Origin: Caulobacteraceae bacterium PMMR1 | Lineage (GTDB): Bacteria; Pseudomonadota; Alphaproteobacteria; Caulobacterales; Caulobacteraceae | Direction of reading: 5' to 3' | Length of the DNA stretch: 64,000 nucleotides | NCBI GenBank assembly: GCA_000733915.1 | Contig: JPOM01000001.1 | Coordinates: 2,108,001 to 2,172,000, forward strand | Shown here: positions 1 to 64,000 of the stretch, piece by piece | How the letters are laid out: each line of letters starts with the position of its first letter | Position numbering within the stretch: position 1 is the first letter of the stretch | Position numbers and translations under genes: made by a program | The notes under the pieces: generated by a model | What the model saw: the letters and a program-made list of their open reading frames with translations, nothing else | Databases searched by the model: none | Told to the model about the DNA's origin: nothing

Positions 1-1554
1 ATCACCGGCGACAGCATCGTGCGCAACATCGCCCTGCGCGGCCCCGACATCGCCCCCTCGGCCGGCTATACCGGCAACGGCGGCTCGGGCTGGGTGACCT
101 TCGCCGAGAGCGACGTGGGCACGCCCGCGGGCCAGGGCGCGCTGGCCTGGACCGCGGCGACGCGGAGCTTCACCTGGGCGGCGTTCGGCGAGACCGCCGG
201 TCCGCCGGTGACGATTACCAGCTCGGGCCTTTATGACGTCTACTCCTCCGGCGGCACGTGCATCACCCTCGGCGTCCAGGCCGATCACGCGTCCCTGAGC
301 GACGTCACCCTCACGCCCACGGTCTCGAACCTGATCTTGCGCCGGCGCAACAGCTATGGCTGGGCGACGGCGCTGCAGTGCCTCTGCCGCGCGGGCTTCG
401 AGATCGACCGCTGGGGCCTGGCCGGAGGCCAGACCAGCCACATCGCCGACATGGTGCGCCGCCAGATCGCGACCTCGCCGGACCTGGCCGGCATCGACGC
501 CGTCGTCGATCTGAGCGGGACCAACGACATCGGCGCAGGCGTCGCCGCCGCCGCCGCAGAGGCCGCGCACGTGGACCTGATCCGCCAGCTGGCGGGCCTG
601 GGCAAGCCCGTCTTCGTGCTCCCGATCCTGCCCCGCAGCGTGGGCAACGAGGGCGCGAGCGGCCAGGCCAAGCTGCAGCACCTGAACCGCGTGCGCGCCC
701 GGGAGGCCGCCAAGTACGCCAACGTCGCCTTCCTGCCGGTGCACACCGCCTGCACCCCGCTTGCGGCGACCAGCGCCTTCCTCGCGGCGGGCGACAGCCC
801 CGACCAGCTGCACCCCGGCCCGGGCCTGGCCTACAAGCTCGCCCGCGCGGTGAAGCCCTATCTGCTCCAGGCCTTCCCCGGCATGGGCCGGCAGCGGACC
901 GTCTACCCCGACATCTACGACGCGACCAACAACCCCAAGGGCAATCTGATCGCCAGCTCGGTCTCGGGCGCCGCTATGGCGGTGGCGCAGTTCGCCGGCA
1001 CGGGCGGGACTCCAGGCGCGGGCAATACGGGCCTGGCGCCCTCCGGCTGGACCGGCTCGCGCTCGGGCGCGATCAGCGCGGCCTTCTCGCGCGGGACCTG
1101 GCCGGCGGGCGACCTTGCGGCCGGGGCCAGCGACGTCTGCCAGATCGACCTCACCGGAGCCGCGGCCTCCACCGACAAGTTCACGCTCCAGCATTCCTCC
1201 GCCTTCAACGGGGTCGCCCAGGGCCAGTGGCTGCAGGCGGCGCTGGAGCTTCGGGCCTTCAACACCGTGGGCCTGCAGCAGCTGGAGCTGCAGCTCTGGT
1301 TCGGGGCCGCAGGCGGCTACGCCATCGGCAACAGCTGGAGCAACCAGTCGGGGTTCAGCGTCGGCCAGATGCTGCCGGACGGGGCCGACGAGATTCTGGT
1401 GATCGAGACCCCGCCGTTCCAGGTTCCCGCCGGGTTCAGCGGCCCGACCCTGTCCCTGTTCGCCTCGACCACCGCCGGCGGTCGCGCCTCCATCCAGCTG
1501 CTGTGGGCGGATCTGCGCATCGTCGATGCGCCCACCCGGCGAAAAGCGGTGTGA
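1..1554 (+). CDS. SGNH-hydrolase-type phage tail / host-interaction protein (5' partial)
   Basis: The reading frame is open from base 1, so the gene starts left of the window; a GTG at 19 is only an internal codon. SGNH-like blocks are visible: a GDS at the very first codons (possible block I), G in WGLAGGQT, GTNDIGAG (block III) and DQLHPG (block V Asp-His). The blocks are separated by beta-rich Gly/Thr/Ser segments, and the C-terminal third looks like a carbohydrate-binding-type beta domain. It lies directly before a holin/endolysin/spanin cassette with a TGATG overlap, which suggests a phage tail or receptor-interaction protein with esterase activity. The esterase role is inferred, and the long gap between GDS and block II leaves block I uncertain. 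Confidence 0.65.
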   Translation: MTGDSIVRNIALRGPDIAPSAGYTGNGGSGWVTFAESDVGTPAGQGALAWTAATRSFTWAAFGETAGPPVTITSSGLYDVYSSGGTCITLGVQADHASLSDVTLTPTVSNLILRRRNSYGWATALQCLCRAGFEIDRWGLAGGQTSHIADMVRRQIATSPDLAGIDAVVDLSGTNDIGAGVAAAAAEAAHVDLIRQLAGLGKPVFVLPILPRSVGNEGASGQAKLQHLNRVRAREAAKYANVAFLPVHTACTPLAATSAFLAAGDSPDQLHPGPGLAYKLARAVKPYLLQAFPGMGRQRTVYPDIYDATNNPKGNLIASSVSGAAMAVAQFAGTGGTPGAGNTGLAPSGWTGSRSGAISAAFSRGTWPAGDLAAGASDVCQIDLTGAAASTDKFTLQHSSAFNGVAQGQWLQAALELRAFNTVGLQQLELQLWFGAAGGYAIGNSWSNQSGFSVGQMLPDGADEILVIETPPFQVPAGFSGPTLSLFASTTAGGRASIQLLWADLRIVDAPTRRKAV

Positions 1555-1766
1555 TGCGGACCTGGCTCCCCCTCGCCTGGCGGGCGTTCCGCGGCGGCTG
1601 GCGGCCGGCGCTCGGCTGGTCGCTGAGCCCGGCGGTGCTCTACGCCTTCGTGGTCGGCCCGGCCCTGCGACGGCCGGCGGACGCCCACGAGCTCACCGCC
1701 CTGGTCGGGCTGGCCGCCGCGCACCTGATCGCCCGGACAGTAGAGAAGACGCGAGGCCTGCCATGA
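1554..1766 (+). CDS. holin-like small membrane protein
   Basis: A 70-residue protein whose ATG overlaps the upstream stop (TGATG) and whose stop overlaps the endolysin start (ATGA). It has an N-terminal basic stretch, a hydrophobic segment around residues 20-45 (PALGWSLSPAVLYAFVVGPA) and a second hydrophobic stretch around 50-62. The sequence style resembles the three-TM holins of phage and gene-transfer-agent modules. Position immediately before a GH24 lysozyme supports a holin role: membrane permeabilisation that lets endolysin or its activating conditions reach the wall. Function is inferred from position and topology. Confidence 0.6.
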   Translation: MRTWLPLAWRAFRGGWRPALGWSLSPAVLYAFVVGPALRRPADAHELTALVGLAAAHLIARTVEKTRGLP

Positions 1767-2182
1767 GCCTGGACGCGCTGAAGACGCGGCTGATCGCCGA
1801 GGAGGGCCTCCGGCTGAAGCCCTATCGCGATGGGGCGGGCAAGCTGACGCTCGGGGTCGGGCGCAACCTGGACGACGTCGGGATCAGCCGGGAGGAGGCC
1901 CTGATGCTGCTCGACCACGACCTGGCGCGCACGGCGGCCGAGGTGGACCGGCGCTGGCCCTGGGCGGTGGAGCTCGACGCGATCCGGCGCGAGGCGCTGA
2001 TCGACATGGCCTTCAACCTCGGGCCGGCCAAGCTCGCGACCTTCGCGCGGCTCCTGGCGGCGCTTCAGGCGCACCGCTGGGACGAGGCGGCGGACGCCAT
2101 GGCGGCCTCGCTCTGGGCGCGGCAGGTCGGGGCCCGGGCCGCGCGACTGGCGGCCATGGTGCGCACGGGGATCGCGCCATGA
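1763..2182 (+). CDS. phage endolysin, GH24 (T4-type) lysozyme
   Basis: A 139-residue protein. The GH24 catalytic triad is readable near the N-terminus with T4-lysozyme spacing: Glu14, Asp23 (PYRDGAGK) and Thr29 (LTLGVG). Downstream FNLGPAKL corresponds to the conserved FNxG region. There is no signal peptide, so export would depend on the upstream holin. The start overlaps the holin stop (ATGA) and the stop overlaps the Rz-like start (ATGA), typical of a tightly coupled lysis cassette. It would cleave the MurNAc-GlcNAc bond of peptidoglycan at the end of the phage cycle. Confidence 0.9.
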   Translation: MSLDALKTRLIAEEGLRLKPYRDGAGKLTLGVGRNLDDVGISREEALMLLDHDLARTAAEVDRRWPWAVELDAIRREALIDMAFNLGPAKLATFARLLAALQAHRWDEAADAMAASLWARQVGARAARLAAMVRTGIAP

Positions 2183-2643
2183 TCGTCCGACTCCTGCGGC
2201 TCGTCCTCCCGCACGTCGAGCTGGCCGGCTGGGCGACGGTGCTGATCCTGGCGGTGCTGGGGGCGACCTATGCGGAGGGCCTGCGCCACGCCCGCCGCGC
2301 CGACGCGGAGCGCGCCCAGGCGGCCTCAGCCCGCCAGCAGGCCGCCCAGGCCCAGGCGCAGACCCGCCTCGACCGTCGCGCGAGCGCCGCCGTCCTGACC
2401 GCTAGCCGCCGCGAGACCGACACCCTGATCCGGAGCGACCATGACGCCGACACCCTCGCCCGCGCGCCGGGCTCGGACCAGCCGCTGGCGGAAGATCTCC
2501 TGCGCGGCTGGGGCGCTGCTATCAACAGCCTGCGCGACCAGGCCGCCCGCGCCCGCTCAGGCCCTGGCGTCCCCGCCGGGGATGAGCCTGCTCCGCGCCC
2601 CCTGCCCCCGCCCGGAGCGGCCGAGCCGTCCGACCGCGGGTGA
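2179..2643 (+). CDS. Rz-like i-spanin
   Basis: A 154-residue protein with one N-terminal transmembrane segment (about residues 15-32, GWATVLILAVLGATYAEG). A long Ala/Gln/Arg-rich region predicted to be coiled-coil follows, then a Pro-rich tail. This is the architecture of inner-membrane spanin subunits, which link inner and outer membranes during lysis. It overlaps the lysozyme stop by 4 nt, and a second lysis ORF is nested in its 3' half in another frame. Sequence similarity among spanins is poor, so the call rests on topology, position and the nested partner. Confidence 0.6.
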   Translation: MIVRLLRLVLPHVELAGWATVLILAVLGATYAEGLRHARRADAERAQAASARQQAAQAQAQTRLDRRASAAVLTASRRETDTLIRSDHDADTLARAPGSDQPLAEDLLRGWGAAINSLRDQAARARSGPGVPAGDEPAPRPLPPPGAAEPSDRG

Positions 2644-2749
2644 CCTCGCCGCCTTCAGCGTGCGGCAGGAGGCGGCGCTGAACGTCTGCGAGGCGCGCAA
2701 GGACGCCGCAGTGGCGATCGTGGACGCGGCGACGGCCTCGCCGCGGTGA
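2441..2749 (+). CDS. Rz1-like o-spanin lipoprotein, nested out of frame in Rz
   Basis: A 102-codon ORF starting inside the Rz-like gene in a different frame and ending 106 nt beyond it. It has a basic stretch (RWRK), a hydrophobic run and a Cys in LLSTAC followed by ATRPPAPAQ. This fits a signal-peptidase-II lipobox, although Ser sits at -3 instead of the usual Leu. The Pro-rich mature start and the C-terminal segment with VCEARKDAAV match the style of outer-membrane Rz1 spanins. The true start may be later than the ATG at 2441. It ends 3 nt before the stop of the convergent gene on the other strand. Confidence 0.55.
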   Translation: MTPTPSPARRARTSRWRKISCAAGALLSTACATRPPAPAQALASPPGMSLLRAPCPRPERPSRPTAGDLAAFSVRQEAALNVCEARKDAAVAIVDAATASPR

Positions 2750-2752
2750 GCC

Positions 2753-3811
2753 TCAGCGGGAGCGGACGCGGGACTTGCGCGGCTCGCGCTCCGCAGGGGC
2801 GGCGGAGGCGAAGGCGGCGCGGGTCAGGGGCGCCTCGAGCGGGGGCGCGCCCGCCGACTTGGCCACGCACTGGGCGGTGTCCATCAGCACGTGCTCGCCC
2901 AGGCAGAAGACGTCCTCGTACCAGGGGCCGGCGACCGCCAGGCACTGGTAGAGGTTCAGCTTGGCCATGTTCAGGCAGAAGCCGTCGGTGGCCTCCGCCA
3001 GCAGCGTCTGAATGTTGGCGTCCTGGTCGTCGCCGGCCTGGCCGAGCGCGCTCAGCGCCGCGATGGCCAGCGCGCGCGACACCAGCGGCGTGTAGGGCCC
3101 GGGCAGGTCTGGGCCGCGCACGACCTCCAGCTGGGCGGCGCCTGTCACCGCGGCCCTGAGCGCCTCGGCCTCGGCGGCGGCGGGCGCCATGGGGGCGGCG
3201 GAGACGGACTTGGCCAGGCTCATGCGCTGGGCCGGGTTGATGATCTTGCCCTTGGACCAGGCTTGGTGCTGCACCGAATAGGCCGACATCTTCACCGCGT
3301 GGCCCGAGACGTGCAGCTTCTGCGCCTCCGCCGCCAGCGTCGCCTGGATCGCGCCCGCGGCCGCCGCAGCGCCGGGGAAGGCGGCCGCGTAGGACGGGTC
3401 GGAGAGCAGGCGCTCCACGATCTGGCGGCGCGTGTCGGCGTTCACGCCATAGCTGCGCACGCCCGCGACGAAGGTCGGCTCCTGCAGCGCGATCAGGGCG
3501 GCGTAGGCGATGGCCCCCTTGCTGAGCTGCTGCGGCTCGTAGGACTCGCCCGCAAGGAGGCCCTCCTCGACCTGCTGGCCGCTCTTGAAATCGGCGCCGA
3601 TGGACGTGGCCCGGCGCATGTAGGCGCGAAACAGGCTCGCGGCCTCCAGCACCCGCTGCGACAGGGCCAAGGGCGGCGGCGCAGCGGGCTGGGCGGCGGC
3701 GCTGGCGACCACCGTGGTCTCGCCCGCCTGGGCGGGACCGCCGGCGAGGACGGCGACGCAGGCCAGCCCGGCGAGGAACGGCAGGCCCAGGGCGGCGGAG
3801 GTTCGGGTCAT
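2753..3811 (-). CDS. secreted hypothetical protein
   Basis: A 352-residue protein from the ATG at 3811, preferred over an upstream TTG at 3832 because AAGGCG precedes it at good spacing and because MTRTSAALG starts a clean signal peptide ending near GGPAQA. The mature part is Ala-rich and mostly helical, with four cysteines near the C-terminus (GFCLNM, YQCLAV, VFCLGE, AQCVAK) that could form two periplasmic disulfides. The tail is basic (EPRKSRVRSR). No enzyme motif or family was recognised. It is convergent with the phage spanin gene and probably marks the return to host chromosome. Confidence 0.7.
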   Translation of the reverse strand: MTRTSAALGLPFLAGLACVAVLAGGPAQAGETTVVASAAAQPAAPPPLALSQRVLEAASLFRAYMRRATSIGADFKSGQQVEEGLLAGESYEPQQLSKGAIAYAALIALQEPTFVAGVRSYGVNADTRRQIVERLLSDPSYAAAFPGAAAAAGAIQATLAAEAQKLHVSGHAVKMSAYSVQHQAWSKGKIINPAQRMSLAKSVSAAPMAPAAAEAEALRAAVTGAAQLEVVRGPDLPGPYTPLVSRALAIAALSALGQAGDDQDANIQTLLAEATDGFCLNMAKLNLYQCLAVAGPWYEDVFCLGEHVLMDTAQCVAKSAGAPPLEAPLTRAAFASAAPAEREPRKSRVRSR

Positions 3812-3933
3812 GAGACGCCTTGCGGAACGCAACTGAGGAATACGGCTAAGCTTGTCTAAGCAAAAGGCGGGGCGAACAACGACCCGTTCCCTGGCGCAGC
3901 ATGAGCTCTACCCATGGTCTAACAGCTTCACCG

Positions 3934-4866
3934 TCAGTCGAACAGTTTAGACACCGACTCCTCGTTCGCGATACGGCGGATCGCCTCACCGATCAGAGGC
4001 GCGACGCTCACCGTTCGCACCTTGGCGCAGTCGCGGACGATATCGCCGCCCTCGATGCTGTCGGTAATCACGAGTTCTTGAAGCACCGAGGCGTTCACCC
4101 GCTCGCAGGCGCCGCCCGACAGCACGCCGTGGCTGACGTAGGCGGAGACGCTCTCGGCGCCCTCCTCGATCAGGGCCGCCGCCGCGTTGCAGAGCGTGCC
4201 TGCGCTATCGACGATGTCGTCGAACAGGATGCAGCGGCGCCCCTCGACGTCGCCGATAATGTTCATGACCTCGCTGTCGCCGGCGCGGGGGCGACGCTTG
4301 TCCACGATCGCGAGGTCCGCGTTCAGCCGGTCGGCGAGCTGGCGCGCGCGCACCACGCCGCCCACGTCGGGGGAGACGATCATCAGCCCCTCGCCGTCGT
4401 GCCGCCGCTTGATGTCGTCGGCCATGACGGGAATGGCGACCAGATTGTCGGTCGGGATGTCGAAGAAGCCCTGGATCTGGCCCGCATGCAGGTCCATCGT
4501 CAGCACGCGGTCCGCGCCCGAGCGCGTGATCAGGTTCGCCACCAGCTTGGCCGAAATGGGCGTCCGGCCGCCGGTCTTCCGGTCCTGTCGCGCATAGCCG
4601 AAGTAGGGCATCACCGCCGTGATCCGCCGGGCCGACGCCCGCGACAGGGCGTCGATGCAGATCAGCAGCTCCATCAGGTTGTCGTTGGCGGGATAGCTCG
4701 TCGACTGGATGACGAACACGTCCTCGCCGCGGACGTTCTCGTCGATGGTGACAAAGACCTCCATGTCGGAGAACCGGCGCACCTGGGCCCGGGTCAGGGG
4801 CATGTCGAGGTAGTCGCCGATAGCCGCCGCCAGGGTCCGGTTGGAATTGCCCGCCAGCAGCTTCAT
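3934..4866 (-). CDS. prs: ribose-phosphate pyrophosphokinase
   Basis: A 310-residue protein, the usual length of class I PRPP synthase. It makes 5-phosphoribosyl-1-pyrophosphate from ribose-5-phosphate and ATP, feeding purine, pyrimidine, NAD, His and Trp synthesis in the cytoplasm. Visible hallmarks are N-terminal [25 protein letters not shown], the flexible-loop region [11 protein letters not shown], the metal/ATP His in [15 protein letters not shown], and the PRPP-binding loop [15 protein letters not shown]. The gene is a single unit with a 130-nt gap to the FadB-like gene. The assignment is secure. Confidence 0.97.
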
Positions 4867-4996
4867 CTGGGCGTCGTCTCCGAAAGGTTGGGATGGGGTC
4901 GCGCGCCTTTACGCGACCGGAGCCGAGAGGAGCAAGCCGAAGTCCCGCGGGATGTCGCCGGGGAAGTCTTGGGGCGCTTGGCTCAGGAGGCCGCCC

Positions 4997-7191
4997 TCAG
5001 GCCGCGCGCGCCTTGTCCTTGCCGTAGAACCCTTCCCCCTGGGCAGCCATGTCGCGCAGCAGCTGCGGCGGGGCGAAGCGCGGCCCGTAGGCTTGGGCCA
5101 GGCGGTCGCACTCGGCCACGAAGGCGGCCACGCCCACGCTGTCGATGAGGCTGAACGGCCCGCCCGTCCAGGGCGCGAAGCCCCAGCCCAGGATAGCGCC
5201 GACGTCGCCGTCGCGGGGATCGGTCACCACGCGCTCCTCGAAGCAGCGCGCCGCCTCCACCGCCTGGCGATAGAGGAGCCGCGTCTTCAGCTCCTGCACG
5301 AAAGCCGGGGGCGCCTCGGTCATGGTCGGCGTGACCAGCTCCAAGAGGCCCGGCCATAGGCGCTTGGGCCCGCCGTCCGCGGGATAGTCGTAGAAGCCCT
5401 TGCCGTTCTTGCGCCCGTAGCGGCCGAGCTGGACCACCATCTTTTCCAAGAGGGGCTGGAACTTGGGCGCGACATAGGCGTCGCCGAGGTCCTTCTTCGT
5501 CTGCTCGCCGATCTTGTAGGAAAGGTCGAGGGCGACGTCGTCGTTCATCTCCAGCGGACCGCGCGGCATGCCGGTCATGCGGCCGACGTTGTCGATGATC
5601 GCAGGCGCGACGCCCTCCGCCAGCATCTCCAGCCCCTCCTGCACGAAGGTGCCGAAGCAGCGCGAGGTGTAGAAGCCGCGGCTGTCGTTCACCACGATGG
5701 GCGTCTTCTTGATCTTCAGGACATAGTCGATCGACTTGGCCAAAGTCTCCTGGCTGGTCTGCCTGCCCATGATGATCTCGACCAGGCCCATGTTGTCGAC
5801 CGGCGAGAAGAAGTGGATGCCGATGAAGTTGGCCGGCCGCGCGGAGACCTCCGCCAGGCCGGTGATCGGCAGGGTCGAGGTGTTCGATCCGAACACGGCG
5901 GTCTGGGCCAGCTCGGCCTCCGCCTTGCGGGTCACCTCCGCCTTGATTTCGCGGTTCTCGAACACGGCCTCGACCACCAGATCGCAGCCCTTCACCGCCG
6001 CGTAGTCGGCCGTGGCGTGGATGAGGCCCAGCACCGCATCCGCCTTGGCCCGGTCGAGCTTGCCGCGCTTGACCTGCTTCTCGAGCAGCCCCTGCGCGTG
6101 GGACTTGCCCTTCTCGGCGGCCTCGACGGTGACGTCGATCAGCACCGTCTCGATGCCGGCCATGGCCTGGACGTAGGCGATGCCGGCCCCCATCATGCCG
6201 GCGCCGATCACGGCCGCCTTCTTCACGTCGTAGGGCGGCACGTCCTTGGGCCGCGCCGCGCCCTTGCTGAGCTCCTGCATGGACAGGAACAGGCTGCGGA
6301 TCATCGCCCGCGCCTGCGGCTGCTGCAGGGTCTTGACGAAGTAGCGGCTCTCGATGCGCAGGCCCGCGTCGATGGGGACCTGCAGCCCCTCGTAGACGCA
6401 GCTCATGATGTGCTTCTGGGCCGGATAGTTGCCGTAGGACTGCTTGCGCAGCATGGCGTTGCCCATGATGAACACCTGGGCGCCGCCCGGGGTGTAGGGA
6501 CCGCCGCCGGGGATCTTGAAGTCCTTGCGGTCCCAGGGCGCGACCGCATCGCCCTTGGTGCGGATCCAGGCCTTGGCGGCGTCGAGGGCCTGGCCGGGCT
6601 CCACGACCTCGTGCACGACGCCGTTGGCCAGGGCCTCCTCGGCGGTCATGGACTTGCCTTCGAGCAGGTAGGGCAGCGCCTTCATCGCGCCCATGAGCCG
6701 GGGCAGGCGCTGGGTGCCGCCGCCGCCGGGCAGCAGGCCGACCTTGCTCTCCGGCAGGCCGATCTGCAGGCGCGGGCTCTTGGCGGCCACGCGGTAGTGG
6801 CAGGCCAGCGCCAGCTCCAGCCCGCCGCCGAGCGCCAGGCCCTCCAGCGCGACCGCCACCGGCTTGCCGCAGGTCTCCAGCGCCCGGAACACGCGGTTCA
6901 GGGCGCTCGCGCCGTCATAGGCCGCCTTGAGCGCCGCCTCCGGCGCGCGCGCCTCGCCGCCGCCCCCGACTGGCCGCCGAGCTCGCCGAGGTCCGCCCCC
7001 GCGCAGAAGCCCGAGGCCTTGCCGCTCTGGAAGACCGCGCCCTTGATCGCCGGATCGCTGCGGATGCGCTCGATGACGTCGGGCAGCTCGCGCATGACCT
7101 GACCCGTGAGGGTGTTCATCGAGCGGCCGGGCACGTCGAAGGTGACGACCGCGACGCCGTCCGGGTCGACGTCGATCTTGAAGGTGTCCAT
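4997..7191 (-). CDS. fadB: FadB-like enoyl-CoA hydratase / 3-hydroxyacyl-CoA dehydrogenase (frameshifted as given)
   Basis: A bifunctional beta-oxidation protein of about 730 residues. The N-terminal crotonase part (7191 to about 6968) reads [15 protein letters not shown] and [11 protein letters not shown]. After a frame change it resumes with [20 protein letters not shown]. The Rossmann dehydrogenase motif [15 protein letters not shown] and the catalytic region [20 protein letters not shown] follow. The two halves are joined by adding one base in the five-C run at 6963-6967 (plus strand), which restores [16 protein letters not shown] between them. The start at 7191 is preferred because GGAG lies 6 nt upstream of ATG; other starts exist at 7209 and 7236 (a GTG overlapping the thiolase stop). 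It lies in an operon with thiolase and acyl-CoA dehydrogenase. Confidence 0.88.
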
Positions 7192-7232
7192 GGAGCGCTC
7201 CGAGGTCATGAGGGTTCGAGGCCGGTCAGGGG

Positions 7233-8438
<1,206 letters not shown>

Positions 8439-8458
8439 GGGTCAGCTCCTATCCCTGC

Positions 8459-9637
8459 TCAGAGGCTTCGCGCGATCAGGATCTTCATGATCTCGTTCGT
8501 GCCGCCGTAGATTCGCTGCACCCGGCTGTCGCGGTACATGCGCGAGATCGGGTACTCGTCCATGAAGCCATAGCCGCCGAAGAGCTGCAGGCACTCGTCG
8601 ACGATCTCGTTTTCGAGGTCGGACACCCAGTACTTGGCCATCGAGGCCAGGGTGGCGTCGAGCTTGCCCTCGAGGTGCAGCTCGATGCAGCGATCAACGA
8701 AGGCGCGGGCGACCGTGGCCTTGGTCTTGCACTCCGCCAGCTTGAACTGGGTGTTCTGGAAGTCGATCAGGCGCTTGCCGAAGGCCTGCCGCTCCTTCAC
8801 GTAGGCGAGGGTCAAGGCCAGCGCCCGCTCGATCGTCGCCATGCCCTGGACGGCGATGTTCAGGCGCTCCTGCGGCAGCTGCTCAATGAGCTGCACGAAC
8901 CCCCGACCCGGGTCGGGCCCGATCAGGTTGGAGGTCGGCACGCGCACGTCGTTGAAGAACAGCTCGGAGGTGTCCTGCGCCGGCTGCCCGAGCTTGTGCA
9001 GGTTGCGCCCGCGCTCGAAGCCCGGGATCGTTCCCTCGGGCCCGTCGTCGGTCTCCACCACGATCAGGCTGGTGCCCTTGGCCCCCGCCGCCGGGTCGGT
9101 CTTGGCGACGACGATGATCAGGTTGGCGGTCTGGCCGTTGGTGATGAAGGTCTTGGAGCCGTTGATGACATAGTTGTTGCCGTCCAGCCGCGCGGTCGTC
9201 TTCACCGACTGCAGGTCGGAGCCCGTGCCGGGCTCGGTCATGGCGATGGCCCCGACGAGCTCGCCACGCGCCATGCGGGGCAGCCACTTGCGGCGCTGCT
9301 CCTCGGAGCCGTAGTGCAGGATGTAGGGCGCGATGATCGCGTTGTGCAGCGAGGCGCCGAAGCCGTCCACGCCCTTCAGGCCGAACTGCTCCATCAGCAC
9401 GACCTCGTGGCGATAGTCGCCGCCCATGCCGCCGTAGGCTTCGGGCACCGACAGGCAGAGCAGGCCCGCCTCGCCGGCCTCGGTCCAGACCTCGCGGTCC
9501 ACCACGCCCTGTTCGCGCCACTTGGCCACGCGGCTCTCCGGCGCGTGCTCGTCGCACCACTTGGCGAGCGAGTTCTCGAACAGGACGATGTCCTCGTCCC
9601 GCATCGCCGCCGTCCGCTCCAGGTTCAGCACGGGCAT
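8459..9637 (-). CDS. acyl-CoA dehydrogenase
   Basis: A 392-residue flavoprotein from ATG 9637, chosen because AAGGTGAG lies just upstream; an in-frame start at 9664 would add nine basic residues. Family signatures are [13 protein letters not shown] (FAD/substrate region), [28 protein letters not shown], and the C-terminal [20 protein letters not shown] and [11 protein letters not shown]. It catalyses alpha,beta-dehydrogenation of acyl-CoA and passes electrons to ETF. It forms a likely operon with thiolase and FadB. Its upstream region is now shared with the divergent methyltransferase gene. Chain-length specificity cannot be read. Confidence 0.93.
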
Positions 9638-9674
9638 TCGCTCACCTTTCGTTCGCAGTCTCACTCAAGCGGTC

Positions 9675-9690
9675 TGGCACCGTTTCTGCA
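9675..9690 (+). promoter_or_regulatory. possible sigma-54-type -24/-12 element before the methyltransferase
   Basis: The string TGGCACCGTTTCTGCA has GG and GC separated by exactly 10 nt and differs from the TGGCACG-N4-TTGCA consensus at two positions. It would start transcription near 9701, ahead of the methyltransferase ATG at 9740. No enhancer-binding site was identified, and sigma-54 control of a restriction-modification system would be unusual, so a chance match is quite possible. Confidence 0.2.
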
Positions 9691-9739
9691 ATCGCCGAGT
9701 TTGCCGGTTCACCGAGACCCGCTAAAGTGCGACTCGCAC

Positions 9740-10588
9740 ATGCACCTCCGCGAACCAGAGCACCGCCCTTTCGAGCACACGCCTGCCGCCCGCCGGTCGC
9801 GCGTTGCGGAGTGGAAGGTTGGCGAACAGCGACTATACCTCGGCGACTGCCTCGAGCTTCTTCCCCGACTGGCCGATAACGTCGTCGATGTGGTCGTGAC
9901 GTCGCCCCCCTACAATTTAGGAATCGCGTACCGCAGCTACGAAGACAGCCTGCCGCGAACCGAGTATCTCGACTGGATGGGGCGGGTAGCGGCGGAGTTG
10001 CGCCGAGTGCTTAAAGCAGACGGATCGTTGTTCCTTAACGTGGGCTCGACAAATGCGGACCCTTGGGTAGCGGCTGATGTTGCCGAGACGTTCCGAAAAC
10101 ACTTCGTGCTCCAGAACCACATCATTTGGGTGAAATCAATCAGCATTGGCGACGACACTGTCGGTCATTTCAAGCCAATAAATAGCCGCCGATTTCTGAA
10201 CCACAGTCACGAGGCAATCTACCACTTCACCACAGAGGGGCGGACTGAGGTAGACCGACTAGCTGTAGGGGTGCCATTCAAGGACAAGAGCAACATCGCG
10301 CGTTGGGGGCATGTGCGCGACAAGCGTTGTGCCGGAGACGTTTGGTTTATCCCTTACCGCACGGTGCAGTCGAAGGCACAAAAGTTCGACCACCCGGCCG
10401 GTTATCCCGTCGAACTCGCGGAGCGCTGCATTCGGCTGCACGGCGTCGAGAAGGCCAAGGTGCTGGACCCTTTCGCGGGCACCGGGACGACACTGGTCGC
10501 GGCCGCAATACTGGGTTGTCAGGGACTCGGCTTCGAGCTGGATGAAGAGTATGCCCGCACGGCGGCGGCGCGGCTAAAGTCGCTCTGA
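9740..10588 (+). CDS. site-specific DNA methyltransferase, beta-class amino-methyltransferase
   Basis: A 282-residue protein. The catalytic motif IV VVTSPPYNLG lies near residue 55, and the AdoMet motif I VLDPFAGTGTTLVAA lies near the C-terminus (about 245). This circular permutation defines beta-class N4-cytosine/N6-adenine methyltransferases. The target-recognition region lies between (HIIWVKSISIGDD to WFIPYRTV). Codon usage is visibly more AT-rich than the flanking beta-oxidation genes, suggesting recent acquisition. It is followed after 5 nt by a small ORF that is a candidate cognate endonuclease. Target site and m4C versus m6A cannot be decided from sequence alone. Confidence 0.88.
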   Translation: MHLREPEHRPFEHTPAARRSRVAEWKVGEQRLYLGDCLELLPRLADNVVDVVVTSPPYNLGIAYRSYEDSLPRTEYLDWMGRVAAELRRVLKADGSLFLNVGSTNADPWVAADVAETFRKHFVLQNHIIWVKSISIGDDTVGHFKPINSRRFLNHSHEAIYHFTTEGRTEVDRLAVGVPFKDKSNIARWGHVRDKRCAGDVWFIPYRTVQSKAQKFDHPAGYPVELAERCIRLHGVEKAKVLDPFAGTGTTLVAAAILGCQGLGFELDEEYARTAAARLKSL

Positions 10589-10593
10589 CCGGA

Positions 10594-11115
10594 ATGGCCC
10601 AGCGGCTGACAATTCTCGAGACGACACTGTCGGCGGAAACCCTTGCCGAAGCGCTTCGGCTGACCCCCGATCAGGTGATCGCAAAGTTCAAGGACCCACG
10701 CATCACCAGCTGGTTTGCCGAGCTATGGGGCGAAAAGTTGTTCGGCTACAGAGCGCACGCGAGCGCCAACCACCCCGGCTCAGACGCCACGATCGCGCTT
10801 GGCGAGATCGGCCGTTTTGAGATCGCGGTGCGGTGCTTCAACACCGGCACTATAAAGTTCCAGAAGTCCAAGTTCATCGGCTCCGGCCGGAGCGCGTCGG
10901 CGGAGGATCTGATCGCGTCCATTGAAGACGTCGAGGTCTACTTGATCGTCGATCTGCGCCGCTTTCCGACCTTGCGCTTCTACCCGCTCGACACCAAGGC
11001 GCTCCTGCGTTTGATCCGCGAGGGTCGACTTACCACCAGCGGCATCTCGCCAGCCCGTTTCGACGCCTGGATCGCGGAACGATTCGAGACTGAGGCTAGA
11101 TTCATCGACCTATAA
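10594..11115 (+). CDS. candidate restriction endonuclease partner of the methyltransferase
   Basis: A 173-residue protein of no confidently recognised family. The central segment SDATIALGEIGRFEIAVRCF, followed by KFQKSKFIGSGRS, has the acidic - acidic - basic pattern of a PD-(D/E)xK-like nuclease core (Asp, Glu and a following Arg/Lys). The phrase KFQ-SKFIGSGR resembles what I recall from small type II endonucleases; this is memory, not a search. The C-terminal part is compact and charged. It is 5 nt downstream of the methyltransferase on the same strand, and its stop is 6 nt from the convergent acyl-CoA dehydrogenase stop. Restriction activity is inferred from the pairing; a regulatory or accessory role is the alternative. 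Confidence 0.5.
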   Translation: MAQRLTILETTLSAETLAEALRLTPDQVIAKFKDPRITSWFAELWGEKLFGYRAHASANHPGSDATIALGEIGRFEIAVRCFNTGTIKFQKSKFIGSGRSASAEDLIASIEDVEVYLIVDLRRFPTLRFYPLDTKALLRLIREGRLTTSGISPARFDAWIAERFETEARFIDL

Positions 11116-11121
11116 GCAGAA

Positions 11122-12906
11122 TCAGAACGCCTCGGCGGGCAGGGCCATCAGCGTCTCCGCCCCGGTCTTCAGCTTGGCGAGGTGGCCGCCGGCGTCGGGC
11201 AGGATGCGCTCCAGGAAGTAGCGCCCGGTCACGAGCTTGGCGGACAGGAACGGGTCGTGGTCGCCCGCAGCGATCCTGGCCTGCGCGGCCTTGGCCATCA
11301 GCAGCCACATGTGCGTCAGCGCCGTCAGGCCGAAGAGGTGCAGGTAGTCGGTGGACGCCGCCCCGGCGTTGTCCGGGTTCTGCAGGCCGTTCTGCATCAG
11401 CCAGTAGGTCGCCTCCTGCAGCTGGGCCTTGGCGTGCTTCAGGCCGTCGACGAACGGCTGCAGGCCGGCGTCGCCCTCGTGCTCGCCGACGAGCTGATCG
11501 ACCTCGGCGAAGTAGCTCATCACCGCGCGCCCGCCGTTCGCCGCCAGCTTGCGGCCCACCAGGTCCAGCGCCTGCACGCCGTTGGCGCCCTCGTAGATCA
11601 GGGTGATGCGGCAGTCGCGCAGGTACTGGCTGGCCGGGAAGTGCTCGGTGAAGCCCGATCCGCCGTGCACCTGCATGGCGTCGGAACAGATCTTGAAGCC
11701 GCGGTCGGTCAGATACGCCTTCACCACGGGCGTCAGCAGGCCCATGTAGTCGCGCGCCTTCTGGGCCTGGGCCTCGTCAGGGCTGTGCTGCAGGTCGCCG
11801 TGCAGCGCGGTCCACAGCATGAAGCAGCGCCCGGCCTCCAGCACCGCCTTGGCGTCCATCAGCATGCGCCGCACGTCCGGATGCACCAGGATCGGGTCGG
11901 CCGGGCCCTCCGGGTTCTTGGGCCCGGTCAGGGAGCGTCCCTGCAGGCGGTCCTTGGCGAACGCCAGCGCCGCCTGATAGGCCGCCTCGCCCTGCGCCAG
12001 ACCCTGCACGCCTACGCCCAGCCGCGCCTCGTTCATCATGACGAACATGGTGCGCAGCCCCTGGTTCTCCTCGCCGACCAGCCAGCCCTTGGCCTCGTCA
12101 TAGACCATGACGCAGGTGGCGTTGCCGTGGATGCCCATCTTCTCCTCCAGGCCCCCGCAGACGAGGCTGTTGCGCTCGCCGGGCTCGCCGTTCGCGTCGG
12201 GGAGGAACTTGGGCACGATGAAGAGGCTGATGCCCTTCACGCCTTGGGGCGCGCCTTCGACCCGGGCCAGGACGAGGTGCACGATGTTCTTGGAAAGGTC
12301 GTGCTCGCCGGCGGAGATCCAGATCTTCTGGCCGCTGATGCGATAGCTGCCGTCCCCGGCGGGCGCGGCCTTGGTGCGGATCAGGCCGAGGTCGGTGCCG
12401 CACTGCGGCTCGGTCAGGTTCATGGTGCCCGACCACTCGCCGGAGACCATCTTGGGCAGGTAAAGCGCCTTTTGCGCATCGGAGCCGCCGGCCCGGATCG
12501 CCTCGTAGGCCCCGTGGGTCAGACCCGGGTACATGCCGAAGGCCATGTTGGCCGATGAGATCATCTCGCTCATGGCGACATTGACCACCGCCGGCAGGCC
12601 CTGGCCGCCGAAGGCGGGGTCGGAGCCTAGCGCGACCCAGCCCCCCTCCACCATCTGGTCGTAGGCCGCCTTGAAGCCCGTCGGCGTCTTGACCGTGTTG
12701 TCCGCAGACCAGACGCAGCCCTCCTTGTCGCCCACCGCGTTCAGGGGCGCCAGGACCTCTTCGACGAACTTGGCGCCCTCGGTCAGGATCGCCTCGACCG
12801 TGTCCATCGACGCGTCGGCGAAGCTCGGCAGGTTGGCGTAGGCCTCGATGTTCAGCACGTCGCGCAGGACGAAGAGGTGCTCGCGGGTGGGGGCGCGGTA
12901 GGTCAT
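11122..12906 (-). CDS. acyl-CoA dehydrogenase, long form with C-terminal extension
   Basis: A 594-residue protein, longer than ordinary acyl-CoA dehydrogenases (about 390) and typical of the subgroup with an extra C-terminal helical domain, including DmdC-type methylthiopropanoyl-CoA dehydrogenases. Signatures are SGTMNLTEPQCGTDLGLIRT, SGQKIWISAGEHDLS, NEARLGVGVQGLAQGEAAYQ and LRDCRITLIYEGANGVQALD, the last with the usual glutamate (YEG). Substrate is uncertain; long- or branched-chain acyl-CoA is more likely than a DMSP product here. It is downstream of a MerR regulator on the same strand and is separated from the rest of the beta-oxidation genes by the restriction-modification island. Confidence 0.92.
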   Translation of the reverse strand: MTYRAPTREHLFVLRDVLNIEAYANLPSFADASMDTVEAILTEGAKFVEEVLAPLNAVGDKEGCVWSADNTVKTPTGFKAAYDQMVEGGWVALGSDPAFGGQGLPAVVNVAMSEMISSANMAFGMYPGLTHGAYEAIRAGGSDAQKALYLPKMVSGEWSGTMNLTEPQCGTDLGLIRTKAAPAGDGSYRISGQKIWISAGEHDLSKNIVHLVLARVEGAPQGVKGISLFIVPKFLPDANGEPGERNSLVCGGLEEKMGIHGNATCVMVYDEAKGWLVGEENQGLRTMFVMMNEARLGVGVQGLAQGEAAYQAALAFAKDRLQGRSLTGPKNPEGPADPILVHPDVRRMLMDAKAVLEAGRCFMLWTALHGDLQHSPDEAQAQKARDYMGLLTPVVKAYLTDRGFKICSDAMQVHGGSGFTEHFPASQYLRDCRITLIYEGANGVQALDLVGRKLAANGGRAVMSYFAEVDQLVGEHEGDAGLQPFVDGLKHAKAQLQEATYWLMQNGLQNPDNAGAASTDYLHLFGLTALTHMWLLMAKAAQARIAAGDHDPFLSAKLVTGRYFLERILPDAGGHLAKLKTGAETLMALPAEAF

Positions 12907-12945
12907 GGGTCTCTGATGCAGGTGGAGGGTCGGCGGGGTCTTAGC

Positions 12946-13437
12946 CTATTTGGCGCGGGCGGGCTCGCCCGTTTCGTGCGCCCCGTCCAGACGGCTGCGC
13001 AGCATGGTGTCGTAGGCGTCGGCCTTGGGCAGGAGGTCGGGGCGGATGTCGGCGAGCTGGCGCTGCAGGCGCTGCACCCCGTCCTCCAGGTTCTTGATGG
13101 CGCCGTCGATGTCCTCGCGCTGGGCCTTCAGCGCCACGATGCGCTCCTTGAACTTCTTGAGCGACTTGGCCATCTGGGCCGCGCCGCCATCCTTCTCGTC
13201 GTAAAGGTCGAGGATTTCGCGGATCTCCGCGAGGGAGAAGCCGACGCGCTTGCCCCTCAAGATCAGCTGCAGCCGCGCCCGATCCCGGTGGCCGTAGACG
13301 CGGTTCATGCCGTCGCGCGCCGGCGCGAGAAGGCCCTTGTCCTCGTAAAAGCGCAGCGCGCGCGGGGTCACTTTGAACTCCACGCACAGCTGGCGGATGG
13401 TGAAGGTGCGCTCCGGGCGCCTCAGGTCGTGGGCCAT
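12946..13437 (-). CDS. MerR-family transcriptional regulator (LiuR-like)
   Basis: A 163-residue protein. The N-terminal winged-helix reads FTIRQLCVEFKVTPRALRFYEDKGLL, the MerR signature. A dimerising coiled-coil follows (about residues 85-140, KSLKKFKERIVALKAQREDI and onward). There are no effector cysteines, so a metal sensor is unlikely. MerR proteins of this size beside acyl-CoA dehydrogenase genes in Proteobacteria (LiuR type) control branched-chain amino acid or fatty acid degradation. The gene starts 39 nt upstream of the dehydrogenase start on the same strand, and an imperfect palindrome lies upstream of its own start. Confidence 0.8.
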   Translation of the reverse strand: MAHDLRRPERTFTIRQLCVEFKVTPRALRFYEDKGLLAPARDGMNRVYGHRDRARLQLILRGKRVGFSLAEIREILDLYDEKDGGAAQMAKSLKKFKERIVALKAQREDIDGAIKNLEDGVQRLQRQLADIRPDLLPKADAYDTMLRSRLDGAHETGEPARAK

Positions 13438-13737
13438 GCCGCATCATCCGTTCGTCGCGGTTTCCCGCGGGTCGGGCGCAGCTAACCTCCCGCTTACGTC
13501 AACGTCAACAAAAGTCGCGAGGCTTCCCCAACGTCACGGCTTCAAACCCGGGCGAGCGACTCCCAAATAGCGGAGCGGAGGAGCGACATCGTGCTGTGGG
13601 GCGTCGCCTTGGCAAGCCGCGGTTCCGGGTCTATGCGGGCGCCACGCAACGCCGGACCCGCGCCCCGACCCGCTGAGTCGGCCGCTGCGGGCGCGTCTGC
13701 AGGCATTCGGATCGGAGACGAGCACGTCGTGAGGGAC
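13438..13737. other. intergenic region between merR-type gene and ctaC
   Basis: About 300 bp between divergent genes. Besides the ACGT palindrome at 13493-13508, no convincing ORF was seen; an in-frame upward extension of ctaC (from 13591) gives a low-complexity Arg/Ala/Pro-rich leader with no signal-peptide logic. The promoters of both genes must lie here, but no clear -35/-10 pair was assigned. Confidence 0.5.
13493..13508 (-). promoter_or_regulatory. candidate MerR/LiuR operator
   Basis: Read on the minus strand the site is TTGACGTTGACGTAAG, an imperfect inverted repeat (TTGACGT and ACGTAAG around a 2-nt centre). It lies 56 nt upstream of the MerR gene start. This fits the general ACGT-centred palindromes I recall for LiuR-type regulators. 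It suggests autoregulation together with the downstream dehydrogenase. Confidence 0.4.
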
Positions 13738-14756
13738 ATGATTGGGTTCGCGCAGCGTTGGGCGTCCAGGATCGGCGCCGGGCTCGCGTCGGGGGTGCTG
13801 GCCATGGCCGCCGCCCCGGCCTTCGCTGCAGGCGTCTTGGGCCAGCCCACGGACGGGGGCATCGGTCTGCAGCCCGCGGGCTCCTCGCTCCGCCACGAGG
13901 CGATCTATTTCCACGACGCGGTGCTGCTGCCGATCATCGTCGGCATCTCCCTGTTCGTGCTGTTCCTGCTGCTCTGGACCATGTTCCGCTACAACAAGCG
14001 GGCCAATCCGGTCCCGGCGAAGTGGAGCCACAACACGCCCATCGAGGTCCTTTGGACCGTCGTGCCGGTGCTGCTCCTGATGTTCATCGCGGTGTTCAGC
14101 TTCCGCCTGCTGTTCGCCTATCACGACATGCCCAAGCCCGACCTGACGGTGAAGGTGACCGGCAACCAGTGGTACTGGAACTACGAGTATCCGCAGAACG
14201 GCGACTTCGCCTTCGACAGCCTGGTGCTGCCTGAGGACAAGGCCAAGGCGCAGGGCGTGCCCTTCAAGCTCGCCGTCGACAAGCCGATGGTCGTGCCGGT
14301 GGGCAAGACGGTGCAGGTGCTGATCACCGGCGCCGACGTGCTGCACGCCTGGTTCCTGCCGGCCTTCGGCATTCAGGAGACCGCCGTCCCGGGCCGCGTG
14401 AACCAGGCCTGGTTCCGCGCGGAGAAGCCCGGCGTCTACTACGGCCAGTGCACCGAGCTCTGCGGCGTGGACCACGCCTTCATGCCGATCGAGGTCGACG
14501 TCGTGGACCAGGCCAAATTCGACGCCTGGGTGGCGGCGCACGCCGCCAAGCCGGCGGCCCCGACCGCCCCCGCGGCGGCCACGACCCCTCCAGGCGCGAC
14601 GGGCGCGGCGGCGGCTGCTAAGGGGGCAGCGCCGGTCGGCTCGAACGCGGCCGCCCCGCCCCGCCGCCTGCGGCCAGCACGCCGCCCGCGGTCCAGACCA
14701 GTCCCAACAAGCCCGCCAACGTCGCCGCCGCACAGCCGGCGGCGGGCCGCGGCTGA
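13738..14756 (+). CDS. ctaC: cytochrome c oxidase subunit II (frameshifted near 3' end as given)
   Basis: The CuA-binding subunit of the aa3-type oxidase. A signal peptide ([13 protein letters not shown] to APAFAAG) and two transmembrane helices ([38 protein letters not shown]) precede the cupredoxin domain. That domain carries [10 protein letters not shown], the conserved His in DVLHAWFLP and the CuA motif [16 protein letters not shown]. As written the frame runs without a stop into ctaD through an Arg-rich stretch. Adding one C in the run at 14659-14662 instead gives an Ala/Pro tail ending PAAGRG and a TGA at 14754-14756. I therefore call a separate subunit II with a single-base lesion. The ATG 13738 start gives a normal signal peptide. 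Confidence 0.9.
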
Positions 14757-14787
14757 TCGCACACGAGTCGAGCAAAGGCGTTACACC

Positions 14788-16473
14788 ATGGCCACCTCGC
14801 ACGCAGCGGCCCACGGCGCACACGGGCACGACGCCCATGACGTCGATCACAAGCCGCCCTTCCTGATCCGCTGGTTCTTCTCGACCAACCACAAGGACAT
14901 CGGCACGCTCTATCTGCTGTTCGCCATCATGGCGGGCCTGGTGGGCGGCATCCTGTCCGGCCTGATCCGCTGGGAGCTGGCCGAGCCGGGCCTGCAGGTG
15001 TTCCGTCCGGGATCGCTGATGGCCCAGGTCCTGGGCTGGGCGATCGAGCCCTCCAAGCACGGCTACAACGTCGTGATCACCGCGCACGGCCTGATCATGA
15101 TCTTCTTCATGGTCATGCCCGCCATGATCGGCGGCTTCGGCAACTGGTTCGTTCCGATCATGATCGGCGCGCCGGACATGGCCTTCCCGCGCATGAACAA
15201 CATCTCGTTCTGGCTGCTGGTGGCGTCGTTCACCCTTTTGGTCTGCTCCATGTTCGCCGACGGCGGGCCGGGGCGAGGCGTCGGCGCGGGCTGGACGCTC
15301 TATGCGCCGCTGTCCACCACCGGGCACACCGGGCCGGCGATGGACTTCGCCATCCTGTCCATCCACCTGGCGGGGGCCAGCTCGATCCTGGGCGCGATCA
15401 ACTTCATCACCACCATCTTCAACATGCGCGCGCCGGGGATGACCATCCACCGCATGCCGCTGTTCGTGTGGTCGGTGCTGGTCACCGCCTTCCTGCTGCT
15501 GCTGTCCTTGCCGGTGCTCGCGGGCGCGATCACCATGCTGCTCACCGATCGCAACTTCGGCACCAGCTTCTTCAATCCGCAGGGCGGCGGCGACCCGCTG
15601 ATGTACCAGCACCTGTTCTGGTTCTTCGGCCACCCTGAGGTCTACATCCTGATCCTGCCGGGCTTCGGCATCATCAGCCACGTGGTCTCCACCTTCTCGA
15701 AGAAGCCGGTGTTCGGCTACCTCGCCATGGCCTACGCCATGGTCGCCATCGGCTTCGTCGGCTTCGTCGTGTGGGCGCACCACATGTTCACGACCGGCAT
15801 CAACGTGAACCTACAAGCCTATTTCGTGGCCGCGACCATGATCATCGCCGTCCCCACGGGGGTGAAGATCTTCTCGTGGATCGCGACCATGTGGGGCGGG
15901 TCGATCGAGTTCAAAGTGCCCATGCTGTGGGCGATCGGCTTCATCTTCCTGTTCACCATCGGCGGCGTCACCGGCGTCGTGCTGGCCAACGCCGGAATCG
16001 ACTATTCGCTGCACGGGACCTACTACGTGGTGGCTCACTTCCACTACGTGCTGAGCCTGGGCGCAGTGTTCGCCATCTTCGCAGGTTGGTACTACTGGTT
16101 CGAGAAAATGTGGGGCGTCAAGTACAACGGCGTGCTGGGCGGCCTGCACTTCTGGTTCATGTTCGTCGGCGTCAACGTCATTTTCATGCCGCAGCACTTC
16201 CTGGGGCTGCAGGGCATGCCGCGGCGCTACGTCGACTATCCGGAAGCGTTCACCTTCTGGAACAAGGTGTCGTCCTGGGGCTATCCGATCATGGCCGTCG
16301 GCATGGCCTTCTTCCTCGCCGTGTGCCTGGAGGCCGCCATCCGTCGCCGCAAGGCCGAGGCGAACCCCTGGGGCGAGGGCGCCACGACGCTGGAGTGGAC
16401 CCTGCCCTCGCCGCCGCCCTTCCACCAGTTCAACGAGCTGCCGGTGATCCACTCCGAGACGCACGCGAGCTAG
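14788..16473 (+). CDS. ctaD: cytochrome c oxidase subunit I
   Basis: A 561-residue heme-copper oxidase catalytic subunit with about twelve membrane helices. Ligand-bearing segments are visible: [20 protein letters not shown] (heme a His), [20 protein letters not shown] (CuB His and cross-linked Tyr), [10 protein letters not shown] (CuB His pair) and [17 protein letters not shown] (heme ligands). The N-terminus is His-rich ([14 protein letters not shown]). It reduces oxygen to water at the inner membrane with proton pumping. It is 31 nt after the corrected ctaC stop. No ctaB, ctaG or ctaE follows; a strong terminator and a convergent gene come next. Confidence 0.97.
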
Positions 16474-16508
16474 GGCGCATCCCGACAGGGCGTCAGGCCG
16501 GACACGAT

Positions 16509-16546
16509 GAGGGGCGCTTCGGGAGACCGGAGCGCCCCTCTTTCTT
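16509..16546 (+). terminator. intrinsic terminator after ctaD
   Basis: A perfect 10-bp stem GAGGGGCGCT / AGCGCCCCTC around a 12-nt loop, followed by TTTCTTCTT. It lies 36 nt after the ctaD stop and before the convergent yqgE-like gene, so it closes the ctaC-ctaD transcription unit. Confidence 0.85.
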
Positions 16547-16574
16547 CTTGGCAGGAGGGCCGCAGCGGCAGGGG

Positions 16575-17174
16575 TCAGGCCTGGCCGGACTGGGCCACGA
16601 GACGGTCCGGCGCCACGCCGATCTTGGCCAGCGCCCGGGTCCACTTGGTGTCGTAGTCTTCATCGAAGATGAGCGCCTCGTCCGCAGCGCAGGCCAGCCA
16701 GACGTTCTCGCGGATTTCCTGCTCGAGCTGGCCGGGGGTCCAGAGCGCGCAGCCAAGCGCCAGCACGCTCTGGCGCGGGCGGCGCTGGATATCGCTCATG
16801 GCGTCCAGCGCCTCGCGCGTCGCGGTCAGCGCCAGGCCCTCCATGATGGGGAGGCTGGACTCCGCCGTCATGAAGTCGTCGGTGTGCACCACGAAGCCGC
16901 GCTCCCGCTCGACCGGGCCGCCGGCCAGCACCGCGTGGTTGGGCGGACGGCTCGGCATGTCGATGCCCAGGCGCTCGAGCAGTTCGGGCACCATCAGCCC
17001 GTCCACCGGTCGGTTCACCGTGATCCCCATGGCCTGCTCAGGCGTGTGGGCGCACATCAGGATGACGGCGCGCTGAAAGCGCGGGTCCTCAATCCCCGGC
17101 ATGGCGATCAGGAGCTGCCCGTTCAGGAACTCGCCGTCGTCGTCGAGGTCGAAGCCGTGTTCGCTGTCCTGCAT
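16575..17174 (-). CDS. YqgE/AlgH family protein (UPF0301)
   Basis: A 199-residue cytoplasmic protein matching the UPF0301 family. Signatures are NGQLLIAMPGIEDPRFQRAVILMCAHT near the N-terminus (shown here as overlapping motifs NGQLLIAMPG and PRFQRAVILMC), GITVNRP, LAGGPVERERGFVVH, and ALGCALWTPGQLEQEI with NVWLACAADEALIF. Its biochemical role is not established; relatives were linked to alginate gene expression. It is convergent with ctaD and divergent from the peroxiredoxin gene. Confidence 0.93.
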   Translation of the reverse strand: MQDSEHGFDLDDDGEFLNGQLLIAMPGIEDPRFQRAVILMCAHTPEQAMGITVNRPVDGLMVPELLERLGIDMPSRPPNHAVLAGGPVERERGFVVHTDDFMTAESSLPIMEGLALTATREALDAMSDIQRRPRQSVLALGCALWTPGQLEQEIRENVWLACAADEALIFDEDYDTKWTRALAKIGVAPDRLVAQSGQA

Positions 17175-17313
17175 AGCGAGGTCCGTTCTAGACCCGCCGC
17201 ATGACAGGTCAAAGGCATCAACGCGCTTGCGCCCCAGCCGTTCGCGCTCTTTAACCGCGGCGGCGGCGAGCGCTCGCCGATCTGCCCGATTTCAACGCGA
17301 CGGAGCCCGTTCC

Positions 17314-17796
17314 ATGACCATCAAAGTCGGCGATACCCTGCCCCAGGCGACCTTCATGACCATGGGCGCGAATGGCCCCGAGCCGGTGTCCAGCGACCAG
17401 GTGTTCAAAGGCAAGCGCGTCGCCCTCTTCGCCGTGCCGGGCGCCTTCACGCCGACCTGCTCGGCCAAGCACCTGCCGGGCTTCAAGGAGAAGGCCGACG
17501 CGCTGAAGGGCAAGGGCGTGGACGCCATCGCCTGCGTGTCCGTCAACGACGTCTTCGTGATGGGCGCCTGGGCCAAGGACCAGGGCGTGGGCGACGAGAT
17601 CATGATGCTGGCCGACGGCAACGGCGACTTCACCAAGGCGATCGGGCTGGAGTTCGACGGCGCGCGCTTCGGCATGGGCCTTCGCTCCCAGCGCTATTCG
17701 ATGATCGTCAACGACGGCCGCGTGGAGCAGCTCAACGTCGAGGAAGGCGGCGAATTCCGGGTCTCCTCGGCCGACTACCTGCTCGCCCAGCTGTGA
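17314..17796 (+). CDS. peroxiredoxin, Prx5 type
   Basis: A 160-residue thiol peroxidase from ATG 17314 (GGAG 9 nt upstream). The peroxidatic Cys is in PGAFTPTCSAKHLPGF. Other family segments are VSVNDVFVMGAWAKDQG and RFGMGLRSQRYSMIVNDGRVE. It reduces peroxides in the cytoplasm, probably with glutathione/glutaredoxin or thioredoxin as the reductant. The stop overlaps a GTG that probably begins the DUF3833 gene, suggesting co-transcription. Confidence 0.93.
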   Translation: MTIKVGDTLPQATFMTMGANGPEPVSSDQVFKGKRVALFAVPGAFTPTCSAKHLPGFKEKADALKGKGVDAIACVSVNDVFVMGAWAKDQGVGDEIMMLADGNGDFTKAIGLEFDGARFGMGLRSQRYSMIVNDGRVEQLNVEEGGEFRVSSADYLLAQL

Positions 17797-18394
17797 GCGC
17801 GCCGGTCAAGGTCGCGCCCGCCACGGCCGCGAGGGGCCGGCGGCGCGCGCGGCGCGCGCCCTGCTCTGCGCCCTCCCCCTTGCGGGATGCCTGCCGGCCC
17901 TGCCGCCGGCGGCCTTCGACGGCCAGGGTCCGGCGTTTCGCCCCGAGCAGGTGTTCGCCGGCCGGCTGATCTCCTGGGGCGTGCTGGAGACCGCCGCCGG
18001 CGCGCCGTCGCGCGTGTTCCAGGTCGAGAGCTCGGGCACGGTCGAGCCTGACGGGACGCTGCGCCTGGACCAGACCGTGCGCTGGCGGGACGGCGAGACC
18101 GCGACGCGGACGTGGCGGCTCAAGGCGGACGGCGAGGGCCGCTGGTCGGGAACCCTGACCCCCGACGCGACCGGCCCGGTGCAGGCGGAGGCGCGCGGGC
18201 TGCTGTTCCACCTCGCCTATCCCGCGCGCCAGGTCCCCGGCGGCCGGATCGAGCAGTGGCTCTATCTGCAGCCGGACGGGCGCACCATCCTGAACGAAGG
18301 GCGCGTTACGAGCTTCGGCCTTGCGGTGGCGCGGCTGTCGGAGCGGATCACCCGCGAGGCGGGCGGGACGGGCGCTACGGGAACGTCGCCTTGA
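17793..18394 (+). CDS. DUF3833-type lipoprotein (N-terminal frameshift as given)
   Basis: The C-terminal 148 residues (from 17951) have DUF3833 character: EQVFAGRLISWGVLE, LRLDQTVRWRDG, WRLKADGEGRWSG and LFHLAYPARQ. In the same frame upstream lies a lipoprotein signal, ALLCALPLAGC (Cys codon 17888-17890), but there is no in-frame start codon before it. A GTG at 17793 overlapping the peroxiredoxin stop (GTGA) reaches that frame if one base is added, for example in the G run 17833-17836 or the C run 17875-17879. A short lipoprotein of about 200 residues results. Function unknown. The 3' end overlaps the convergent TorF-like gene by 20 nt. Confidence 0.72.
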
Positions 18395-19234
18395 CGCCCG
18401 CGATCACGCGCGCGTCGCCCACCCCGCTCAGGCCCATGAAGCTCTCGATCTTCTTGTGGTCGTCGGTGTCCCAGTAGCGGACGTCGAGGGCGATCTTGTC
18501 GGTGATGGCGTAGGTTACGCCGAGGTTCCACGTCGTATAGTCGAAGTCCTGCTTCTTGCCCCCGTAGAACGCGTCCGTCTGCTTCTGGTAGCCGACTGCG
18601 CCGGACACGGTCCATTTGGGATTGATCGTGTAGGCCCCATTGCCCTCGACGTAGTAGCCGTCCTTGGCCGTGCCGCCATAGTTGAACCCGTAGTAGTAGC
18701 TGAGCCCCAGCGTCAGCGGGCCGATGCTGCGGCTTCCCTTCGCATAGACCTCTGTATAATCTATCCCCCCAGGCGCCGGCTGGTTGACGTACCCATAGTA
18801 TTGCACACCGAAGTCTAGGTTGTAGCCCTGAAAGGTCGGCCGCCATCCGGCGTAGACATCGACCTCCTCGTCCGGACCGGCGCTGCTGTTGCCGGTGAAA
18901 TCGACATTCGAGGTCCAGACGCCAGCGTAGTACTGGCCCTTGTAGGTCAGGTCAGCGCCGCCGAAGGCGGAGGCGCGCTGGTTGGTCTGGCTGATGCCGC
19001 GGAAGGAATAGTCTGTCTGGGCCCCGATGTTGAAGACGATCTGCAGGTCCGGCGTCGGGGTAGGGGCCGCGGCGGCGGCGGCGGGGGCGTGGCGGGGCTG
19101 CCCGCAGGCTGAGCCGGCGGCGGGTTCGGCGAGGGGGCCGGCGTCGCCTGGGCCAGAGCAGAGGTCGCGCCCAGCATCGCGACGGCGGCGGCGGCGCCGC
19201 CTGCGCTCGTTCTTACGCCCGTCCACGTCGCCAT
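18375..19234 (-). CDS. TorF-type outer-membrane protein (frameshifted in the Pro/Ala linker as given)
   Basis: The signal peptide lies in one frame (MATWTGVRTSAGG to TSALAQ, from ATG 19234 with AAGGGG upstream) and the mature beta-barrel in another (DLQIVFNIGAQTDYSFRGIS onward, to 18375). The two are joined by one extra base somewhere in 19063-19087, a Pro/Ala linker rich in G/C runs. The barrel part contains FRGISQTNQRASAFGGADL, DVYAGWRP, GYQKQTDAFYGG and the final strand VIAGVKATFP. This fits the family of Gram-negative outer-membrane proteins described as TorF/Gcw_chp. Substrate unknown. Confidence 0.75.
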
Positions 19235-19416
19235 CTCTGATCCCCTTCGTCTCAGTGTGCGCGCACCGGGAGAGGTCGCGCGAGCTTCAGGCATAGCGGC
19301 GGCCGGCGGAGCCGGCAAGTTTCGATCCCGAAATCGCCTCCGGCCTGCTCCGTGTTGGAGCGATCTTGTGCGACCAAGCTCCGGAGCGCCCGCTTTCTAG
19401 GCGCCCCGGCCTCAGC

Positions 19417-20214
19417 TCAGCGCATGGACAGCGAGGCGAAGCCGAGGTGGGTTCCCGCATCCACCAGCAGCGTCTCCCCGGTCACGTGGCGCGATGCGGG
19501 CGAGGCCAGGAACACCGCCGCGGCCGCGATGTCCTCCGCCTTGGACGCGACCTTCAGGGGGGTGGAGGCCGCCACGCCCTGCCGCAGGCGCTCCAGCGAG
19601 TTGGCGCTTGGCCCCTTCTCGAACCAGGGCGTGTCGATGAACCCCGGGCAGATCGCATTGACCCTGATCTTGGGCGCCAGCGACCGCGCCAGGGACAGGG
19701 TGAGAGTGTTCATCGCGCCCTTGGACGCCGCATAGGGCACCGACGAGCCGATGCCGGTGACGCCGGCGATGGACGAGGTCATGACGACCGCGCCCGGCCG
19801 CTCGCCCGCTTCCAGCAGGCTCCGCGCCGCCCGCACCATCTGGAAGGCGCCCACCACATTGACGCTGTAGAGCCGCAGAAAGTCCTCGCCTTGCACCGTG
19901 TCGAGGTCGGAGTGGTCCGGCGCGAACTTGGTCATGCCGGCGTTGTTGAACAGCGCGTCGATGCGCCCGAAGGGCGCGGCGGCCTCGGCGATGGCGCGAC
20001 AGGCGGCGTCTTCGGCGACGTCGCCTTGGGCCAGCACGGCCTGCGCGCCGGCGTCGCGCACCTGGGCGGCCGTGGCCTCAGCGCCCTCTCGGCTGGAGAC
20101 ATAGGCGATCACCACGGCGCGAGCGCCCCGCCGCGCGGTCTCCACCGCGATCGCCTGGCCAAGGCCGCTTGAGCCGCCGGTCACCACGACGACGAATCCG
20201 TCCAGGTCCTGCAT
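19417..20214 (-). CDS. short-chain dehydrogenase/reductase (SDR)
   Basis: A 265-residue protein from ATG 20214, chosen because GAGAGG precedes it; the longer upstream frame has no SDR character. The NAD(P)-binding motif is [16 protein letters not shown], the structural NNAG is in [10 protein letters not shown], and the catalytic Ser and Tyr-x-x-x-Lys are in MTSSIAGV and [18 protein letters not shown] and [13 protein letters not shown] complete the fold. Classical cytoplasmic oxidoreductase; substrate unknown. Divergent from queF with about 70 nt between starts. Confidence 0.9.
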
Positions 20215-20284
20215 GGGGCCTCTCTCTCTCGACACGAGACGGCTAGCTATAGCGCGCCGGCGCCAATGCGCTATCTGGACCGGC

Positions 20285-20746
20285 ATGAGCACCGACGTTT
20301 CCGGCCTCACCCAACTCGGGCGCGAGAGCCGGCTGCCCGCCTCGCCCGCCGACGCCAGGCTGGAGCGCGTGCCAAACCCGCACGCGGGCACGCTCTACGC
20401 CGTCCGCTTCGCGGCGCCGGAGTTCACCTCGCTCTGCCCCCTGACCGGCCAGCCGGATTTCGCCCACCTGGTCATCGACTACGCCCCGGGCGAGTGGCTG
20501 GTGGAGAGCAAGTCGCTGAAGCTCTACCTCGGCGCCTTCCGCAACCACGGCGCCTTCCACGAGGACTGCACCGTGGAGATCGGCAAGACGCTTGCGCGCA
20601 CGATCGCGCCGGCGTGGCTGCGCATCGGGGGCTACTGGTATCCCCGCGGCGGCATCCCCATCGACGTCTTCTGGCAGACGGGACCAGCGCCGGACGGCCT
20701 GTGGCTGCCCGACCAGGGCGTTGCGCCCTATCGCGGCCGGGGCTGA
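20285..20746 (+). CDS. queF: NADPH-dependent 7-cyano-7-deazaguanine reductase
   Basis: A 153-residue type I QueF. It reduces preQ0 to preQ1 in queuosine tRNA biosynthesis. The nucleophilic Cys is in [13 protein letters not shown], the QueF signature [20 protein letters not shown] is intact, and the catalytic Asp lies in HEDCTVEIG. The C-terminus reads [19 protein letters not shown]. Start ATG 20285. No preQ1 riboswitch was recognised in the short leader. Confidence 0.95.
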
Positions 20747-20775
20747 GTTTCGGCAGGCTGCCCTGGATTTGCCCG

Positions 20776-21431
20776 CGCGGATCCGCGTTTCAGGGCGACC
20801 CGAGTTCCTGGATCACCCGCATGTACGACGCCGAGAGTCCGCCCGCCGCCGTCCATGACGTGCGGGCCGCAACCCCAAGCTGGTGCAGCTCTGGGACGAC
20901 CTCTTCGCCCCGTGCGAGCGCACCGACCTGCGCCTGCTGCTCACACCCTTCGACACCTTCCGGACCTGGCTGAAGTGGGATCGGCATCCGTACAATGCGG
21001 CGCGGGGCGGCCCGCTGGATCGGCCCTCGCGCATGCTGCTCGATTCGGGCGCGCGGGCGGCGATCAAGGCGCGCCTCGGCTTCGCGGCCGAGCGGTGGGG
21101 CGGCTCAGGCGCGCTCTTCGCCCGGGATCTCTGGAACGAGATCCATCCAGGCCACGCTGAAGACACAGCCGATGTTTTCCCGGAGTTCATCGCGGACCTG
21201 TCGCAGCACGTGCGGGAGGTGGAGCAGCGCGTGCACGGCCGGTCGCACCTGCAGACCGTCTCGCTCTTCGGGCCCGAAATCGGATGGCGGCCGCACCTTG
21301 AGCTGAAGGCGCCGCTCCTGCGTCACCCCGACCTCGATGTCGCGACCCTGCACATCTACGAGCACGGCACGATCGACGATCCGCGCAACACCGTGGACCC
21401 GGCCCTGGCCATGGGGCGGATCACGCCCGGC
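20776..21431 (+). pseudogene. glycoside-hydrolase-like remnant, truncated at both ends
   Basis: A readable stretch of about 210 codons with the feel of a TIM-barrel glycosidase: LVQLWDDLFAPCERTDLRLL, TPFDTFRTWLKWDRHPYN, LDRPSRMLLDS, and the acid/base-like LWNEIHPGHAED. It has no usable start. The upstream part (SSWITRMYDAESPPAAVHDV) lies in another frame and joins after one added base near 20864-20866. The end runs straight into the convergent S46 peptidase stop (21433). Both ends are therefore missing. A GH5-like cellulase/mannanase relative is my best guess for the parent. Lies in the gap between queF and the peptidase gene. Confidence 0.55.
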
Positions 21432-21432
21432 C

Positions 21433-23496
21433 TCACTTGGAGGTCAGCTCCGCCACCAGGGCGCGGTTGCCCCAGACCTTGTCCAGCGCCTCGGTGATCG
21501 CGGCGGTGGACACCGCGACCGACCGATTCACCGCCGGGTCGAAGGCGTAGGCGCCGCCGAGGCTGTGGATGTTGCCGTCGAAGATGGCCCCGATCACCTG
21601 GCCCTGCGCATTGATCAGGGGCGAGCCGGAATTGCCGCCGATGATGTCGTTGTCGGTGGAGATGTCGAACACGGTGTTCGGATTGAGCTTCGATTGGGCG
21701 GCGACCCACTTGGGCGCGAGCTCGAACGGGTACTGGCCCGTGGCGCGCTCATAGAGCCCCTTGAAGTAGGTGAACGGCGGCGCCGTCTGGCCGCGATAGG
21801 TCCAGCCGGCGACCTTGCCGTAGCTGAGGCGCAGCGAGAAGGTCGCGTCCGGATAGGTGTTCGACCCGAAGACGGCGAAGCGCGCCTTGGCGATCCGCTG
21901 TTCTGCGCGCGAGGTGGGCCCCACGACGCGGGCCTCCCACTGACGGCGGATTTCGCGGGCCGCCGGGTCGGTGGCCAGCACGTAGCGGATCATGGGGTCG
22001 TCGGAGGCCTGCACCGCCTTCAACCCGCCCTCCCAGAGCTGGCGGCGCACGGCCGCGTCGCCCAGGCGCGAGGCCGCCAGCCGCTCGGACAGTTGCTCAG
22101 GCGAGTCCTTGCCCAGGAAGGTCCGCATCTCGGGGGCGTCGGCGGTCAGGTTCTCGCGCAGCTTTGTCAGCCAGAACTCCAGCTGCAGCTGTTCGAGGTC
22201 GCGGTAGACCGGCTTGTCGTCCAGCAGGTTTTTCTGGACCAGGGGCAGGCGGCTCTCGGCGAACTCCGGCAGGCGGTCGCCGGCGGGCTTGGCCCGCTCC
22301 ACCGCGCCGCGCACGATGGTGCGCGCGTACGAAAAGAGGCGCGATCCATAGCCGGCGCGGGACTCGGTGAAGGTGTAGGGCAGGTAGAGCGCGGCCTGAT
22401 CGGCCTGGGTCTTGGCCACCTCGGCCCAGGGGTCGCCGATCTCCGCCTTCAGGCGCGGATTGGCCAGGACGCGGGCGCGGAGCTGGGCGTCGGCCCGGCG
22501 CTTCGCTTCGATGAACGGCGGGTCGGCCAGAGTCTGCTCTTCGCCGTGCAGCGCCTTGAAGCTGTTCTCGATGCCGAACAGGCGCGTCTCCGCCGTGCGC
22601 CGGTGCTCAGGCGACTCCTCGCCGAAGCGGATCAGCCGCCCGCGCAGCTCGGAGTACTGGATCAGCGTCTCCGGCAGGCTCAGGTCGCGCAGGGTCTCGA
22701 GCTGGTCGGCGGTCAGTAGGCGGTCCGTGGAGCCCGGGTTGCCGGCCACAAACACCGGCTCGCCCGCCCGCGGCGGGGCGGGGTTCCAGACGAGGTGTTC
22801 CGGCGTGGCCACCGGCTTGCCGTTCTCGTAAAGACGCACGAACGAGAAATCGATGTCGTAGCGCGGGAAATTGAAGTTGTCCGGATCGCCGCCGAAGAAG
22901 GCCATCTGCTCTTCCGGCGCAAACACCAGGCGAACGTCGGAGTACTTGCGATAGGTGTAAAGCTTGTACTGACCGCCCTGGTACAGGTTGATCACCTGGC
23001 AGCGATACTGGGCTTCCTTGCCGGCGCAGGCGCTCTTCTCGATCTCGGAGGCGACGGCGTCGGTCGCCTTGACGAAATCGAGGCCGGTCTTGCCCGCCCC
23101 CGCCGCCAGGACCTTGGGCGTGACGTCGCTGATCGAGGTCAGGATTTCCGCCTGCATGCCGGGACACAGGCGCTCCTCCTCCCGCCGGGCGGCGGAGAAG
23201 CCGTCCTTGATGTAGTCGGTCTGGGCGGTGGACAGGTCCTGAGCGCAGTCGCGCACGCAATGGTGGTTGGTCAGCACCAGCCCCTCGCCGGTCACCACCG
23301 AGGCGGAGCAGCCCGTCGACAGGCGCACCGCGGCGCCGCGCACGTGGTCGAGCCAGGCCTGGTCGATATGCGTCCCGAGGGTGCGATTGACCTTGGCGAT
23401 CGGGAAGTTGTCGAAGGTCCACATGCCCTCGTCGGCATGGGCGGTCGTGGCCAGACCGAGGGCGAAGACGCTGGCGGCGGCGAGCAGGTGGCGCAT
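21433..23496 (-). CDS. S46 family dipeptidyl-peptidase (DPP7/DPP11 type)
   Basis: A 687-residue periplasmic serine peptidase with a clear signal peptide (MRHLLAAASVFALGLATTAHA). The catalytic triad is visible: His in LVLTNHHCVRD, Asp in FPRYDIDFSFV and Ser in NDIIGGNSGSPLINAQGQ. The chymotrypsin-like halves are separated by a long helical domain as in DPP7/DPP11. The S1-pocket neighbourhood reads FDGNIHSLGGAYAFD; presence of Gly there instead of Arg suggests hydrophobic (DPP7-like) and not acidic P1 preference, which is an inference. Single gene, convergent with the glycosidase remnant. Confidence 0.93.
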   Translation of the reverse strand: MRHLLAAASVFALGLATTAHADEGMWTFDNFPIAKVNRTLGTHIDQAWLDHVRGAAVRLSTGCSASVVTGEGLVLTNHHCVRDCAQDLSTAQTDYIKDGFSAARREEERLCPGMQAEILTSISDVTPKVLAAGAGKTGLDFVKATDAVASEIEKSACAGKEAQYRCQVINLYQGGQYKLYTYRKYSDVRLVFAPEEQMAFFGGDPDNFNFPRYDIDFSFVRLYENGKPVATPEHLVWNPAPPRAGEPVFVAGNPGSTDRLLTADQLETLRDLSLPETLIQYSELRGRLIRFGEESPEHRRTAETRLFGIENSFKALHGEEQTLADPPFIEAKRRADAQLRARVLANPRLKAEIGDPWAEVAKTQADQAALYLPYTFTESRAGYGSRLFSYARTIVRGAVERAKPAGDRLPEFAESRLPLVQKNLLDDKPVYRDLEQLQLEFWLTKLRENLTADAPEMRTFLGKDSPEQLSERLAASRLGDAAVRRQLWEGGLKAVQASDDPMIRYVLATDPAAREIRRQWEARVVGPTSRAEQRIAKARFAVFGSNTYPDATFSLRLSYGKVAGWTYRGQTAPPFTYFKGLYERATGQYPFELAPKWVAAQSKLNPNTVFDISTDNDIIGGNSGSPLINAQGQVIGAIFDGNIHSLGGAYAFDPAVNRSVAVSTAAITEALDKVWGNRALVAELTSK

Positions 23497-23554
23497 GGTT
23501 CTTGTGGTCCGTTCCCTATGGCGTCGCTGTCATAAGGCGGCGGTCGGCGGGTGG

Positions 23555-24240
23555 CTAGAGCGCCGCCTTCAGGGTCGCACGCACCAGCGCGGCGGTGGAG
23601 CTGAACAGGGGCGCGGCCAGGTCTGCGTCCTTCAGCACCAGCGGAACCTCCGTGCACCCCGCAACAACGCCTCGGGCGCCCCTCCCCAAGAGCTGCTCGC
23701 CGATCCCGCGCACCTCGGCGCGGACCTCTTTCCCGAGATCGCCGGCCTTGATGCGGTAGAGCGCGGCCATGAAGCGCGCCTGGGCGTCCGGCTCGGGCAG
23801 GAGGGGCGTGAACCCGGCCCGGGTCAGGGCGGACTGGTAGAGATCCTCCGCCAGGCAGCCGTCCGCAGCGATGATCCCGACCGGCGCGCCGGGGGGCAGA
23901 CGCGCGGCGATCTCCATCACCGTCGCCTCGATCATGCTGAGGAACGGCACGTCCACCGCGCCCTGGATGTCTGCGCGATAGGCGTGGGCGGCGTTGCAGG
24001 GCATGACCAGCAGCTCCGCCCCCTGGCGCTGGAGCCCCCGCGCCATCTCAGCCAGCACCGCGCCGGGCCGCTCGCCCGCCCCGCGGCGGCGGCGTTGCGG
24101 TCGGGCACCCGCGGGTTGCAGTCGACCAGCAGGCGCAGGTGGTCCTGCTCGCGCCGGGCGGGCGTCGCGGCGAGCAGCGCGCCCAGGAAGTCGACCGTCG
24201 CAGCCGGGCCCATGCCGCCCAGGACGCCCACCGTCTTCAC
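23555..24240 (-). CDS. aspartate/glutamate racemase family protein (frameshifted as given)
   Basis: The N-terminal part starts at GTG 24240 (GTGA overlap with the upstream gene) and reads KTVGVLGGMGPAATVDFLG, LVDCNPRVPDRN. The remainder is in another frame: GAELLVMPCNAAHAYRADI (first catalytic Cys) and VVAGCTEVPLVL (second Cys). Adding one base in the run at 24079-24082 joins them through GERPGAVLAEMARG and gives about 228 residues, normal for the family. It interconverts L- and D-amino acids, probably aspartate. Translationally coupled to the D-cysteine desulfhydrase-like gene, which suggests a D-amino-acid theme. Confidence 0.85.
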
Positions 24241-25244
24241 GCCGCGCCCCCGGCCCGAAGCACGCCCTCGTAGGCGAACAGCGCCGGCCACCCGCCCGTG
24301 TGCAGGAAGACGACCCGCTCGCCGGACGCGATCTCGCCGGAGCGCGCCATGCCGATCAGCCCCGCCATGGCCTTGCCGGTGTAGACGGGATCGAGCAGCA
24401 CGCCTTCGAGCGCAGCCAGCATCCGCACCGCCTCCACCATGCTGTCCGTCGGGATGGAATAGCCGCCGCCGACCCACTCGTCGCGGCAGACCACGGCGTC
24501 GCGCGGCGGAGGCGGGGCGCCCAGCAGGGCCGCGGTCTCCACGGCCAGCCTGTGGACATTGCCCTCCTGCTCCGCGCGAGGCCGGCGGACGTTGACGCCG
24601 GTGACGGGGAGGCCGGCGCTCAGCGCCTGCAGCCCGGCCAGCACGCCCGCATGGGTGCCGGCGCTGCCGCTTGCGACCACCACGCGGCTGAAGGCTGCGC
24701 CCTGCTCGAAGCTCTGGGCCATCAGCTCCTGGGCGCAGGCCGCATAGCCCAGCGCGCCCAGCGCATTGGACCCGCCCCCGGGGATGACGTAGGCGCGCCG
24801 CCCCTCCGCCGCGACCTCTGCGGCCATGGCCTGCATCTCGGCCCCGAGGTCCGCGCCGAGGGGCGCGACGCGCACCTGCTCCACGCCTAAGAGGTCGAAG
24901 AGGAAGTTGTTGCCGCTCGCCTGCGGATCGTAGGTCCCCGGCACCCGCTCCTCGATCAGCAGCCGGCAGGCCAGACCCTCGCGCACGGCGGCGGCCAGGG
25001 TCAGGCGGCAATGGTTCGACTGCGGCGCGCCGACCGTGATCAGGGTGTCCGCGCCTTGCGCCAGGGCGTCGGCGACCAGGAACTCCAGCTTGCGGGTCTT
25101 GTTGCCGCCGCCCGTGAGCCCGGTAAGGTCGTCGCGCTTGATCCAGATCTCAGGCCCGCCCAGGGCGGCGCTCAGGCGCGGCAGGGGCTGGAGCGGGGTG
25201 GGCGCGGGGGTGTAGCGGCGGCGGGGAAAGCGGGCGAGGTTCAT
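24237..25244 (-). CDS. dcyD: D-cysteine desulfhydrase / ACC-deaminase-like PLP enzyme
   Basis: A 335-residue fold-type II PLP enzyme from ATG 25244 (MNLARFPRRRYTPAPTPL). The PLP lysine lies in LTGGGNKTRKLEFL. Other family segments are TVGAPQSNHCRLTLAAAVREG, GGSNALGALGYAACA, VVASGSAGTHAGVLAGL and VLLDPVYTGKAMAGLIG. DcyD-type enzymes convert D-cysteine to pyruvate, ammonia and sulfide. The ACC-deaminase alternative cannot be excluded by eye, but the overall sequence is closer to DcyD. In operon with the racemase. Confidence 0.85.
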   Translation of the reverse strand: MNLARFPRRRYTPAPTPLQPLPRLSAALGGPEIWIKRDDLTGLTGGGNKTRKLEFLVADALAQGADTLITVGAPQSNHCRLTLAAAVREGLACRLLIEERVPGTYDPQASGNNFLFDLLGVEQVRVAPLGADLGAEMQAMAAEVAAEGRRAYVIPGGGSNALGALGYAACAQELMAQSFEQGAAFSRVVVASGSAGTHAGVLAGLQALSAGLPVTGVNVRRPRAEQEGNVHRLAVETAALLGAPPPPRDAVVCRDEWVGGGYSIPTDSMVEAVRMLAALEGVLLDPVYTGKAMAGLIGMARSGEIASGERVVFLHTGGWPALFAYEGVLRAGGAA

Positions 25245-25307
25245 TTGCGCGGAGCGGCCTGCGAAGGTTAGGCGTGAGCCGATACCGCCGCCGGAGCCCG
25301 CTTGCCA

Positions 25308-26069
25308 ATGACCGACCTCACCGGACGCACCGTCCTGATCACCGGCGCCTCCTCGGGCCTGGGCCGCCACTTCGCCGAGGTCTGCTCAGCCGCGGGCGCG
25401 GCGGTGGCCCTGGCGGCGCGGCGCACCGACCGGTTGCAGGCGGCGGCGGAGGCGATCGGCCGGCGGGGCGGGCGCGCCTGCGCCGTGCCGCTGGATGTGG
25501 CGGACGAGGCCTCGACGCTCGCCGCCTACGACGCCGCCGAGGCCGCCCTTGGCCCGATCGACACCGTCATCGCCAACGCCGGCATGAACCTGGAGGGCCT
25601 GGCGACGGACCTGCCGGTGGAGGACTTCCGGCGCATCCTGGACGTGAACGTGACCGGCGTCTTCCTGACCGCGCGGGAGGGGGCGCGGCGCATGATCGCC
25701 CACGGCGCGCGGGAGAGCGGGCGGGGGCGGGTGCTGCTGATCGCCTCCATCGGGGCGCACACGGTGCTGCCGGGCGTGGCCGCCTATTGCGCGTCCAAGG
25801 CCGCGGTCGCCATGCTGGGCAAGAGCCTGGCGCGGGAGTGGGCGAACCGGGGCGTCAACGTCAACGTCCTCTGCCCGGGCTATATCGAGACCGACATCAA
25901 CGCCGACTGGTTCGCCTCGGAGGGCGGCCAGCGCCAGATCGCCCGCTTCCCCCGCCGCCGGCTGATGGCGGACAGCGACCTCGACGGCCTGGTCCTGCAC
26001 CTCTGCTCCGACGCCTCGCGCGGGATCACCGGCAGCGTGTTCACCGCCGACGACGGCCAGAGCCTCTAG
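25308..26069 (+). CDS. short-chain dehydrogenase/reductase (SDR)
   Basis: A 253-residue classical SDR from ATG 25308. Cofactor motif TVLITGASSGLGRHFAE, NAG in VIANAGMNLEG, and catalytic Ser and Tyr-x-x-x-Lys in LIASIGAHTV and AAYCASKAAVAML. CPGYIETDIN and ITGSVFTADDGQSL complete the family pattern. Divergent from dcyD with 63 nt between starts. Substrate unknown; the substrate loop DINADWFASEGGQRQIARFP resembles beta-oxidation-associated or PHB-type SDRs only loosely. Confidence 0.9.
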   Translation: MTDLTGRTVLITGASSGLGRHFAEVCSAAGAAVALAARRTDRLQAAAEAIGRRGGRACAVPLDVADEASTLAAYDAAEAALGPIDTVIANAGMNLEGLATDLPVEDFRRILDVNVTGVFLTAREGARRMIAHGARESGRGRVLLIASIGAHTVLPGVAAYCASKAAVAMLGKSLAREWANRGVNVNVLCPGYIETDINADWFASEGGQRQIARFPRRRLMADSDLDGLVLHLCSDASRGITGSVFTADDGQSL

Positions 26070-26275
26070 CCCTATCGCAACCCGAGATGTTGCGTGTCGG
26101 TCACAGACGGTTGCGATCGCGATTTCGCTTGCCGATTTTGCTCGCGCGTGGCATTTTGACCACGCTTTGGATCGGGTCTCGCCCGATCCGGCCCGTGCCG
26201 GACTCATCCCCTCCCGGCCTCGGCTGCAAGCCCATGGAGCCCGGTCGCACCCCCCTCGCGGCCGGGCTCTTTTTT
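26070..26275 (+). ncRNA. candidate structured small RNA or long structured 3' UTR
   Basis: A non-coding 200-nt stretch after the SDR stop contains three consecutive hairpins: 26146-26151 with 26160-26165 (GCGTGG/CCACGC), 26169-26176 with 26182-26189 (GGATCGGG/CCCGATCC), and the intrinsic terminator at 26238-26275. No ORF is convincing. No strong promoter was found inside, so it may be a 3' UTR and not an independent RNA. Confidence 0.3.
26238..26275 (+). terminator. intrinsic terminator
   Basis: An 11-bp stem (AGCCCGGTCGC with GCGGCCGGGCT, one wobble pair) and a short C-rich loop, followed by CTCTTTTTT. It lies 43 nt before the xth start and ends the SDR transcript or a small RNA. Confidence 0.85.
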
Positions 26276-26317
26276 GTCCGCTTCACCCGTCCGCACGGTG
26301 CGGGTTAAGAGCGGGCC

Positions 26318-27124
26318 ATGCGTCTTCGCGTCTGCACCTGGAACGTCAACTCCGTCCGTCTGCGCGCCGAGCAGGTGGCGCGCTTCGTCGCCGAGCAGGC
26401 GCCGGACGTGCTCTGCCTGCAGGAGACCAAGTGCCGGGAGGGCGAGTTCCCGCGCGAGGCCTTCGCCGCGATGGGCCTGCCGCACCTGGCGATCCGGGGG
26501 CAGAAGGGCTGGCACGGCGTGGCCATCGCCTCCCGCCTGCCCTTCGAGCCGGCGCCGGAGCTTCACGTCTGCCGCGAAGGGCACGCCCGCCACGTCGGGA
26601 TCTCGGTGCAAGGCGTGGAAATCCACAACTTCTATGTCCCCGCAGGCGGCGACACCCCGGACCGCGCGGCGAACCCGAAGTTCGACCACAAGCTCGACTT
26701 CTTCGAGCGCCTGACCGCGCGCATGGCGGCGCGGGATCCCAAGGCGCCGATCCTGATCGCCGGCGACCTGAACGTCGCGCCCGGCGAGCACGACGTCTGG
26801 AACCACCGCTACATGTCCAGGATCGTCAGCCACACGCCGGTGGAGATTCAGGCCATGGCGCGGCTCAAGGACGCGCTGGGCTTCGTGGACCTGGTGCGCG
26901 CCGCCGTGCCGGACCCGGAGAAGCTGTTCAGCTGGTGGAGCTATCGCGCCGCGGACTTTCGGGCGTCCAACCGCGGCCTGCGGCTGGATCACCTGTGGGC
27001 CTCGCCGGGGCTGGAGATCGCCGCCCGGCGGCAGGGCGCGGTCATGGCGCGCATCCATGACCCGGTCCGCGCCTGGGAGAGGCCCTCCGATCACGCGCCG
27101 GTCACTGCGGACCTGGTCTTGTGA
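26318..27124 (+). CDS. xth: exodeoxyribonuclease III
   Basis: A 268-residue AP endonuclease / 3'-5' exonuclease of the base-excision repair pathway. Active-site segments are LRVCTWNVNSVRLR (Asn), LCLQETKCREGEFP (metal Glu), HNFYVPAGGD (Tyr), ILIAGDLNVAPGEHDVWNH (Asp and Asn), and C-terminal LRLDHLWASPG and RPSDHAPVTADL (Asp-His). Length is normal. The stop overlaps the GTG of the P1-family peptidase gene. Confidence 0.95.
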   Translation: MRLRVCTWNVNSVRLRAEQVARFVAEQAPDVLCLQETKCREGEFPREAFAAMGLPHLAIRGQKGWHGVAIASRLPFEPAPELHVCREGHARHVGISVQGVEIHNFYVPAGGDTPDRAANPKFDHKLDFFERLTARMAARDPKAPILIAGDLNVAPGEHDVWNHRYMSRIVSHTPVEIQAMARLKDALGFVDLVRAAVPDPEKLFSWWSYRAADFRASNRGLRLDHLWASPGLEIAARRQGAVMARIHDPVRAWERPSDHAPVTADLVL

Positions 27125-28142
27125 GCTCGCCCCTCCGCCCCGGCCCGCGCAACCTGATCACCGATGTGGCGGGGATCGCCGTCGGCCAGGCGCAGGACGC
27201 GCGCATCCGCACCGGCGTCACCGTCGTGCTGGCCGAGACCCCCGCGGTCGCGGCGGTGGACGTCCGCGGCGGCGCCCCCGGCACGCGGGAGACCGATCTC
27301 TTGGCCGCCGACGCGCTGGTCGAGGCGGTGGACGCCGTCGTTCTTTCGGGGGCTCGGTGCACGGACTGGCGGCGGCCGACAGCGTCGTAGCAGCGCTCGC
27401 CGCCCAAGGCCGAGGCGTCGCGTTCCGCAACGCCGAGCATACCGCGCCCATCGTGCCGGCCGCCATCCTGTTCGACCTCGCCAATGGCGGCGACAAGAGC
27501 TGGGGCGCCCGCTCGCCCTATCCGCAGCTCGGAGCCGCGGCGCTGGCGGACGCGGGCAAGGCCTTTGCGCTCGGCCGGGCCGGCGCGGGCGCAGGCGCCA
27601 TGGCGGGGACGCTGCAGGGGGGCGCGGGCTCGGCCAGCCTGCACGATCCGGCGCTCGGCACGGTGGGCGCCCTGGCCTGCGTCAACAGCTTCGGCTCGGT
27701 CACCCTGCCCGGCCAGCGCGCTTTCTGGGCCTGGCCGTTCGAGATCGGCGAGGAGTTCGGCGCGCTCGCCCCCGACCCGTCCCGGCGCGCGCCGGCGCAC
27801 GACTTCGGGCGCGCCAAGGCCGATTCCGCCCCGCGCGAGAACACCTGCATCGCCGTGGTCGCCACCGACGTCGCCCTCAGCCCCGCCCAGGCGCGGCGGC
27901 TGGCGGTGATGGCGCAGGACGGCCTCGCCCGCGCGATCCGTCCGGTGCACACCCTGTTCGACGGCGACGTGGTCTTCGCCCTGGCCACCGGCCGCCGCCC
28001 GCTGGCGGAGCCCTGGGCCTTCAGCCTCAGCGTGCTGGGCGAGCACGCCGCCGCCTGCCTGGCGCGCGCGGTCGCGCGGGGCGTGCATGCGGCCGAGGCG
28101 TGGCCGGGCGGCCCCCCGGCCTGGCGCGACCTTTCGGACTGA
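27121..28142 (+). CDS. P1 family peptidase, DmpA/BapA-type Ntn hydrolase (frameshifted as given)
   Basis: The N-terminal part starts at GTG 27121 (NLITDVAGIAVGQAQDARIR, TGVTVVLAE, VDVRGGAPGTRETDLL). It ends early in an off-frame tail; adding one G in the five-G run 27348-27352 continues as VVLSGGSVHGLAAADSVVAAL. The rest includes PAAILFDLANGGDK, ALACVNSFGSVTLPGQRAFW and the self-processing Ser region APRENTCIAVVATDVALS. About 340 residues, normal for aminopeptidases that mature by autoproteolysis. Translationally coupled to xth. Confidence 0.85.
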
Positions 28143-28212
28143 GCCCTGCCGGGCGGCACAAACCCGGCGTTGGGCGGTTCATGCGGGCGTCTCACCAGAG
28201 GAGAACCCGACG

Positions 28213-28656
28213 ATGAGCCTGTTCGGCCAGATCATGTCCAAGATTTTCCACCACCCGGCGGCCCAGGGGGCGGCTCCGGCGTCCGCTTCGGCCCCCGCTA
28301 CGGCCGCCGCCCCGCCGCAAGCCCAGGCCCAAGCTCAGCCCGCAGCCGCGCCGCCGTCCCAGCTCCAGCCTGACCATAGCGCGCCTGACCAGAGCGTCGA
28401 TGTCGGCGCGGTGCTGCAGGCGATGGCGCAGGACGCGCCGGACGGCGGGGGCAACTACCAGAGCTCCATCGTGGACCTGCTGAAGCTGCTGGGCCTGGAC
28501 TCCAGCCTGCAGCCCAGGAAGTCGCTGGCCGACGAGCTCGGCGTGCACGTCGCCGCCGACGGCAGTGCGGAGGAGAACATCGCCCTGCATCGCGCCGTCA
28601 TGCAGAAGCTGCAGGAGAACGGCGGCCGCGTGCCCGACGCGCTCAAGGCCGCCTGA
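28213..28656 (+). CDS. DUF3597 domain protein
   Basis: A 147-residue protein from ATG 28213 with MSLFGQIMSKIFHH at the N-terminus, a low-complexity Ala/Pro/Gln linker (about 17-57) and a compact C-terminal domain: VDVGAVLQAMAQ, SSIVDLLKLLGLDSSLQPRK, LADELGV and MQKLQENGGRVPDALK. This layout is that of DUF3597 proteins, which look LysM-free and possibly oligomeric; the function is unknown. Stand-alone gene with a terminator after it. Confidence 0.85.
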   Translation: MSLFGQIMSKIFHHPAAQGAAPASASAPATAAAPPQAQAQAQPAAAPPSQLQPDHSAPDQSVDVGAVLQAMAQDAPDGGGNYQSSIVDLLKLLGLDSSLQPRKSLADELGVHVAADGSAEENIALHRAVMQKLQENGGRVPDALKAA

Positions 28657-28671
28657 CGCCGCAAACGAAGC

Positions 28672-28708
28672 GAGCGCCGCGGTCGCCCGCGGCGCTCTCC
28701 CCGTTTTT
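28672..28708. terminator. probable intrinsic terminator between convergent genes
   Basis: An 11-bp perfect stem GAGCGCCGCGG / CCGCGGCGCTC with loop TCGC, then TCCCCG and TTTTT. The U tract starts six nt after the stem, so efficiency is uncertain. It sits between DUF3597 and the TonB receptor stop. Confidence 0.6.
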
Positions 28709-28749
28709 GGCCTGGCCCGGAGCGGGCGCGAGCCCGCCCCGTCCCAGGA

Positions 28750-31700
28750 TTACTGGAACCGCTTGGTGATGTTCACGAAGTAGCGGCGGCCGATCAAGTC
28801 GTAGACGTTCAGATCCGCCTCGCCACGGCGGAACTGGCCGGTGGAGGACTTCGGGGGCGGCTCGTCGAAGAGGTTCCGCACGCCGAAGATCACGTCGGCG
28901 TCATGCTTGAGGAAGCGGTAGCGCACAGACAGGTCGTGATAGCCGCGGAAGTTGTTGTACTGCTTGTAGTAGACCGGCGTCGCGCAGCTCGCCGTGCTCG
29001 TCCCGGCGCCGTTCACGACCGGGCAGACCCCGTTGGGAATGTCGGCATAGCGTGTGGAGTTGTACACGTCCTGACCGAACACCTCCGTGTCCGACCCCTT
29101 GCCGATGAACAGCGACGTCAGGGTCACGAGGATCGGCCCGCGCTCCCATGACACGGCGGTATTGGCGCTGAAGTCCGGCCCGCCGTAGTTGTAGGTCGTG
29201 CCGAGATAGTCGGTCGGGGCGACCGACTTCAGGATCTGAGTGGTGTTCTTCAGACGCCACTCAGCGCTTCCGTAGAAGCTCGCCCGACCCCAGCGCTCGC
29301 CGAAGTTGTGGGAGATATTGATCGTCGCGCTGATGCCGCGGGCGATCTGGTTGGCAAGGTTGAGGTAGCTGTTATTGACCGTCAGGACGTTCTGATACGT
29401 CGGGGACGTCGGATCAGTGTCCCGGGTGAACAGCTTGCAGTACGGGTTGTTCGGATAGTCGGGTCGCGTGTAGCACTGGTTCAGGATGTTCCCAGCGCCG
29501 AACTGAGCCACTTCGTTGTGGATTTCGGCCTGATAGTAGTCGACCGCGACGTTCACATCGGCCCATTGGCTGATGAACTTCGGCGTCAGGACGATACCCA
29601 CCGTCTTGGTGGTCGAGGTCTCGGCGCTGAGCACGCCCCTGCCGCCGCCCGTGATGACGAGTGCGCTCGGTCCAGCCCCCGTGTAGTTCGGGGCAATGCC
29701 GGCTGCCGCGCAGTTCTTCTGCAGCGTGGCGTTGGTGCTGGCTGCATAGTTGATGCAGGGGTCGATGTTCGTCTGACCCGTGAAGGCGGTCTGGTTGGCG
29801 AGGAACTGTTCGTACAGCGCCGGCGCGCGGAACGAGGTCCCGATCGTCCCACGCAGGCGGATGTCGGGAATGATCTGCCAGTTCAGATTGGCCTTGTAGG
29901 TGTGGTTGGAGCCGTAGGAGTCATAGGTGCTGGTGCGGCCCGAGATGTCGAGGTCCAGGGACTTCACGCCCGTGAGGTTCTTCAGGATCGGGATGTAGAG
30001 CTCGCCATAGAGCTCCTTCACCGAGTCCGTGCCCTTGGTGCGGCCGGCGCTCGTCTGGCCCCACAGATTGTTCTGCGCCAGGTCGCGGTCCGGGTTATCG
30101 TCGATCGACTCCGTCCGCCACTGGCCGCCCAGGGCGATGGAGACCGTGCCCGCCGGAACCTGGAGCAGGTCGCCGGTGATGCTGCCGTCCACGTACCATT
30201 GGTCGTAGATGGTGTGGCCGCCCTCGCGCCCGAACAAGAAGGCGCTTTCCTGCGGTGTGAAGCCGCCCTGGAGAATGCGCTGGCTGAGGTAGGGAATGCC
30301 GCTCGCGGGGAGGTCGCTACAGTTGTAGTTCGACACATTCACAGCGCCGGTGTTGCTGACTCCGTTCGGCGAGCAGCCCGTGGCGAAGGTGGTGGTGGCG
30401 TTCACCCGGTCGGCGTAGATGATGTCCTGCTTATAGTGGGCGTTGGACTGGGTGTAAGACGCGAAGACGTCGAAGTTGAAACGATCGAACCATCCCAGGT
30501 CGCGGAACTTGCCCTTCGCACCGACGACCGCGCGGGTGTAGTTCACGGTCTGATAGTTGTTGGACGGCAGGGCGATCACCGGATAGATCGGCGTAACGCC
30601 CGTTCCGAAGAAGATGTTGTTGGGATTTGCAGCCCGATACGTGGACGAGAGGCTCGGGAAGAACTGGCGCGCGCCTTCCTGCTCGGAGACGCGCTGGTTA
30701 AACTGCACCTGGGTGTAGAGCTGGACATCCGGGGTCAGGTCATAGCCGCCGTTGAAGAACGCGGAGTAGTGCTTCTCCGGCGACAGGGCGCTGATCTGGT
30801 CATAGGTCGGCGAGGTGAAATTGCCGTAGGGGTAAGTCGCAGGGAACCCGGCGCGCGCCTGGATCGCGAACTGTCCCGCGATCGTGGCGGGCGTGTTGTT
30901 GCCCTGCGCCGCCGTCGGATAGGTCACCGACGGGTTGCGGTACTGGACGTAGAGCTGGTAGGCTTGCGGCCTGCCATTGATCGCGTTGGGCGCCACGAAC
31001 TGCGTCAGAATGACGTTCTGCACAGCGTTGTAGCACTTGTAGGGATGGCCTTCGTTGGGCCCGACGGCGCCGAAATCGACCCGCTTGCCCGTCGTCGGAT
31101 CGAACAGATAGTCGTCGGAGCAGTTCAGATAGGCGCGGTCCCTGACCCGGAGCGGCTCCTGGCTGAAGTACTCGGCGGCGACGTTGAAGTAGCCCCGGTC
31201 AAAGCGCTGACCGTAGGTTCCGCTCACCAGGTAGTTGTTCCCGCCGCCGTGCTCGGAATCGGTGGCGTTGACCTGGAACTCGCCGCCCTTGGTGTTGCGC
31301 CGGGTGATGATGTTCAGCACGCCGCCGACGGCGTCGGAGCCGTAGAGCGAAGACGCGCCGTCCTTCAGCACTTCGACCCGGTCAATGATCGATTCCGGAA
31401 CGGTGGTCAGGTCCACGGGACCGACCTGCCCCCGGGTGCCCGCAGGCCCGACCCGGCGGCCGTCGATCAGAATGAGGGTGCGCTGGGCGCCCAGGCCCCG
31501 CAGGCTGAGGGTCTTGGCCCCCGGCCCCCCGACGACGACGTAGCCCGTCAGCTCGGTGTTGGTCTGGAAGGTGCTGACCGCGATCGCTTGCTGCTGCAGC
31601 AGTTCGCCGACGCTGGCTATGCCCTGGAGCTTGGCCTGGTCGGAGGTCACGACCGTGATCGGGTCGGCCGAGGTGAAGTCGCTGCGCTTGATGCGGCTGC

Positions 31701-31857
31701 CCGTGACGGTGATCGCCTCGACGGTCTTGTTGTCGGTGGCGGTCGTGCTGGACGCGGTCGTCGACTGTGCGAAGGCGGCGTGTCCGGCGGCCAGCGCGAC
31801 GACGCCGGCCAGCACGGTCGTGGTCATCAGCCGCGAGCGGCTTCCTGAGCGTTCCAT
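28750..31857 (-). CDS. TonB-dependent receptor
   Basis: A 1035-residue outer-membrane receptor. Signal peptide (LMTTTVLAGVVALAAGHAAFA), a TonB-box-like EAITVTGSRI, a plug domain (SVGELLQQQAIAVSTFQ, SLRGLGAQRTLILIDGRRV, IIDRVEVLKDGASSLYGSDA, GGVLNIITRRN) and a 22-strand barrel ending FVNITKRFQ. The extracellular loops contain paired cysteines (CSDDYLF, YKCYNA, CYTRPDYPNNPYC). This belongs to the large-loop class common in Caulobacterales, often for oligosaccharides or peptides; the ligand cannot be read. RBS AGGGGAT just before ATG 31857. Confidence 0.95.
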   Translation of the reverse strand: MERSGSRSRLMTTTVLAGVVALAAGHAAFAQSTTASSTTATDNKTVEAITVTGSRIKRSDFTSADPITVVTSDQAKLQGIASVGELLQQQAIAVSTFQTNTELTGYVVVGGPGAKTLSLRGLGAQRTLILIDGRRVGPAGTRGQVGPVDLTTVPESIIDRVEVLKDGASSLYGSDAVGGVLNIITRRNTKGGEFQVNATDSEHGGGNNYLVSGTYGQRFDRGYFNVAAEYFSQEPLRVRDRAYLNCSDDYLFDPTTGKRVDFGAVGPNEGHPYKCYNAVQNVILTQFVAPNAINGRPQAYQLYVQYRNPSVTYPTAAQGNNTPATIAGQFAIQARAGFPATYPYGNFTSPTYDQISALSPEKHYSAFFNGGYDLTPDVQLYTQVQFNQRVSEQEGARQFFPSLSSTYRAANPNNIFFGTGVTPIYPVIALPSNNYQTVNYTRAVVGAKGKFRDLGWFDRFNFDVFASYTQSNAHYKQDIIYADRVNATTTFATGCSPNGVSNTGAVNVSNYNCSDLPASGIPYLSQRILQGGFTPQESAFLFGREGGHTIYDQWYVDGSITGDLLQVPAGTVSIALGGQWRTESIDDNPDRDLAQNNLWGQTSAGRTKGTDSVKELYGELYIPILKNLTGVKSLDLDISGRTSTYDSYGSNHTYKANLNWQIIPDIRLRGTIGTSFRAPALYEQFLANQTAFTGQTNIDPCINYAASTNATLQKNCAAAGIAPNYTGAGPSALVITGGGRGVLSAETSTTKTVGIVLTPKFISQWADVNVAVDYYQAEIHNEVAQFGAGNILNQCYTRPDYPNNPYCKLFTRDTDPTSPTYQNVLTVNNSYLNLANQIARGISATINISHNFGERWGRASFYGSAEWRLKNTTQILKSVAPTDYLGTTYNYGGPDFSANTAVSWERGPILVTLTSLFIGKGSDTEVFGQDVYNSTRYADIPNGVCPVVNGAGTSTASCATPVYYKQYNNFRGYHDLSVRYRFLKHDADVIFGVRNLFDEPPPKSSTGQFRRGEADLNVYDLIGRRYFVNITKRFQ

Positions 31858-32041
31858 GGTTATCCCCTGACTAAGGCTTAAGAGCCTCTAAGCCAGCAGG
31901 ATTAGGAAAACGGCGCCTCGCGCTCAATGCGACATCGCAAGGCGCGACACGGTTTGGGTCGCTTTGTGTCGTTTCGGCCACAATCTCGCGCCGGAAATGC
32001 GACGCGCCGACATCGTCAGGGCCGGCGCGCCGCTCCGGGGC

Positions 32042-32581
32042 TCAGCGCACGCCGCCCGTGATGGCGGTGTGGGCGTTGCGGTTCTTGGCGAAGGCCTCTT
32101 CGGTCTCGCCCTCCGCAATGGGCCGCTCCTTGCCGTAGGAGATGGTCGTGATGCGGCCTGCGGCGACCCCGTGGTCGATCAGATAGGTGCGCACCGCCTC
32201 GGCCCGGCGAGCGCCCAGGGCGAAATTGTACTCCCGCGTGCCGCGCTCGTCGGCGTTGCCTTCGATGCGCACGGTCACGCTCGGATACCGTTGCAGCCAG
32301 GCGGCCTGGGCGTCGAGCACCCGGCGGCCCTCGTCGCGCAGGGTGTACTGGTCGAAGTCGAAGTAGACCCGGTCGCCGACATTGACAACGAAGTCCTGCT
32401 CGGTGCCCGGCAGCGGCCCCGTCGGGCGCGCAGCGACGGGCGGCGGCGGCGGCGGCGCCCCGGTGTCGGCCGGCGGCGGCGGCGCGGTGGGCGCGACCGG
32501 CGGCGGCGGCTTGTGGCTGGCGCAGGCGGCGAGCGCGGCGGCGGCGGCGGCGGTCAGGGCGAGGCGGGTCAGGTTGCGCAT
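32042..32581 (-). CDS. pal: peptidoglycan-associated lipoprotein
   Basis: A 179-residue OmpA-like lipoprotein, last gene of the Tol-Pal operon. Lipobox LAAC at Cys20, a Pro-rich tether (PPPPVAPTAPPPP), then the OmpA_C peptidoglycan-binding domain: VYFDFDQYTLRDEGRRVLDA, VRIEGNADERGTREYNFALG and RRAEAVRTYLIDHGV. It anchors the outer membrane to peptidoglycan and to TolB, needed for outer-membrane constriction at division. 68 nt after the tolB stop. Confidence 0.96.
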   Translation of the reverse strand: MRNLTRLALTAAAAAALAACASHKPPPPVAPTAPPPPADTGAPPPPPPVAARPTGPLPGTEQDFVVNVGDRVYFDFDQYTLRDEGRRVLDAQAAWLQRYPSVTVRIEGNADERGTREYNFALGARRAEAVRTYLIDHGVAAGRITTISYGKERPIAEGETEEAFAKNRNAHTAITGGVR

Positions 32582-32649
32582 CGTGGGTCTCCTCTCGCGC
32601 AGGTCGTTATGCGATATACGTCGCGCTCAGCGGCTTGGCCATATGCGCC

Positions 32650-34047
32650 TCACTTCAGGAGCGGCGACCAGGCCGGGTCGGTGGCGCCGGCGCTGTAGGG
32701 CGCGGGCTGCAGGTTCCGGCCCGAGACGTCGACGGTGTAGAGACGCGCGCCGCCGCCCCGGGTCTCCCGCGAGAAGACGATCACCCGCCCGTTGGGCGCC
32801 CAGCTCGGCGCCTCGTCGAGGTAGCTGTCGGTGAGCAGGCGCTCGTCGGAGCCGTCCGGGCGCATGACGCCGATATGGAATTGCCCCCCCGTCTGCTTTG
32901 TGAAGGCGATCAGGTCGCCCTTGGGGCTCCATACCGGGGTCGTGTAGCGCCCCTCCCCGAAGGAGATCCGCCGCACGCCAGAGCCGTCCGCGTCCATGAC
33001 GTAGAGCTGAGGCGAGCCGCCGCGGTCGGAGTTGAACACGATCTTGGAACCGTCGGGCGAAAACGACGGCGAGGTGTCGATGCCCGGATCGGTGGTCAGG
33101 CGGCGGGTCTGGCGGCTCCTCAGGTCCATGAGGAAGATGTCGCTGTTGCCATTGCGGTCGACCGAGAAGGCCACCTTGCCGCCATCCGGCGAGAAGCGCG
33201 GGGCGAACACCATGCCGGGGAAGTCGCCCAGCACCTCCTTGCGGTTGGTGCGCAGGTTGAACAGCCAAACCCGCGCGGACTCCCGGCTCAGCGCGACATA
33301 GGTGATCTCCTGGCCGTTCGGCGAGATGCGGGGCGTCATGACGAGCTCCGGCCCGTCGGTCAGGAAGCTCGGATTCGCGCCGTCCTGGTCCATGATGGCC
33401 AGGCGCTTGGTGCGGTGCGCCCTCGGGCCGCTCTCCGAGACGAAGACGATCCGCGTGTCGAAATAGCCGTCTTCGCCGGTCAGGCGCTTATAGATCATGT
33501 CGGCGATCTTGTGCGCCACGCGCCGCCAGCTGTCGGCCGACGCGGAGAACTGGTAGCCGACCAGCTGCTGCTCGTTGAACACGTCCCAGAGCCGGAAATC
33601 CACGCGCAGATGGCCGTCCGTGTCGGCGACCACCTGGCCGGTGACCAGCGCCTGGGCGCCGGCGCCCCGCCAGTCGGCGAAGCGCGGCGGCACGTTGGCG
33701 TCGGTGATCTGGGCGTCCAGCGAAGACGCGTTCACCGGGCGGAAGTAGCCCGAGCGCTGCAGGTCCGCAGCGATCACCCGGGCGATGTCCGCCCCGACCT
33801 CCTTGCCCAGGAACGGCGGAACGGCGATCGGCAAGGGCGCGACCACGCCCCGGTCGACATTGACCTCCAGCGCGTTCGACGCCGCAGGGGCGGGCGCGCT
33901 TTGGGCGGGCGGCGTCTGGGCCAGGCTCGCGCCCGGCAGGACGGCCGCCAGACCCAGCGCGAGCACGAGGGCGAAAACTGGGGCGGAGGCTGGGGTGAAG
34001 GCGAAGGCTGGGGCGGAGGCGGGGGGCAAGCGCATGGAGCTCGTCAT
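32650..34047 (-). CDS. tolB: Tol-Pal system translocation protein TolB
   Basis: A 465-residue periplasmic beta-propeller protein. ATG 34047 overlaps the tolA stop (ATGA). Signal peptide ends near PGASLAQ, after an unusually long Pro/Ala-rich lead. The N-terminal TolB domain is followed by WD40-like repeats: [67 protein letters not shown] and [14 protein letters not shown]. It binds Pal and TolA. Confidence 0.96.
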
Positions 34048-34928
34048 CGGCTGGAGCACGCCTTCTCGGCGTCGAAGTTGACCGGGATCGGCTTGCCGGC
34101 CCAGGTCTCGGCCTGGTCGCGCGGCAGCTCGAAATAGGGCTGGCCGCGAGCGACGGCCGTCAGGGCGCGCTGCGCCGCCGCCTGCCAGACGGGATCGGCG
34201 TTGTCGCCCAGCACCCGCGGAGTCTGCGCCAGGCGCCCGTCGGGGCTCAGCACCATCTGAATGCGCACCTTGACGCGCGCCGCGCCCTCGACCCCGCAGT
34301 TGGGGTTCCAGAGCCGCTCCAGCCGCGCGCCGATGGCGCCGAGCGCGGAGCCGACGACGGCGCGGGCGGCGCCGACCGCCGGGCGCGCCTGCACGTCGGT
34401 CTCCGCCGGGCGGGCCCTGGCGGCGGCGGCGCGGGTCGGGCCGGAGGCGCGGGGCGCGAGGTCGGCCACGAGCGCGTCGGGATCGAGCGAGGGCTTGGCC
34501 GGCCGGGCCGCGGCCCTGCTCGGCTTGGGCAGGGAGGAGGCCAGCTGGTCCAGGTTCAGGTCGGCCTCGGGCGGGGCCGCGGCTTGGGCGCGGGCGAAGG
34601 CGCGGCTTGGCGGGGGCGGGCGGCGGGGCGCGGCCCTGGGCGGCGAGGGCTCAGGCCTGGGCTGCGGCGCAGGCGGCAGGGGCTGCGGCGGCGCCTGGGC
34701 CTGCGGCTCCGGCGTCTGCGAGGTCTGCGCCGCCTCGGCCTTCACCGCCGCGCGCACGTCCGGCGTCGGGCCCGTGGCCACCAGCGAGACGGGCACGGCG
34801 GGCGGCGGCGCCTGCAGCCTGCGTCCCGTGTCCCAGGACGCGACCAGCAAGGCGAAGACGCCGGCGTGCAGGGCGAGCGAGGCCAGGACCGCCGGCCAGC
34901 GCCCGCCGCCTGGACCCGCCCCCGTCAT
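34044..34928 (-). CDS. tolA: TolA-like energy-transducing protein
   Basis: A 294-residue protein between tolR and tolB with 4-nt overlaps on both sides. One N-terminal membrane helix ([19 protein letters not shown]), a long Ala/Pro/Arg-rich periplasmic linker, and a C-terminal TonB-like/TolA domain ([40 protein letters not shown]) ending near a Cys (EKACSSR). It couples inner-membrane TolQR energy to TolB/Pal. Identified by topology and position; the linker is too degenerate for direct matching. Confidence 0.9.
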
Positions 34929-35437
34929 GGGCGCGCGCTCCCCTCCGGCGGCCCCTCGCTCGCCCCGCCGGTGTCGGTCACCAGGTTGATCTGGGTGAAG
35001 CCGTGGGTGGAGAGCCGCGCCATCACCTGGGCCACCCGGGCATAGGGCGCGCCGCCGTCGGCGCGGACGAAAATCGGCCGGGGCGCGCCCGGGCTCGCCC
35101 CCGCCCCGGCTCCGTCCTGCGGCCCGGGCGCCGCACGCAGGCGGGCGATCAGCCCGTCGAGGCCGACCTCGTCCTCCTGGACATAGACCCGCCCGTCCCG
35201 CCGGATCGAGACGGTCAGGGGCTGGGTGGGCGCGTTCAGCGCCTGCGCCTCGGTCTTGGGGAGATCGACGGGCACCCCGGCCGTGAGCAGCGGGGCGGAC
35301 ACCATGAAGATGATCAGGAGCACCAGCATCACGTCCACCATCGGCGTGACGTTGATCTCCGACAGGGGCGCGCGGCGACCCCGCCGCCGCCGGCCGCGAC
35401 GGCCTCCCCCGGCCAGGCCGTTGGCGGAGAGCGCCAC
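34925..35437 (-). CDS. tolR: TolR, ExbD/TolR family
   Basis: A 170-residue protein. Basic N-terminus ([20 protein letters not shown]), then the single ExbD-type helix with its proton-channel Asp, [20 protein letters not shown], and a periplasmic domain with VDLPKTEAQ and [19 protein letters not shown]. Forms the motor with TolQ. Overlaps tolA by 4 nt. The Gly/Ala/Pro-rich insertion around residues 110-125 is longer than usual. Confidence 0.95.
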
Positions 35438-35440
35438 GGC

Positions 35441-36151
35441 TCAGCCCTGGCCCGCGCCGAGGCGGCGGGCGACCGCGGCGGCGAGGTCGTCGGCGAAGCT
35501 TTCCAGCCGGGCGGCGAACCGCCCCGCGTCGGTGGAGAACTTGTTGTAGGCGACATAGGCCGGGATGGCCGCGGCCAGGCCCACGGCGGTGGCGAAGAGC
35601 GCCTCTGCGATCGAGGGCGCGACCACGCTCAGGTTGGTGTTGCGCTGGACCGCGATGGCCTGGAAGGCGGTCATGATGCCCCAGACGGTGCCGAACAGGC
35701 CCACGAACGGCGAGGCGGTGGCGACGATGGCCAGCGTGCCCAGCCCCTCCTCCGCCCGCTGGCTCTCCCGCGCGATCATGGAGTCCAGCGCCCGGTCGAT
35801 CCGCTGCAGGAGCAGCGCGCCCTGGGTCTCGCTCAGCGTTCCGCGGGCGGCCCGCCACTCCGCCAGGGCCGCCTGCAGCATGCGCGGGAGGGCATGGCGC
35901 GGGTTGTCGCCGGCCTGGGCCGCCACCTCATCCAGCGGTCGGCCCGAGCCCACGGCGTCTTCGAAGCGCGCGGCCTGCCGCTTCCACGAGGCGAAGCGCA
36001 CGGCCTTGTCGATGATCACGCCCCACGACCAGAGCGAGCCCAGGGCCAGCACGATCAGCACGGCGCGGAACACCCAGTCCGCGTGCAGGAAGGTGGCGAT
36101 CAGGCCGAAGCTGTGCGGGGTCAGAGCGGGGGCGGCGACGTCGGTCTGCAA
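35441..36151 (-). CDS. tolQ: TolQ, MotA/TolQ/ExbB proton channel
   Basis: A 236-residue inner-membrane protein with three helices: about residues 27-46 (VFRAVLIVLALGSLWSWGVI), LAIVATASPFVGLFGTVWGI and EALFATAVGLAAAIPAYVAY. The family signature GLFGTVWGIM is intact. Stator of the Tol motor. First recognisable gene of tolQRAB-pal here; no ybgC precedes it. Confidence 0.96.
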   Translation of the reverse strand: MQTDVAAPALTPHSFGLIATFLHADWVFRAVLIVLALGSLWSWGVIIDKAVRFASWKRQAARFEDAVGSGRPLDEVAAQAGDNPRHALPRMLQAALAEWRAARGTLSETQGALLLQRIDRALDSMIARESQRAEEGLGTLAIVATASPFVGLFGTVWGIMTAFQAIAVQRNTNLSVVAPSIAEALFATAVGLAAAIPAYVAYNKFSTDAGRFAARLESFADDLAAAVARRLGAGQG

Positions 36152-36372
36152 GCTCGATGCTCCCTTGGCAGGCGGGCCACCGGCCGCCGCGAGGGGTCCT
36201 CATAGCGCCGATTCAGGCCGCGCGCCTGCTCAGGCTCGCGGGATCGGCGACGGCGGTGACGAAATTGCGGCGCACGGGGCGCGCACACGCTCAGGCGTTC
36301 ACGCCGGTCGAAAATGCGCTAAGCTTGGAGAAGCGCGGGCGGAGGGGACGCCGGCGCGAGGGGACCTGCCGC

Positions 36373-37043
36373 ATGGGACGCTTCCTGGGCTTTCTGCTGA
36401 TCGTGGCGATCGCGCTGGGCGTGCTCTACCTCGGCTCGCCGTTCTACGCCGTCTGGCGCCTGACCCAGGCGGCCAAGGCTGGCGACGCCGGCGCGATCGC
36501 CCAGGCGGTCGACTTCCCGGCCGTGCGCTCCAGCCTCTCGCCCCAGCTGGAGGCTATCCTGCAGCGGCAGCTGACGCGCGAGCGGAAAAAGCCCAAGTCG
36601 CTGCTGGACCAGCTCGGGATGTTCGTGGCGCCCCTCTTCGTGCCCAAGGCGGTCGACACGCTGGTGACCCCGGAGGGCGTGACCTGGATGCTGAAGACCG
36701 CGCGCCCGCCGCACTGGTCCGGGCCGCTCAAGAGCGAGCGCGTCACCGACCGCAACGCGCCCGGCCAGCCCGCCATCCAGCGGATCGGCTACATGCAGGA
36801 CGACCTGGACCAGTTCCAGGCGGTGATCGGCAACCGGCTCTGCCCGGGGTCGAGCGTCAGCCTTAAGCTGCTCCGGCGCGGGTTCTTCACCTGGAAGGTG
36901 GTCAGCCTCGACCTGTCGGGCGTGACGGCCAGGTGCGTGTCCCCGCGCTCCGCCGCGGCCCGGACGCGACCCCAGAGACGAGCCCAGACACGACCCCAGA
37001 CACGACCTCCGAGGCGGCCCCGACCCGGGGCAAGGCGGGCTGA
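36373..37043 (+). CDS. DUF2939 family membrane-anchored protein (C-terminal frameshift as given)
   Basis: Starts at ATG 36373 with AGGGGAC upstream. N-terminal anchor MGRFLGFLLIVAIALGVLYL, then DUF2939-like YAVWRLTQAAKAGDAGAIAQ and VDFPAVRSSLSPQLEAILQR. As written the frame runs on for over 400 codons antisense to the next genes. One added base in the G/C-rich stretch 36941-36961 gives an acidic Thr/Pro-rich tail (DATPETSPDTTPDTTSEAAP) and TGA at 37041-37043, about 223 residues. Function unknown. Divergent from tolQ. Confidence 0.8.
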
Positions 37044-37053
37044 CCCGCCGGGC

Positions 37054-37812
37054 TCAGGCCTGGATCGCGTGCAGATCGCGGCCGTGCGCCGCGAGCCAGC
37101 GCCGCGCGGGCGCCGCATCGCCATAGAGCCGCGCGCACAGCGCCCAGAACCGCGGGCCGTGGTTGGCCTCCACCAGGTGGGCGCATTCGTGGGCGGCCAC
37201 GTACTGGAGCACGGCCTCAGGGGCCAGGATCAGCCGCCAGCTGAAGCGGATCAGGGCCGGGCGGCCGCCGCTCGCCCCCCGGCAGGACCCCCAGCGGGTG
37301 CGCGCGTCGGCGACGGCGACCTCAGGGGCGGGCTGGCCCAGGCGCGCCGCCAGCCCCTGGGCGCGAACCGTCAGTTCTCGCAGCGCCTCGGCCTTCAGCA
37401 CCCGCACGACGGCGCGGTGATAGGCCTCGCCCTCGCCGGACGCGATCAGGCGCATCGGCTCGGGGCCGGCGGCGGGGATCAGGCGCGCCGCGATCCGCAT
37501 GGCCGCGCGCTCCAGCCGGCAGGGACGGCCCAGGAGCGAGATCGTCCGGCCGGGGGCGAACAGCTGCGGCTCGGGCAGCCCGTCCAGCCGCGCGGCGATC
37601 CAGTCCGCCCGGCTCTGCGCAAAGGCCACCGCATCGCTGAGCATGCGCAGGGACGGCGCGGTCGCCACCACCTCGCGCTGGCGCGGGTCCACCCGCAGGC
37701 TCACGCGCGCGGCGCGGCCGTCCACGCGCAGGCGCACCGGCCGGCCCGAAATCTCGACCACCTGGCCCGAGGCGAGCCTGTGCGCAGGGGCGCGGCGACG
37801 CAGCAACAACAT
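37054..37812 (-). CDS. YgjP-like zinc metallopeptidase (M48/DUF45)
   Basis: A 252-residue protein. Zn-binding HExxH is in VAAHECAHLVEANHGPRFWA, with the YgjP hallmark RTRWGSCRG upstream and the N-terminal beta domain VSLRVDPRQREVVATAPS. Cytosolic protease-like protein of unknown substrate. Isolated gene, convergent with the DUF2939 gene. Confidence 0.92.
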   Translation of the reverse strand: MLLLRRRAPAHRLASGQVVEISGRPVRLRVDGRAARVSLRVDPRQREVVATAPSLRMLSDAVAFAQSRADWIAARLDGLPEPQLFAPGRTISLLGRPCRLERAAMRIAARLIPAAGPEPMRLIASGEGEAYHRAVVRVLKAEALRELTVRAQGLAARLGQPAPEVAVADARTRWGSCRGASGGRPALIRFSWRLILAPEAVLQYVAAHECAHLVEANHGPRFWALCARLYGDAAPARRWLAAHGRDLHAIQA

Positions 37813-37853
37813 GCGGACAGCCTAGCGCCGATCGCCCGGCGCGGGGAACCGCG

Positions 37854-39602
<1,749 letters not shown>

Positions 39603-39711
39603 GGCGGCGTCCTCCTGGTGAACGCGCGGCAGGCATTCCGCCGCCGTCCCTTTGGCGCGACACTAGCCGCCACGGTGGACGCGGCGCAACGCGCGGCTAT
39701 GTGTGGGGACC

Positions 39712-40359
39712 GTGACGATTCTGATCGCGATCACCGGGGGCTCGGGCTCGGGCAAGAGCACGCTGGCCGCCGCCCTGATCGCCGCCCTCCCCCCGGGGGC
39801 GGCGGTGCTGGTCAGCGAGGACTGGTACTACCGCGACTGGTCGGAGTTCGCAGACTTCGATCCGGCGAGCTTCGACTTCGACCACATCACCGCGCGCGAC
39901 CACGTGCTGCTGCTGGAAGACCTGCAGACGCTGAAACGGGGCGGGAGCATAGAGGCGCCGCACTATTGCTTCGTCACCCACGCCCGCAAGCCCGAGCCCG
40001 GCGCCCGGGTCGTCTCCGCGCCCGTGGTGATCGTGGAGGGCAGCCACGTGCTGAGCACGCCCGAACTTGCCGCGGTCTTCGACCTGCGCCTCTACCTCGA
40101 CACCCCGGACGACGTGCGCTTCATCCGCCGCCTGCTGCGCGACCAGGCGGAGCGGGGCCGCTCGGCGGAGTCGGTGATCGCACAGTACCTGGCTACCGTC
40201 CGCCCCGCCTACGCCCGCTTCACCGCCCCGGCCAAGGCCCGCGCCGACCTGGTGCTGAACGACGAGACCCTGGCGGTGGGCGCCCCCGCCCCGGGCGCGC
40301 TCGACCCCCTCGTCGGCCAGGTGCTGGCCCATCCGGTCATGGCCGAGTTCAGCCGCTGA
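39712..40359 (+). CDS. uridine kinase-like P-loop kinase
   Basis: About 215 residues. Walker A is AITGGSGSGKSTLAAAL, followed by VSEDWYYRDWSEF, FDFDHITARDHVLL (substrate region), IEAPHYCF and VIVEGSHVLSTPEL. This order is that of uridine/cytidine kinases and phosphoribulokinase-like proteins. Start is uncertain: GTG 39712 gives MTILIAITGG, and another in-frame GTG is at 39703. Probably salvages uridine to UMP. Divergent from the ligase. Confidence 0.85.
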   Translation: MTILIAITGGSGSGKSTLAAALIAALPPGAAVLVSEDWYYRDWSEFADFDPASFDFDHITARDHVLLLEDLQTLKRGGSIEAPHYCFVTHARKPEPGARVVSAPVVIVEGSHVLSTPELAAVFDLRLYLDTPDDVRFIRRLLRDQAERGRSAESVIAQYLATVRPAYARFTAPAKARADLVLNDETLAVGAPAPGALDPLVGQVLAHPVMAEFSR

Positions 40360-40396
40360 CGCGCCCTTTCGTCTCAGCGCAGCGACGGCGGCGCGG

Positions 40397-41056
40397 TCAA
40401 GGATAGAGCCGCTGCGCCCTCCAAGCCGCGTCCAGCGCCCCGCGCCGGAACTGCACGCGGTCGTGCAGGCGGAAGGCGCCGTCGCGCCAGAACTCCATCG
40501 CCAAGGGCAGCACCCGGTACCCGGTCCAGTGCGGCGGGCGGGGGATGTCGCCCAGGCCGAACTTCAGCCCGTAGTCCGCGACCCGCGTCTCCAGGGCGAA
40601 ACGGCCGGTCAGCGGGCGCGACTGGTCCGACGCCCACGCCCCGATGCGGCTCTGACGCGGGCGGGTGGCGAAATAGGCGTCGGCCTCCGCGTCGGTGACG
40701 CGCTCCACCGGGCCGCGGACGCGGACCTGACGCCTCAGGCTCTTCCAGTGGAACAGTAAGGCCGCCCGGGGCTGGCCGTCCAGCTGGCGGCCCTTGGCGC
40801 TCTCGGTGTTGGTGTAGAAGACGAACCCCCGCGCATCCAGGCCCTTCAGCAGCACCATGCGCACGTCCGGCAGGCCGTCGGCGTCGACGGTGGCGAGCGC
40901 CATCCCGTTGGGGTCGTTGATCTCCTGTTCGGTCGCCGCTTTCAGCCAGACTTCGAACAGGGCGAAGGGATCGTCGCGCTCGAACAGCGCTGCGTCCCCC
41001 GACGTCGGAGCGTCCCGGTCGGGCGCGGGAGTCTGGGGAGCTGCGGTTTCGGCCAT
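40397..41056 (-). CDS. pdxH: pyridoxamine 5'-phosphate oxidase
   Basis: A 219-residue FMN enzyme of the PLP biosynthesis/salvage pathway. ATG 41056 is preferred because the upstream extension is a low-complexity basic tail. Family segments are [70 protein letters not shown] and the C-terminal signature [21 protein letters not shown] (with the terminal RLYP). Makes PLP from PMP/PNP. Confidence 0.94.
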
Positions 41057-41108
41057 GCGGCAGAGATAGGCGGAGCGCCGCGGCGGGGAAAGGCGAGCCG
41101 CGCCGGGA

Positions 41109-41558
41109 TCAGTCGTCGCGGTGGACGCGCTCGCGCCGCTCGTGACGCTCCTGCGCCTCCAGGCTGAGGGTGGCGATCGGCCGCGCCTCAAGTCGCGCCA
41201 GGCTGATCGGCTCGCCGGTCTCCTCGCAGTAGCCGTATTCGCCCTCTTCGATTCGGCGCAGGGCCGCGTCGATCTTGGAGATCAGCTTGCGTTGCCGGTC
41301 CCGCGTCCGCAGTTCCAAAGCCCGATCCGTCTCCGAGGAGGCGCGGTCGGCGAGATCGGGGTGGTTCTCCGTCTCGGCCTGCAGATGGCCAAGGGTTTCG
41401 CGCGACTCGCGCAGGATCTCTTCTTTCCAGTTCAGAAGCTTCTGACGGAAATACTCGAGCTGCCGCGGGTTCATGAACGGTTCGTCTTCTCGCGGACGAT
41501 ACCCATCCTGAAGAAGCAGGTACTCGGTGACTTTAACGACTGACGCGGCCGCCTGCAT
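41109..41558 (-). CDS. dksA: DksA-family RNA polymerase-binding regulator
   Basis: A 149-residue protein from ATG 41558 (an upstream start at 41570 adds four residues). Core: [20 protein letters not shown], a coiled-coil with acidic tip ([20 protein letters not shown]) and [16 protein letters not shown]. Only one cysteine of the classical four-Cys zinc site is present, which is usual for many alphaproteobacterial DksA proteins. Acts in the stringent response with ppGpp. The gene reads away from fliX's tail. Confidence 0.93.
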
Positions 41559-41706
41559 TGACGTCCTCACGCTCTCGTTTGCAACGCCCCCTAGAAGCGC
41601 AGCCGGCTTATACGCAGAGCCAGTGGTCTATTCAATGAGAGACCTCCCCTTAACCTTGCGGCGAGGTTTGCGACCAATCGTCAGGGCCGGGCGGGGGACG
41701 GGGGCC

Positions 41707-42143
41707 TCACGCCAGCCCGGCCTTCGCCAGTTCGACCGCCGCGCGCACCTCGACCTCGTTCAGGACCGCGCTCAGGCCGAGGTCGTCGGCCGCCTCGCCC
41801 CCGAACTCGGCGTCCCGCGCCTCCGACACGGCGCGGCGGAGCTTCATGAGCGCGTCGGCGGGCGAGCCGCCGCCGAGCAGGGCGAGCTTCACCCCGTCCA
41901 GGCCGTCCAGAATGCCGTCGGCGCGACGGATCGCCCGCCGGCGACGCTCGAGCGGCGAGGGGGTCTCCTGAAGGGCGAGCAGGGCGTCCAGGGAGCCCAC
42001 CGCGCTCGCCGCCCCTGCCCGCGGCGGCGCCGCCGCAGCGCCCGCGCTCGCGGGCCCGCCGAGGGCGAAGCCGCCGGCCGGGGCCGGGCGTCCGCCGGGG
42101 CGGGGGAGGTCGCGCCCGCGCCCGCCTGTCCGCTCACCTTCAT
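41707..42143 (-). CDS. fliX: flagellar assembly regulator FliX (frameshifted as given)
   Basis: The N-terminus MKVSGQAGAGATSPAPAD (ATG 42143) is in one frame; the rest, GGFALGGPASAG, VGSLDALLALQE, PLERRRRAIRRADGILDGLD, VKLALLGGG and AVLNEVEVRAAVELAKAG, is in another. One added base in the G run 42080-42083 joins them to about 145 residues. FliX is the trans-acting factor that links flagellar assembly to FlbD-dependent class III/IV gene expression in Caulobacter. Divergent from flgI, as in Caulobacter. Confidence 0.85.
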
Positions 42144-42166
42144 GCGCCGGCCCGATTAACCATGCC

Positions 42167-42181
42167 CGGCAGGATTTGCTG
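42167..42181. promoter_or_regulatory. candidate FlbD ftr site 1
   Basis: CGGCA-N5-TGCTG, one mismatch from a perfect inverted repeat, inside a longer direct repeat (from 42156) shared with site 2. It lies between divergent fliX and flgI, about 150 bp upstream of the proposed flgI sigma-54 start. Confidence 0.5.
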
Positions 42182-42210
42182 CGCCCCCTTGCCGACGGGT
42201 TAACGGCGCC

Positions 42211-42225
42211 CGGCAGACCTTGCCG
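42211..42225. promoter_or_regulatory. candidate FlbD ftr site 2
   Basis: CGGCA-N5-TGCCG, a perfect inverted repeat, 44 bp (about four helical turns) after site 1, within the direct repeat TTAAC-N3-GCCCGGCAG-N3-TTGC. Placement about 100-115 bp upstream of the proposed sigma-54 start fits an enhancer-bound FlbD. Confidence 0.55.
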
Positions 42226-42299
42226 CATGCGAAGCTCGCCGCCGGGCCACGCCCGGCGAAAGCTGAAGAGCTGCAACGTCTTGCGCCCGCCCGCGGCTC

Positions 42300-42315
42300 T
42301 GGCCCGCCCCTCGCA
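42300..42315 (+). promoter_or_regulatory. candidate sigma-54 promoter of flgI
   Basis: TGGCCCGCCCCTCGCA has GG-N10-GC and differs from the consensus TGGCACG-N4-TTGCA at two positions. Predicted transcription start near 42326, so the flgI message would be almost leaderless from ATG 42329. The near-zero leader is the weak point of this call. Confidence 0.4.
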
Positions 42316-42328
42316 TGGATTGGGGCGC

Positions 42329-43438
42329 ATGCGACACCTCCGCCGCCTCGCCCTGGCCGCCCTCGCTCTGGCCTGCGCCGCCGCGCCGGCTCAAGCCGAG
42401 GCGCGCTCGCGCATCAAGGACATCGTCGCCTTCGAGGGCGTGCGCGAGAACCAGCTGGTGGGCGTGGGGCTGGTCGTCGGCCTGGCGGGCACGGGCGACT
42501 CGCTCCGCAACATCCCGATCACCAAGCAGAGCCTGCAGTCGATGATGGAACGCATGGGGATCAACACCCGCGACGCCACCATCGACACCAAGAACGTCGC
42601 CGCCGTGACCGTGACCGCCAGCCTGCCGCCCTTCGCCGGACCCGGCGCGCAGCTTGACGTCACGGTCTCAGCGCTGGGCGACGCCAAGAGCCTGCAGGGG
42701 GGCACCCTGATCGTGACGCCCCTCGCCGCCGCCGACGGGGAGATCTATGCGGTGGCGCAAGGGACGGTGCAGACCGGCGCGGTCTCCGCCCAGGGCGCGT
42801 CGGGCTCTTCGGTCAGCAAGGGCGTGCCGACCTCGGGCCGCATCGCCAACGGCGGCATCGTGGAGAAGGACGTCGGCTTCAAGCTCGCCGACATGGGCCA
42901 GATGCGGCTCACCCTGCGCAACCCGGACTTCACCACCGCCAAGCGCATCGCCGATGTGATCAACGCGCGCTATGCCGGCGCGGCGAGCGCCGACAACCCG
43001 ACCGTGGTGACCGTCCGCCCCCCGGCCGGCGCCTCGCTGGTCAACTTCGTCACGACCGTGGAGGCGCTCGAGGTCGAGCCGGACAGCCCCGCCAAGGTCG
43101 TCATCGACGAGGTCACGGGCGTGATCGTCATGGGCTCGGACGTGCGCATCTCCACCGTCGCCATCGCCCAGGGCAACCTCACCGTCACGGTCAACGAGGC
43201 GCCCCAGGTCAGCCAGCCGGCGCCCTTCAGCCAGGGCCAGACGGCGGTCACGCCCCAGTCGAGCGTGAAGGTCGACGAGGAGAAGGGGCGCAGGATGCTG
43301 ATCGTGAAGTCCGGCGCCTCTCTGGCGACCCTGGTCAAGGGGCTGAACGCGCTGGGCGTCACCCCGCGCGACCTGATCTCCATCCTGCAGGCGATCAAGG
43401 CCGACGGCGCCCTGCAGGCCGACATCGAGGTGATGTGA
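42329..43438 (+). CDS. flgI: flagellar P-ring protein FlgI
   Basis: A 369-residue periplasmic protein with signal peptide (MRHLRRLALAALALACAAAPAQA). FlgI signatures are RIKDIVAFEGVRENQLVGVG, GLAGTGDSLRNIPITKQSLQ, MMERMGINTR, VDEEKGRRMLIVKSGASLAT and LNALGVTPRDLISILQAIKA. It forms the ring around the flagellar rod in the peptidoglycan layer. ATG 42329 follows TTGGGGCGC. The stop overlaps cheL by TGATG. Confidence 0.96.
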   Translation: MRHLRRLALAALALACAAAPAQAEARSRIKDIVAFEGVRENQLVGVGLVVGLAGTGDSLRNIPITKQSLQSMMERMGINTRDATIDTKNVAAVTVTASLPPFAGPGAQLDVTVSALGDAKSLQGGTLIVTPLAAADGEIYAVAQGTVQTGAVSAQGASGSSVSKGVPTSGRIANGGIVEKDVGFKLADMGQMRLTLRNPDFTTAKRIADVINARYAGAASADNPTVVTVRPPAGASLVNFVTTVEALEVEPDSPAKVVIDEVTGVIVMGSDVRISTVAIAQGNLTVTVNEAPQVSQPAPFSQGQTAVTPQSSVKVDEEKGRRMLIVKSGASLATLVKGLNALGVTPRDLISILQAIKADGALQADIEVM

Positions 43439-43794
43439 TGCGCGCCATCTCGCCCCTGGACGCGGCGACCCTGCCCCAAGTCCCCAAGGTCGCCACCGCC
43501 CACGATCGTGCGACGGCGGAGCGGACCGGCAAGGCCTTCGAGGCCTCGTTCCTGAGCGTCATGCTGGGCCAGATGTTAGACAGCCTGCCCACCGACGGGC
43601 CCTTCGGCGGCGGACAGGGCGAGGCGGCGATGCGCTCGTTCCTGACCGAGGCCATGGCCAGGTCCATGACCCAGCGGGGCGGGATCGGCCTGGCCAAGAC
43701 CGTCTCGCGCGAGCTCCTCCACCTTCAGGGCCTGAGCCCGAGCCTGAGCCCGACCTCGGCCGCGCCCGCCCCGGCCAAGGGAGGCTCCGCATGA
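43438..43794 (+). CDS. cheL: rod-binding protein, FlgJ N-terminal type (CheL)
   Basis: A 118-residue protein with the FlgJ rod-binding core GKAFEASFLSVMLGQMLDSL, GGGQGEAAMRSFLTEAMARS and TQRGGIGLAKTVSRELL. It lacks the muramidase domain of enteric FlgJ. Caulobacter calls this protein CheL. Start ATG overlaps the flgI stop, and its own stop overlaps flbY by 4 nt. Confidence 0.88.
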   Translation: MRAISPLDAATLPQVPKVATAHDRATAERTGKAFEASFLSVMLGQMLDSLPTDGPFGGGQGEAAMRSFLTEAMARSMTQRGGIGLAKTVSRELLHLQGLSPSLSPTSAAPAPAKGGSA

Positions 43795-44228
43795 TCTCCG
43801 CCGCGTCCGCCGACGACCACGTCGGCCAGCTGATCGCCCTGACCGAGCGCCTGACCGAGAGGCTGGCGGCGGAGGCGCGCGCGTTCGAGGCCCGCCGGCC
43901 GCGGGACGTGCTGCCCACCGCAGCGGACACCGCGAGCCTGGCCAACCTCTATCGCCACGAGTGCGCCCGCCTGAAGCGCGACCCTGGCCCGCTCAAGGCC
44001 TGCGCCCCGACGCTGCGGGCCAAGCTGGTCAAGGCGACCGAGGGCTTCGAGGCGGTGCTGGCGCGCCATGGCCGGGCGGTTGCGGCGGCCAAGACGGTCA
44101 CCGAGGGCCTGGTGCAGGCGATCGCGGAGGAGGTCGCCAAGGGCCGCGCCGCGCCTGCAGGCTATGGCCCGTCCGCCCGGGCGCTCGCCCCCGACGGCTC
44201 CGCCATCGCCCTGAACCGCCGCGCCTGA
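43791..44228 (+). CDS. flbY: FlbY-like flagellar protein
   Basis: A 145-residue helical, charged protein: HVGQLIALTERLTERLAAEA, LANLYRHECARLKRDPGPLK, LVKATEGFEAVLARHGRAVA and AAKTVTEGLVQAIAEEVAKG. In gene order after flgI-cheL this is the position of Caulobacter flbY, and the sequence feel (FlgN-like helical bundle) agrees. Role in flagellar assembly is poorly defined. The 3' end falls in a short tandem repeat. Confidence 0.7.
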   Translation: MISAASADDHVGQLIALTERLTERLAAEARAFEARRPRDVLPTAADTASLANLYRHECARLKRDPGPLKACAPTLRAKLVKATEGFEAVLARHGRAVAAAKTVTEGLVQAIAEEVAKGRAAPAGYGPSARALAPDGSAIALNRRA

Positions 44229-44264
44229 AACCGCCGGGCCTGAACCGCCGCGCCTGAACCGCCC
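44211..44264. repeat. short tandem repeat at the flbY 3' end
   Basis: Four units of a 14-15-bp motif (CTGAACCGCCGCGC, with small changes in units 2 and 4) begin in the last codons of flbY and continue into the intergenic region. Probably slippage in GC-rich DNA. Confidence 0.7.
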
Positions 44265-44388
44265 CTGAGCCGGCCCGCGTGAGCCGGCCCGGCGTGCTTC
44301 GGCGGCCCGTTCACCGCCTGCAAACCCGGCGGCGCTAAGGTGTCGCCTACGGGCCGCCAGAGCCCGGTGATGACGGGTGTCCCGCACC

Positions 44389-44883
44389 ATGATGCTGAGC
44401 CGGGCCGCGGCCCTCCTCTGCGCGACGACGGCGGCCCTGGCTGCAAGCGGCGGCGTGCTGGCCTTCGCGCCGCACCCGCCTGCGGTCGCGCGCATCGCCA
44501 AGAGCGGCGACGGCCACTTCTGGGTGCAGGCCCAAGCCCGGGCCGAGGCCCTAACCCAGACCCCGGCCCGCTTCGGCGGCCGGCCGCTGCGTATGTTGGT
44601 CGATACGGGGTCCAGCGCCGTGGCCCTGACGCCTGCGGACGCCCGCGCCCTGGGGCTCGACCCTGAGCGCCTGGCCTACGACCGCCGGGTGCTGACCGCC
44701 GCCGGGCCTGCCCCGGCCGCGCCGGTCCGTCTCGCAGCCCTGGCCGTCGGCGGAACCGAGCTCCACAGCGTGGATGCGCTGGTAGTCCGCAGGGGTCTGC
44801 CGGCCTCCCTGCTCGGCATGAGCTGGCTCGGACGGCTCTCGCGCCTGGAAGCCACGCCCGACGCGCTGATCCTGGCCCGCTAG
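44389..44883 (+). CDS. retropepsin-like aspartic protease (clan AA)
   Basis: A 164-residue protein with an N-terminal signal/anchor (MMLSRAAALLCATTAALAAS) and one catalytic motif, LRMLVDTGSSAVALTPADA, followed by LAVGGTELHSVDALVV and SLLGMSWLGRLSRLE. Single-motif proteins of this type are periplasmic homodimeric aspartyl proteases in Alphaproteobacteria. The segment between GHFWVQAQ and the DTG motif is longer than I expect. Convergent overlap (4 nt) with dusA. Confidence 0.85.
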   Translation: MMLSRAAALLCATTAALAASGGVLAFAPHPPAVARIAKSGDGHFWVQAQARAEALTQTPARFGGRPLRMLVDTGSSAVALTPADARALGLDPERLAYDRRVLTAAGPAPAAPVRLAALAVGGTELHSVDALVVRRGLPASLLGMSWLGRLSRLEATPDALILAR

Positions 44884-45929
44884 GCCAGGACCGCCAAGCG
44901 CCCAGCCGCCGCCCGCCGATCCTCCGTCCGCGCCTGTTCGGCCCGGACCGCGGCCAGCGCCCGGTCGAGCACCTCCAGCCCCGCCCCCGAGACGCTGCTC
45001 TCCACGGTGAGGATGCGTCGCCAGGTCCGCGCCCCCGGCCGCCCGGCGAACAGCCCCAGCATGTGCCGGGTCATCCGGGACAAAGGCACGCCGGCCTCAA
45101 GCTGGCGCGCCATGTAGGGCCGATAGCACGCCACGGCCTCGAACGGGTCGACATCGCGGCCCGCCTCGCCGAAGACCCGCCGGTCCACCTCGCCCAGCAG
45201 CGCCGGATCGTGGTAGGCGGCGCGGCCCAGCATCACGCCGTCCACGTGCGCCAGCTGCTCCAGCGCGGCGTCCAGCGTCGCGATCCCGCCGTTGATCCCG
45301 ATCTCAAGCCTCGGCCGGTCCCGCTTCAGCCGGTGCACGAGGGGATAGTCCAGGGGCGGGATCTCGCGGTTTTCCTTGGCCGACAGGCCCTGCAGCCACG
45401 CCTTGCGCGCATGCACGGTGAATCGCGTCACGCCCGCGGCGGCGCAGAGATCCACGAGCCCGTAAAGCGCTTCCTCCGGGTCCTGGTCGTCGACGCCGAT
45501 GCGGCACTTCACGGTCGCGGGCACGCGCACCGCCGCCGAGATCGCCGCCATGCAGGCCGCCACCCGCTCGGGCTCGCGCATCAGGCAGGCCCCGAAGCGG
45601 CCGGTCTGCACCCGGTCGGAGGGGCAGCCGACGTTCAGGTTGATCTCGTCATAGCCGAGGTCCGCCCCGATCCGCGCCGCCTCAGCCAGGGCGGCGGGCT
45701 CCGATCCGCCGAGCTGCAGCGCCACCGGGTGCTCGCTGGCGTCATAGCCCAAGAGGCGCGCGCGATCGCCGTGGATCACGGCGTTGGCCGTGACCATCTC
45801 GGTATAGAGCAGCGCCCGCCGGCTCAGCACGCGATGGAACGCCCGGCAGTGCCGGTCCGTCCAGTCCATCATAGGGGCAATACAGAATTTATGAGCTTGA
45901 TTTTTCAGCGTTTTTCCCTGTATCTTCAA
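44880..45929 (-). CDS. dusA: tRNA-dihydrouridine synthase A
   Basis: About 345 residues. FMN-binding TIM-barrel of the Dus family: FCIAPMMDWTDRHCRAFHRV, LYTEMVTANAVIHG, HPVALQLGGSEPAALAEAAR, EINLNVGCPSDRVQTGRFGA (catalytic Cys), VKCRIGVDDQD, FTVHARKAWLQGLSAKENRE and GVMLGRAAYHDPALL. The DusA-type KAWLQGLS-KENR is diagnostic. The start is uncertain: no ATG is in a good position, and TTG 45929 or a later start is possible. Its upstream region is AT-richer and borders the IS island. Confidence 0.92.
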   Translation of the reverse strand: MKIQGKTLKNQAHKFCIAPMMDWTDRHCRAFHRVLSRRALLYTEMVTANAVIHGDRARLLGYDASEHPVALQLGGSEPAALAEAARIGADLGYDEINLNVGCPSDRVQTGRFGACLMREPERVAACMAAISAAVRVPATVKCRIGVDDQDPEEALYGLVDLCAAAGVTRFTVHARKAWLQGLSAKENREIPPLDYPLVHRLKRDRPRLEIGINGGIATLDAALEQLAHVDGVMLGRAAYHDPALLGEVDRRVFGEAGRDVDPFEAVACYRPYMARQLEAGVPLSRMTRHMLGLFAGRPGARTWRRILTVESSVSGAGLEVLDRALAAVRAEQARTEDRRAAAGRLAVLA

Positions 45930-45956
45930 GTAGTTACAGCGGTGAGAACGGTGCAA

Positions 45957-46051
45957 ATTTCACGCCAATCTACGCCGCGTTTCGCCCCTGTTCGCCATCT
46001 CACTGCACCGGATTTGCACCGCGAAAATGGCCTCGATCCGCAAAACAGAAG
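45957..46051. other. gap between dusA and the IS256 left end
   Basis: AT-richer stretch with no credible ORF. It contains two GTGCAAAT/TTTGCACC-type words in opposite orientation (near 45951 and 46013) that could be part of a hairpin or operator. No tRNA-like fold or integrase core site was recognised. Confidence 0.3.
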
Positions 46052-47031
46052 GTCGTGTCCCCAGACGTGGTGTAGCTGGGCGGTAGCGAAGCCGCTCGCG
46101 TAGCGCGCCCCCACAAGGCGCCGTAGCGAGCGAGCGGTGTCGCGCGGTGGTCATCTGCGATCATCGGTTAGGGTCGGATTTGCCTGACTCAACTCTGACC
46201 AAGGACCGAAGATGACCGAGGACATGATCGCCCTTGGCGGGCTGATGGAGAAGAGCGCCGACGCCGATTTGCTGCGCGAGATGATCGGCTTCGCCGCCCA
46301 GCGGCGGATGGAGCTGGAGGCGGGCCAGCTCACCGGCGCGGGGCATGGGGAGAAGAGCGCCGAGCGGCTGGTGCAGCGCAACGGCTATCGTGAGCGCGAC
46401 GGGGAGACCCGCGCCGGGACCGTCGAGCTGCGCATCCCGAAGCTTCGGAAGGGCAGCTACTTCCCGTTCTTTCTCGAGCCACGGCGGCTGGCGGAGAAGG
46501 CGCTGACCGCAGTGATCCAGGAGGCCTGCGTCCAAGGCGTCTCCACCCGCTCGGTGGACGACCTGGTCCGGGCGATGGGCGGAGACCTTCTGGACGGAGT
46601 TCCTGCGCAAGCTGGCCCGCCGCGGCCTGCGCGGCGTGAAGCTGGTCGTCTCCGACGCTCACGCGGGGCTGAAGGCGGCGGCCGCGCGGGTGCTGAGCGC
46701 CACTCACCAGCGCTGCCGCGTGCACTTCGCCCGCAACGCCCTGGCCCACGCTGGCAAGAACGGTCGGCGCGTGGTCTCGGCGCGGATGGCCGCCGCCTTC
46801 GCCCAGGATGACGCCGAGGCCGCAAAGGCCCAGTGGCGCAGGGTCTCCGACCAGCTGCGCCCCAAGCTGCCCAAGCTCGCCGAGCTGATGGACCGGGCCG
46901 AGGACGACGTGCTGGCCTACATGAGCTTCCCGGCCGCCCATCGGGTGAAGATCCACTCGGTGAACCCGATCGAGCCAGTGAACCGGGAGATCAAGCGGCG
47001 AACCGAGGTCGTCGGCATCTTCCCAAACGAG
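46052..47031 (+). mobile_element. IS256-family element, copy 1 (internally deleted, right end lost)
   Basis: Left inverted repeat begins GTCGTGTCCCCAGACGTGG, the same as the outer end of copy 2 (53185, inverted). The element carries a remnant transposase and then joins an IS5-family element at about 47031, so its last 60-odd codons and right end are gone. About 1 kb is retained. Confidence 0.85.
46212..47031 (+). pseudogene. IS256-family transposase remnant, copy 1
   Basis: The N-terminal part [20 protein letters not shown] to VDDLVRAMG is followed after an internal deletion by [20 protein letters not shown] in another frame. The C-terminal catalytic part [12 protein letters not shown] and INPIEPVNREIKRR-like SVNPIEPVNREIKRRTEVVG then follow. 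The region that should hold the first catalytic Asp of the DDE triad (LDATY-type) is missing. The 3' end is cut by the IS5 junction. Cannot encode an active enzyme. Confidence 0.85.
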
Positions 47032-47796
47032 GATGAGTCGCTTCGATCTGACCGAGTTCGAGTGGCGGGTGATCCAGCCGCTTTTGCCCGACAAGCCGCG
47101 CGGCAATCCGCGGGTGGACGACCGTCGGGTGCTGAACGGCATCTTCTTCTGTCTTCGGGCGGGCCTGCCGTGGCGGGACCTGCCTGAGCGCTACGGCCCC
47201 TGCACGACGGTCTACAACCGCTTCAACCGCTGGCGCAAAGCCGGAGTATGGGACCGGCTGATGGACGCGATTACAGCGGCTTACGATGGCCAGGTGCAGA
47301 TGATCGACACCTCCATCGTTCGGGTTCACCAGCACGCCGCCGGCGCAAAAAAGGGGGTGGAGTTCGTCATAGGGGGCGCTCCCGAGGCGGGCTGACGACC
47401 AAGATCCATGCCGTCGTGGACGCCCGCGGCCTGCCCATCCGCCTCGCGCTCTCGCCCGGCCAGGCTCACGACGCCAGCCTGATCGAGGAACTGCTGGAAG
47501 GCCTGCCCCGTGGCGCCATGCTGCTCGGCGACCGAGCCTATGACGCCGACAAGATCAGGGCTCGGCAGAGCGAGCGGGGCGGCTGGGCTAATCTCCCGCC
47601 CAAGCGCAACCGCATCGAACCGATCGTCTTCAGCCCGCACCTCTACCGCCAGCGAAACCTGATCGAGCGCTTCTTCAGCAAACTCAAGCACTTCCGCCGC
47701 ATCGCCACCCGCGACGACAAACTCGGCGACACCTTCCTCGCCGCCATCAAGCTCGCCTGCGTCCGCCTATGGTTGCGCGCTTACGAGTCCACGGCC
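47032..47796 (+). mobile_element. IS5-family element, copy A (left end missing)
   Basis: Identical over most of its length to copy B (49551-50393) but begins abruptly at GATGAGTCGC, lacking the 80 nt with the left inverted repeat. Right end CCACGGCC (inverted-repeat read GGCCGTGGACTCGTAAG), followed by TAACTG. It was fused to IS256 copy 1 by recombination or deletion. Confidence 0.8.
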
Positions 47797-47799
47797 TAA
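47033..47799 (+). CDS. IS5-family transposase, copy A (two frames, -1 frameshift)
   Basis: OrfA (47033-47395: MSRFDLTEFEWRVIQPLLPD, first catalytic Asp in QMIDTSIVRVHQHAAG) and OrfB (GGLTTKIHAVVDARGLPIRL, second Asp in LLGDRAYDADKIR, Glu in NLIERFFSKLKHFRRIATR) are in frames that differ by -1. The slip site A6G5 lies at 47347-47357, as expected for programmed -1 frameshifting in this group. The OrfB stop TAA lies just past the element's end, in flanking DNA. Coding looks intact, but with the left end missing the element itself cannot move. Confidence 0.85.
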
Positions 47800-47990
47800 C
47801 TGTCCGATTGGATATAGGACAACACGCTGTGCTATACTCCGTCAAGAGCAACATGGAGGTGGCGATGACGGCTGTTCCGACCGGTGTCATGATCCGATTT
47901 TCTGCGAAAGCGGGTCAGGCCGACGCTCTGGCCCAGCACTTGATGAAGTTAGCCGACGCCGCTCAGACGGAGGCAGGCACGCTACTATGG

Positions 47991-47994
47991 CTAG
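47991..47994. repeat. target-site duplication CTAG (left)
   Basis: CTAG directly before the IS left end at 47995; matched by CTAG at 48837-48840. Collapsing the pair restores the interrupted reading frame. Confidence 0.9.
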
Positions 47995-48836
47995 GCTCCA
48001 AACCCAATCACGCGCTTGAGGCCGGTGGGCAAATCATGATTCCGGCGCCCTGAGCGGCGTTGGAGGGGGGCATGGGCCTGTTCTGGTTGTCGGACGAGCA
48101 GTGGGCGGCGATCGAGCCGCACCTGCCGCAGAACCAGCCCGGCGCCAGGCGGGTGGACGACCGGCGGGTGATCTCGGGCATCCTCCACGTGCTGAAGGTG
48201 GGTTGCCGCTGGCAGGACTGCCCCGGCGACTACGGCCCGCACACGACGGTCTACAACCGGTTCAACCGATGGTCTCGCCGACGGTTCTGGATCCAGCTGC
48301 TGGAAGCGCTCGCCGCCTCCGGCGCGGTGACGAAAAGCACCGCGGTGGACAGCACTTACGTCAAGGCGCAGCGCTCGGCCTTCGGCGGAAAAGGGGGGCG
48401 CGGGCGCAGGCGATCGGCCCCTCGCGCGGCGGTCAGACCACCAAAGTTCATGTCCTCACCGACACCGTCGGGCGCCCCTTCGCGCTGACGCTGACCCCGG
48501 GCAACGTCTCCGACATTACTGTCGCGCCGGCCCTGCTCGCCCGCGCCCAAGGCGCCCGCTACGTGCTGGCCGACAAGGGATACGACGCCGACGCGCTCCG
48601 CCGGATGCTGCGGCAGTCCGGAGCCGTGCCGGTCATCCCAGGCCGAAGCACCCGCAAACGCCGCATCGCCTACGATCAAGACCGCTACCGAGAGCGCCAC
48701 CGGATCGAGAACGCCTTCTGCAGGCTCAAGGACTTCCGCCGCGTCGCCACCCGCTACGACAAGCTCGCGGCCAACTTCCTCTCCGCCGTCGCCCTTGCAG
48801 CGCTACTGTCCTTCTGGCTGTGAATGAGTCTTGAGC
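47995..48836 (+). mobile_element. IS5-family element, copy C (complete)
   Basis: 842 bp with imperfect inverted ends of about 20 bp (left GCTCCAAACCCAATCAC, right read inverted GCTCAAGACTCATTCAC) flanked by 4-bp CTAG direct repeats. It is a different element from copies A and B. It splits the ABM-VOC gene. Both ends and the transposase frames look intact, so it may still be mobile. Confidence 0.92.
48072..48823 (+). CDS. IS5-family transposase, copy C (two frames, -1 frameshift)
   Basis: OrfA from ATG 48072 (MGLFWLSDEQWAAIEPHLPQ, first Asp in AVDSTYVKAQRSAFGG) continues in the -1 frame after the A4G6 slip site at 48389-48398 as TKVHVLTDTVGRPFALTLTP. The second catalytic Asp is in VLADKGYDADALR and the Glu in RHRIENAFCRLKDFRRVATR. 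Fused product about 250 residues. Coding appears complete. Confidence 0.88.
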
Positions 48837-49504
48837 CTAGTTTACCGCGCTCCGAACGACGAGAGCAGCGTGTGGCTCCACGAGGCCTATGCCAGCATGG
48901 AAGCGCAACACGCCCATGAGGCGGCGTCAGGCTACGCGAGCGCGCGAGCCGCAACGGAGGCGATGCTTGCCGGCCCGCCCGAGGTCTTCCCGCTCACTCC
49001 CATAGGAGGCAAGGGCATTAGCGATCCCGAGCCGCCAGTACGGTTCGGATACACGGTGATCTGGGTGCCGGATGTTGAACGGACGGTGTCCTTCTACGAA
49101 CAGGCGTTCGGACTTCGGCGCCGCCTTGTTACGCAGTTTGGCCCGACCACCTGGGGTGAGATGGAGACGGGCACGGGCACGACGTTGGCTTTCGCATCAC
49201 AGGACGAGGCCGATCGCCTTTTCGCCGACGGCTACCACGCCAACCGCCCCGATGCCGATCCCGCAGCTATTTTGGTCTCCCTAGTCGTGTCCGACGTGCA
49301 GGCGACATGGGACCGCGCTACGAAGGCCGGAGCGACCGGACGCGACGCACCGAAGACGGAACCTTGGGGACAAACGGTCGCGCGACTGCGCGACCTGAAC
49401 GGCGTCCTCGTTTCGCTCGCCAGTCCGCTCAGTCCCTCGAAAAGCGCAGGGCAGTAACGGCTAAATTTCTTCTCTTCGCATGCCTGCATTGGCGTTCACA
49501 GGAG

Positions 49505-49537
49505 ACCGGGTCATGCGGCCCATCGGACCGGCTTTTT
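49505..49537 (+). terminator. probable terminator after ABM-VOC gene
   Basis: Stem CCGGgTC / GACCGG (one bulged G) closing a 13-nt loop and followed by CTTTTT, 48 nt after the VOC stop and just before the IS5 copy B target site. Confidence 0.5.
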
Positions 49538-49550
49538 AACATTCATTCTA

Positions 49551-50393
49551 GGTCTTGTACCCGTAAGTGGGGCAGAGGGGATTCACGTTTGGGCCGGATC
49601 GTGATTCAAGCTCCAAAACGGGAGCTTCGCGATGAGTCGCTTCGATCTGACCGAGTTCGAGTGGCGGGTGATCCAGCCGCTTTTGCCCGACAAGCCGCGC
49701 GGCAATCCGCGGGTGGACGACCGTCGGGTGCTGAACGGCATCTTCTTCTGTCTTCGGGCGGGCCTGCCGTGGCGGGACCTGCCTGAGCGCTACGGCCCCT
49801 ACACGACGGTCTACAACCGCTTCAACCGCTGGCGCAAAGCCGGAGTATGGGACCGGCTGATGGACGCGATTACAGCGGCTTACGATGGCCAGGTACAGAT
49901 GATCGACACCTCCATCGTTCGGGTTCACCAGCACGCCGCCGGCGCAAAAAAGGGGGTGGAGTTCGTCATATGGGGCGCTCCCGAGGCGGGCTGACGACCA
50001 AGATCCATGCCGTCGTGGACGCCCGCGGCCTGCCCATCCGCCTCGCGCTCTCGCCCGGCCAGGCTCACGACGCCAGCCTGATCGAGGAACTGCTGGAAGG
50101 CCTGCCCCGTGGCGCCATGCTGCTCGGCGACCGAGCCTATGACGCCGACAAGATCAGGGCTCGGCAGAGCGAGCGGGGCGGCTGGGCTAATCTCCCGCCC
50201 AAGCGCAACCGCATCGAACCGATCGTCTTCAGCCCGCCCTCTACCGCCGCCGCAACCTGGTCGAGCGCTTCTTCTGCAGGCTCAAGCAGTTCCGACGCGT
50301 CGCCACCCGCTTCGACAAGCTCGCTCGCAACTTCCTCGCCGCAGCCGCACTCGCCTCAGCCCGCATCTGGCTCCGCGCCGTTGAGTCCACGCC
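49551..50393 (+). mobile_element. IS5-family element, copy B
   Basis: About 843 bp. Left inverted repeat GGTCTTGTACCCGTAAG; right end read inverted GGGCGTGGACTCAACGG. CTA direct repeats at 49548-49550 and 50394-50396. The first ~600 bp are nearly identical to copy A, but the last ~160 bp are clearly diverged, so the copy is a mosaic. It inserted exactly at the stop codon of the phytanoyl-CoA-dioxygenase-like gene, whose TAG is regenerated from the duplicated CTA. Confidence 0.8.
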
Positions 50394-50397
50394 CTAG
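49632..50397 (+). pseudogene. IS5-family transposase, copy B (OrfB broken)
   Basis: OrfA (49632-49994) is intact with QMIDTSIVRVHQHAAG, and the A6G5 slip site is at 49946-49956. OrfB follows to IEPIVFSP, where the sequence CAGCCCGCCCTC lacks one base relative to copy A (CAGCCCGCACCTC), putting the Glu-containing C-terminus out of frame. With the base restored it would read LVERFFCRLKQFRRVATRFDK and stop at TAG 50395-50397, in flanking DNA. As written it is inactive. Confidence 0.8.
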
Positions 50398-51143
50398 TCA
50401 AGTGACGCTCGAAGCGCTTCGAGCTTGGCCATATTCGCGAAGCTGAAGATATAGGCTCGACGCCCGTTCAGCGACCGGTTCGGCGCGGTATAATGCGGCG
50501 TCGCATAGCCGTGCACGGTGGCCGATCCTGCCGAAAGCGGGCATTTGACGGCCCGCTGCAGCGGCAGCCAGGCCGGTGGATCTTCGATCGCGAGCAGCCG
50601 CCCTTCGTCGTCCGGCGCACCCCCGGCGACATAATGCGGCGGCATCGGCTGGTCCTGCACGCCGGGTATGAACTCCATGCAGCCCATGGTCTCATCGACG
50701 TCGTCCAGCGCCATCCAGAACTGGACGATCACGTCGTTTGGCCAGTGCGTGCCGGCGGGTGTCGTCGGCATCCGCGCATAGGACATGTCCATATGCCACG
50801 GCGTCTCGTGCGGATGACCGGGGGGCTTGTAGATCAGCATCGAAAACAGGAATTTTGGGTCGTCGGAGCCCAAAAGGCTGGTCGCGATCTGCCTGGCCCG
50901 ATCCAGCGCCGCGTTGTGCGCGAAGAGCGGGTGGTGCAGATGCGGCATCATGATCTGGCGCGTGAGGCCGCCCAGGTCTCGATCGGTGCCGGGGCACGGG
51001 ATCGACCCGTCAAGCATGCCATCATACACGGATCGCATCTCGCTCAGCAGCGCAAGCCCGGCCAGCTTCTCAGCAATGGTGAAGCCGTCCCGCTGGAACT
51101 GCGCGGAAAGCGCTTCATCGGTGTGGTTTTCAATCTCGGTCAT
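50394..51143 (-). CDS. phytanoyl-CoA dioxygenase (PhyH)-like Fe(II)/2-oxoglutarate oxygenase
   Basis: A 249-residue cytoplasmic protein. Metal-binding HxD is in ETPWHMDMSYARMP, and the distal His is probably in TVHGYATPHYTAPNRS with the 2-oxoglutarate Arg in NRSLNGRRAY. QFWMALDDVDETMGCMEFIP is typical of PhyH-family proteins. The 3' end abuts IS5 copy B, which inserted at the stop codon without loss. Divergent from a TetR gene with a palindromic operator between. Probably hydroxylates a small carboxylate or xenobiotic; substrate unknown. Confidence 0.87.
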   Translation of the reverse strand: MTEIENHTDEALSAQFQRDGFTIAEKLAGLALLSEMRSVYDGMLDGSIPCPGTDRDLGGLTRQIMMPHLHHPLFAHNAALDRARQIATSLLGSDDPKFLFSMLIYKPPGHPHETPWHMDMSYARMPTTPAGTHWPNDVIVQFWMALDDVDETMGCMEFIPGVQDQPMPPHYVAGGAPDDEGRLLAIEDPPAWLPLQRAVKCPLSAGSATVHGYATPHYTAPNRSLNGRRAYIFSFANMAKLEALRASLD

Positions 51144-51163
51144 GAGCGCTTTGCGTCATTCGC

Positions 51164-51177
51164 TGACCACATGGTCA
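51164..51177. promoter_or_regulatory. TetR operator between phyH-like and tetR genes
   Basis: Perfect inverted repeat TGACCACATGGTCA (TGACCA-N2-TGGTCA) 21 nt upstream of the phyH-like start and 52 nt upstream of the TetR start. The same palindrome recurs at 51907 and 51931. Confidence 0.7.
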
Positions 51178-51228
51178 ACCGTATTTGAAGGCCTTGTCCG
51201 GTGATTGGTCAGCACGCTAGAATGACGC

Positions 51229-51888
51229 ATGCCGATCAAGAGTACCGACGCTTCGCCAAAACCGCGCCAGCAGCAAGCGGACGAGACACGTCTCGCGGTC
51301 CTGACAGCCGCAGCAGCCCTGTTCTCCCAAGCGAGTTACGAAGGAGTCGCGCTGGACACGATCGCGACCAATTCGGGTGTTCGCAAAAACACCCTCCTGT
51401 ACCACTTCCAATCCAAGGAGAATCTCTGGCGCGAGACGGTCGAGTGGGTATTTGGTGAGGTAGACGCCTTTTTCGCGGACGCCGTCGCAGACCGGAAGCG
51501 AAATTCGCTTGAGGGTCTGGAACGCTTTATCGGGGTGTATCTCGAGTCTTGCCGTAGATACCCCGCTTATGTGCTTATCCCGATGCTCGAAGGCGTGGTT
51601 CCGAGCTGGCGAACGGATTGGATCGCCGATCGCCATCTGAAGCGTCATGTCGCCAGCTTCGGCGTCTACATCCGCGGCCTTGTGGGCGAAGGCGTTTTGC
51701 CTCCGATCGAGCCGCTGCACTTGCAGAACGTCCTCACCGGAGGCGCGCAGATCTTCATCGCCATGGCGCCGTTATGGGAACGTGCGCTGGGTATCGACGC
51801 GCGCAATGCTGCATTTGTCGAGTCCTATGCCGCTTCGCTCGTCGATCTCATCGAGCGCGCCAGCCGCAAGCCGACCGGCGCTAAATAA
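51229..51888 (+). CDS. TetR-family transcriptional regulator
   Basis: A 219-residue protein. HTH region: TRLAVLTAAAALFSQASYEG, VALDTIATNSGVRKNTLLYH, FQSKENLWRETVEWVF. The C-terminal ligand domain (YIRGLVGEGVLPPIEPLHLQ, GGAQIFIAMAPLWERALG) is generic. Less GC-rich and different in codon feel from core genes. Divergent from the phyH-like gene and flanked on both sides by TGACCA-type palindromes, so it very likely represses its own cluster. Ligand unknown. Confidence 0.9.
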   Translation: MPIKSTDASPKPRQQQADETRLAVLTAAAALFSQASYEGVALDTIATNSGVRKNTLLYHFQSKENLWRETVEWVFGEVDAFFADAVADRKRNSLEGLERFIGVYLESCRRYPAYVLIPMLEGVVPSWRTDWIADRHLKRHVASFGVYIRGLVGEGVLPPIEPLHLQNVLTGGAQIFIAMAPLWERALGIDARNAAFVESYAASLVDLIERASRKPTGAK

Positions 51889-51906
51889 TAAATCTTGATT
51901 CTTTCC

Positions 51907-51918
51907 GACCATATGGTC
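51907..51918. promoter_or_regulatory. TetR operator copy 2
   Basis: GACCATATGGTC, the inner part of TGACCA-N2-TGGTCA, 19 nt after the TetR stop and 24 bp (centre to centre) from the next copy. Confidence 0.65.
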
Positions 51919-51930
51919 AGTCTAATGGCT

Positions 51931-51942
51931 GACCATATGGTC
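51931..51942. promoter_or_regulatory. TetR operator copy 3, adjoining an ATG
   Basis: GACCATATGGTC (preceded by T, giving TGACCATATGGTC), ending 2 nt before the ATG at 51944 of a gene destroyed by IS256 copy 2. A repressor here would cover the translation start. Confidence 0.65.
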
Positions 51943-51943
51943 T

Positions 51944-51989
51944 ATGGCGCGTGGCAAAGTCGGGCAGGGCCGACCTGCCGACCGCGGCG
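51944..51989 (+). pseudogene. 5' stump of a TetR-controlled gene cut by IS256
   Basis: Only about 15 codons (MARGKVGQGRPADRG) remain before the IS256 left end near 51990. Two operators directly upstream indicate this was a regulated cargo gene. Identity cannot be recovered from the stump. Confidence 0.45.
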
Positions 51990-53185
51990 GATCGTGTTTC
52001 GAGCCGTGGTGTAGCTTCGGCGGTGTGATCCGCGCGATCTCCGGCTGGGCCGGGTCTGGTCAGGCGGCCATGGCGGGCAGGCGGACGAGGGCATCATCGC
52101 TGAGCGGTGCGAAGCTTTCCAGCGGCATGTAGCGGGAGCGCTGGACGGCCCATTCGTCGGATTGCTCGAGCAGGATGGCGCCGACGCGGCGGGCGAGCGC
52201 GGCCTCGTTTGGGAAGATGCCGACGACCTCGGTTCGCCGCTTGATCTCCCGGTTCACTGGCTCGATCGGGTTCACCGAGTGGATCTTCACCCGATGGGCG
52301 GCCGGGAAGCTCATGTAGGCCAGCACGTCGTCCTCGGCCCGGTCCATCAGCTCGGCGAGCTTGGGCAGCTTGGGGCGCAGCTGGTCGGAGACCCTGCGCC
52401 ACTGGGCCTTTGCGGCCTCGGCGTCATCCTGGGCGAAGGCGGCGGCCATCCGCGCCGAGACCACGCGCCGACCGTTCTTGCCAGCGTGGGCCAGGGCGTT
52501 GCGGGCGAAGTGCACGCGGCAGCGCTGGTGAGTGGCGCTCAGCACCCGCGCGGCCGCCGCCTTCAGCCCCGCGTGAGCGTCGGAGACGACCAGCTTCACG
52601 CCGCGCAGGCCGCGGCGGGCCAGCTTGCGCAGGAACTCCGTCCAGAAGGTCTCCGCCCATCGCCCGGACCAGGTCGTCCACCGAGCGGGTGGAGACGCCT
52701 TGGACGCAGGCCTCCTGGATCACTGCGGTCAGCGCCTTCTCCGCCAGCCGCCGTGGCTCGAGAAAGAACGGGAAGTAGCTGCCCTTCCGAAGCTTCGGGA
52801 TGCGCAGCTCGACGGTCCCGGCGCGGGTCTCCCCGTCGCGGTCACGATAGCCGTTGCGCTGCACCAGCCGCTCGGCGCTCTTCTCCCCATGCTCCGCGCC
52901 GGTGAGCTGGCCCGCCTCCAGCTCCATCCGCCGCTGGGCGGCGAAGCCGATCATCTCGCGCAGCAAATCGGCGTCGGCGCTCTTCTCCATCAGCCCGCGA
53001 AGGGCGATCATGTCCTCGGTCATCTTCGGTCTCGTGGTCTTGGGTTGAGGTCGGCAAATCCGACCCTAACCGATGATCGCAGATGACCACCGCGCGACAC
53101 CGCTCGCTCGCTACGGCGCCTTGTGGGGGCGCGCTACGCGAGCGGCTTCGCTACCGCCCAGCTACACCACGTCTGGGGACACGAC
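51990..53185 (-). mobile_element. IS256-family element, copy 2 (both ends present, internally deleted)
   Basis: Both inverted repeats are readable: left near 51990 (ATCGTGTTTCGAGCCGTGG) and right ending ACACGAC at 53185 (inverse of GTCGTGTCCCCAGACGTGG). The element is in inverted orientation to copy 1. No matching direct repeat flanks the ends, so post-insertion rearrangement is likely. Confidence 0.88.
52060..53023 (-). pseudogene. IS256-family transposase remnant, copy 2
   Basis: Same two segments as copy 1: [20 protein letters not shown] to VDDLVRAMG, then, after the same internal deletion, [20 protein letters not shown] and [17 protein letters not shown]. This copy keeps the C-terminus (VGAILLEQSDEWAVQRSRYM, SDDALVRLPAMAA). 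Differs from copy 1 by only a few bases. The N-terminal catalytic segment is missing, so it is inactive in cis. Confidence 0.87.
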
Positions 53186-53384
53186 CCCAAGGCACGCTTG
53201 GCCCCGCTCTCCCGCTTCTTCAAAAGCCTGCTTGCGACCTTTACGCGGCCCTTATGCTGAAGCCCGCGCATCCGTCTCGCGCCTTCACGGGCGCGCAGGC
53301 CACCCTTGGACGGAGATCAGGGCTCGGGCGCCCGCAACCGCTGAGGGTCGAGACCGCCCTTGTCCCACTGGAAATGAGGGCTTC

Positions 53385-53468
53385 ATGCTCGACCTTGTCT
53401 TCCTCGCGCTGGGGCTGGCGGCCTTTGCGCTCTTCGCCGGCTACGCCGCCCTCCTGAGGCGGCTCTAA
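53385..53468 (+). CDS. small membrane protein preceding kdpF
   Basis: A 27-residue ORF (MLDLVFLALGLAAFALFAGY then AALLRRL) with GAGGG 7 nt before ATG and one transmembrane helix. TAATG overlap with kdpF. Similar tiny ORFs with a hydrophobic helix and a basic end precede kdpF in several bacteria, as I recall. Function unknown; probably an accessory subunit or a leader for translational coupling. Confidence 0.65.
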   Translation: MLDLVFLALGLAAFALFAGYAALLRRL

Positions 53469-53554
53469 TGCTTGAGATGCTGATCTGGGGGGCGGGCGCG
53501 CTCGTCATCGGCGGCTACATGCTGGTCGCCCTCATCCGGCCGGAGAAGTTCTGA
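53468..53554 (+). CDS. kdpF: KdpF, small subunit of K+-transporting ATPase
   Basis: A 28-residue membrane peptide ([20 protein letters not shown] then ALIRPEKF). The ending RPEKF is the KdpF hallmark. Overlaps both neighbours (TAATG upstream, TGATG downstream). Stabilises the KdpABC complex. Confidence 0.88.
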
Positions 53555-55263
53555 TGAACGGCCCGGGCTGGATGGAAATCGTCCTCACCATCGCCGTCAC
53601 GGTCGCCTTGGCGTGGCCGCTCGGCGCCTATCTCGCGCGGGTCTGGCAGGGTGAGCGCACCTGGCTCGACCCGGTGCTGCGGCCGGTCGAGCGCGTCATC
53701 TACGCCGGGTGCGGGGTGAGGGCTGACCGGAGTCAGGGATGGCTGTCCTACGCCGCCAGCTTCCTCGCGTTTTCCGCGGCGAGCTTCGTGGTGCTATACC
53801 TGACCCTGCGCTTCCAGGACCTGCTGCCGCTGAACCCTCAGGGCTTCAAGGGCGTCTCGCCGGACCTGGCGTTCAACACGGCGGTCAGCTTCGTCTCCAA
53901 CACCAACTGGCAGTCCTACGTCCCCGAGCAGGCGCTCTCGACCTTCTCGCAGATGGCCGGGCTGACCTCGCACAACTTCCTGTCGGCGGCGGCCGGGATC
54001 GCCGTGGCCGCAGCGATGGCGCGAGCCTTCGCCGCCCACCGCGGAGAGGGCATCGGCAACTTCTGGGCCGATCTCACGCGGATCACGCTCTACGTCCTGC
54101 TGCCGGTCTCGCTGGTGTTGGCGGTGGCCTACATCGCGCTCGGCGAGCCGCAGACGCTGCTGGCCAATGTCACCGCGCATACCTTGGAAGGCGGCAAGCA
54201 GACCATCGCGCTCTTCCCTACGGCCAGCCAGGAGGCGATCAAGCAGCTTGGCACCAACGGCGGCGGGATCTTCAACGCCAACTCCGCCCATCCCTTCGAA
54301 AACCCGAACGCCTGGACCAATCTCCTCGAGATCGTCTCGATGAACGTGCTGGGCTACGCCTGTGTCGTCGCCTTCGGCCGGATCGTGTTGGCGCGCAAGG
54401 ACGCCCGGGCCCTGGTAACGGTCATGGCGCTGTTCGTCGTGGCGGCGGCCTCGGCCATCTACGCCACCGAGACGCAGGTCCCGCCGGCCCAGGCGGCCGC
54501 GCACGTCGCCACTGACGTCAGCATGGAAGGCAAGGAGGTCCGCTTTGGCGCGCCCTCGACCGCCGTCTGGGCCGCGGCCACGACGGGCGCCTCGTGCGGC
54601 GGCGTAAACGCCATGCTCGACAGCTTTATGCCGCTGGGCGGCGGCGTGGCGATGTTCATGATGCAGCTTGGCGAAATACTGCCGGGCGGGGTCGGCTCGG
54701 GCCTCTACGGCATGGTCGTCATGGCCCTGATCGCGGTCTTCGTGGCGGGCCTGATGGTCGGCCGCACGCCGGAGTACCTCGGCAAGAAGGTCGAGGCCCG
54801 CGAGATCAAATACGCCATGCTGGCCGTGTTGATCCTGCCGCTCGCGATCCTCGGTTTCACCGCCGTGGCCGCGGTGCTGCCCGTCGCGCTGAAGGGCCTC
54901 GCCAATCCCGGCGCGCATGGGCTGTCCGAGATTCTTTACGCCTACTCTTCGGCCTCGGGGAACAACGGCTCGGCGTTCGCCGGCCTCTCGGCCAACACTC
55001 CGTGGTGGAACACCACGCTTGGCATCGCCATGCTGCTTGGCCGCTTCGCCTATGTGATCCCCGTGTTCGCCATCGCCGGCTCGCTGGTGGCCAAGCCGAA
55101 GCTGGCGGCCACCGCCGGCACCTTCCCGACCGACGGACCCCTGTTCGTGGGCCTGCTGGTCGGCGTCATCCTCATCATGGGCGGGCTGCAGTTCTTCCCC
55201 GCCCTGGCGCTCGGACCGATCGTGGAGCACTTCCAGGCGCTCCAGGCGGTTGCAGCGCGCTGA
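53554..55263 (+). CDS. kdpA: KdpA, K+-binding subunit
   Basis: A 569-residue membrane protein with about ten helices. Selectivity-filter-like segments are [64 protein letters not shown] and [20 protein letters not shown]. Selects K+ and passes it to KdpB. ATG overlaps the kdpF stop. 16 nt before kdpB. Confidence 0.97.
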
Positions 55264-55279
55264 CCCCGGAACCCCACAC

Positions 55280-57349
55280 ATGACCCTCGCAACCCATCCC
55301 CTGGGCGAAGACCGCCGCAAGGCCTCCGCCCTGGTGTCGAGCTTCTCGGGTCCGATGCTGGTGCGCGCCCTCGGCGACGCCTGCCTCAAGCTCGATCCGC
55401 GCAAGCTGACGGGCAACCCGGTCATCTTCGCCACCGAGATCATCGCCATCCTGGCCACTGTCTCGACCGCGCTGGCGGTCGCCCGCGGCGGCGATTGGGG
55501 CTTTGCCTTGCAGATGGCGATCTGGCTCTGGGCCACGGTCCTCTTCGCCAATTTCGCCGAGAGCATCGCCGAAGGCCGCGGCAAGGCTGCGGCCGACAGC
55601 CTCCGCGCCACCCGCGTGACGACCAAGGCCAAGCTGCTCGACCATCCGAGCGCGCGCGATTACACGCTCAAGCCGGCGCACGAACTCGCCGTGGATGACG
55701 TGATCCTGGTAGAGGCGGGGGAGATCATCCCCGCCGACGGGGAGATCATCGAGGGAGTGGCCTCGGTCAACGAGGCGGCCATCACCGGGGAGAGCGCCCC
55801 GGTGATCCGCGAGAGCGGCGGCGACCGCAGCGCCGTCACCGGCGGCACGACCGTCGTCTCCGACTGGATCAAGGTGCGGGTGACCGCGTCCGCGGGTAGC
55901 ACCTTCCTCGACCGCATGATCGCCATGGTCGAAGGCGCGGACCGGCGCAAGACGCCGAATGAGATCGCTCTGGCGGTGCTGCTCGCCGGCCTGACCCTGA
56001 TCTTCCTGATCGCGGTCGTGACCCTGCTAGGTCTTGGCGCCTACTCGGGCGTGAAGCTCTCGCCGCTGGTGCTGGGCGCACTCTTCGTCTGTCTGATCCC
56101 AACCACCATCGGCGGCCTGCTCAGCGCCGTCGGGATCGCCGGCATGGACCGGCTCCTGAAGGTCAACGTCCTCGCCACCTCCGGCCGGGCGGTGGAGGCG
56201 GCCGGCGACTGCGACACCCTGCTGCTCGACAAGACCGGCACCATCACCTTCGGCAACCGCATGGCCACCGAGGTCATCCCCGCGCCCGGCGTGCGCCCTG
56301 AGCGGGCCATGGAGGCGGCGTTGATCGCCTCGCTCGCCGACGAGACACCGGAAGGCCGCTCCATCGTCGAGCTCGCGCGGGGTCAGGGCGTTGATGTCCA
56401 AGCCCCAGCCGGCGCCGAGGTGATCCCGTTCTCGGCCACGACCCGGCAGTCGGGACTGAACGCCAGCGGCCGGGTCTGGCGCAAGGGCGCCGTGGACGCC
56501 GTTCTGAAGACGCTCGGCATGGCCCAAGGCGAGATGCCGAAGGAACTTGCCGCCGCCGTGGATCGCATCGCCCGCTCAGGCGGCACACCCCTCGCTGTCA
56601 GCGAAGATGGCGCGCTGGTCGGCGTCATCCATCTCAAGGACGTCGTGAAGCCCAACGTGAAGGAGCGCTTCGCCGACCTGCGCCGCATGGGCATGCGCAC
56701 TGTGATGATCACCGGCGACAACCCGATCACCGCCGCGGCGATCGCCTCTGAGGCTGGCGTCGATGATTTTCTTGCGGAGGCGACGCCGGAGGACAAGCTG
56801 CGGCTGATCCGCGCCGAGCAGGCCAAGGGACGCCTCGTGGCGATGTGCGGCGACGGCGCCAACGACGCCCCGGCCCTGGCTCAATCGGACGTGGGCGTGG
56901 CCATGCAGACGGGCGCGCAGGCTGCTCGCGAGGCCGGCAACATGGTCGACCTCGACAGCGACCCGACGAAGGTCATCGAGATTGTGGAGATCGGCAAGCA
57001 GCTGCTGATCACGCGCGGTGCGCTCACGACCTTCTCAATCGCCAACGACGTGGCGAAGTATTTCGCGATCATTCCGGCGATCTTCGTCGGCGCCCTACCG
57101 GCGCTCGGCGCGCTGAACGTCATGGGCCTCGCGAGCCCGAAGAGCGCGATCCTCTCGGCGGTGATCTTCAACGCGCTGATCATCGTCCTGTTGATCCCCT
57201 TGGCGCTCAGGGGCGTGAAGTACCGGCCGATCGGGGCCGGACGCTTACTGCAGCGCAACCTCCTGATCTACGGCCTGGGCGGCCTCGTGGCGCCCTTCGT
57301 CGGGATCAAGCTCGTGGATCTCCTCGTCTCAGCCCTGGGGCTCGCCTGA
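55280..57349 (+). CDS. kdpB: KdpB, P-type ATPase subunit
   Basis: A 689-residue P-type ATPase. Phosphorylation Asp317 in [13 protein letters not shown]; other motifs are [18 protein letters not shown] (A domain), [40 protein letters not shown]. Membrane K+ pump energised by ATP. The stop overlaps kdpC by TGATG. ATG 55280 chosen; the upstream in-frame extension is short and not conserved-looking. Confidence 0.97.
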
Positions 57350-57939
57350 TGCTCGCCCAAGCTCGCGCCGCCGTCGTCTCGACCCTGTTCTTCACCTTGC
57401 TGCTGGGGATCGGCTATCCGCTGCTGGTCACCGCCATCGGCCAGCTCGCCTTTCCAGCCCAGGCGGGGGGCAGCCTGATCCGCGACCGGTCGGGCCAGGT
57501 GATCGGCTCCGCGCTGATCGCGCAGAAGTTCGACCGGCCCGAATACCTGCATCCGCGTCCCTCCGCGGCGGGCTCGGACGGCTACGATGCGTCCGGGTCC
57601 TCAGGCTCCAACCTGGGACCGCTGAACCCCGACCTCGCAAAGCGCATGCACAAGGACGCCGACGCGCTCCGCGCGCAGGGTGTCAAGGCCATCCCGGCTG
57701 ACGCTGTGACCACCTCCGGATCGGGCCTGGACCCGGACATCTCGCCAGCCAACGCGCGCATGCAGGCGGCCCGCATCGCCGCGGCCCGCGGTGCGCCGGA
57801 GGCGGAGGTGCTGAGGGTGATCGAGGCCCATGTCTCGCCGCCCCTACTCGGGATCTTTGGCCAGCCGACAGTGAACGTGCTGAAGACCAACCTTGCGCTC
57901 GACACCGCCTTGCCAAGGGGCGAACCTCCCCGCCGATGA
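57349..57939 (+). CDS. kdpC: KdpC subunit
   Basis: A 196-residue protein with one N-terminal helix (VVSTLFFTLLLGIGYPLLVT) and the periplasmic KdpC domain: GSALIAQKFDRPEYLHPRPS, SGSSGSNLGPLNPDLAKR, TTSGSGLDPDISPANARMQA and IFGQPTVNVLKTNLAL. Couples KdpA and KdpB. Overlaps kdpD by 4 nt. Confidence 0.95.
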   Translation: MLAQARAAVVSTLFFTLLLGIGYPLLVTAIGQLAFPAQAGGSLIRDRSGQVIGSALIAQKFDRPEYLHPRPSAAGSDGYDASGSSGSNLGPLNPDLAKRMHKDADALRAQGVKAIPADAVTTSGSGLDPDISPANARMQAARIAAARGAPEAEVLRVIEAHVSPPLLGIFGQPTVNVLKTNLALDTALPRGEPPRR

Positions 57940-60605
57940 CGCAGGACGAGCCCCGCCGCCCCGATCCGGATGCCCTCCTTGCCGCCACCCGCAAGGAGGG
58001 CAGAGGGCGGCTGAAGGTGTTCCTCGGCATGTCGCCGGGGGTCGGCAAGACCTACGAGATGCTCCGCGCCGCCCGCCGCCGGAAAGCGGAGGGCGGCGAT
58101 GTCCTTGTGGGGGTGGTCGAGACGCATGGGCGCAAGGAGACCCAGGCGCTGCTTCGCGGGATGGAGGTCCTTCCCCGTAAGCCCATTGAGTACAAGGGCC
58201 ACACGCTTCTCGAGTTCGACATCGACGCCGCCCTGGCCCGCCGGCCGGGGCTGCTCCTGGTCGACGAGTACGCCCATTCCAATGCGCCTGGCTCGCGCCA
58301 CCCGAAACGGTGGCAGGACGTGGAGGAACTGCTCAAGGCGGGCATCGACGTCTGGACGACCCTGAACGTCCAGCACCTCGAAAGCCTGGTCGAGGTCGTC
58401 TGGAAGATCACGGGCGTCCGCCAGCGGGAGACGGTGCCGGACGTGGCCCTATCGCAGGCCGATGAGATCGAGCTGATCGACATCACACCGGCCGAGCTGC
58501 TGGAGCGCATGGCCGAGGGCAAGGTCTACCTGCCCGACACGGCGCGGGTCGCTGCAGATCGCTTCTTCAAGGTCGAGAACCTAACGGCGCTGCGCGAACT
58601 CGCGCTCCGACGTGCGGCCCAGACCGTGGACGACCAGCTGATGGGCGCCATGAAGGCGGCAGGTGTCGAGGGGCCCTGGGCGGCGGGGGAGCGCATCCTG
58701 GTGCTCGTGGGGCCCGACGCCTCGGCCGCCGCTCTGGTCCGGGCGGGGCGTCGCCTATCGGACATGATGATGGATGCGCCTTGGACGGTGGCGCACGTGG
58801 AACGGCCAAACGCCCGATCTCCGACCGCGGCCGAGTCGCAGAAGGTGCGCGAGGTGCTGAAGCTCGCCGAGCAACTCGGCGGCTCGACGGTTACACTGAC
58901 GGGCGACGACCTGGTGGGTTGCGTGCTCGATTACGCCCGCCGGAACAACGTGACGCAAATCGTGGTCGGCAAGCGCAAGCGACGCCGTCGGCCGTTCGAG
59001 CGCGATCTGATCCGGGCGCTGCTGGACGAAGCCAGCGGCGCCGCGGTTCACGTCATCACGGAGACGGCCGCAGCGGCCGAAGCGCGGGCGCCGAAGCCCT
59101 CCGCATCGAGCTTCGCCTGGATCGGTCAAGCCGCCGCGCTCGGCTTGGTGCTGATCGCGTCCGGCGTCGCCTATGTGCTCGACCGTTATGTGCAGAGCGC
59201 CAACCTCGCGATGGTGTATCTGCTCAGCGTCTTGGCCGCAGGCCTGGCCTACGGCTTCTGGCCCGCCGTGACGGCCGCCGCGGCCTCGGCCCTGGTCTAC
59301 AACTTTTTCTTCCTGGAGCCCCGACTCACCTTCGTCATCGGCCATGCGGCTGACGTCTTCACCTTCGTGGTGTTCTTCGTCGTCGCCATGACCACGGGCT
59401 GGCTCGCCGGCCGGGTACGCGACCAGGCGCGCGCGACCGCCCGTCGCGCGTCCGCCATCGCAGCGGTTCTGTCCGCCACGCGCCGTATTTCAGGGGCGGC
59501 CAATGCGGAAGATGCTGCGGCCGCGCTCGCCGAGCAGCTTGCGGCGGCGACCAACGGCAAGGCCGTGGTGCTCGTCCCGGACGGCGAGGACATCCGCATC
59601 GCGGCGGCTTCACCCGCCCTGTCGTCCTTGCCGCCAGGCGACATGGCGGCGGCGCGCTGGGCCTGGGAGAAGGGGGAGCCGACGGGAGCCGGGACCGGCA
59701 CCCACCCCAATGCCGGCTGGACCTTTCGGCCGCTCCTGGGGGTAAAGGCCCGGGCCGGCGTGGTCGGCGTAGAGCCGCAAGCCGTCGCGACGGAGGACGG
59801 AGAGCGCTACGTCGGCGCCCTGCTGGATCAGGGGGCTGTGGCGCTGGAGCGGGCCGAGTTCGCCGCCGCAGCGGCCGACGCGGAGGCGCTACGGCGCACC
59901 GACACCCTCCGCTCGGCCTTGCTGAACTCGGTGAGCCACGACCTGCGCACCCCGCTCTCCACCGTGCTGGGCTCAGTCACCACCCTGATCGATTACGGCA
60001 AGACGCTGTCGGACAAGGTGCGCGACGACCTGCTGGTCTCCATCCGCGAGGAGGCCGAGCGCCTCAACCGCTACGTCGGCGACCTCCTGGACATGACGCG
60101 CCTGGAGGGCGGCGGTCTGGTCACCCGCCAGGAATGGATCGATGTGCGCGACGTGCTGCGCGCGGCGGTCGAGCGGGTGAAGCGACGGCTCGAAGGCCGC
60201 AAGGTGCTATGGGACTTCCCGGATAAGGTGACGCTGGTGAAGGCGGACCCGTCGCTTCTGGAGCAGGCGCTGGTGAACATTCTCGAGAACGCCATCGCCT
60301 ACAGCCCAGACAAGACCAATATCGAACTCGCCGCCTACGAGGACCGGCGCAACGTCGTGCTGTCGATCGAGGACGAAGGGCGCGGAATCCCCACCGCTGA
60401 GTTGCAGCGCGTCTTCGAGAAGTTCCGCCGCATGGAGGAGGCGACCGACCGCGGCAAGGGCGCGGGCCTGGGGCTCGCCATTTCCAAAGGGTTCGTCGAG
60501 GCGATGGGCGGGCGGATCGCGGCGGCCAGCCCGATCCACGAGGGACGGGGCACGCGTATCCTCATCAGCCTGCCCAAAGAGGGGCCGAGCTGGGAGGATC
60601 TATGA
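57936..60605 (+). CDS. kdpD: KdpD sensor histidine kinase
   Basis: An 889-residue sensor. N-terminal Walker A FLGMSPGVGKTYEMLRAARR and Walker B LLLVDEYAHSNAPGSRHPKR, then the USP-like domain (TLTGDDLVGCVLDYARRNNV), four helices (about residues 393-490), a GAF-like region and the kinase core: NSVSHDLRTPLSTVLG (His668), NILENAIAYSPD, IEDEGRGIPTAELQRVFEKF, GAGLGLAISKGFVEAMGG. Senses K+ limitation and phosphorylates KdpE. Confidence 0.97.
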   Translation: MTQDEPRRPDPDALLAATRKEGRGRLKVFLGMSPGVGKTYEMLRAARRRKAEGGDVLVGVVETHGRKETQALLRGMEVLPRKPIEYKGHTLLEFDIDAALARRPGLLLVDEYAHSNAPGSRHPKRWQDVEELLKAGIDVWTTLNVQHLESLVEVVWKITGVRQRETVPDVALSQADEIELIDITPAELLERMAEGKVYLPDTARVAADRFFKVENLTALRELALRRAAQTVDDQLMGAMKAAGVEGPWAAGERILVLVGPDASAAALVRAGRRLSDMMMDAPWTVAHVERPNARSPTAAESQKVREVLKLAEQLGGSTVTLTGDDLVGCVLDYARRNNVTQIVVGKRKRRRRPFERDLIRALLDEASGAAVHVITETAAAAEARAPKPSASSFAWIGQAAALGLVLIASGVAYVLDRYVQSANLAMVYLLSVLAAGLAYGFWPAVTAAAASALVYNFFFLEPRLTFVIGHAADVFTFVVFFVVAMTTGWLAGRVRDQARATARRASAIAAVLSATRRISGAANAEDAAAALAEQLAAATNGKAVVLVPDGEDIRIAAASPALSSLPPGDMAAARWAWEKGEPTGAGTGTHPNAGWTFRPLLGVKARAGVVGVEPQAVATEDGERYVGALLDQGAVALERAEFAAAAADAEALRRTDTLRSALLNSVSHDLRTPLSTVLGSVTTLIDYGKTLSDKVRDDLLVSIREEAERLNRYVGDLLDMTRLEGGGLVTRQEWIDVRDVLRAAVERVKRRLEGRKVLWDFPDKVTLVKADPSLLEQALVNILENAIAYSPDKTNIELAAYEDRRNVVLSIEDEGRGIPTAELQRVFEKFRRMEEATDRGKGAGLGLAISKGFVEAMGGRIAAASPIHEGRGTRILISLPKEGPSWEDL

Positions 60606-61291
60606 CCGCGAACCGCCCCCGCATCCTGGTCGTGGACGACGAGCCGCAGATCCACCGGTTCCTGGGCCCCGCCCTGGACGCCGCGGGATACGAGCCCGTG
60701 CGCGCCGACACTGGAGCGGAGGGCCTGAAGGAGATCGCGCGCAAGGCGCCGGACGCCGTTGTCCTGGACCTTGGCTTGCCCGACCAGGATGGGAAGAAGA
60801 CCCTCGAGAAGGCCCGCGCCTTCTACCGCGGGCCGATCATCGTGCTCTCGGCGCGGGACAAGGAGACCGAGAAGATCGACGCCCTGGACCTCGGGGCCGA
60901 CGACTATGTGGAGAAGCCGTTTGGGGTCGGCGAGCTGCTGGCCCGCCTGCGTGTCGCGCTTCGCCACAGCCTTCGCGACGAAGGCGCCGAACCCGTGGTG
61001 GAGGTAGGCGACCTCAGGATCGACCTGGTGAAGCGTCTGGTCACCAAAGGCGGCGTCCCGGTGCGCCTGTCCCCGCGCGAGTACGACCTGCTCGCCCAGA
61101 TCGTCCGCGGCGCCGGCAAGGTAGTGATGCACAAGCACCTGCTCACCGCGGTCTGGGGCCCCGCCCACGCGGACGACGTGCAGTACCTGCGCGTCTTCGT
61201 CGGCCAGCTCCGCCAGAAGATCGAGCCTGACCCGAGCCAGCCGGCGCTCATCTTGACCGAACCCGGCGTGGGCTACCGCTGGATCGGGTAG
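60602..61291 (+). CDS. kdpE: KdpE response regulator
   Basis: A 229-residue OmpR-type regulator. Phospho-acceptor Asp56 in VVLDLGLPDQDGKK, acidic pocket VVDDEP, Lys in YVEKPFGVGELLARL; the C-terminal winged helix reads LSPREYDLLAQIVRGAGKVV and YLRVFVGQLRQKIEPD. Activates the kdp promoter when phosphorylated. Overlaps kdpD (ATGA). No terminator seen after it. Confidence 0.97.
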   Translation: MTANRPRILVVDDEPQIHRFLGPALDAAGYEPVRADTGAEGLKEIARKAPDAVVLDLGLPDQDGKKTLEKARAFYRGPIIVLSARDKETEKIDALDLGADDYVEKPFGVGELLARLRVALRHSLRDEGAEPVVEVGDLRIDLVKRLVTKGGVPVRLSPREYDLLAQIVRGAGKVVMHKHLLTAVWGPAHADDVQYLRVFVGQLRQKIEPDPSQPALILTEPGVGYRWIG

Positions 61292-61560
61292 GCGGGCGGG
61301 GGTGAGCGGGGCGTGGTGATGTGGAATTCTGGCTTACGCGGACTCGGCCACGCCCATGCGACGATCTGCACGGGAACGTGAACGGCCTGGGCTCCTCAAT
61401 AAATTGCGACGCGTAGCCTGTCGGCGCTGCCGTTGCCGGTGTTTGGCGCGGTCCGCACTCTACCTTATGGGATACGGCGTCTCCGGGCGTGCGGACGTGC
61501 ATGCCCAGAACGGAGACGTGCGGGCCGGGGCTTTAAGCCGGAGCGCCTTGAGCTTCGGAT
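61292..61560. other. non-coding junction between kdpE and IS remnants
   Basis: No ORF with a recognisable family. The sequence is of mixed composition (an AT-richer patch around 61390-61410), consistent with scrambled IS ends. No terminator is obvious for the kdp operon. Confidence 0.3.
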
Positions 61561-61635
61561 TGAAGTCGGGCGAGTTGGCCGGCAGGAACAGGAGCACCGC
61601 TGCGACCGCGCGGGAACGGGCGCGCCAGCGCCTGC
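61560..61635 (-). pseudogene. IS630-type transposase C-terminal scrap
   Basis: In the minus strand the reading AAVLLFLPANSPDFNP followed by KLKALRLKAPARTS resembles the IS630/Tc1 C-terminal signature (LPxYSPDxNPIE). Part of the segment between NP and KLKAL, including the catalytic Glu, seems to be missing. Only a scrap remains, fused to the IS481 remnant. Confidence 0.45.
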
Positions 61636-61689
61636 GCTCACGGCGGTGACGATCAACACCACCTCGGCGTTCAATGTCGCCTTCTGGAC

Positions 61690-62166
61690 TCTGACCGGCG
61701 CGATCCCCGGTGATGCGGTGGCCGACGCCGTCGATCCTGCCGAGGCTCTTGATGTCCAGGTGCAGCAGCTCGCCGGGCCGCTCCCGCTCGTGCGGATCAC
61801 CGGCTCGCGCGGCTGCAGCGCCGAGAGCTTGCCCAGGCCGAGCCGCCGCAGGATCGCGCCCACCGTCGAGCGCGGCATGTCCAGCTGGCGGGCGATCGCC
61901 ACGCCGCTCATGCGCTGGCGTCGCAGCCGCTCGATCTCGGCCAAGCGCTGCGGCGAGATCCGGCGCGGACATCGTCGGGGCGCCGAGCTGCGATCCTTGA
62001 AGTCTTCGCTCGGCTCCCGACGACACCGGCCCAGCCACCTATAGGCCGTCCGCAACGATGCACCGCCAGCCAAAGCCGCCGCCTTCACCGTCCAGCCAGA
62101 CTGAACACGACCGGCCAACAAGGCTCGACCAGACGGCGTCAGCCGGGCATTCTTATGCATGTTCAT
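61690..62166 (-). pseudogene. IS481-family transposase N-terminal remnant
   Basis: From ATG 62166: MNMHKNARLTPSGRALLAGR, VQSGWTVKAAALAGGASLRT, AYRWLGRCRREPSEDFKDRS, then SGVAIARQLDMPRSTVGAIL (helix-turn-helix part). A frame change near 61800 leads to ERERPGELLHLDIKSLGRID, which holds the first catalytic Asp of the DDE domain; the rest is lost. Truncated and frameshifted, hence inactive. Confidence 0.7.
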
Positions 62167-62263
62167 CCGGGGTCTCACGGCTAGAGGTTGGAGCTTCGCA
62201 CCCCCACTCTCTCAGCCCGATCCCGGGTGAACAACCTTCATAGCCTCGACAGCTAGAGCGGGC

Positions 62264-62385
62264 CATGGAGAGCCTCAACGATTGGGCGCCCGACCGCTTC
62301 AATGATCTCTTGATCGAGAACGGCGATGCGTGCATATCAACCGTCATTGATTCAGCCAAAAATAGAACTCTGAAGACCGAGGCGG
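62264..62385 (+). pseudogene. orphan N-terminus of an unknown AT-richer gene
   Basis: From ATG 62264 a protein-like start is readable: MESLNDWAPDRFNDLLIENG then DACISTVIDSAKNRTLKTE. It then runs out of meaningful sequence at the junction with the helicase fragment (about 62386, another frame). Composition is clearly less GC-rich than the helicase. Probably the 5' end of a foreign gene joined by recombination. Family not recognised. Confidence 0.35.
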
Positions 62386-63864
62386 GCCCGCGCCGCGCTC
62401 GACTACGTCGTGGTCGACGAGCTCCACGCCTTCTTTGATACGCCTCGGGGCAAGCAGCTCCAGTCCATCCTCGCCCGGCTAGACGCCGCCACGGGACGAA
62501 CGCCAGTGCGCGTGGGCCTCTCGGCCACCTTGGCGGACGAGACCCTGGCGGCGGAGTTCCTGCGCCCGGATCACTCCCGGCCCGTGACGGTCGTCACGTC
62601 CGAAACCGGCGGTCAGGAGCTCAGACTCCAGCTCCGCGGCTACATCTCGCCCGCGCGCGCTGAGCGCAGGGCGCCGGAAGGCGAGGGCGAGGTCGAGGAT
62701 GGCAAGGAGGCCGCCTCGCCATCGCTCCGCGCCATCGTCGCCCACCTGTTCTCGACGCTGCGCGGCCAGCGGAGCCTGATCTTTGCCGGGTCGCGGCGGC
62801 GGGTGGAGGAGGTCACCGTCGCATTGGCCGAGATGAGCGAAGCGGCCGGCGTGCCGGACGAGTTTCTCGCCCACCACGGCAGCCTCTCCCGGGAGCACCG
62901 GGAGGATGCGGAGCGGCGGATGAAGGACGAGAGCCGCCCGGCGTCGGCGGTGTGCACCACGACGCTAGAGCTCGGCATCGACATCGGCCACATCGACGCC
63001 GTCGCCCAGATCGGCCCCGGCCACACCGTCTCGGGCATGCGCCAGAGGCTGGGCCGCTCGGGGCGACGGCCCGGAAAACCCTCGGTGATGCGCCTGTATG
63101 TGGAGGAAGCGGAACTGGATGCGAGGAGCCATCTGCTCGACGCGCTTCGCGCCGAGACGGTGCAGGCGATCGCCATGGTGAACCTCATGCTCCATCGCTG
63201 GAACGAGCCGCCGGGCCGGGGCTGGCTGCACCTTTCCACCCTGCAACACCAAATCCTCGCCCTGATCGGGGAACTCGGCGGGGTCCGAGCTGAGGACGCC
63301 TTCGCACGACTGGTGAAGAGCGGCGTCTTCGCCCCTGTCGACGCGGCCCTCTTCAGCCAAGTCCTCCGCCGCATGGGCGACAAGGAGGTTGGCCTCATAG
63401 AGCAGGCGCCGGACGGCCTGCTCTTGGCGGGTCCTGAGGGCGAACGGTTGCTGGAGTCGCGCGACTTCTACGCGGTATTCATGACGCCCACGGAGTTCAC
63501 GGTCCGCACCGATGGCGGCCGCACGCTCGGTAGTGTGCCCGTTGATGTCCCCTTCACGCCCGGTCAGCTCATGATCTTCGCCGGGCGGCGTTGGCGCGTG
63601 GTGGAGGTCGACTCCCGGCGGCGCGAGATCCTGGTGACGCGCGCGTCCGGCGGCCGGCCGCCGCATTTCGGCGGCAACCGCGCACCGCCCGCCGAGGCGG
63701 TGGTGACCGAAATGCGTCGCCTGTATGCGTCCGACGACACGCCGGCCTACCTCGATCCCGGAGCCTGCGACCTGCTCGGCGAAGGCCGCGCCGCCTTCGC
63801 CCGGCTCGGATTGGCCGCCTCCCGCACAGCGCGCCATGGCGACCAGCTCCTGCTTTTCCCGTAG
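62386..63864 (+). pseudogene. Lhr-like DExH helicase, N-terminal half missing
   Basis: About 490 codons beginning in helicase motif II (LDYVVVDELHAFFDT). They continue with motif III (VGLSATL), motif IV/V (RSLIFAGSRRRVEEV, SAVCTTTLELGIDIGHIDAV), motif VI (MRQRLGRSGRRPGKPSV) and the C-terminal winged-helix/Lhr-core domain to LLLFP. The RecA1 part with Walker A is absent, so ATPase activity is impossible. The large Lhr class works in DNA repair; this is a 5'-truncated relic, or the C-terminal part of a gene broken by the upstream rearrangement. A GTG at 62410 could allow translation of a fragment. Confidence 0.8.
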
Positions 63865-64000
63865 GCGGGCGCCCCGACTTACGTCGCACTGCTCCTCGCA
63901 CTGGCGGCTGACGGCATCGAGGCGCAGGCCTCCAACCTCGCCCTGGCGGTCCCGGCGAAGCAGCGCGACGCATCGTGCAGAGCGCTGGCCCGCATCGCTG
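63865..64000. other. right-edge sequence, no gene assigned
   Basis: The plus-strand frame remains open to the edge (readable YVALLLALAADGIEAQASNL) but has no start codon after the helicase stop. It could be the remnant of a gene or pass into one beyond the window. I assign nothing. Confidence 0.25.

Follow-up and report, generated by a model that had tools for sequence, protein, structure and literature searches.

RsaI, from Rhodobacter blasticus 28/5, is a restriction-modification (R-M) system of linked genes acting at GT^AC, in which the methyltransferase, M.RsaI, gives m4C at GTAC (PMC6256690) and the endonuclease, R.RsaI, leaves blunt GT/AC ends (PMC4357717). The R.PabI restriction glycosylase family, also with a linked methyltransferase, has the same presumed target, GTAC, as the locus described below, and M.PabI makes m6A (PMC4357717). 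Gene pairs are carried by the Synechococcus phages Syn19 and ACG-2014j as well, with endonucleases that were named "R.RsaI endonuclease" by the depositors, and PvuII is a small restriction enzyme of the PD-(D/E)XK type. Movement of R-M units that have no mobile element linked to them is described (Furuta, Abe and Kobayashi 2010, cited in both PMC3874152 and PMC3031569), the target duplications being short in some cases and long in others (PMC3874152, PMC3031569). Methylation of a cognate site can control the M promoter in which it lies; CfrBI is among the references for this (PMC3874152).

The window referred to in this study is the whole 64,000-nucleotide stretch of Caulobacteraceae bacterium PMMR1 DNA that was analysed. 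It contains a methyltransferase gene (M) and, 5 nt after the M stop, the start of a putative endonuclease gene (R), the two being oriented head-on to a cluster of beta-oxidation genes (Table 1). Very probably, the pair is a compact, horizontally acquired Type II R-M cassette (M then R, RsaI-like, probably directed at GTAC), inserted between the long and short acyl-CoA dehydrogenase (ACAD) genes of a conserved MerR-ACAD-ACAD-thiolase-FadB cluster. This is a known kind of genome event, of which the locus is a good example, and the RsaI-like cassette is found also in unrelated bacteria and phage-like DNA. Like RsaI, it has an amino-methylating M and linked genes; like the mobile units mentioned above, it is a bare unit in an ordinary chromosomal setting. 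The Syn19 and ACG-2014j pairs resemble it in having an M that is 44.6% and 48.6% identical, respectively, to that of the window, and a homologous R, but differ in that R precedes M and that R keeps the E-x-K motif. If active, the cassette would be expected to work as follows: host sites would be marked by the methyltransferase (m4C at GTAC, as M.RsaI does), incoming DNA that lacks the mark would be cut by the small endonuclease, and with M ahead of R, probably in a shared transcript, protection would precede cutting.

Table 1. Features of the cassette and of the surrounding beta-oxidation cluster (positions in the window).
Feature	Position	Strand	Evidence or remark
M gene, amino DNA methyltransferase, 282 aa	9740..10588	+	Pfam PF01555, PADLOC MTase_II
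R gene, putative RsaI-like Type II restriction endonuclease, 173 aa	10594..11115	+	PADLOC REase_II, phmmer, structure model
6-nt junction between R gene stop and convergent long ACAD stop	11116..11121		sequence
Divergent spacer, 102 nt, between short ACAD start and M start	9638..9739		any new promoters would lie here
MerR-family regulator, first gene of the cluster	12946..13437	-	Pfam MerR_1, E 3.3e-17
Long acyl-CoA dehydrogenase, 594 aa, before the insertion as the cluster is read	11122..12906	-	Pfam
Short acyl-CoA dehydrogenase, 392 aa, beyond the insertion as the cluster is read	8459..9637	-	Pfam
Acetyl-CoA C-acetyltransferase (thiolase)	7233..8438	-	NCBIfam NF006090, 724 bits (cut-off 514)
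FadB-like multifunctional protein, in two frames (6898-7236 and 4997-6892)	4997..7236	-	Pfam ECH_1, 3HCDH_N, 3HCDH

A sequence-only reading of the window had described the two genes as an R-M-like pair, AT-richer in codon choice than the genes around it and lying 6 nt from a neighbour's stop. Each of these points was borne out: both open reading frames are in place, with N6_N4_Mtase and REase_II matches and cyanophage homologs; GC3 is 0.70 and 0.78 in the pair as against 0.92-0.96 in the two FadB pieces, the thiolase and both ACADs, with GC at 60% versus 67-72% in the same neighbours; and the stop codons of R and of the 594-residue ACAD are 6 nt apart. M matches the Pfam family N6_N4_Mtase (PF01555) above its cut-off (E 1.3e-47) and the PADLOC Type II methyltransferase model MTase_II (PDLC03295; E 1.5e-88), and it is 61-66% identical to the M proteins of linked pairs at three other loci, L034, L035 and L037. 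In its translation a TSPPY motif precedes a FAGTG motif (DPFAGTG); we take these to be the amino methyltransferase motifs and, from their order, presume that M belongs to the beta class. A search of 9500-11300 for sigma-70-type promoter patterns returned none, although in an organism of this kind such a result counts for little, and no unusual fold was seen in the divergent spacer (z -1.16), whose edge at the short ACAD start was fixed by homologs aligned from residue 1. Two more N6_N4 methyltransferase domains are present in the same genome (G000:C1:1604801-1605466 and 1786288-1786998).

The pair occurs elsewhere as a linked unit. A scan of genome contigs with short exact peptide patterns, by which distant relatives are missed, yielded two relatives, one in Acidisoma cellulosilyticum (L034) and one in an Acetobacteraceae metagenome-assembled genome (L035), with M directly before R in both; two more, L037 (R 69% identical in the best segment) and L063, were found among IMG/VR contigs. 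At all four loci the order is M then R, with the genes overlapping or nearly touching. When both proteins of the window were compared with those of L034, L035 and L037, R was 61-68% and M 61-65% identical, that is, the two are similarly identical to each relative, as expected if they travel together. To one side of the L034 cassette are an integrase and a CAP12/Pycsar-type TIR protein, and to the other a nucleotidyltransferase, a WYL protein and a weak cyclase-domain match; L037 adjoins genes for the large and small terminase subunits and an IS1595-type transposase remnant; and the next gene at L035 encodes a short-chain dehydrogenase. The settings at L034 and L037 are thus of a mobile or defence-like character. 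As the surroundings differ each time, M plus R looks like a moving unit, and the locus offers a clean natural example of an R-M system that travels among bacteria and phage-like DNA with its two genes alone. The Acidisoma locus is a possible defence island (L034:1617-9317), the R-M cassette included.

Related methyltransferases are also found with no R relative in the flanks covered. This applies to the two phage M genes that score higher than those of Syn19 and ACG-2014j, from the uncultured phage LR756511 (52.1%) and from ACG-2014f (50.6%), and no R relative was present in the flanks covered at any of nine loci with a related M (L042, L043, L044, L045, L051, L052, L053, L064 and L065). L051, L052 and L053 come from three genomes of one other family of the class, and two Paracoccus plasmids likewise carry a related M with no R relative in the flanks, one of these M genes being partial and one plasmid-borne M adjoining an IS4 transposase. 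The M genes at L051, L052 and L053 appear to be orphan methyltransferases and adjoin MltA-like genes (names assigned by eye).

How the cassette entered can be considered from its junctions. The sequence-only reading had suggested looking for direct repeats at the insertion points, and none beyond chance was found: between 9638-9745 and 11086-11150 the longest shared word is 5 nt in direct orientation (chance centres on 6-7 nt) and 7 nt in inverted orientation. In this respect the window differs from the cases with target duplications, short or long, in PMC3874152 and PMC3031569. It is conceivable, if doubtful, that the cassette arrived not by bare end-joining but with a transposon, an integron or a prophage, the other parts of which have since gone; in favour of this, its relatives have an integrase nearby (L034) or terminase genes together with a transposase remnant (L037). 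However, there is no tRNA in the window, the junctions hold no repeat beyond chance, and the neighbouring genes are reached again after 6 nt at one end and 102 nt at the other. Both plain illegitimate joining, which would have left no mobile-element scar, and loss of a carrier and of a duplication fit the present structure.

R matches the PADLOC model REase_II (PDLC03550) weakly (E 8.9e-4); the same model recognizes four of the five relatives tested (Syn19, 1.6e-11; ACG-2014j, 0.0014; L034, 4.8e-7; L037, 1.8e-7), missing the R of L035. In phmmer searches of a small sequence set, the window R found Syn19-type proteins at 1.8e-6 to 1.9e-5 and no match to the ACG-2014j type, and the R of L034 found Syn19-type proteins at about 6e-12. 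From these sequence links, the window R is a distant relative of the cyanophage proteins, with 16-24% identity only; its likeness to RsaI comes through these proteins and the name their depositors gave them, not through the sequence of R.RsaI. Other searches with R gave little: no Pfam family above cut-off (DUF6522 reached 19.4 bits, below the cut-off of 25), no NCBIfam match, nothing in PHROGs, and only chance kinase matches among solved-structure sequences in single-sequence and profile searches. By tblastn at E <= 0.01 the window R had no match in the phage and plasmid collections, a search that was not sensitive, as it missed even the cyanophage relatives in the phage collection; the Syn19 R had no match in plasmids.

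A structure model of R built from 16 sequences had a pLDDT of 76.8, with residues 53-75 below 50. PvuII was its top Foldseek match (E 0.061; none at or below 0.001), and VIA-align gave I-Ssp6803I (Z 7.2, rmsd 3.5 over 114 residues), Eco15I and NhoI (both Z 7.0) and PvuII (Z 6.8, rmsd 4.2 over 114 residues). The VIA-align matches are mostly restriction enzymes and junction resolvases, which we take to be mostly nucleases of the PD-(D/E)XK fold, and all have Z below 8, scores that alone could reflect a common arrangement. PvuII is similar in size to the window R, but identity is about 15%, the catalytic residues differ and the scores are in the common-arrangement range. No PabI, with its half-pipe fold, appeared among the 50 structural matches listed for the model, which does not exclude a likeness to PabI. 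The best reading of the structure scores and sequence links is that R is a PD-(D/E)XK-like restriction enzyme.

The predicted active site, compared by alignment, is the most distinctive part of the cassette. D64 is invariant in all 16 aligned R sequences; in the model it belongs to the stretch whose pLDDT is below 50, so that the geometry of the site is a prediction. On the strand after D64, the cyanophage-type proteins have V/I/Y-E-x-K, the usual ExK, at positions 78-80, whereas the window R has E76, A78 and R80. The window, L034, L035 and L037 proteins all read E/D-I-A/S/G-V-R in this region, i.e., these four close cassettes have the acid two residues upstream and arginine in place of the catalytic lysine, and the IMG/VR protein of L063 reads E-V-S-V-K (the starts of the L063 and L037 proteins in the alignment were picked by eye). 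As the canonical D...(D/E)xK residues are not present in the window R, we do not list it as a proven PD-(D/E)XK member.

With R80 and A78 replacing the catalytic lysine and the ExK acid of the cyanophage-type homologs, the window R may be inactive. M alone would then be an orphan-like epigenetic marker and R a dead, or merely DNA-binding, remnant, and the related M genes that stand without an R relative (three genomes of another family, the two Paracoccus plasmids, LR756511 and ACG-2014f) are in keeping with this. We nevertheless consider it unlikely, for the following reasons: the same altered form of R (acid two upstream, small residue, V, R) is present in all four close cassettes, which come from different sources; pN among these is far below pS, both in R (0.22-0.27 versus 0.63-0.88) and in M (0.23-0.28 versus 0.67-0.83), which argues for function rather than decay, as a dead gene would not be so kept; and variants of the PD-(D/E)XK superfamily with moved or replaced residues are described in PMC1189080. 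The reading of the locus as an R-M cassette with presumed enzyme activity is retained, and the possibility that arginine can replace the catalytic lysine in such enzymes could be tested directly on this clade of R proteins.

In 464 kb of the own genome the observed/expected ratio of GTAC is 0.64, compared with 0.67, 0.72, 0.76 and 0.94 in four relatives; GTAC avoidance was set aside as evidence for the target, the site being under-represented in relatives too. GTAC lies before the M start at -60 in L034 (with three more within 150 nt), at -62 in L035 and at -54 in L037, in each case at a possible -35 element as judged by eye; these three share descent and are not independent. At the cyanophage-type loci L040, L054 and L050, GTAC overlaps a -10-like element before R (by eye), and L060 has an upstream GTAC at -106 only. 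At four of the seven M-first loci examined (the window, L063, L042 and L052) the 200 nt before the M start hold no GTAC, nor do the 200 nt upstream at L041 and L046. The presence of GTAC in promoter-like positions of several RsaI-like cassettes, and its absence from the window copy and several others, is suggestive only. Taking the active site and promoter observations jointly, one could picture a working RsaI-like clade with a rebuilt active site (acid at E/D76, Arg for Lys) and with cognate GTAC in the relatives' promoters, the system being tuned by its own methylation and this control having been lost by the window copy on insertion; we regard this as a speculative reading that is improbable in its entirety.

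The host cluster was compared with 20 relatives' loci, i.e., 20 of the 35 family genomes. The MerR gene is present in all 20, and each of the 60 genomes searched gave a match to the long ACAD at E <= 0.001, a count in which paralogs are included. The open reading frame 12941-13447 was rejected as the MerR gene of the window because of its wrong codon-position composition, the Pfam match being to 12946-13437. The long and short ACAD genes are adjacent at 13 of the 20 loci, with spacers of 80, 36, 46, 2, 2, 93, 39, 39, 3, 2, 2, 147 and 2 nt (for two of them, L091 and L093, the start was extrapolated from an alignment beginning at residue 9 or 4), and four loci (L077, L084, L086 and L091) are collinear down to FadB. 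At the other seven the short ACAD is not next to the long one, so that the cluster itself varies. Neither M nor R is present at any of the 20 loci, and among 30 shorter loci (1.5 kb flanks) the pair is in the own locus only; in this shorter set the thiolase directly follows the long ACAD at L018 and L023. The empty site was seen in other genera of the family only.

In the order, M was found at E <= 1e-30 in one of 398 genomes, the own one, and in the class at E <= 1e-40 in four of 385, i.e., the own genome and three orphans. R was found at E <= 0.001 in three of the 398, two of which were judged to be chance matches and rejected: the R-like stretch at L032 runs antisense inside a long outer-membrane-efflux-like gene, and that at L033 (the same place as L039) antisense inside a long dehydrogenase-like gene (both names assigned by eye). 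In a search of the phylum, a three-sequence R profile returned, among the 398, the own genome and one antisense chance place. Comparison with relatives had been proposed in the sequence-only reading, and what it revealed, an uninterrupted cluster at 13 of 20 loci and no family-wide conservation of the pair, agrees with the clean insertion claimed there, as do the absence of the pair from the other 397 of 398 genomes of the order and its foreign composition. That the pair is instead an old resident lost from relatives is highly improbable, for although the junction varies in seven of the 20 relatives and the genomes compared are of other genera, the pair would have to have been lost from all of the other 397 genomes sampled in the order, and this would leave unexplained both the low GC3 and the fact that both matches of the genome-contig scan are from Acetobacteraceae. 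It is well supported that an R-M cassette of horizontal origin was inserted here: from the sequence comparisons, the family has long had the cluster, and the pair arrived later.

The genes flanking the pair (MerR, long ACAD, ACAD, thiolase and FadB) are as had been described; to this it can be added that FadB is not intact in the window but lies in two frames. In all four relatives examined, FadB is a single open reading frame of 729-733 residues; its split in the window is a true frameshift or an assembly indel. About 8 kb from this split, 13591-16470 (+) is one 960-residue open reading frame joining cytochrome oxidase subunits II and I through an arginine/proline-rich linker, while L076 and L084 have a stop between the two subunits; the joined frame is either a fusion or an indel error. 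Base-level assembly errors would be a simple explanation for both.

It had also been suggested that beta-oxidation regulation was rewired by the insertion. In the window, the converging cassette and the 102-nt divergent spacer do separate the two ACADs, which in relatives are 2 to 147 nt apart and, where the spacer is 2-3 nt, very likely share one transcript. At L087, however, a terminator-like hairpin with a T-rich tail (L087:7327-7357, - strand; z -3.7) lies between the long and short ACAD. The cluster may therefore not form a single transcription unit in every relative, and separate transcription of the downstream half may not require an insertion. Strong hairpins were also seen at L077 (z -3.9) and L093 (z -9.1), a scan of L077 finding no terminator pattern. 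Rewiring of beta-oxidation regulation by the cassette, with any effect on downstream transcription, is thus a possibility. The cassette has landed inside a metabolic gene cluster for which uninterrupted relatives are available for comparison.
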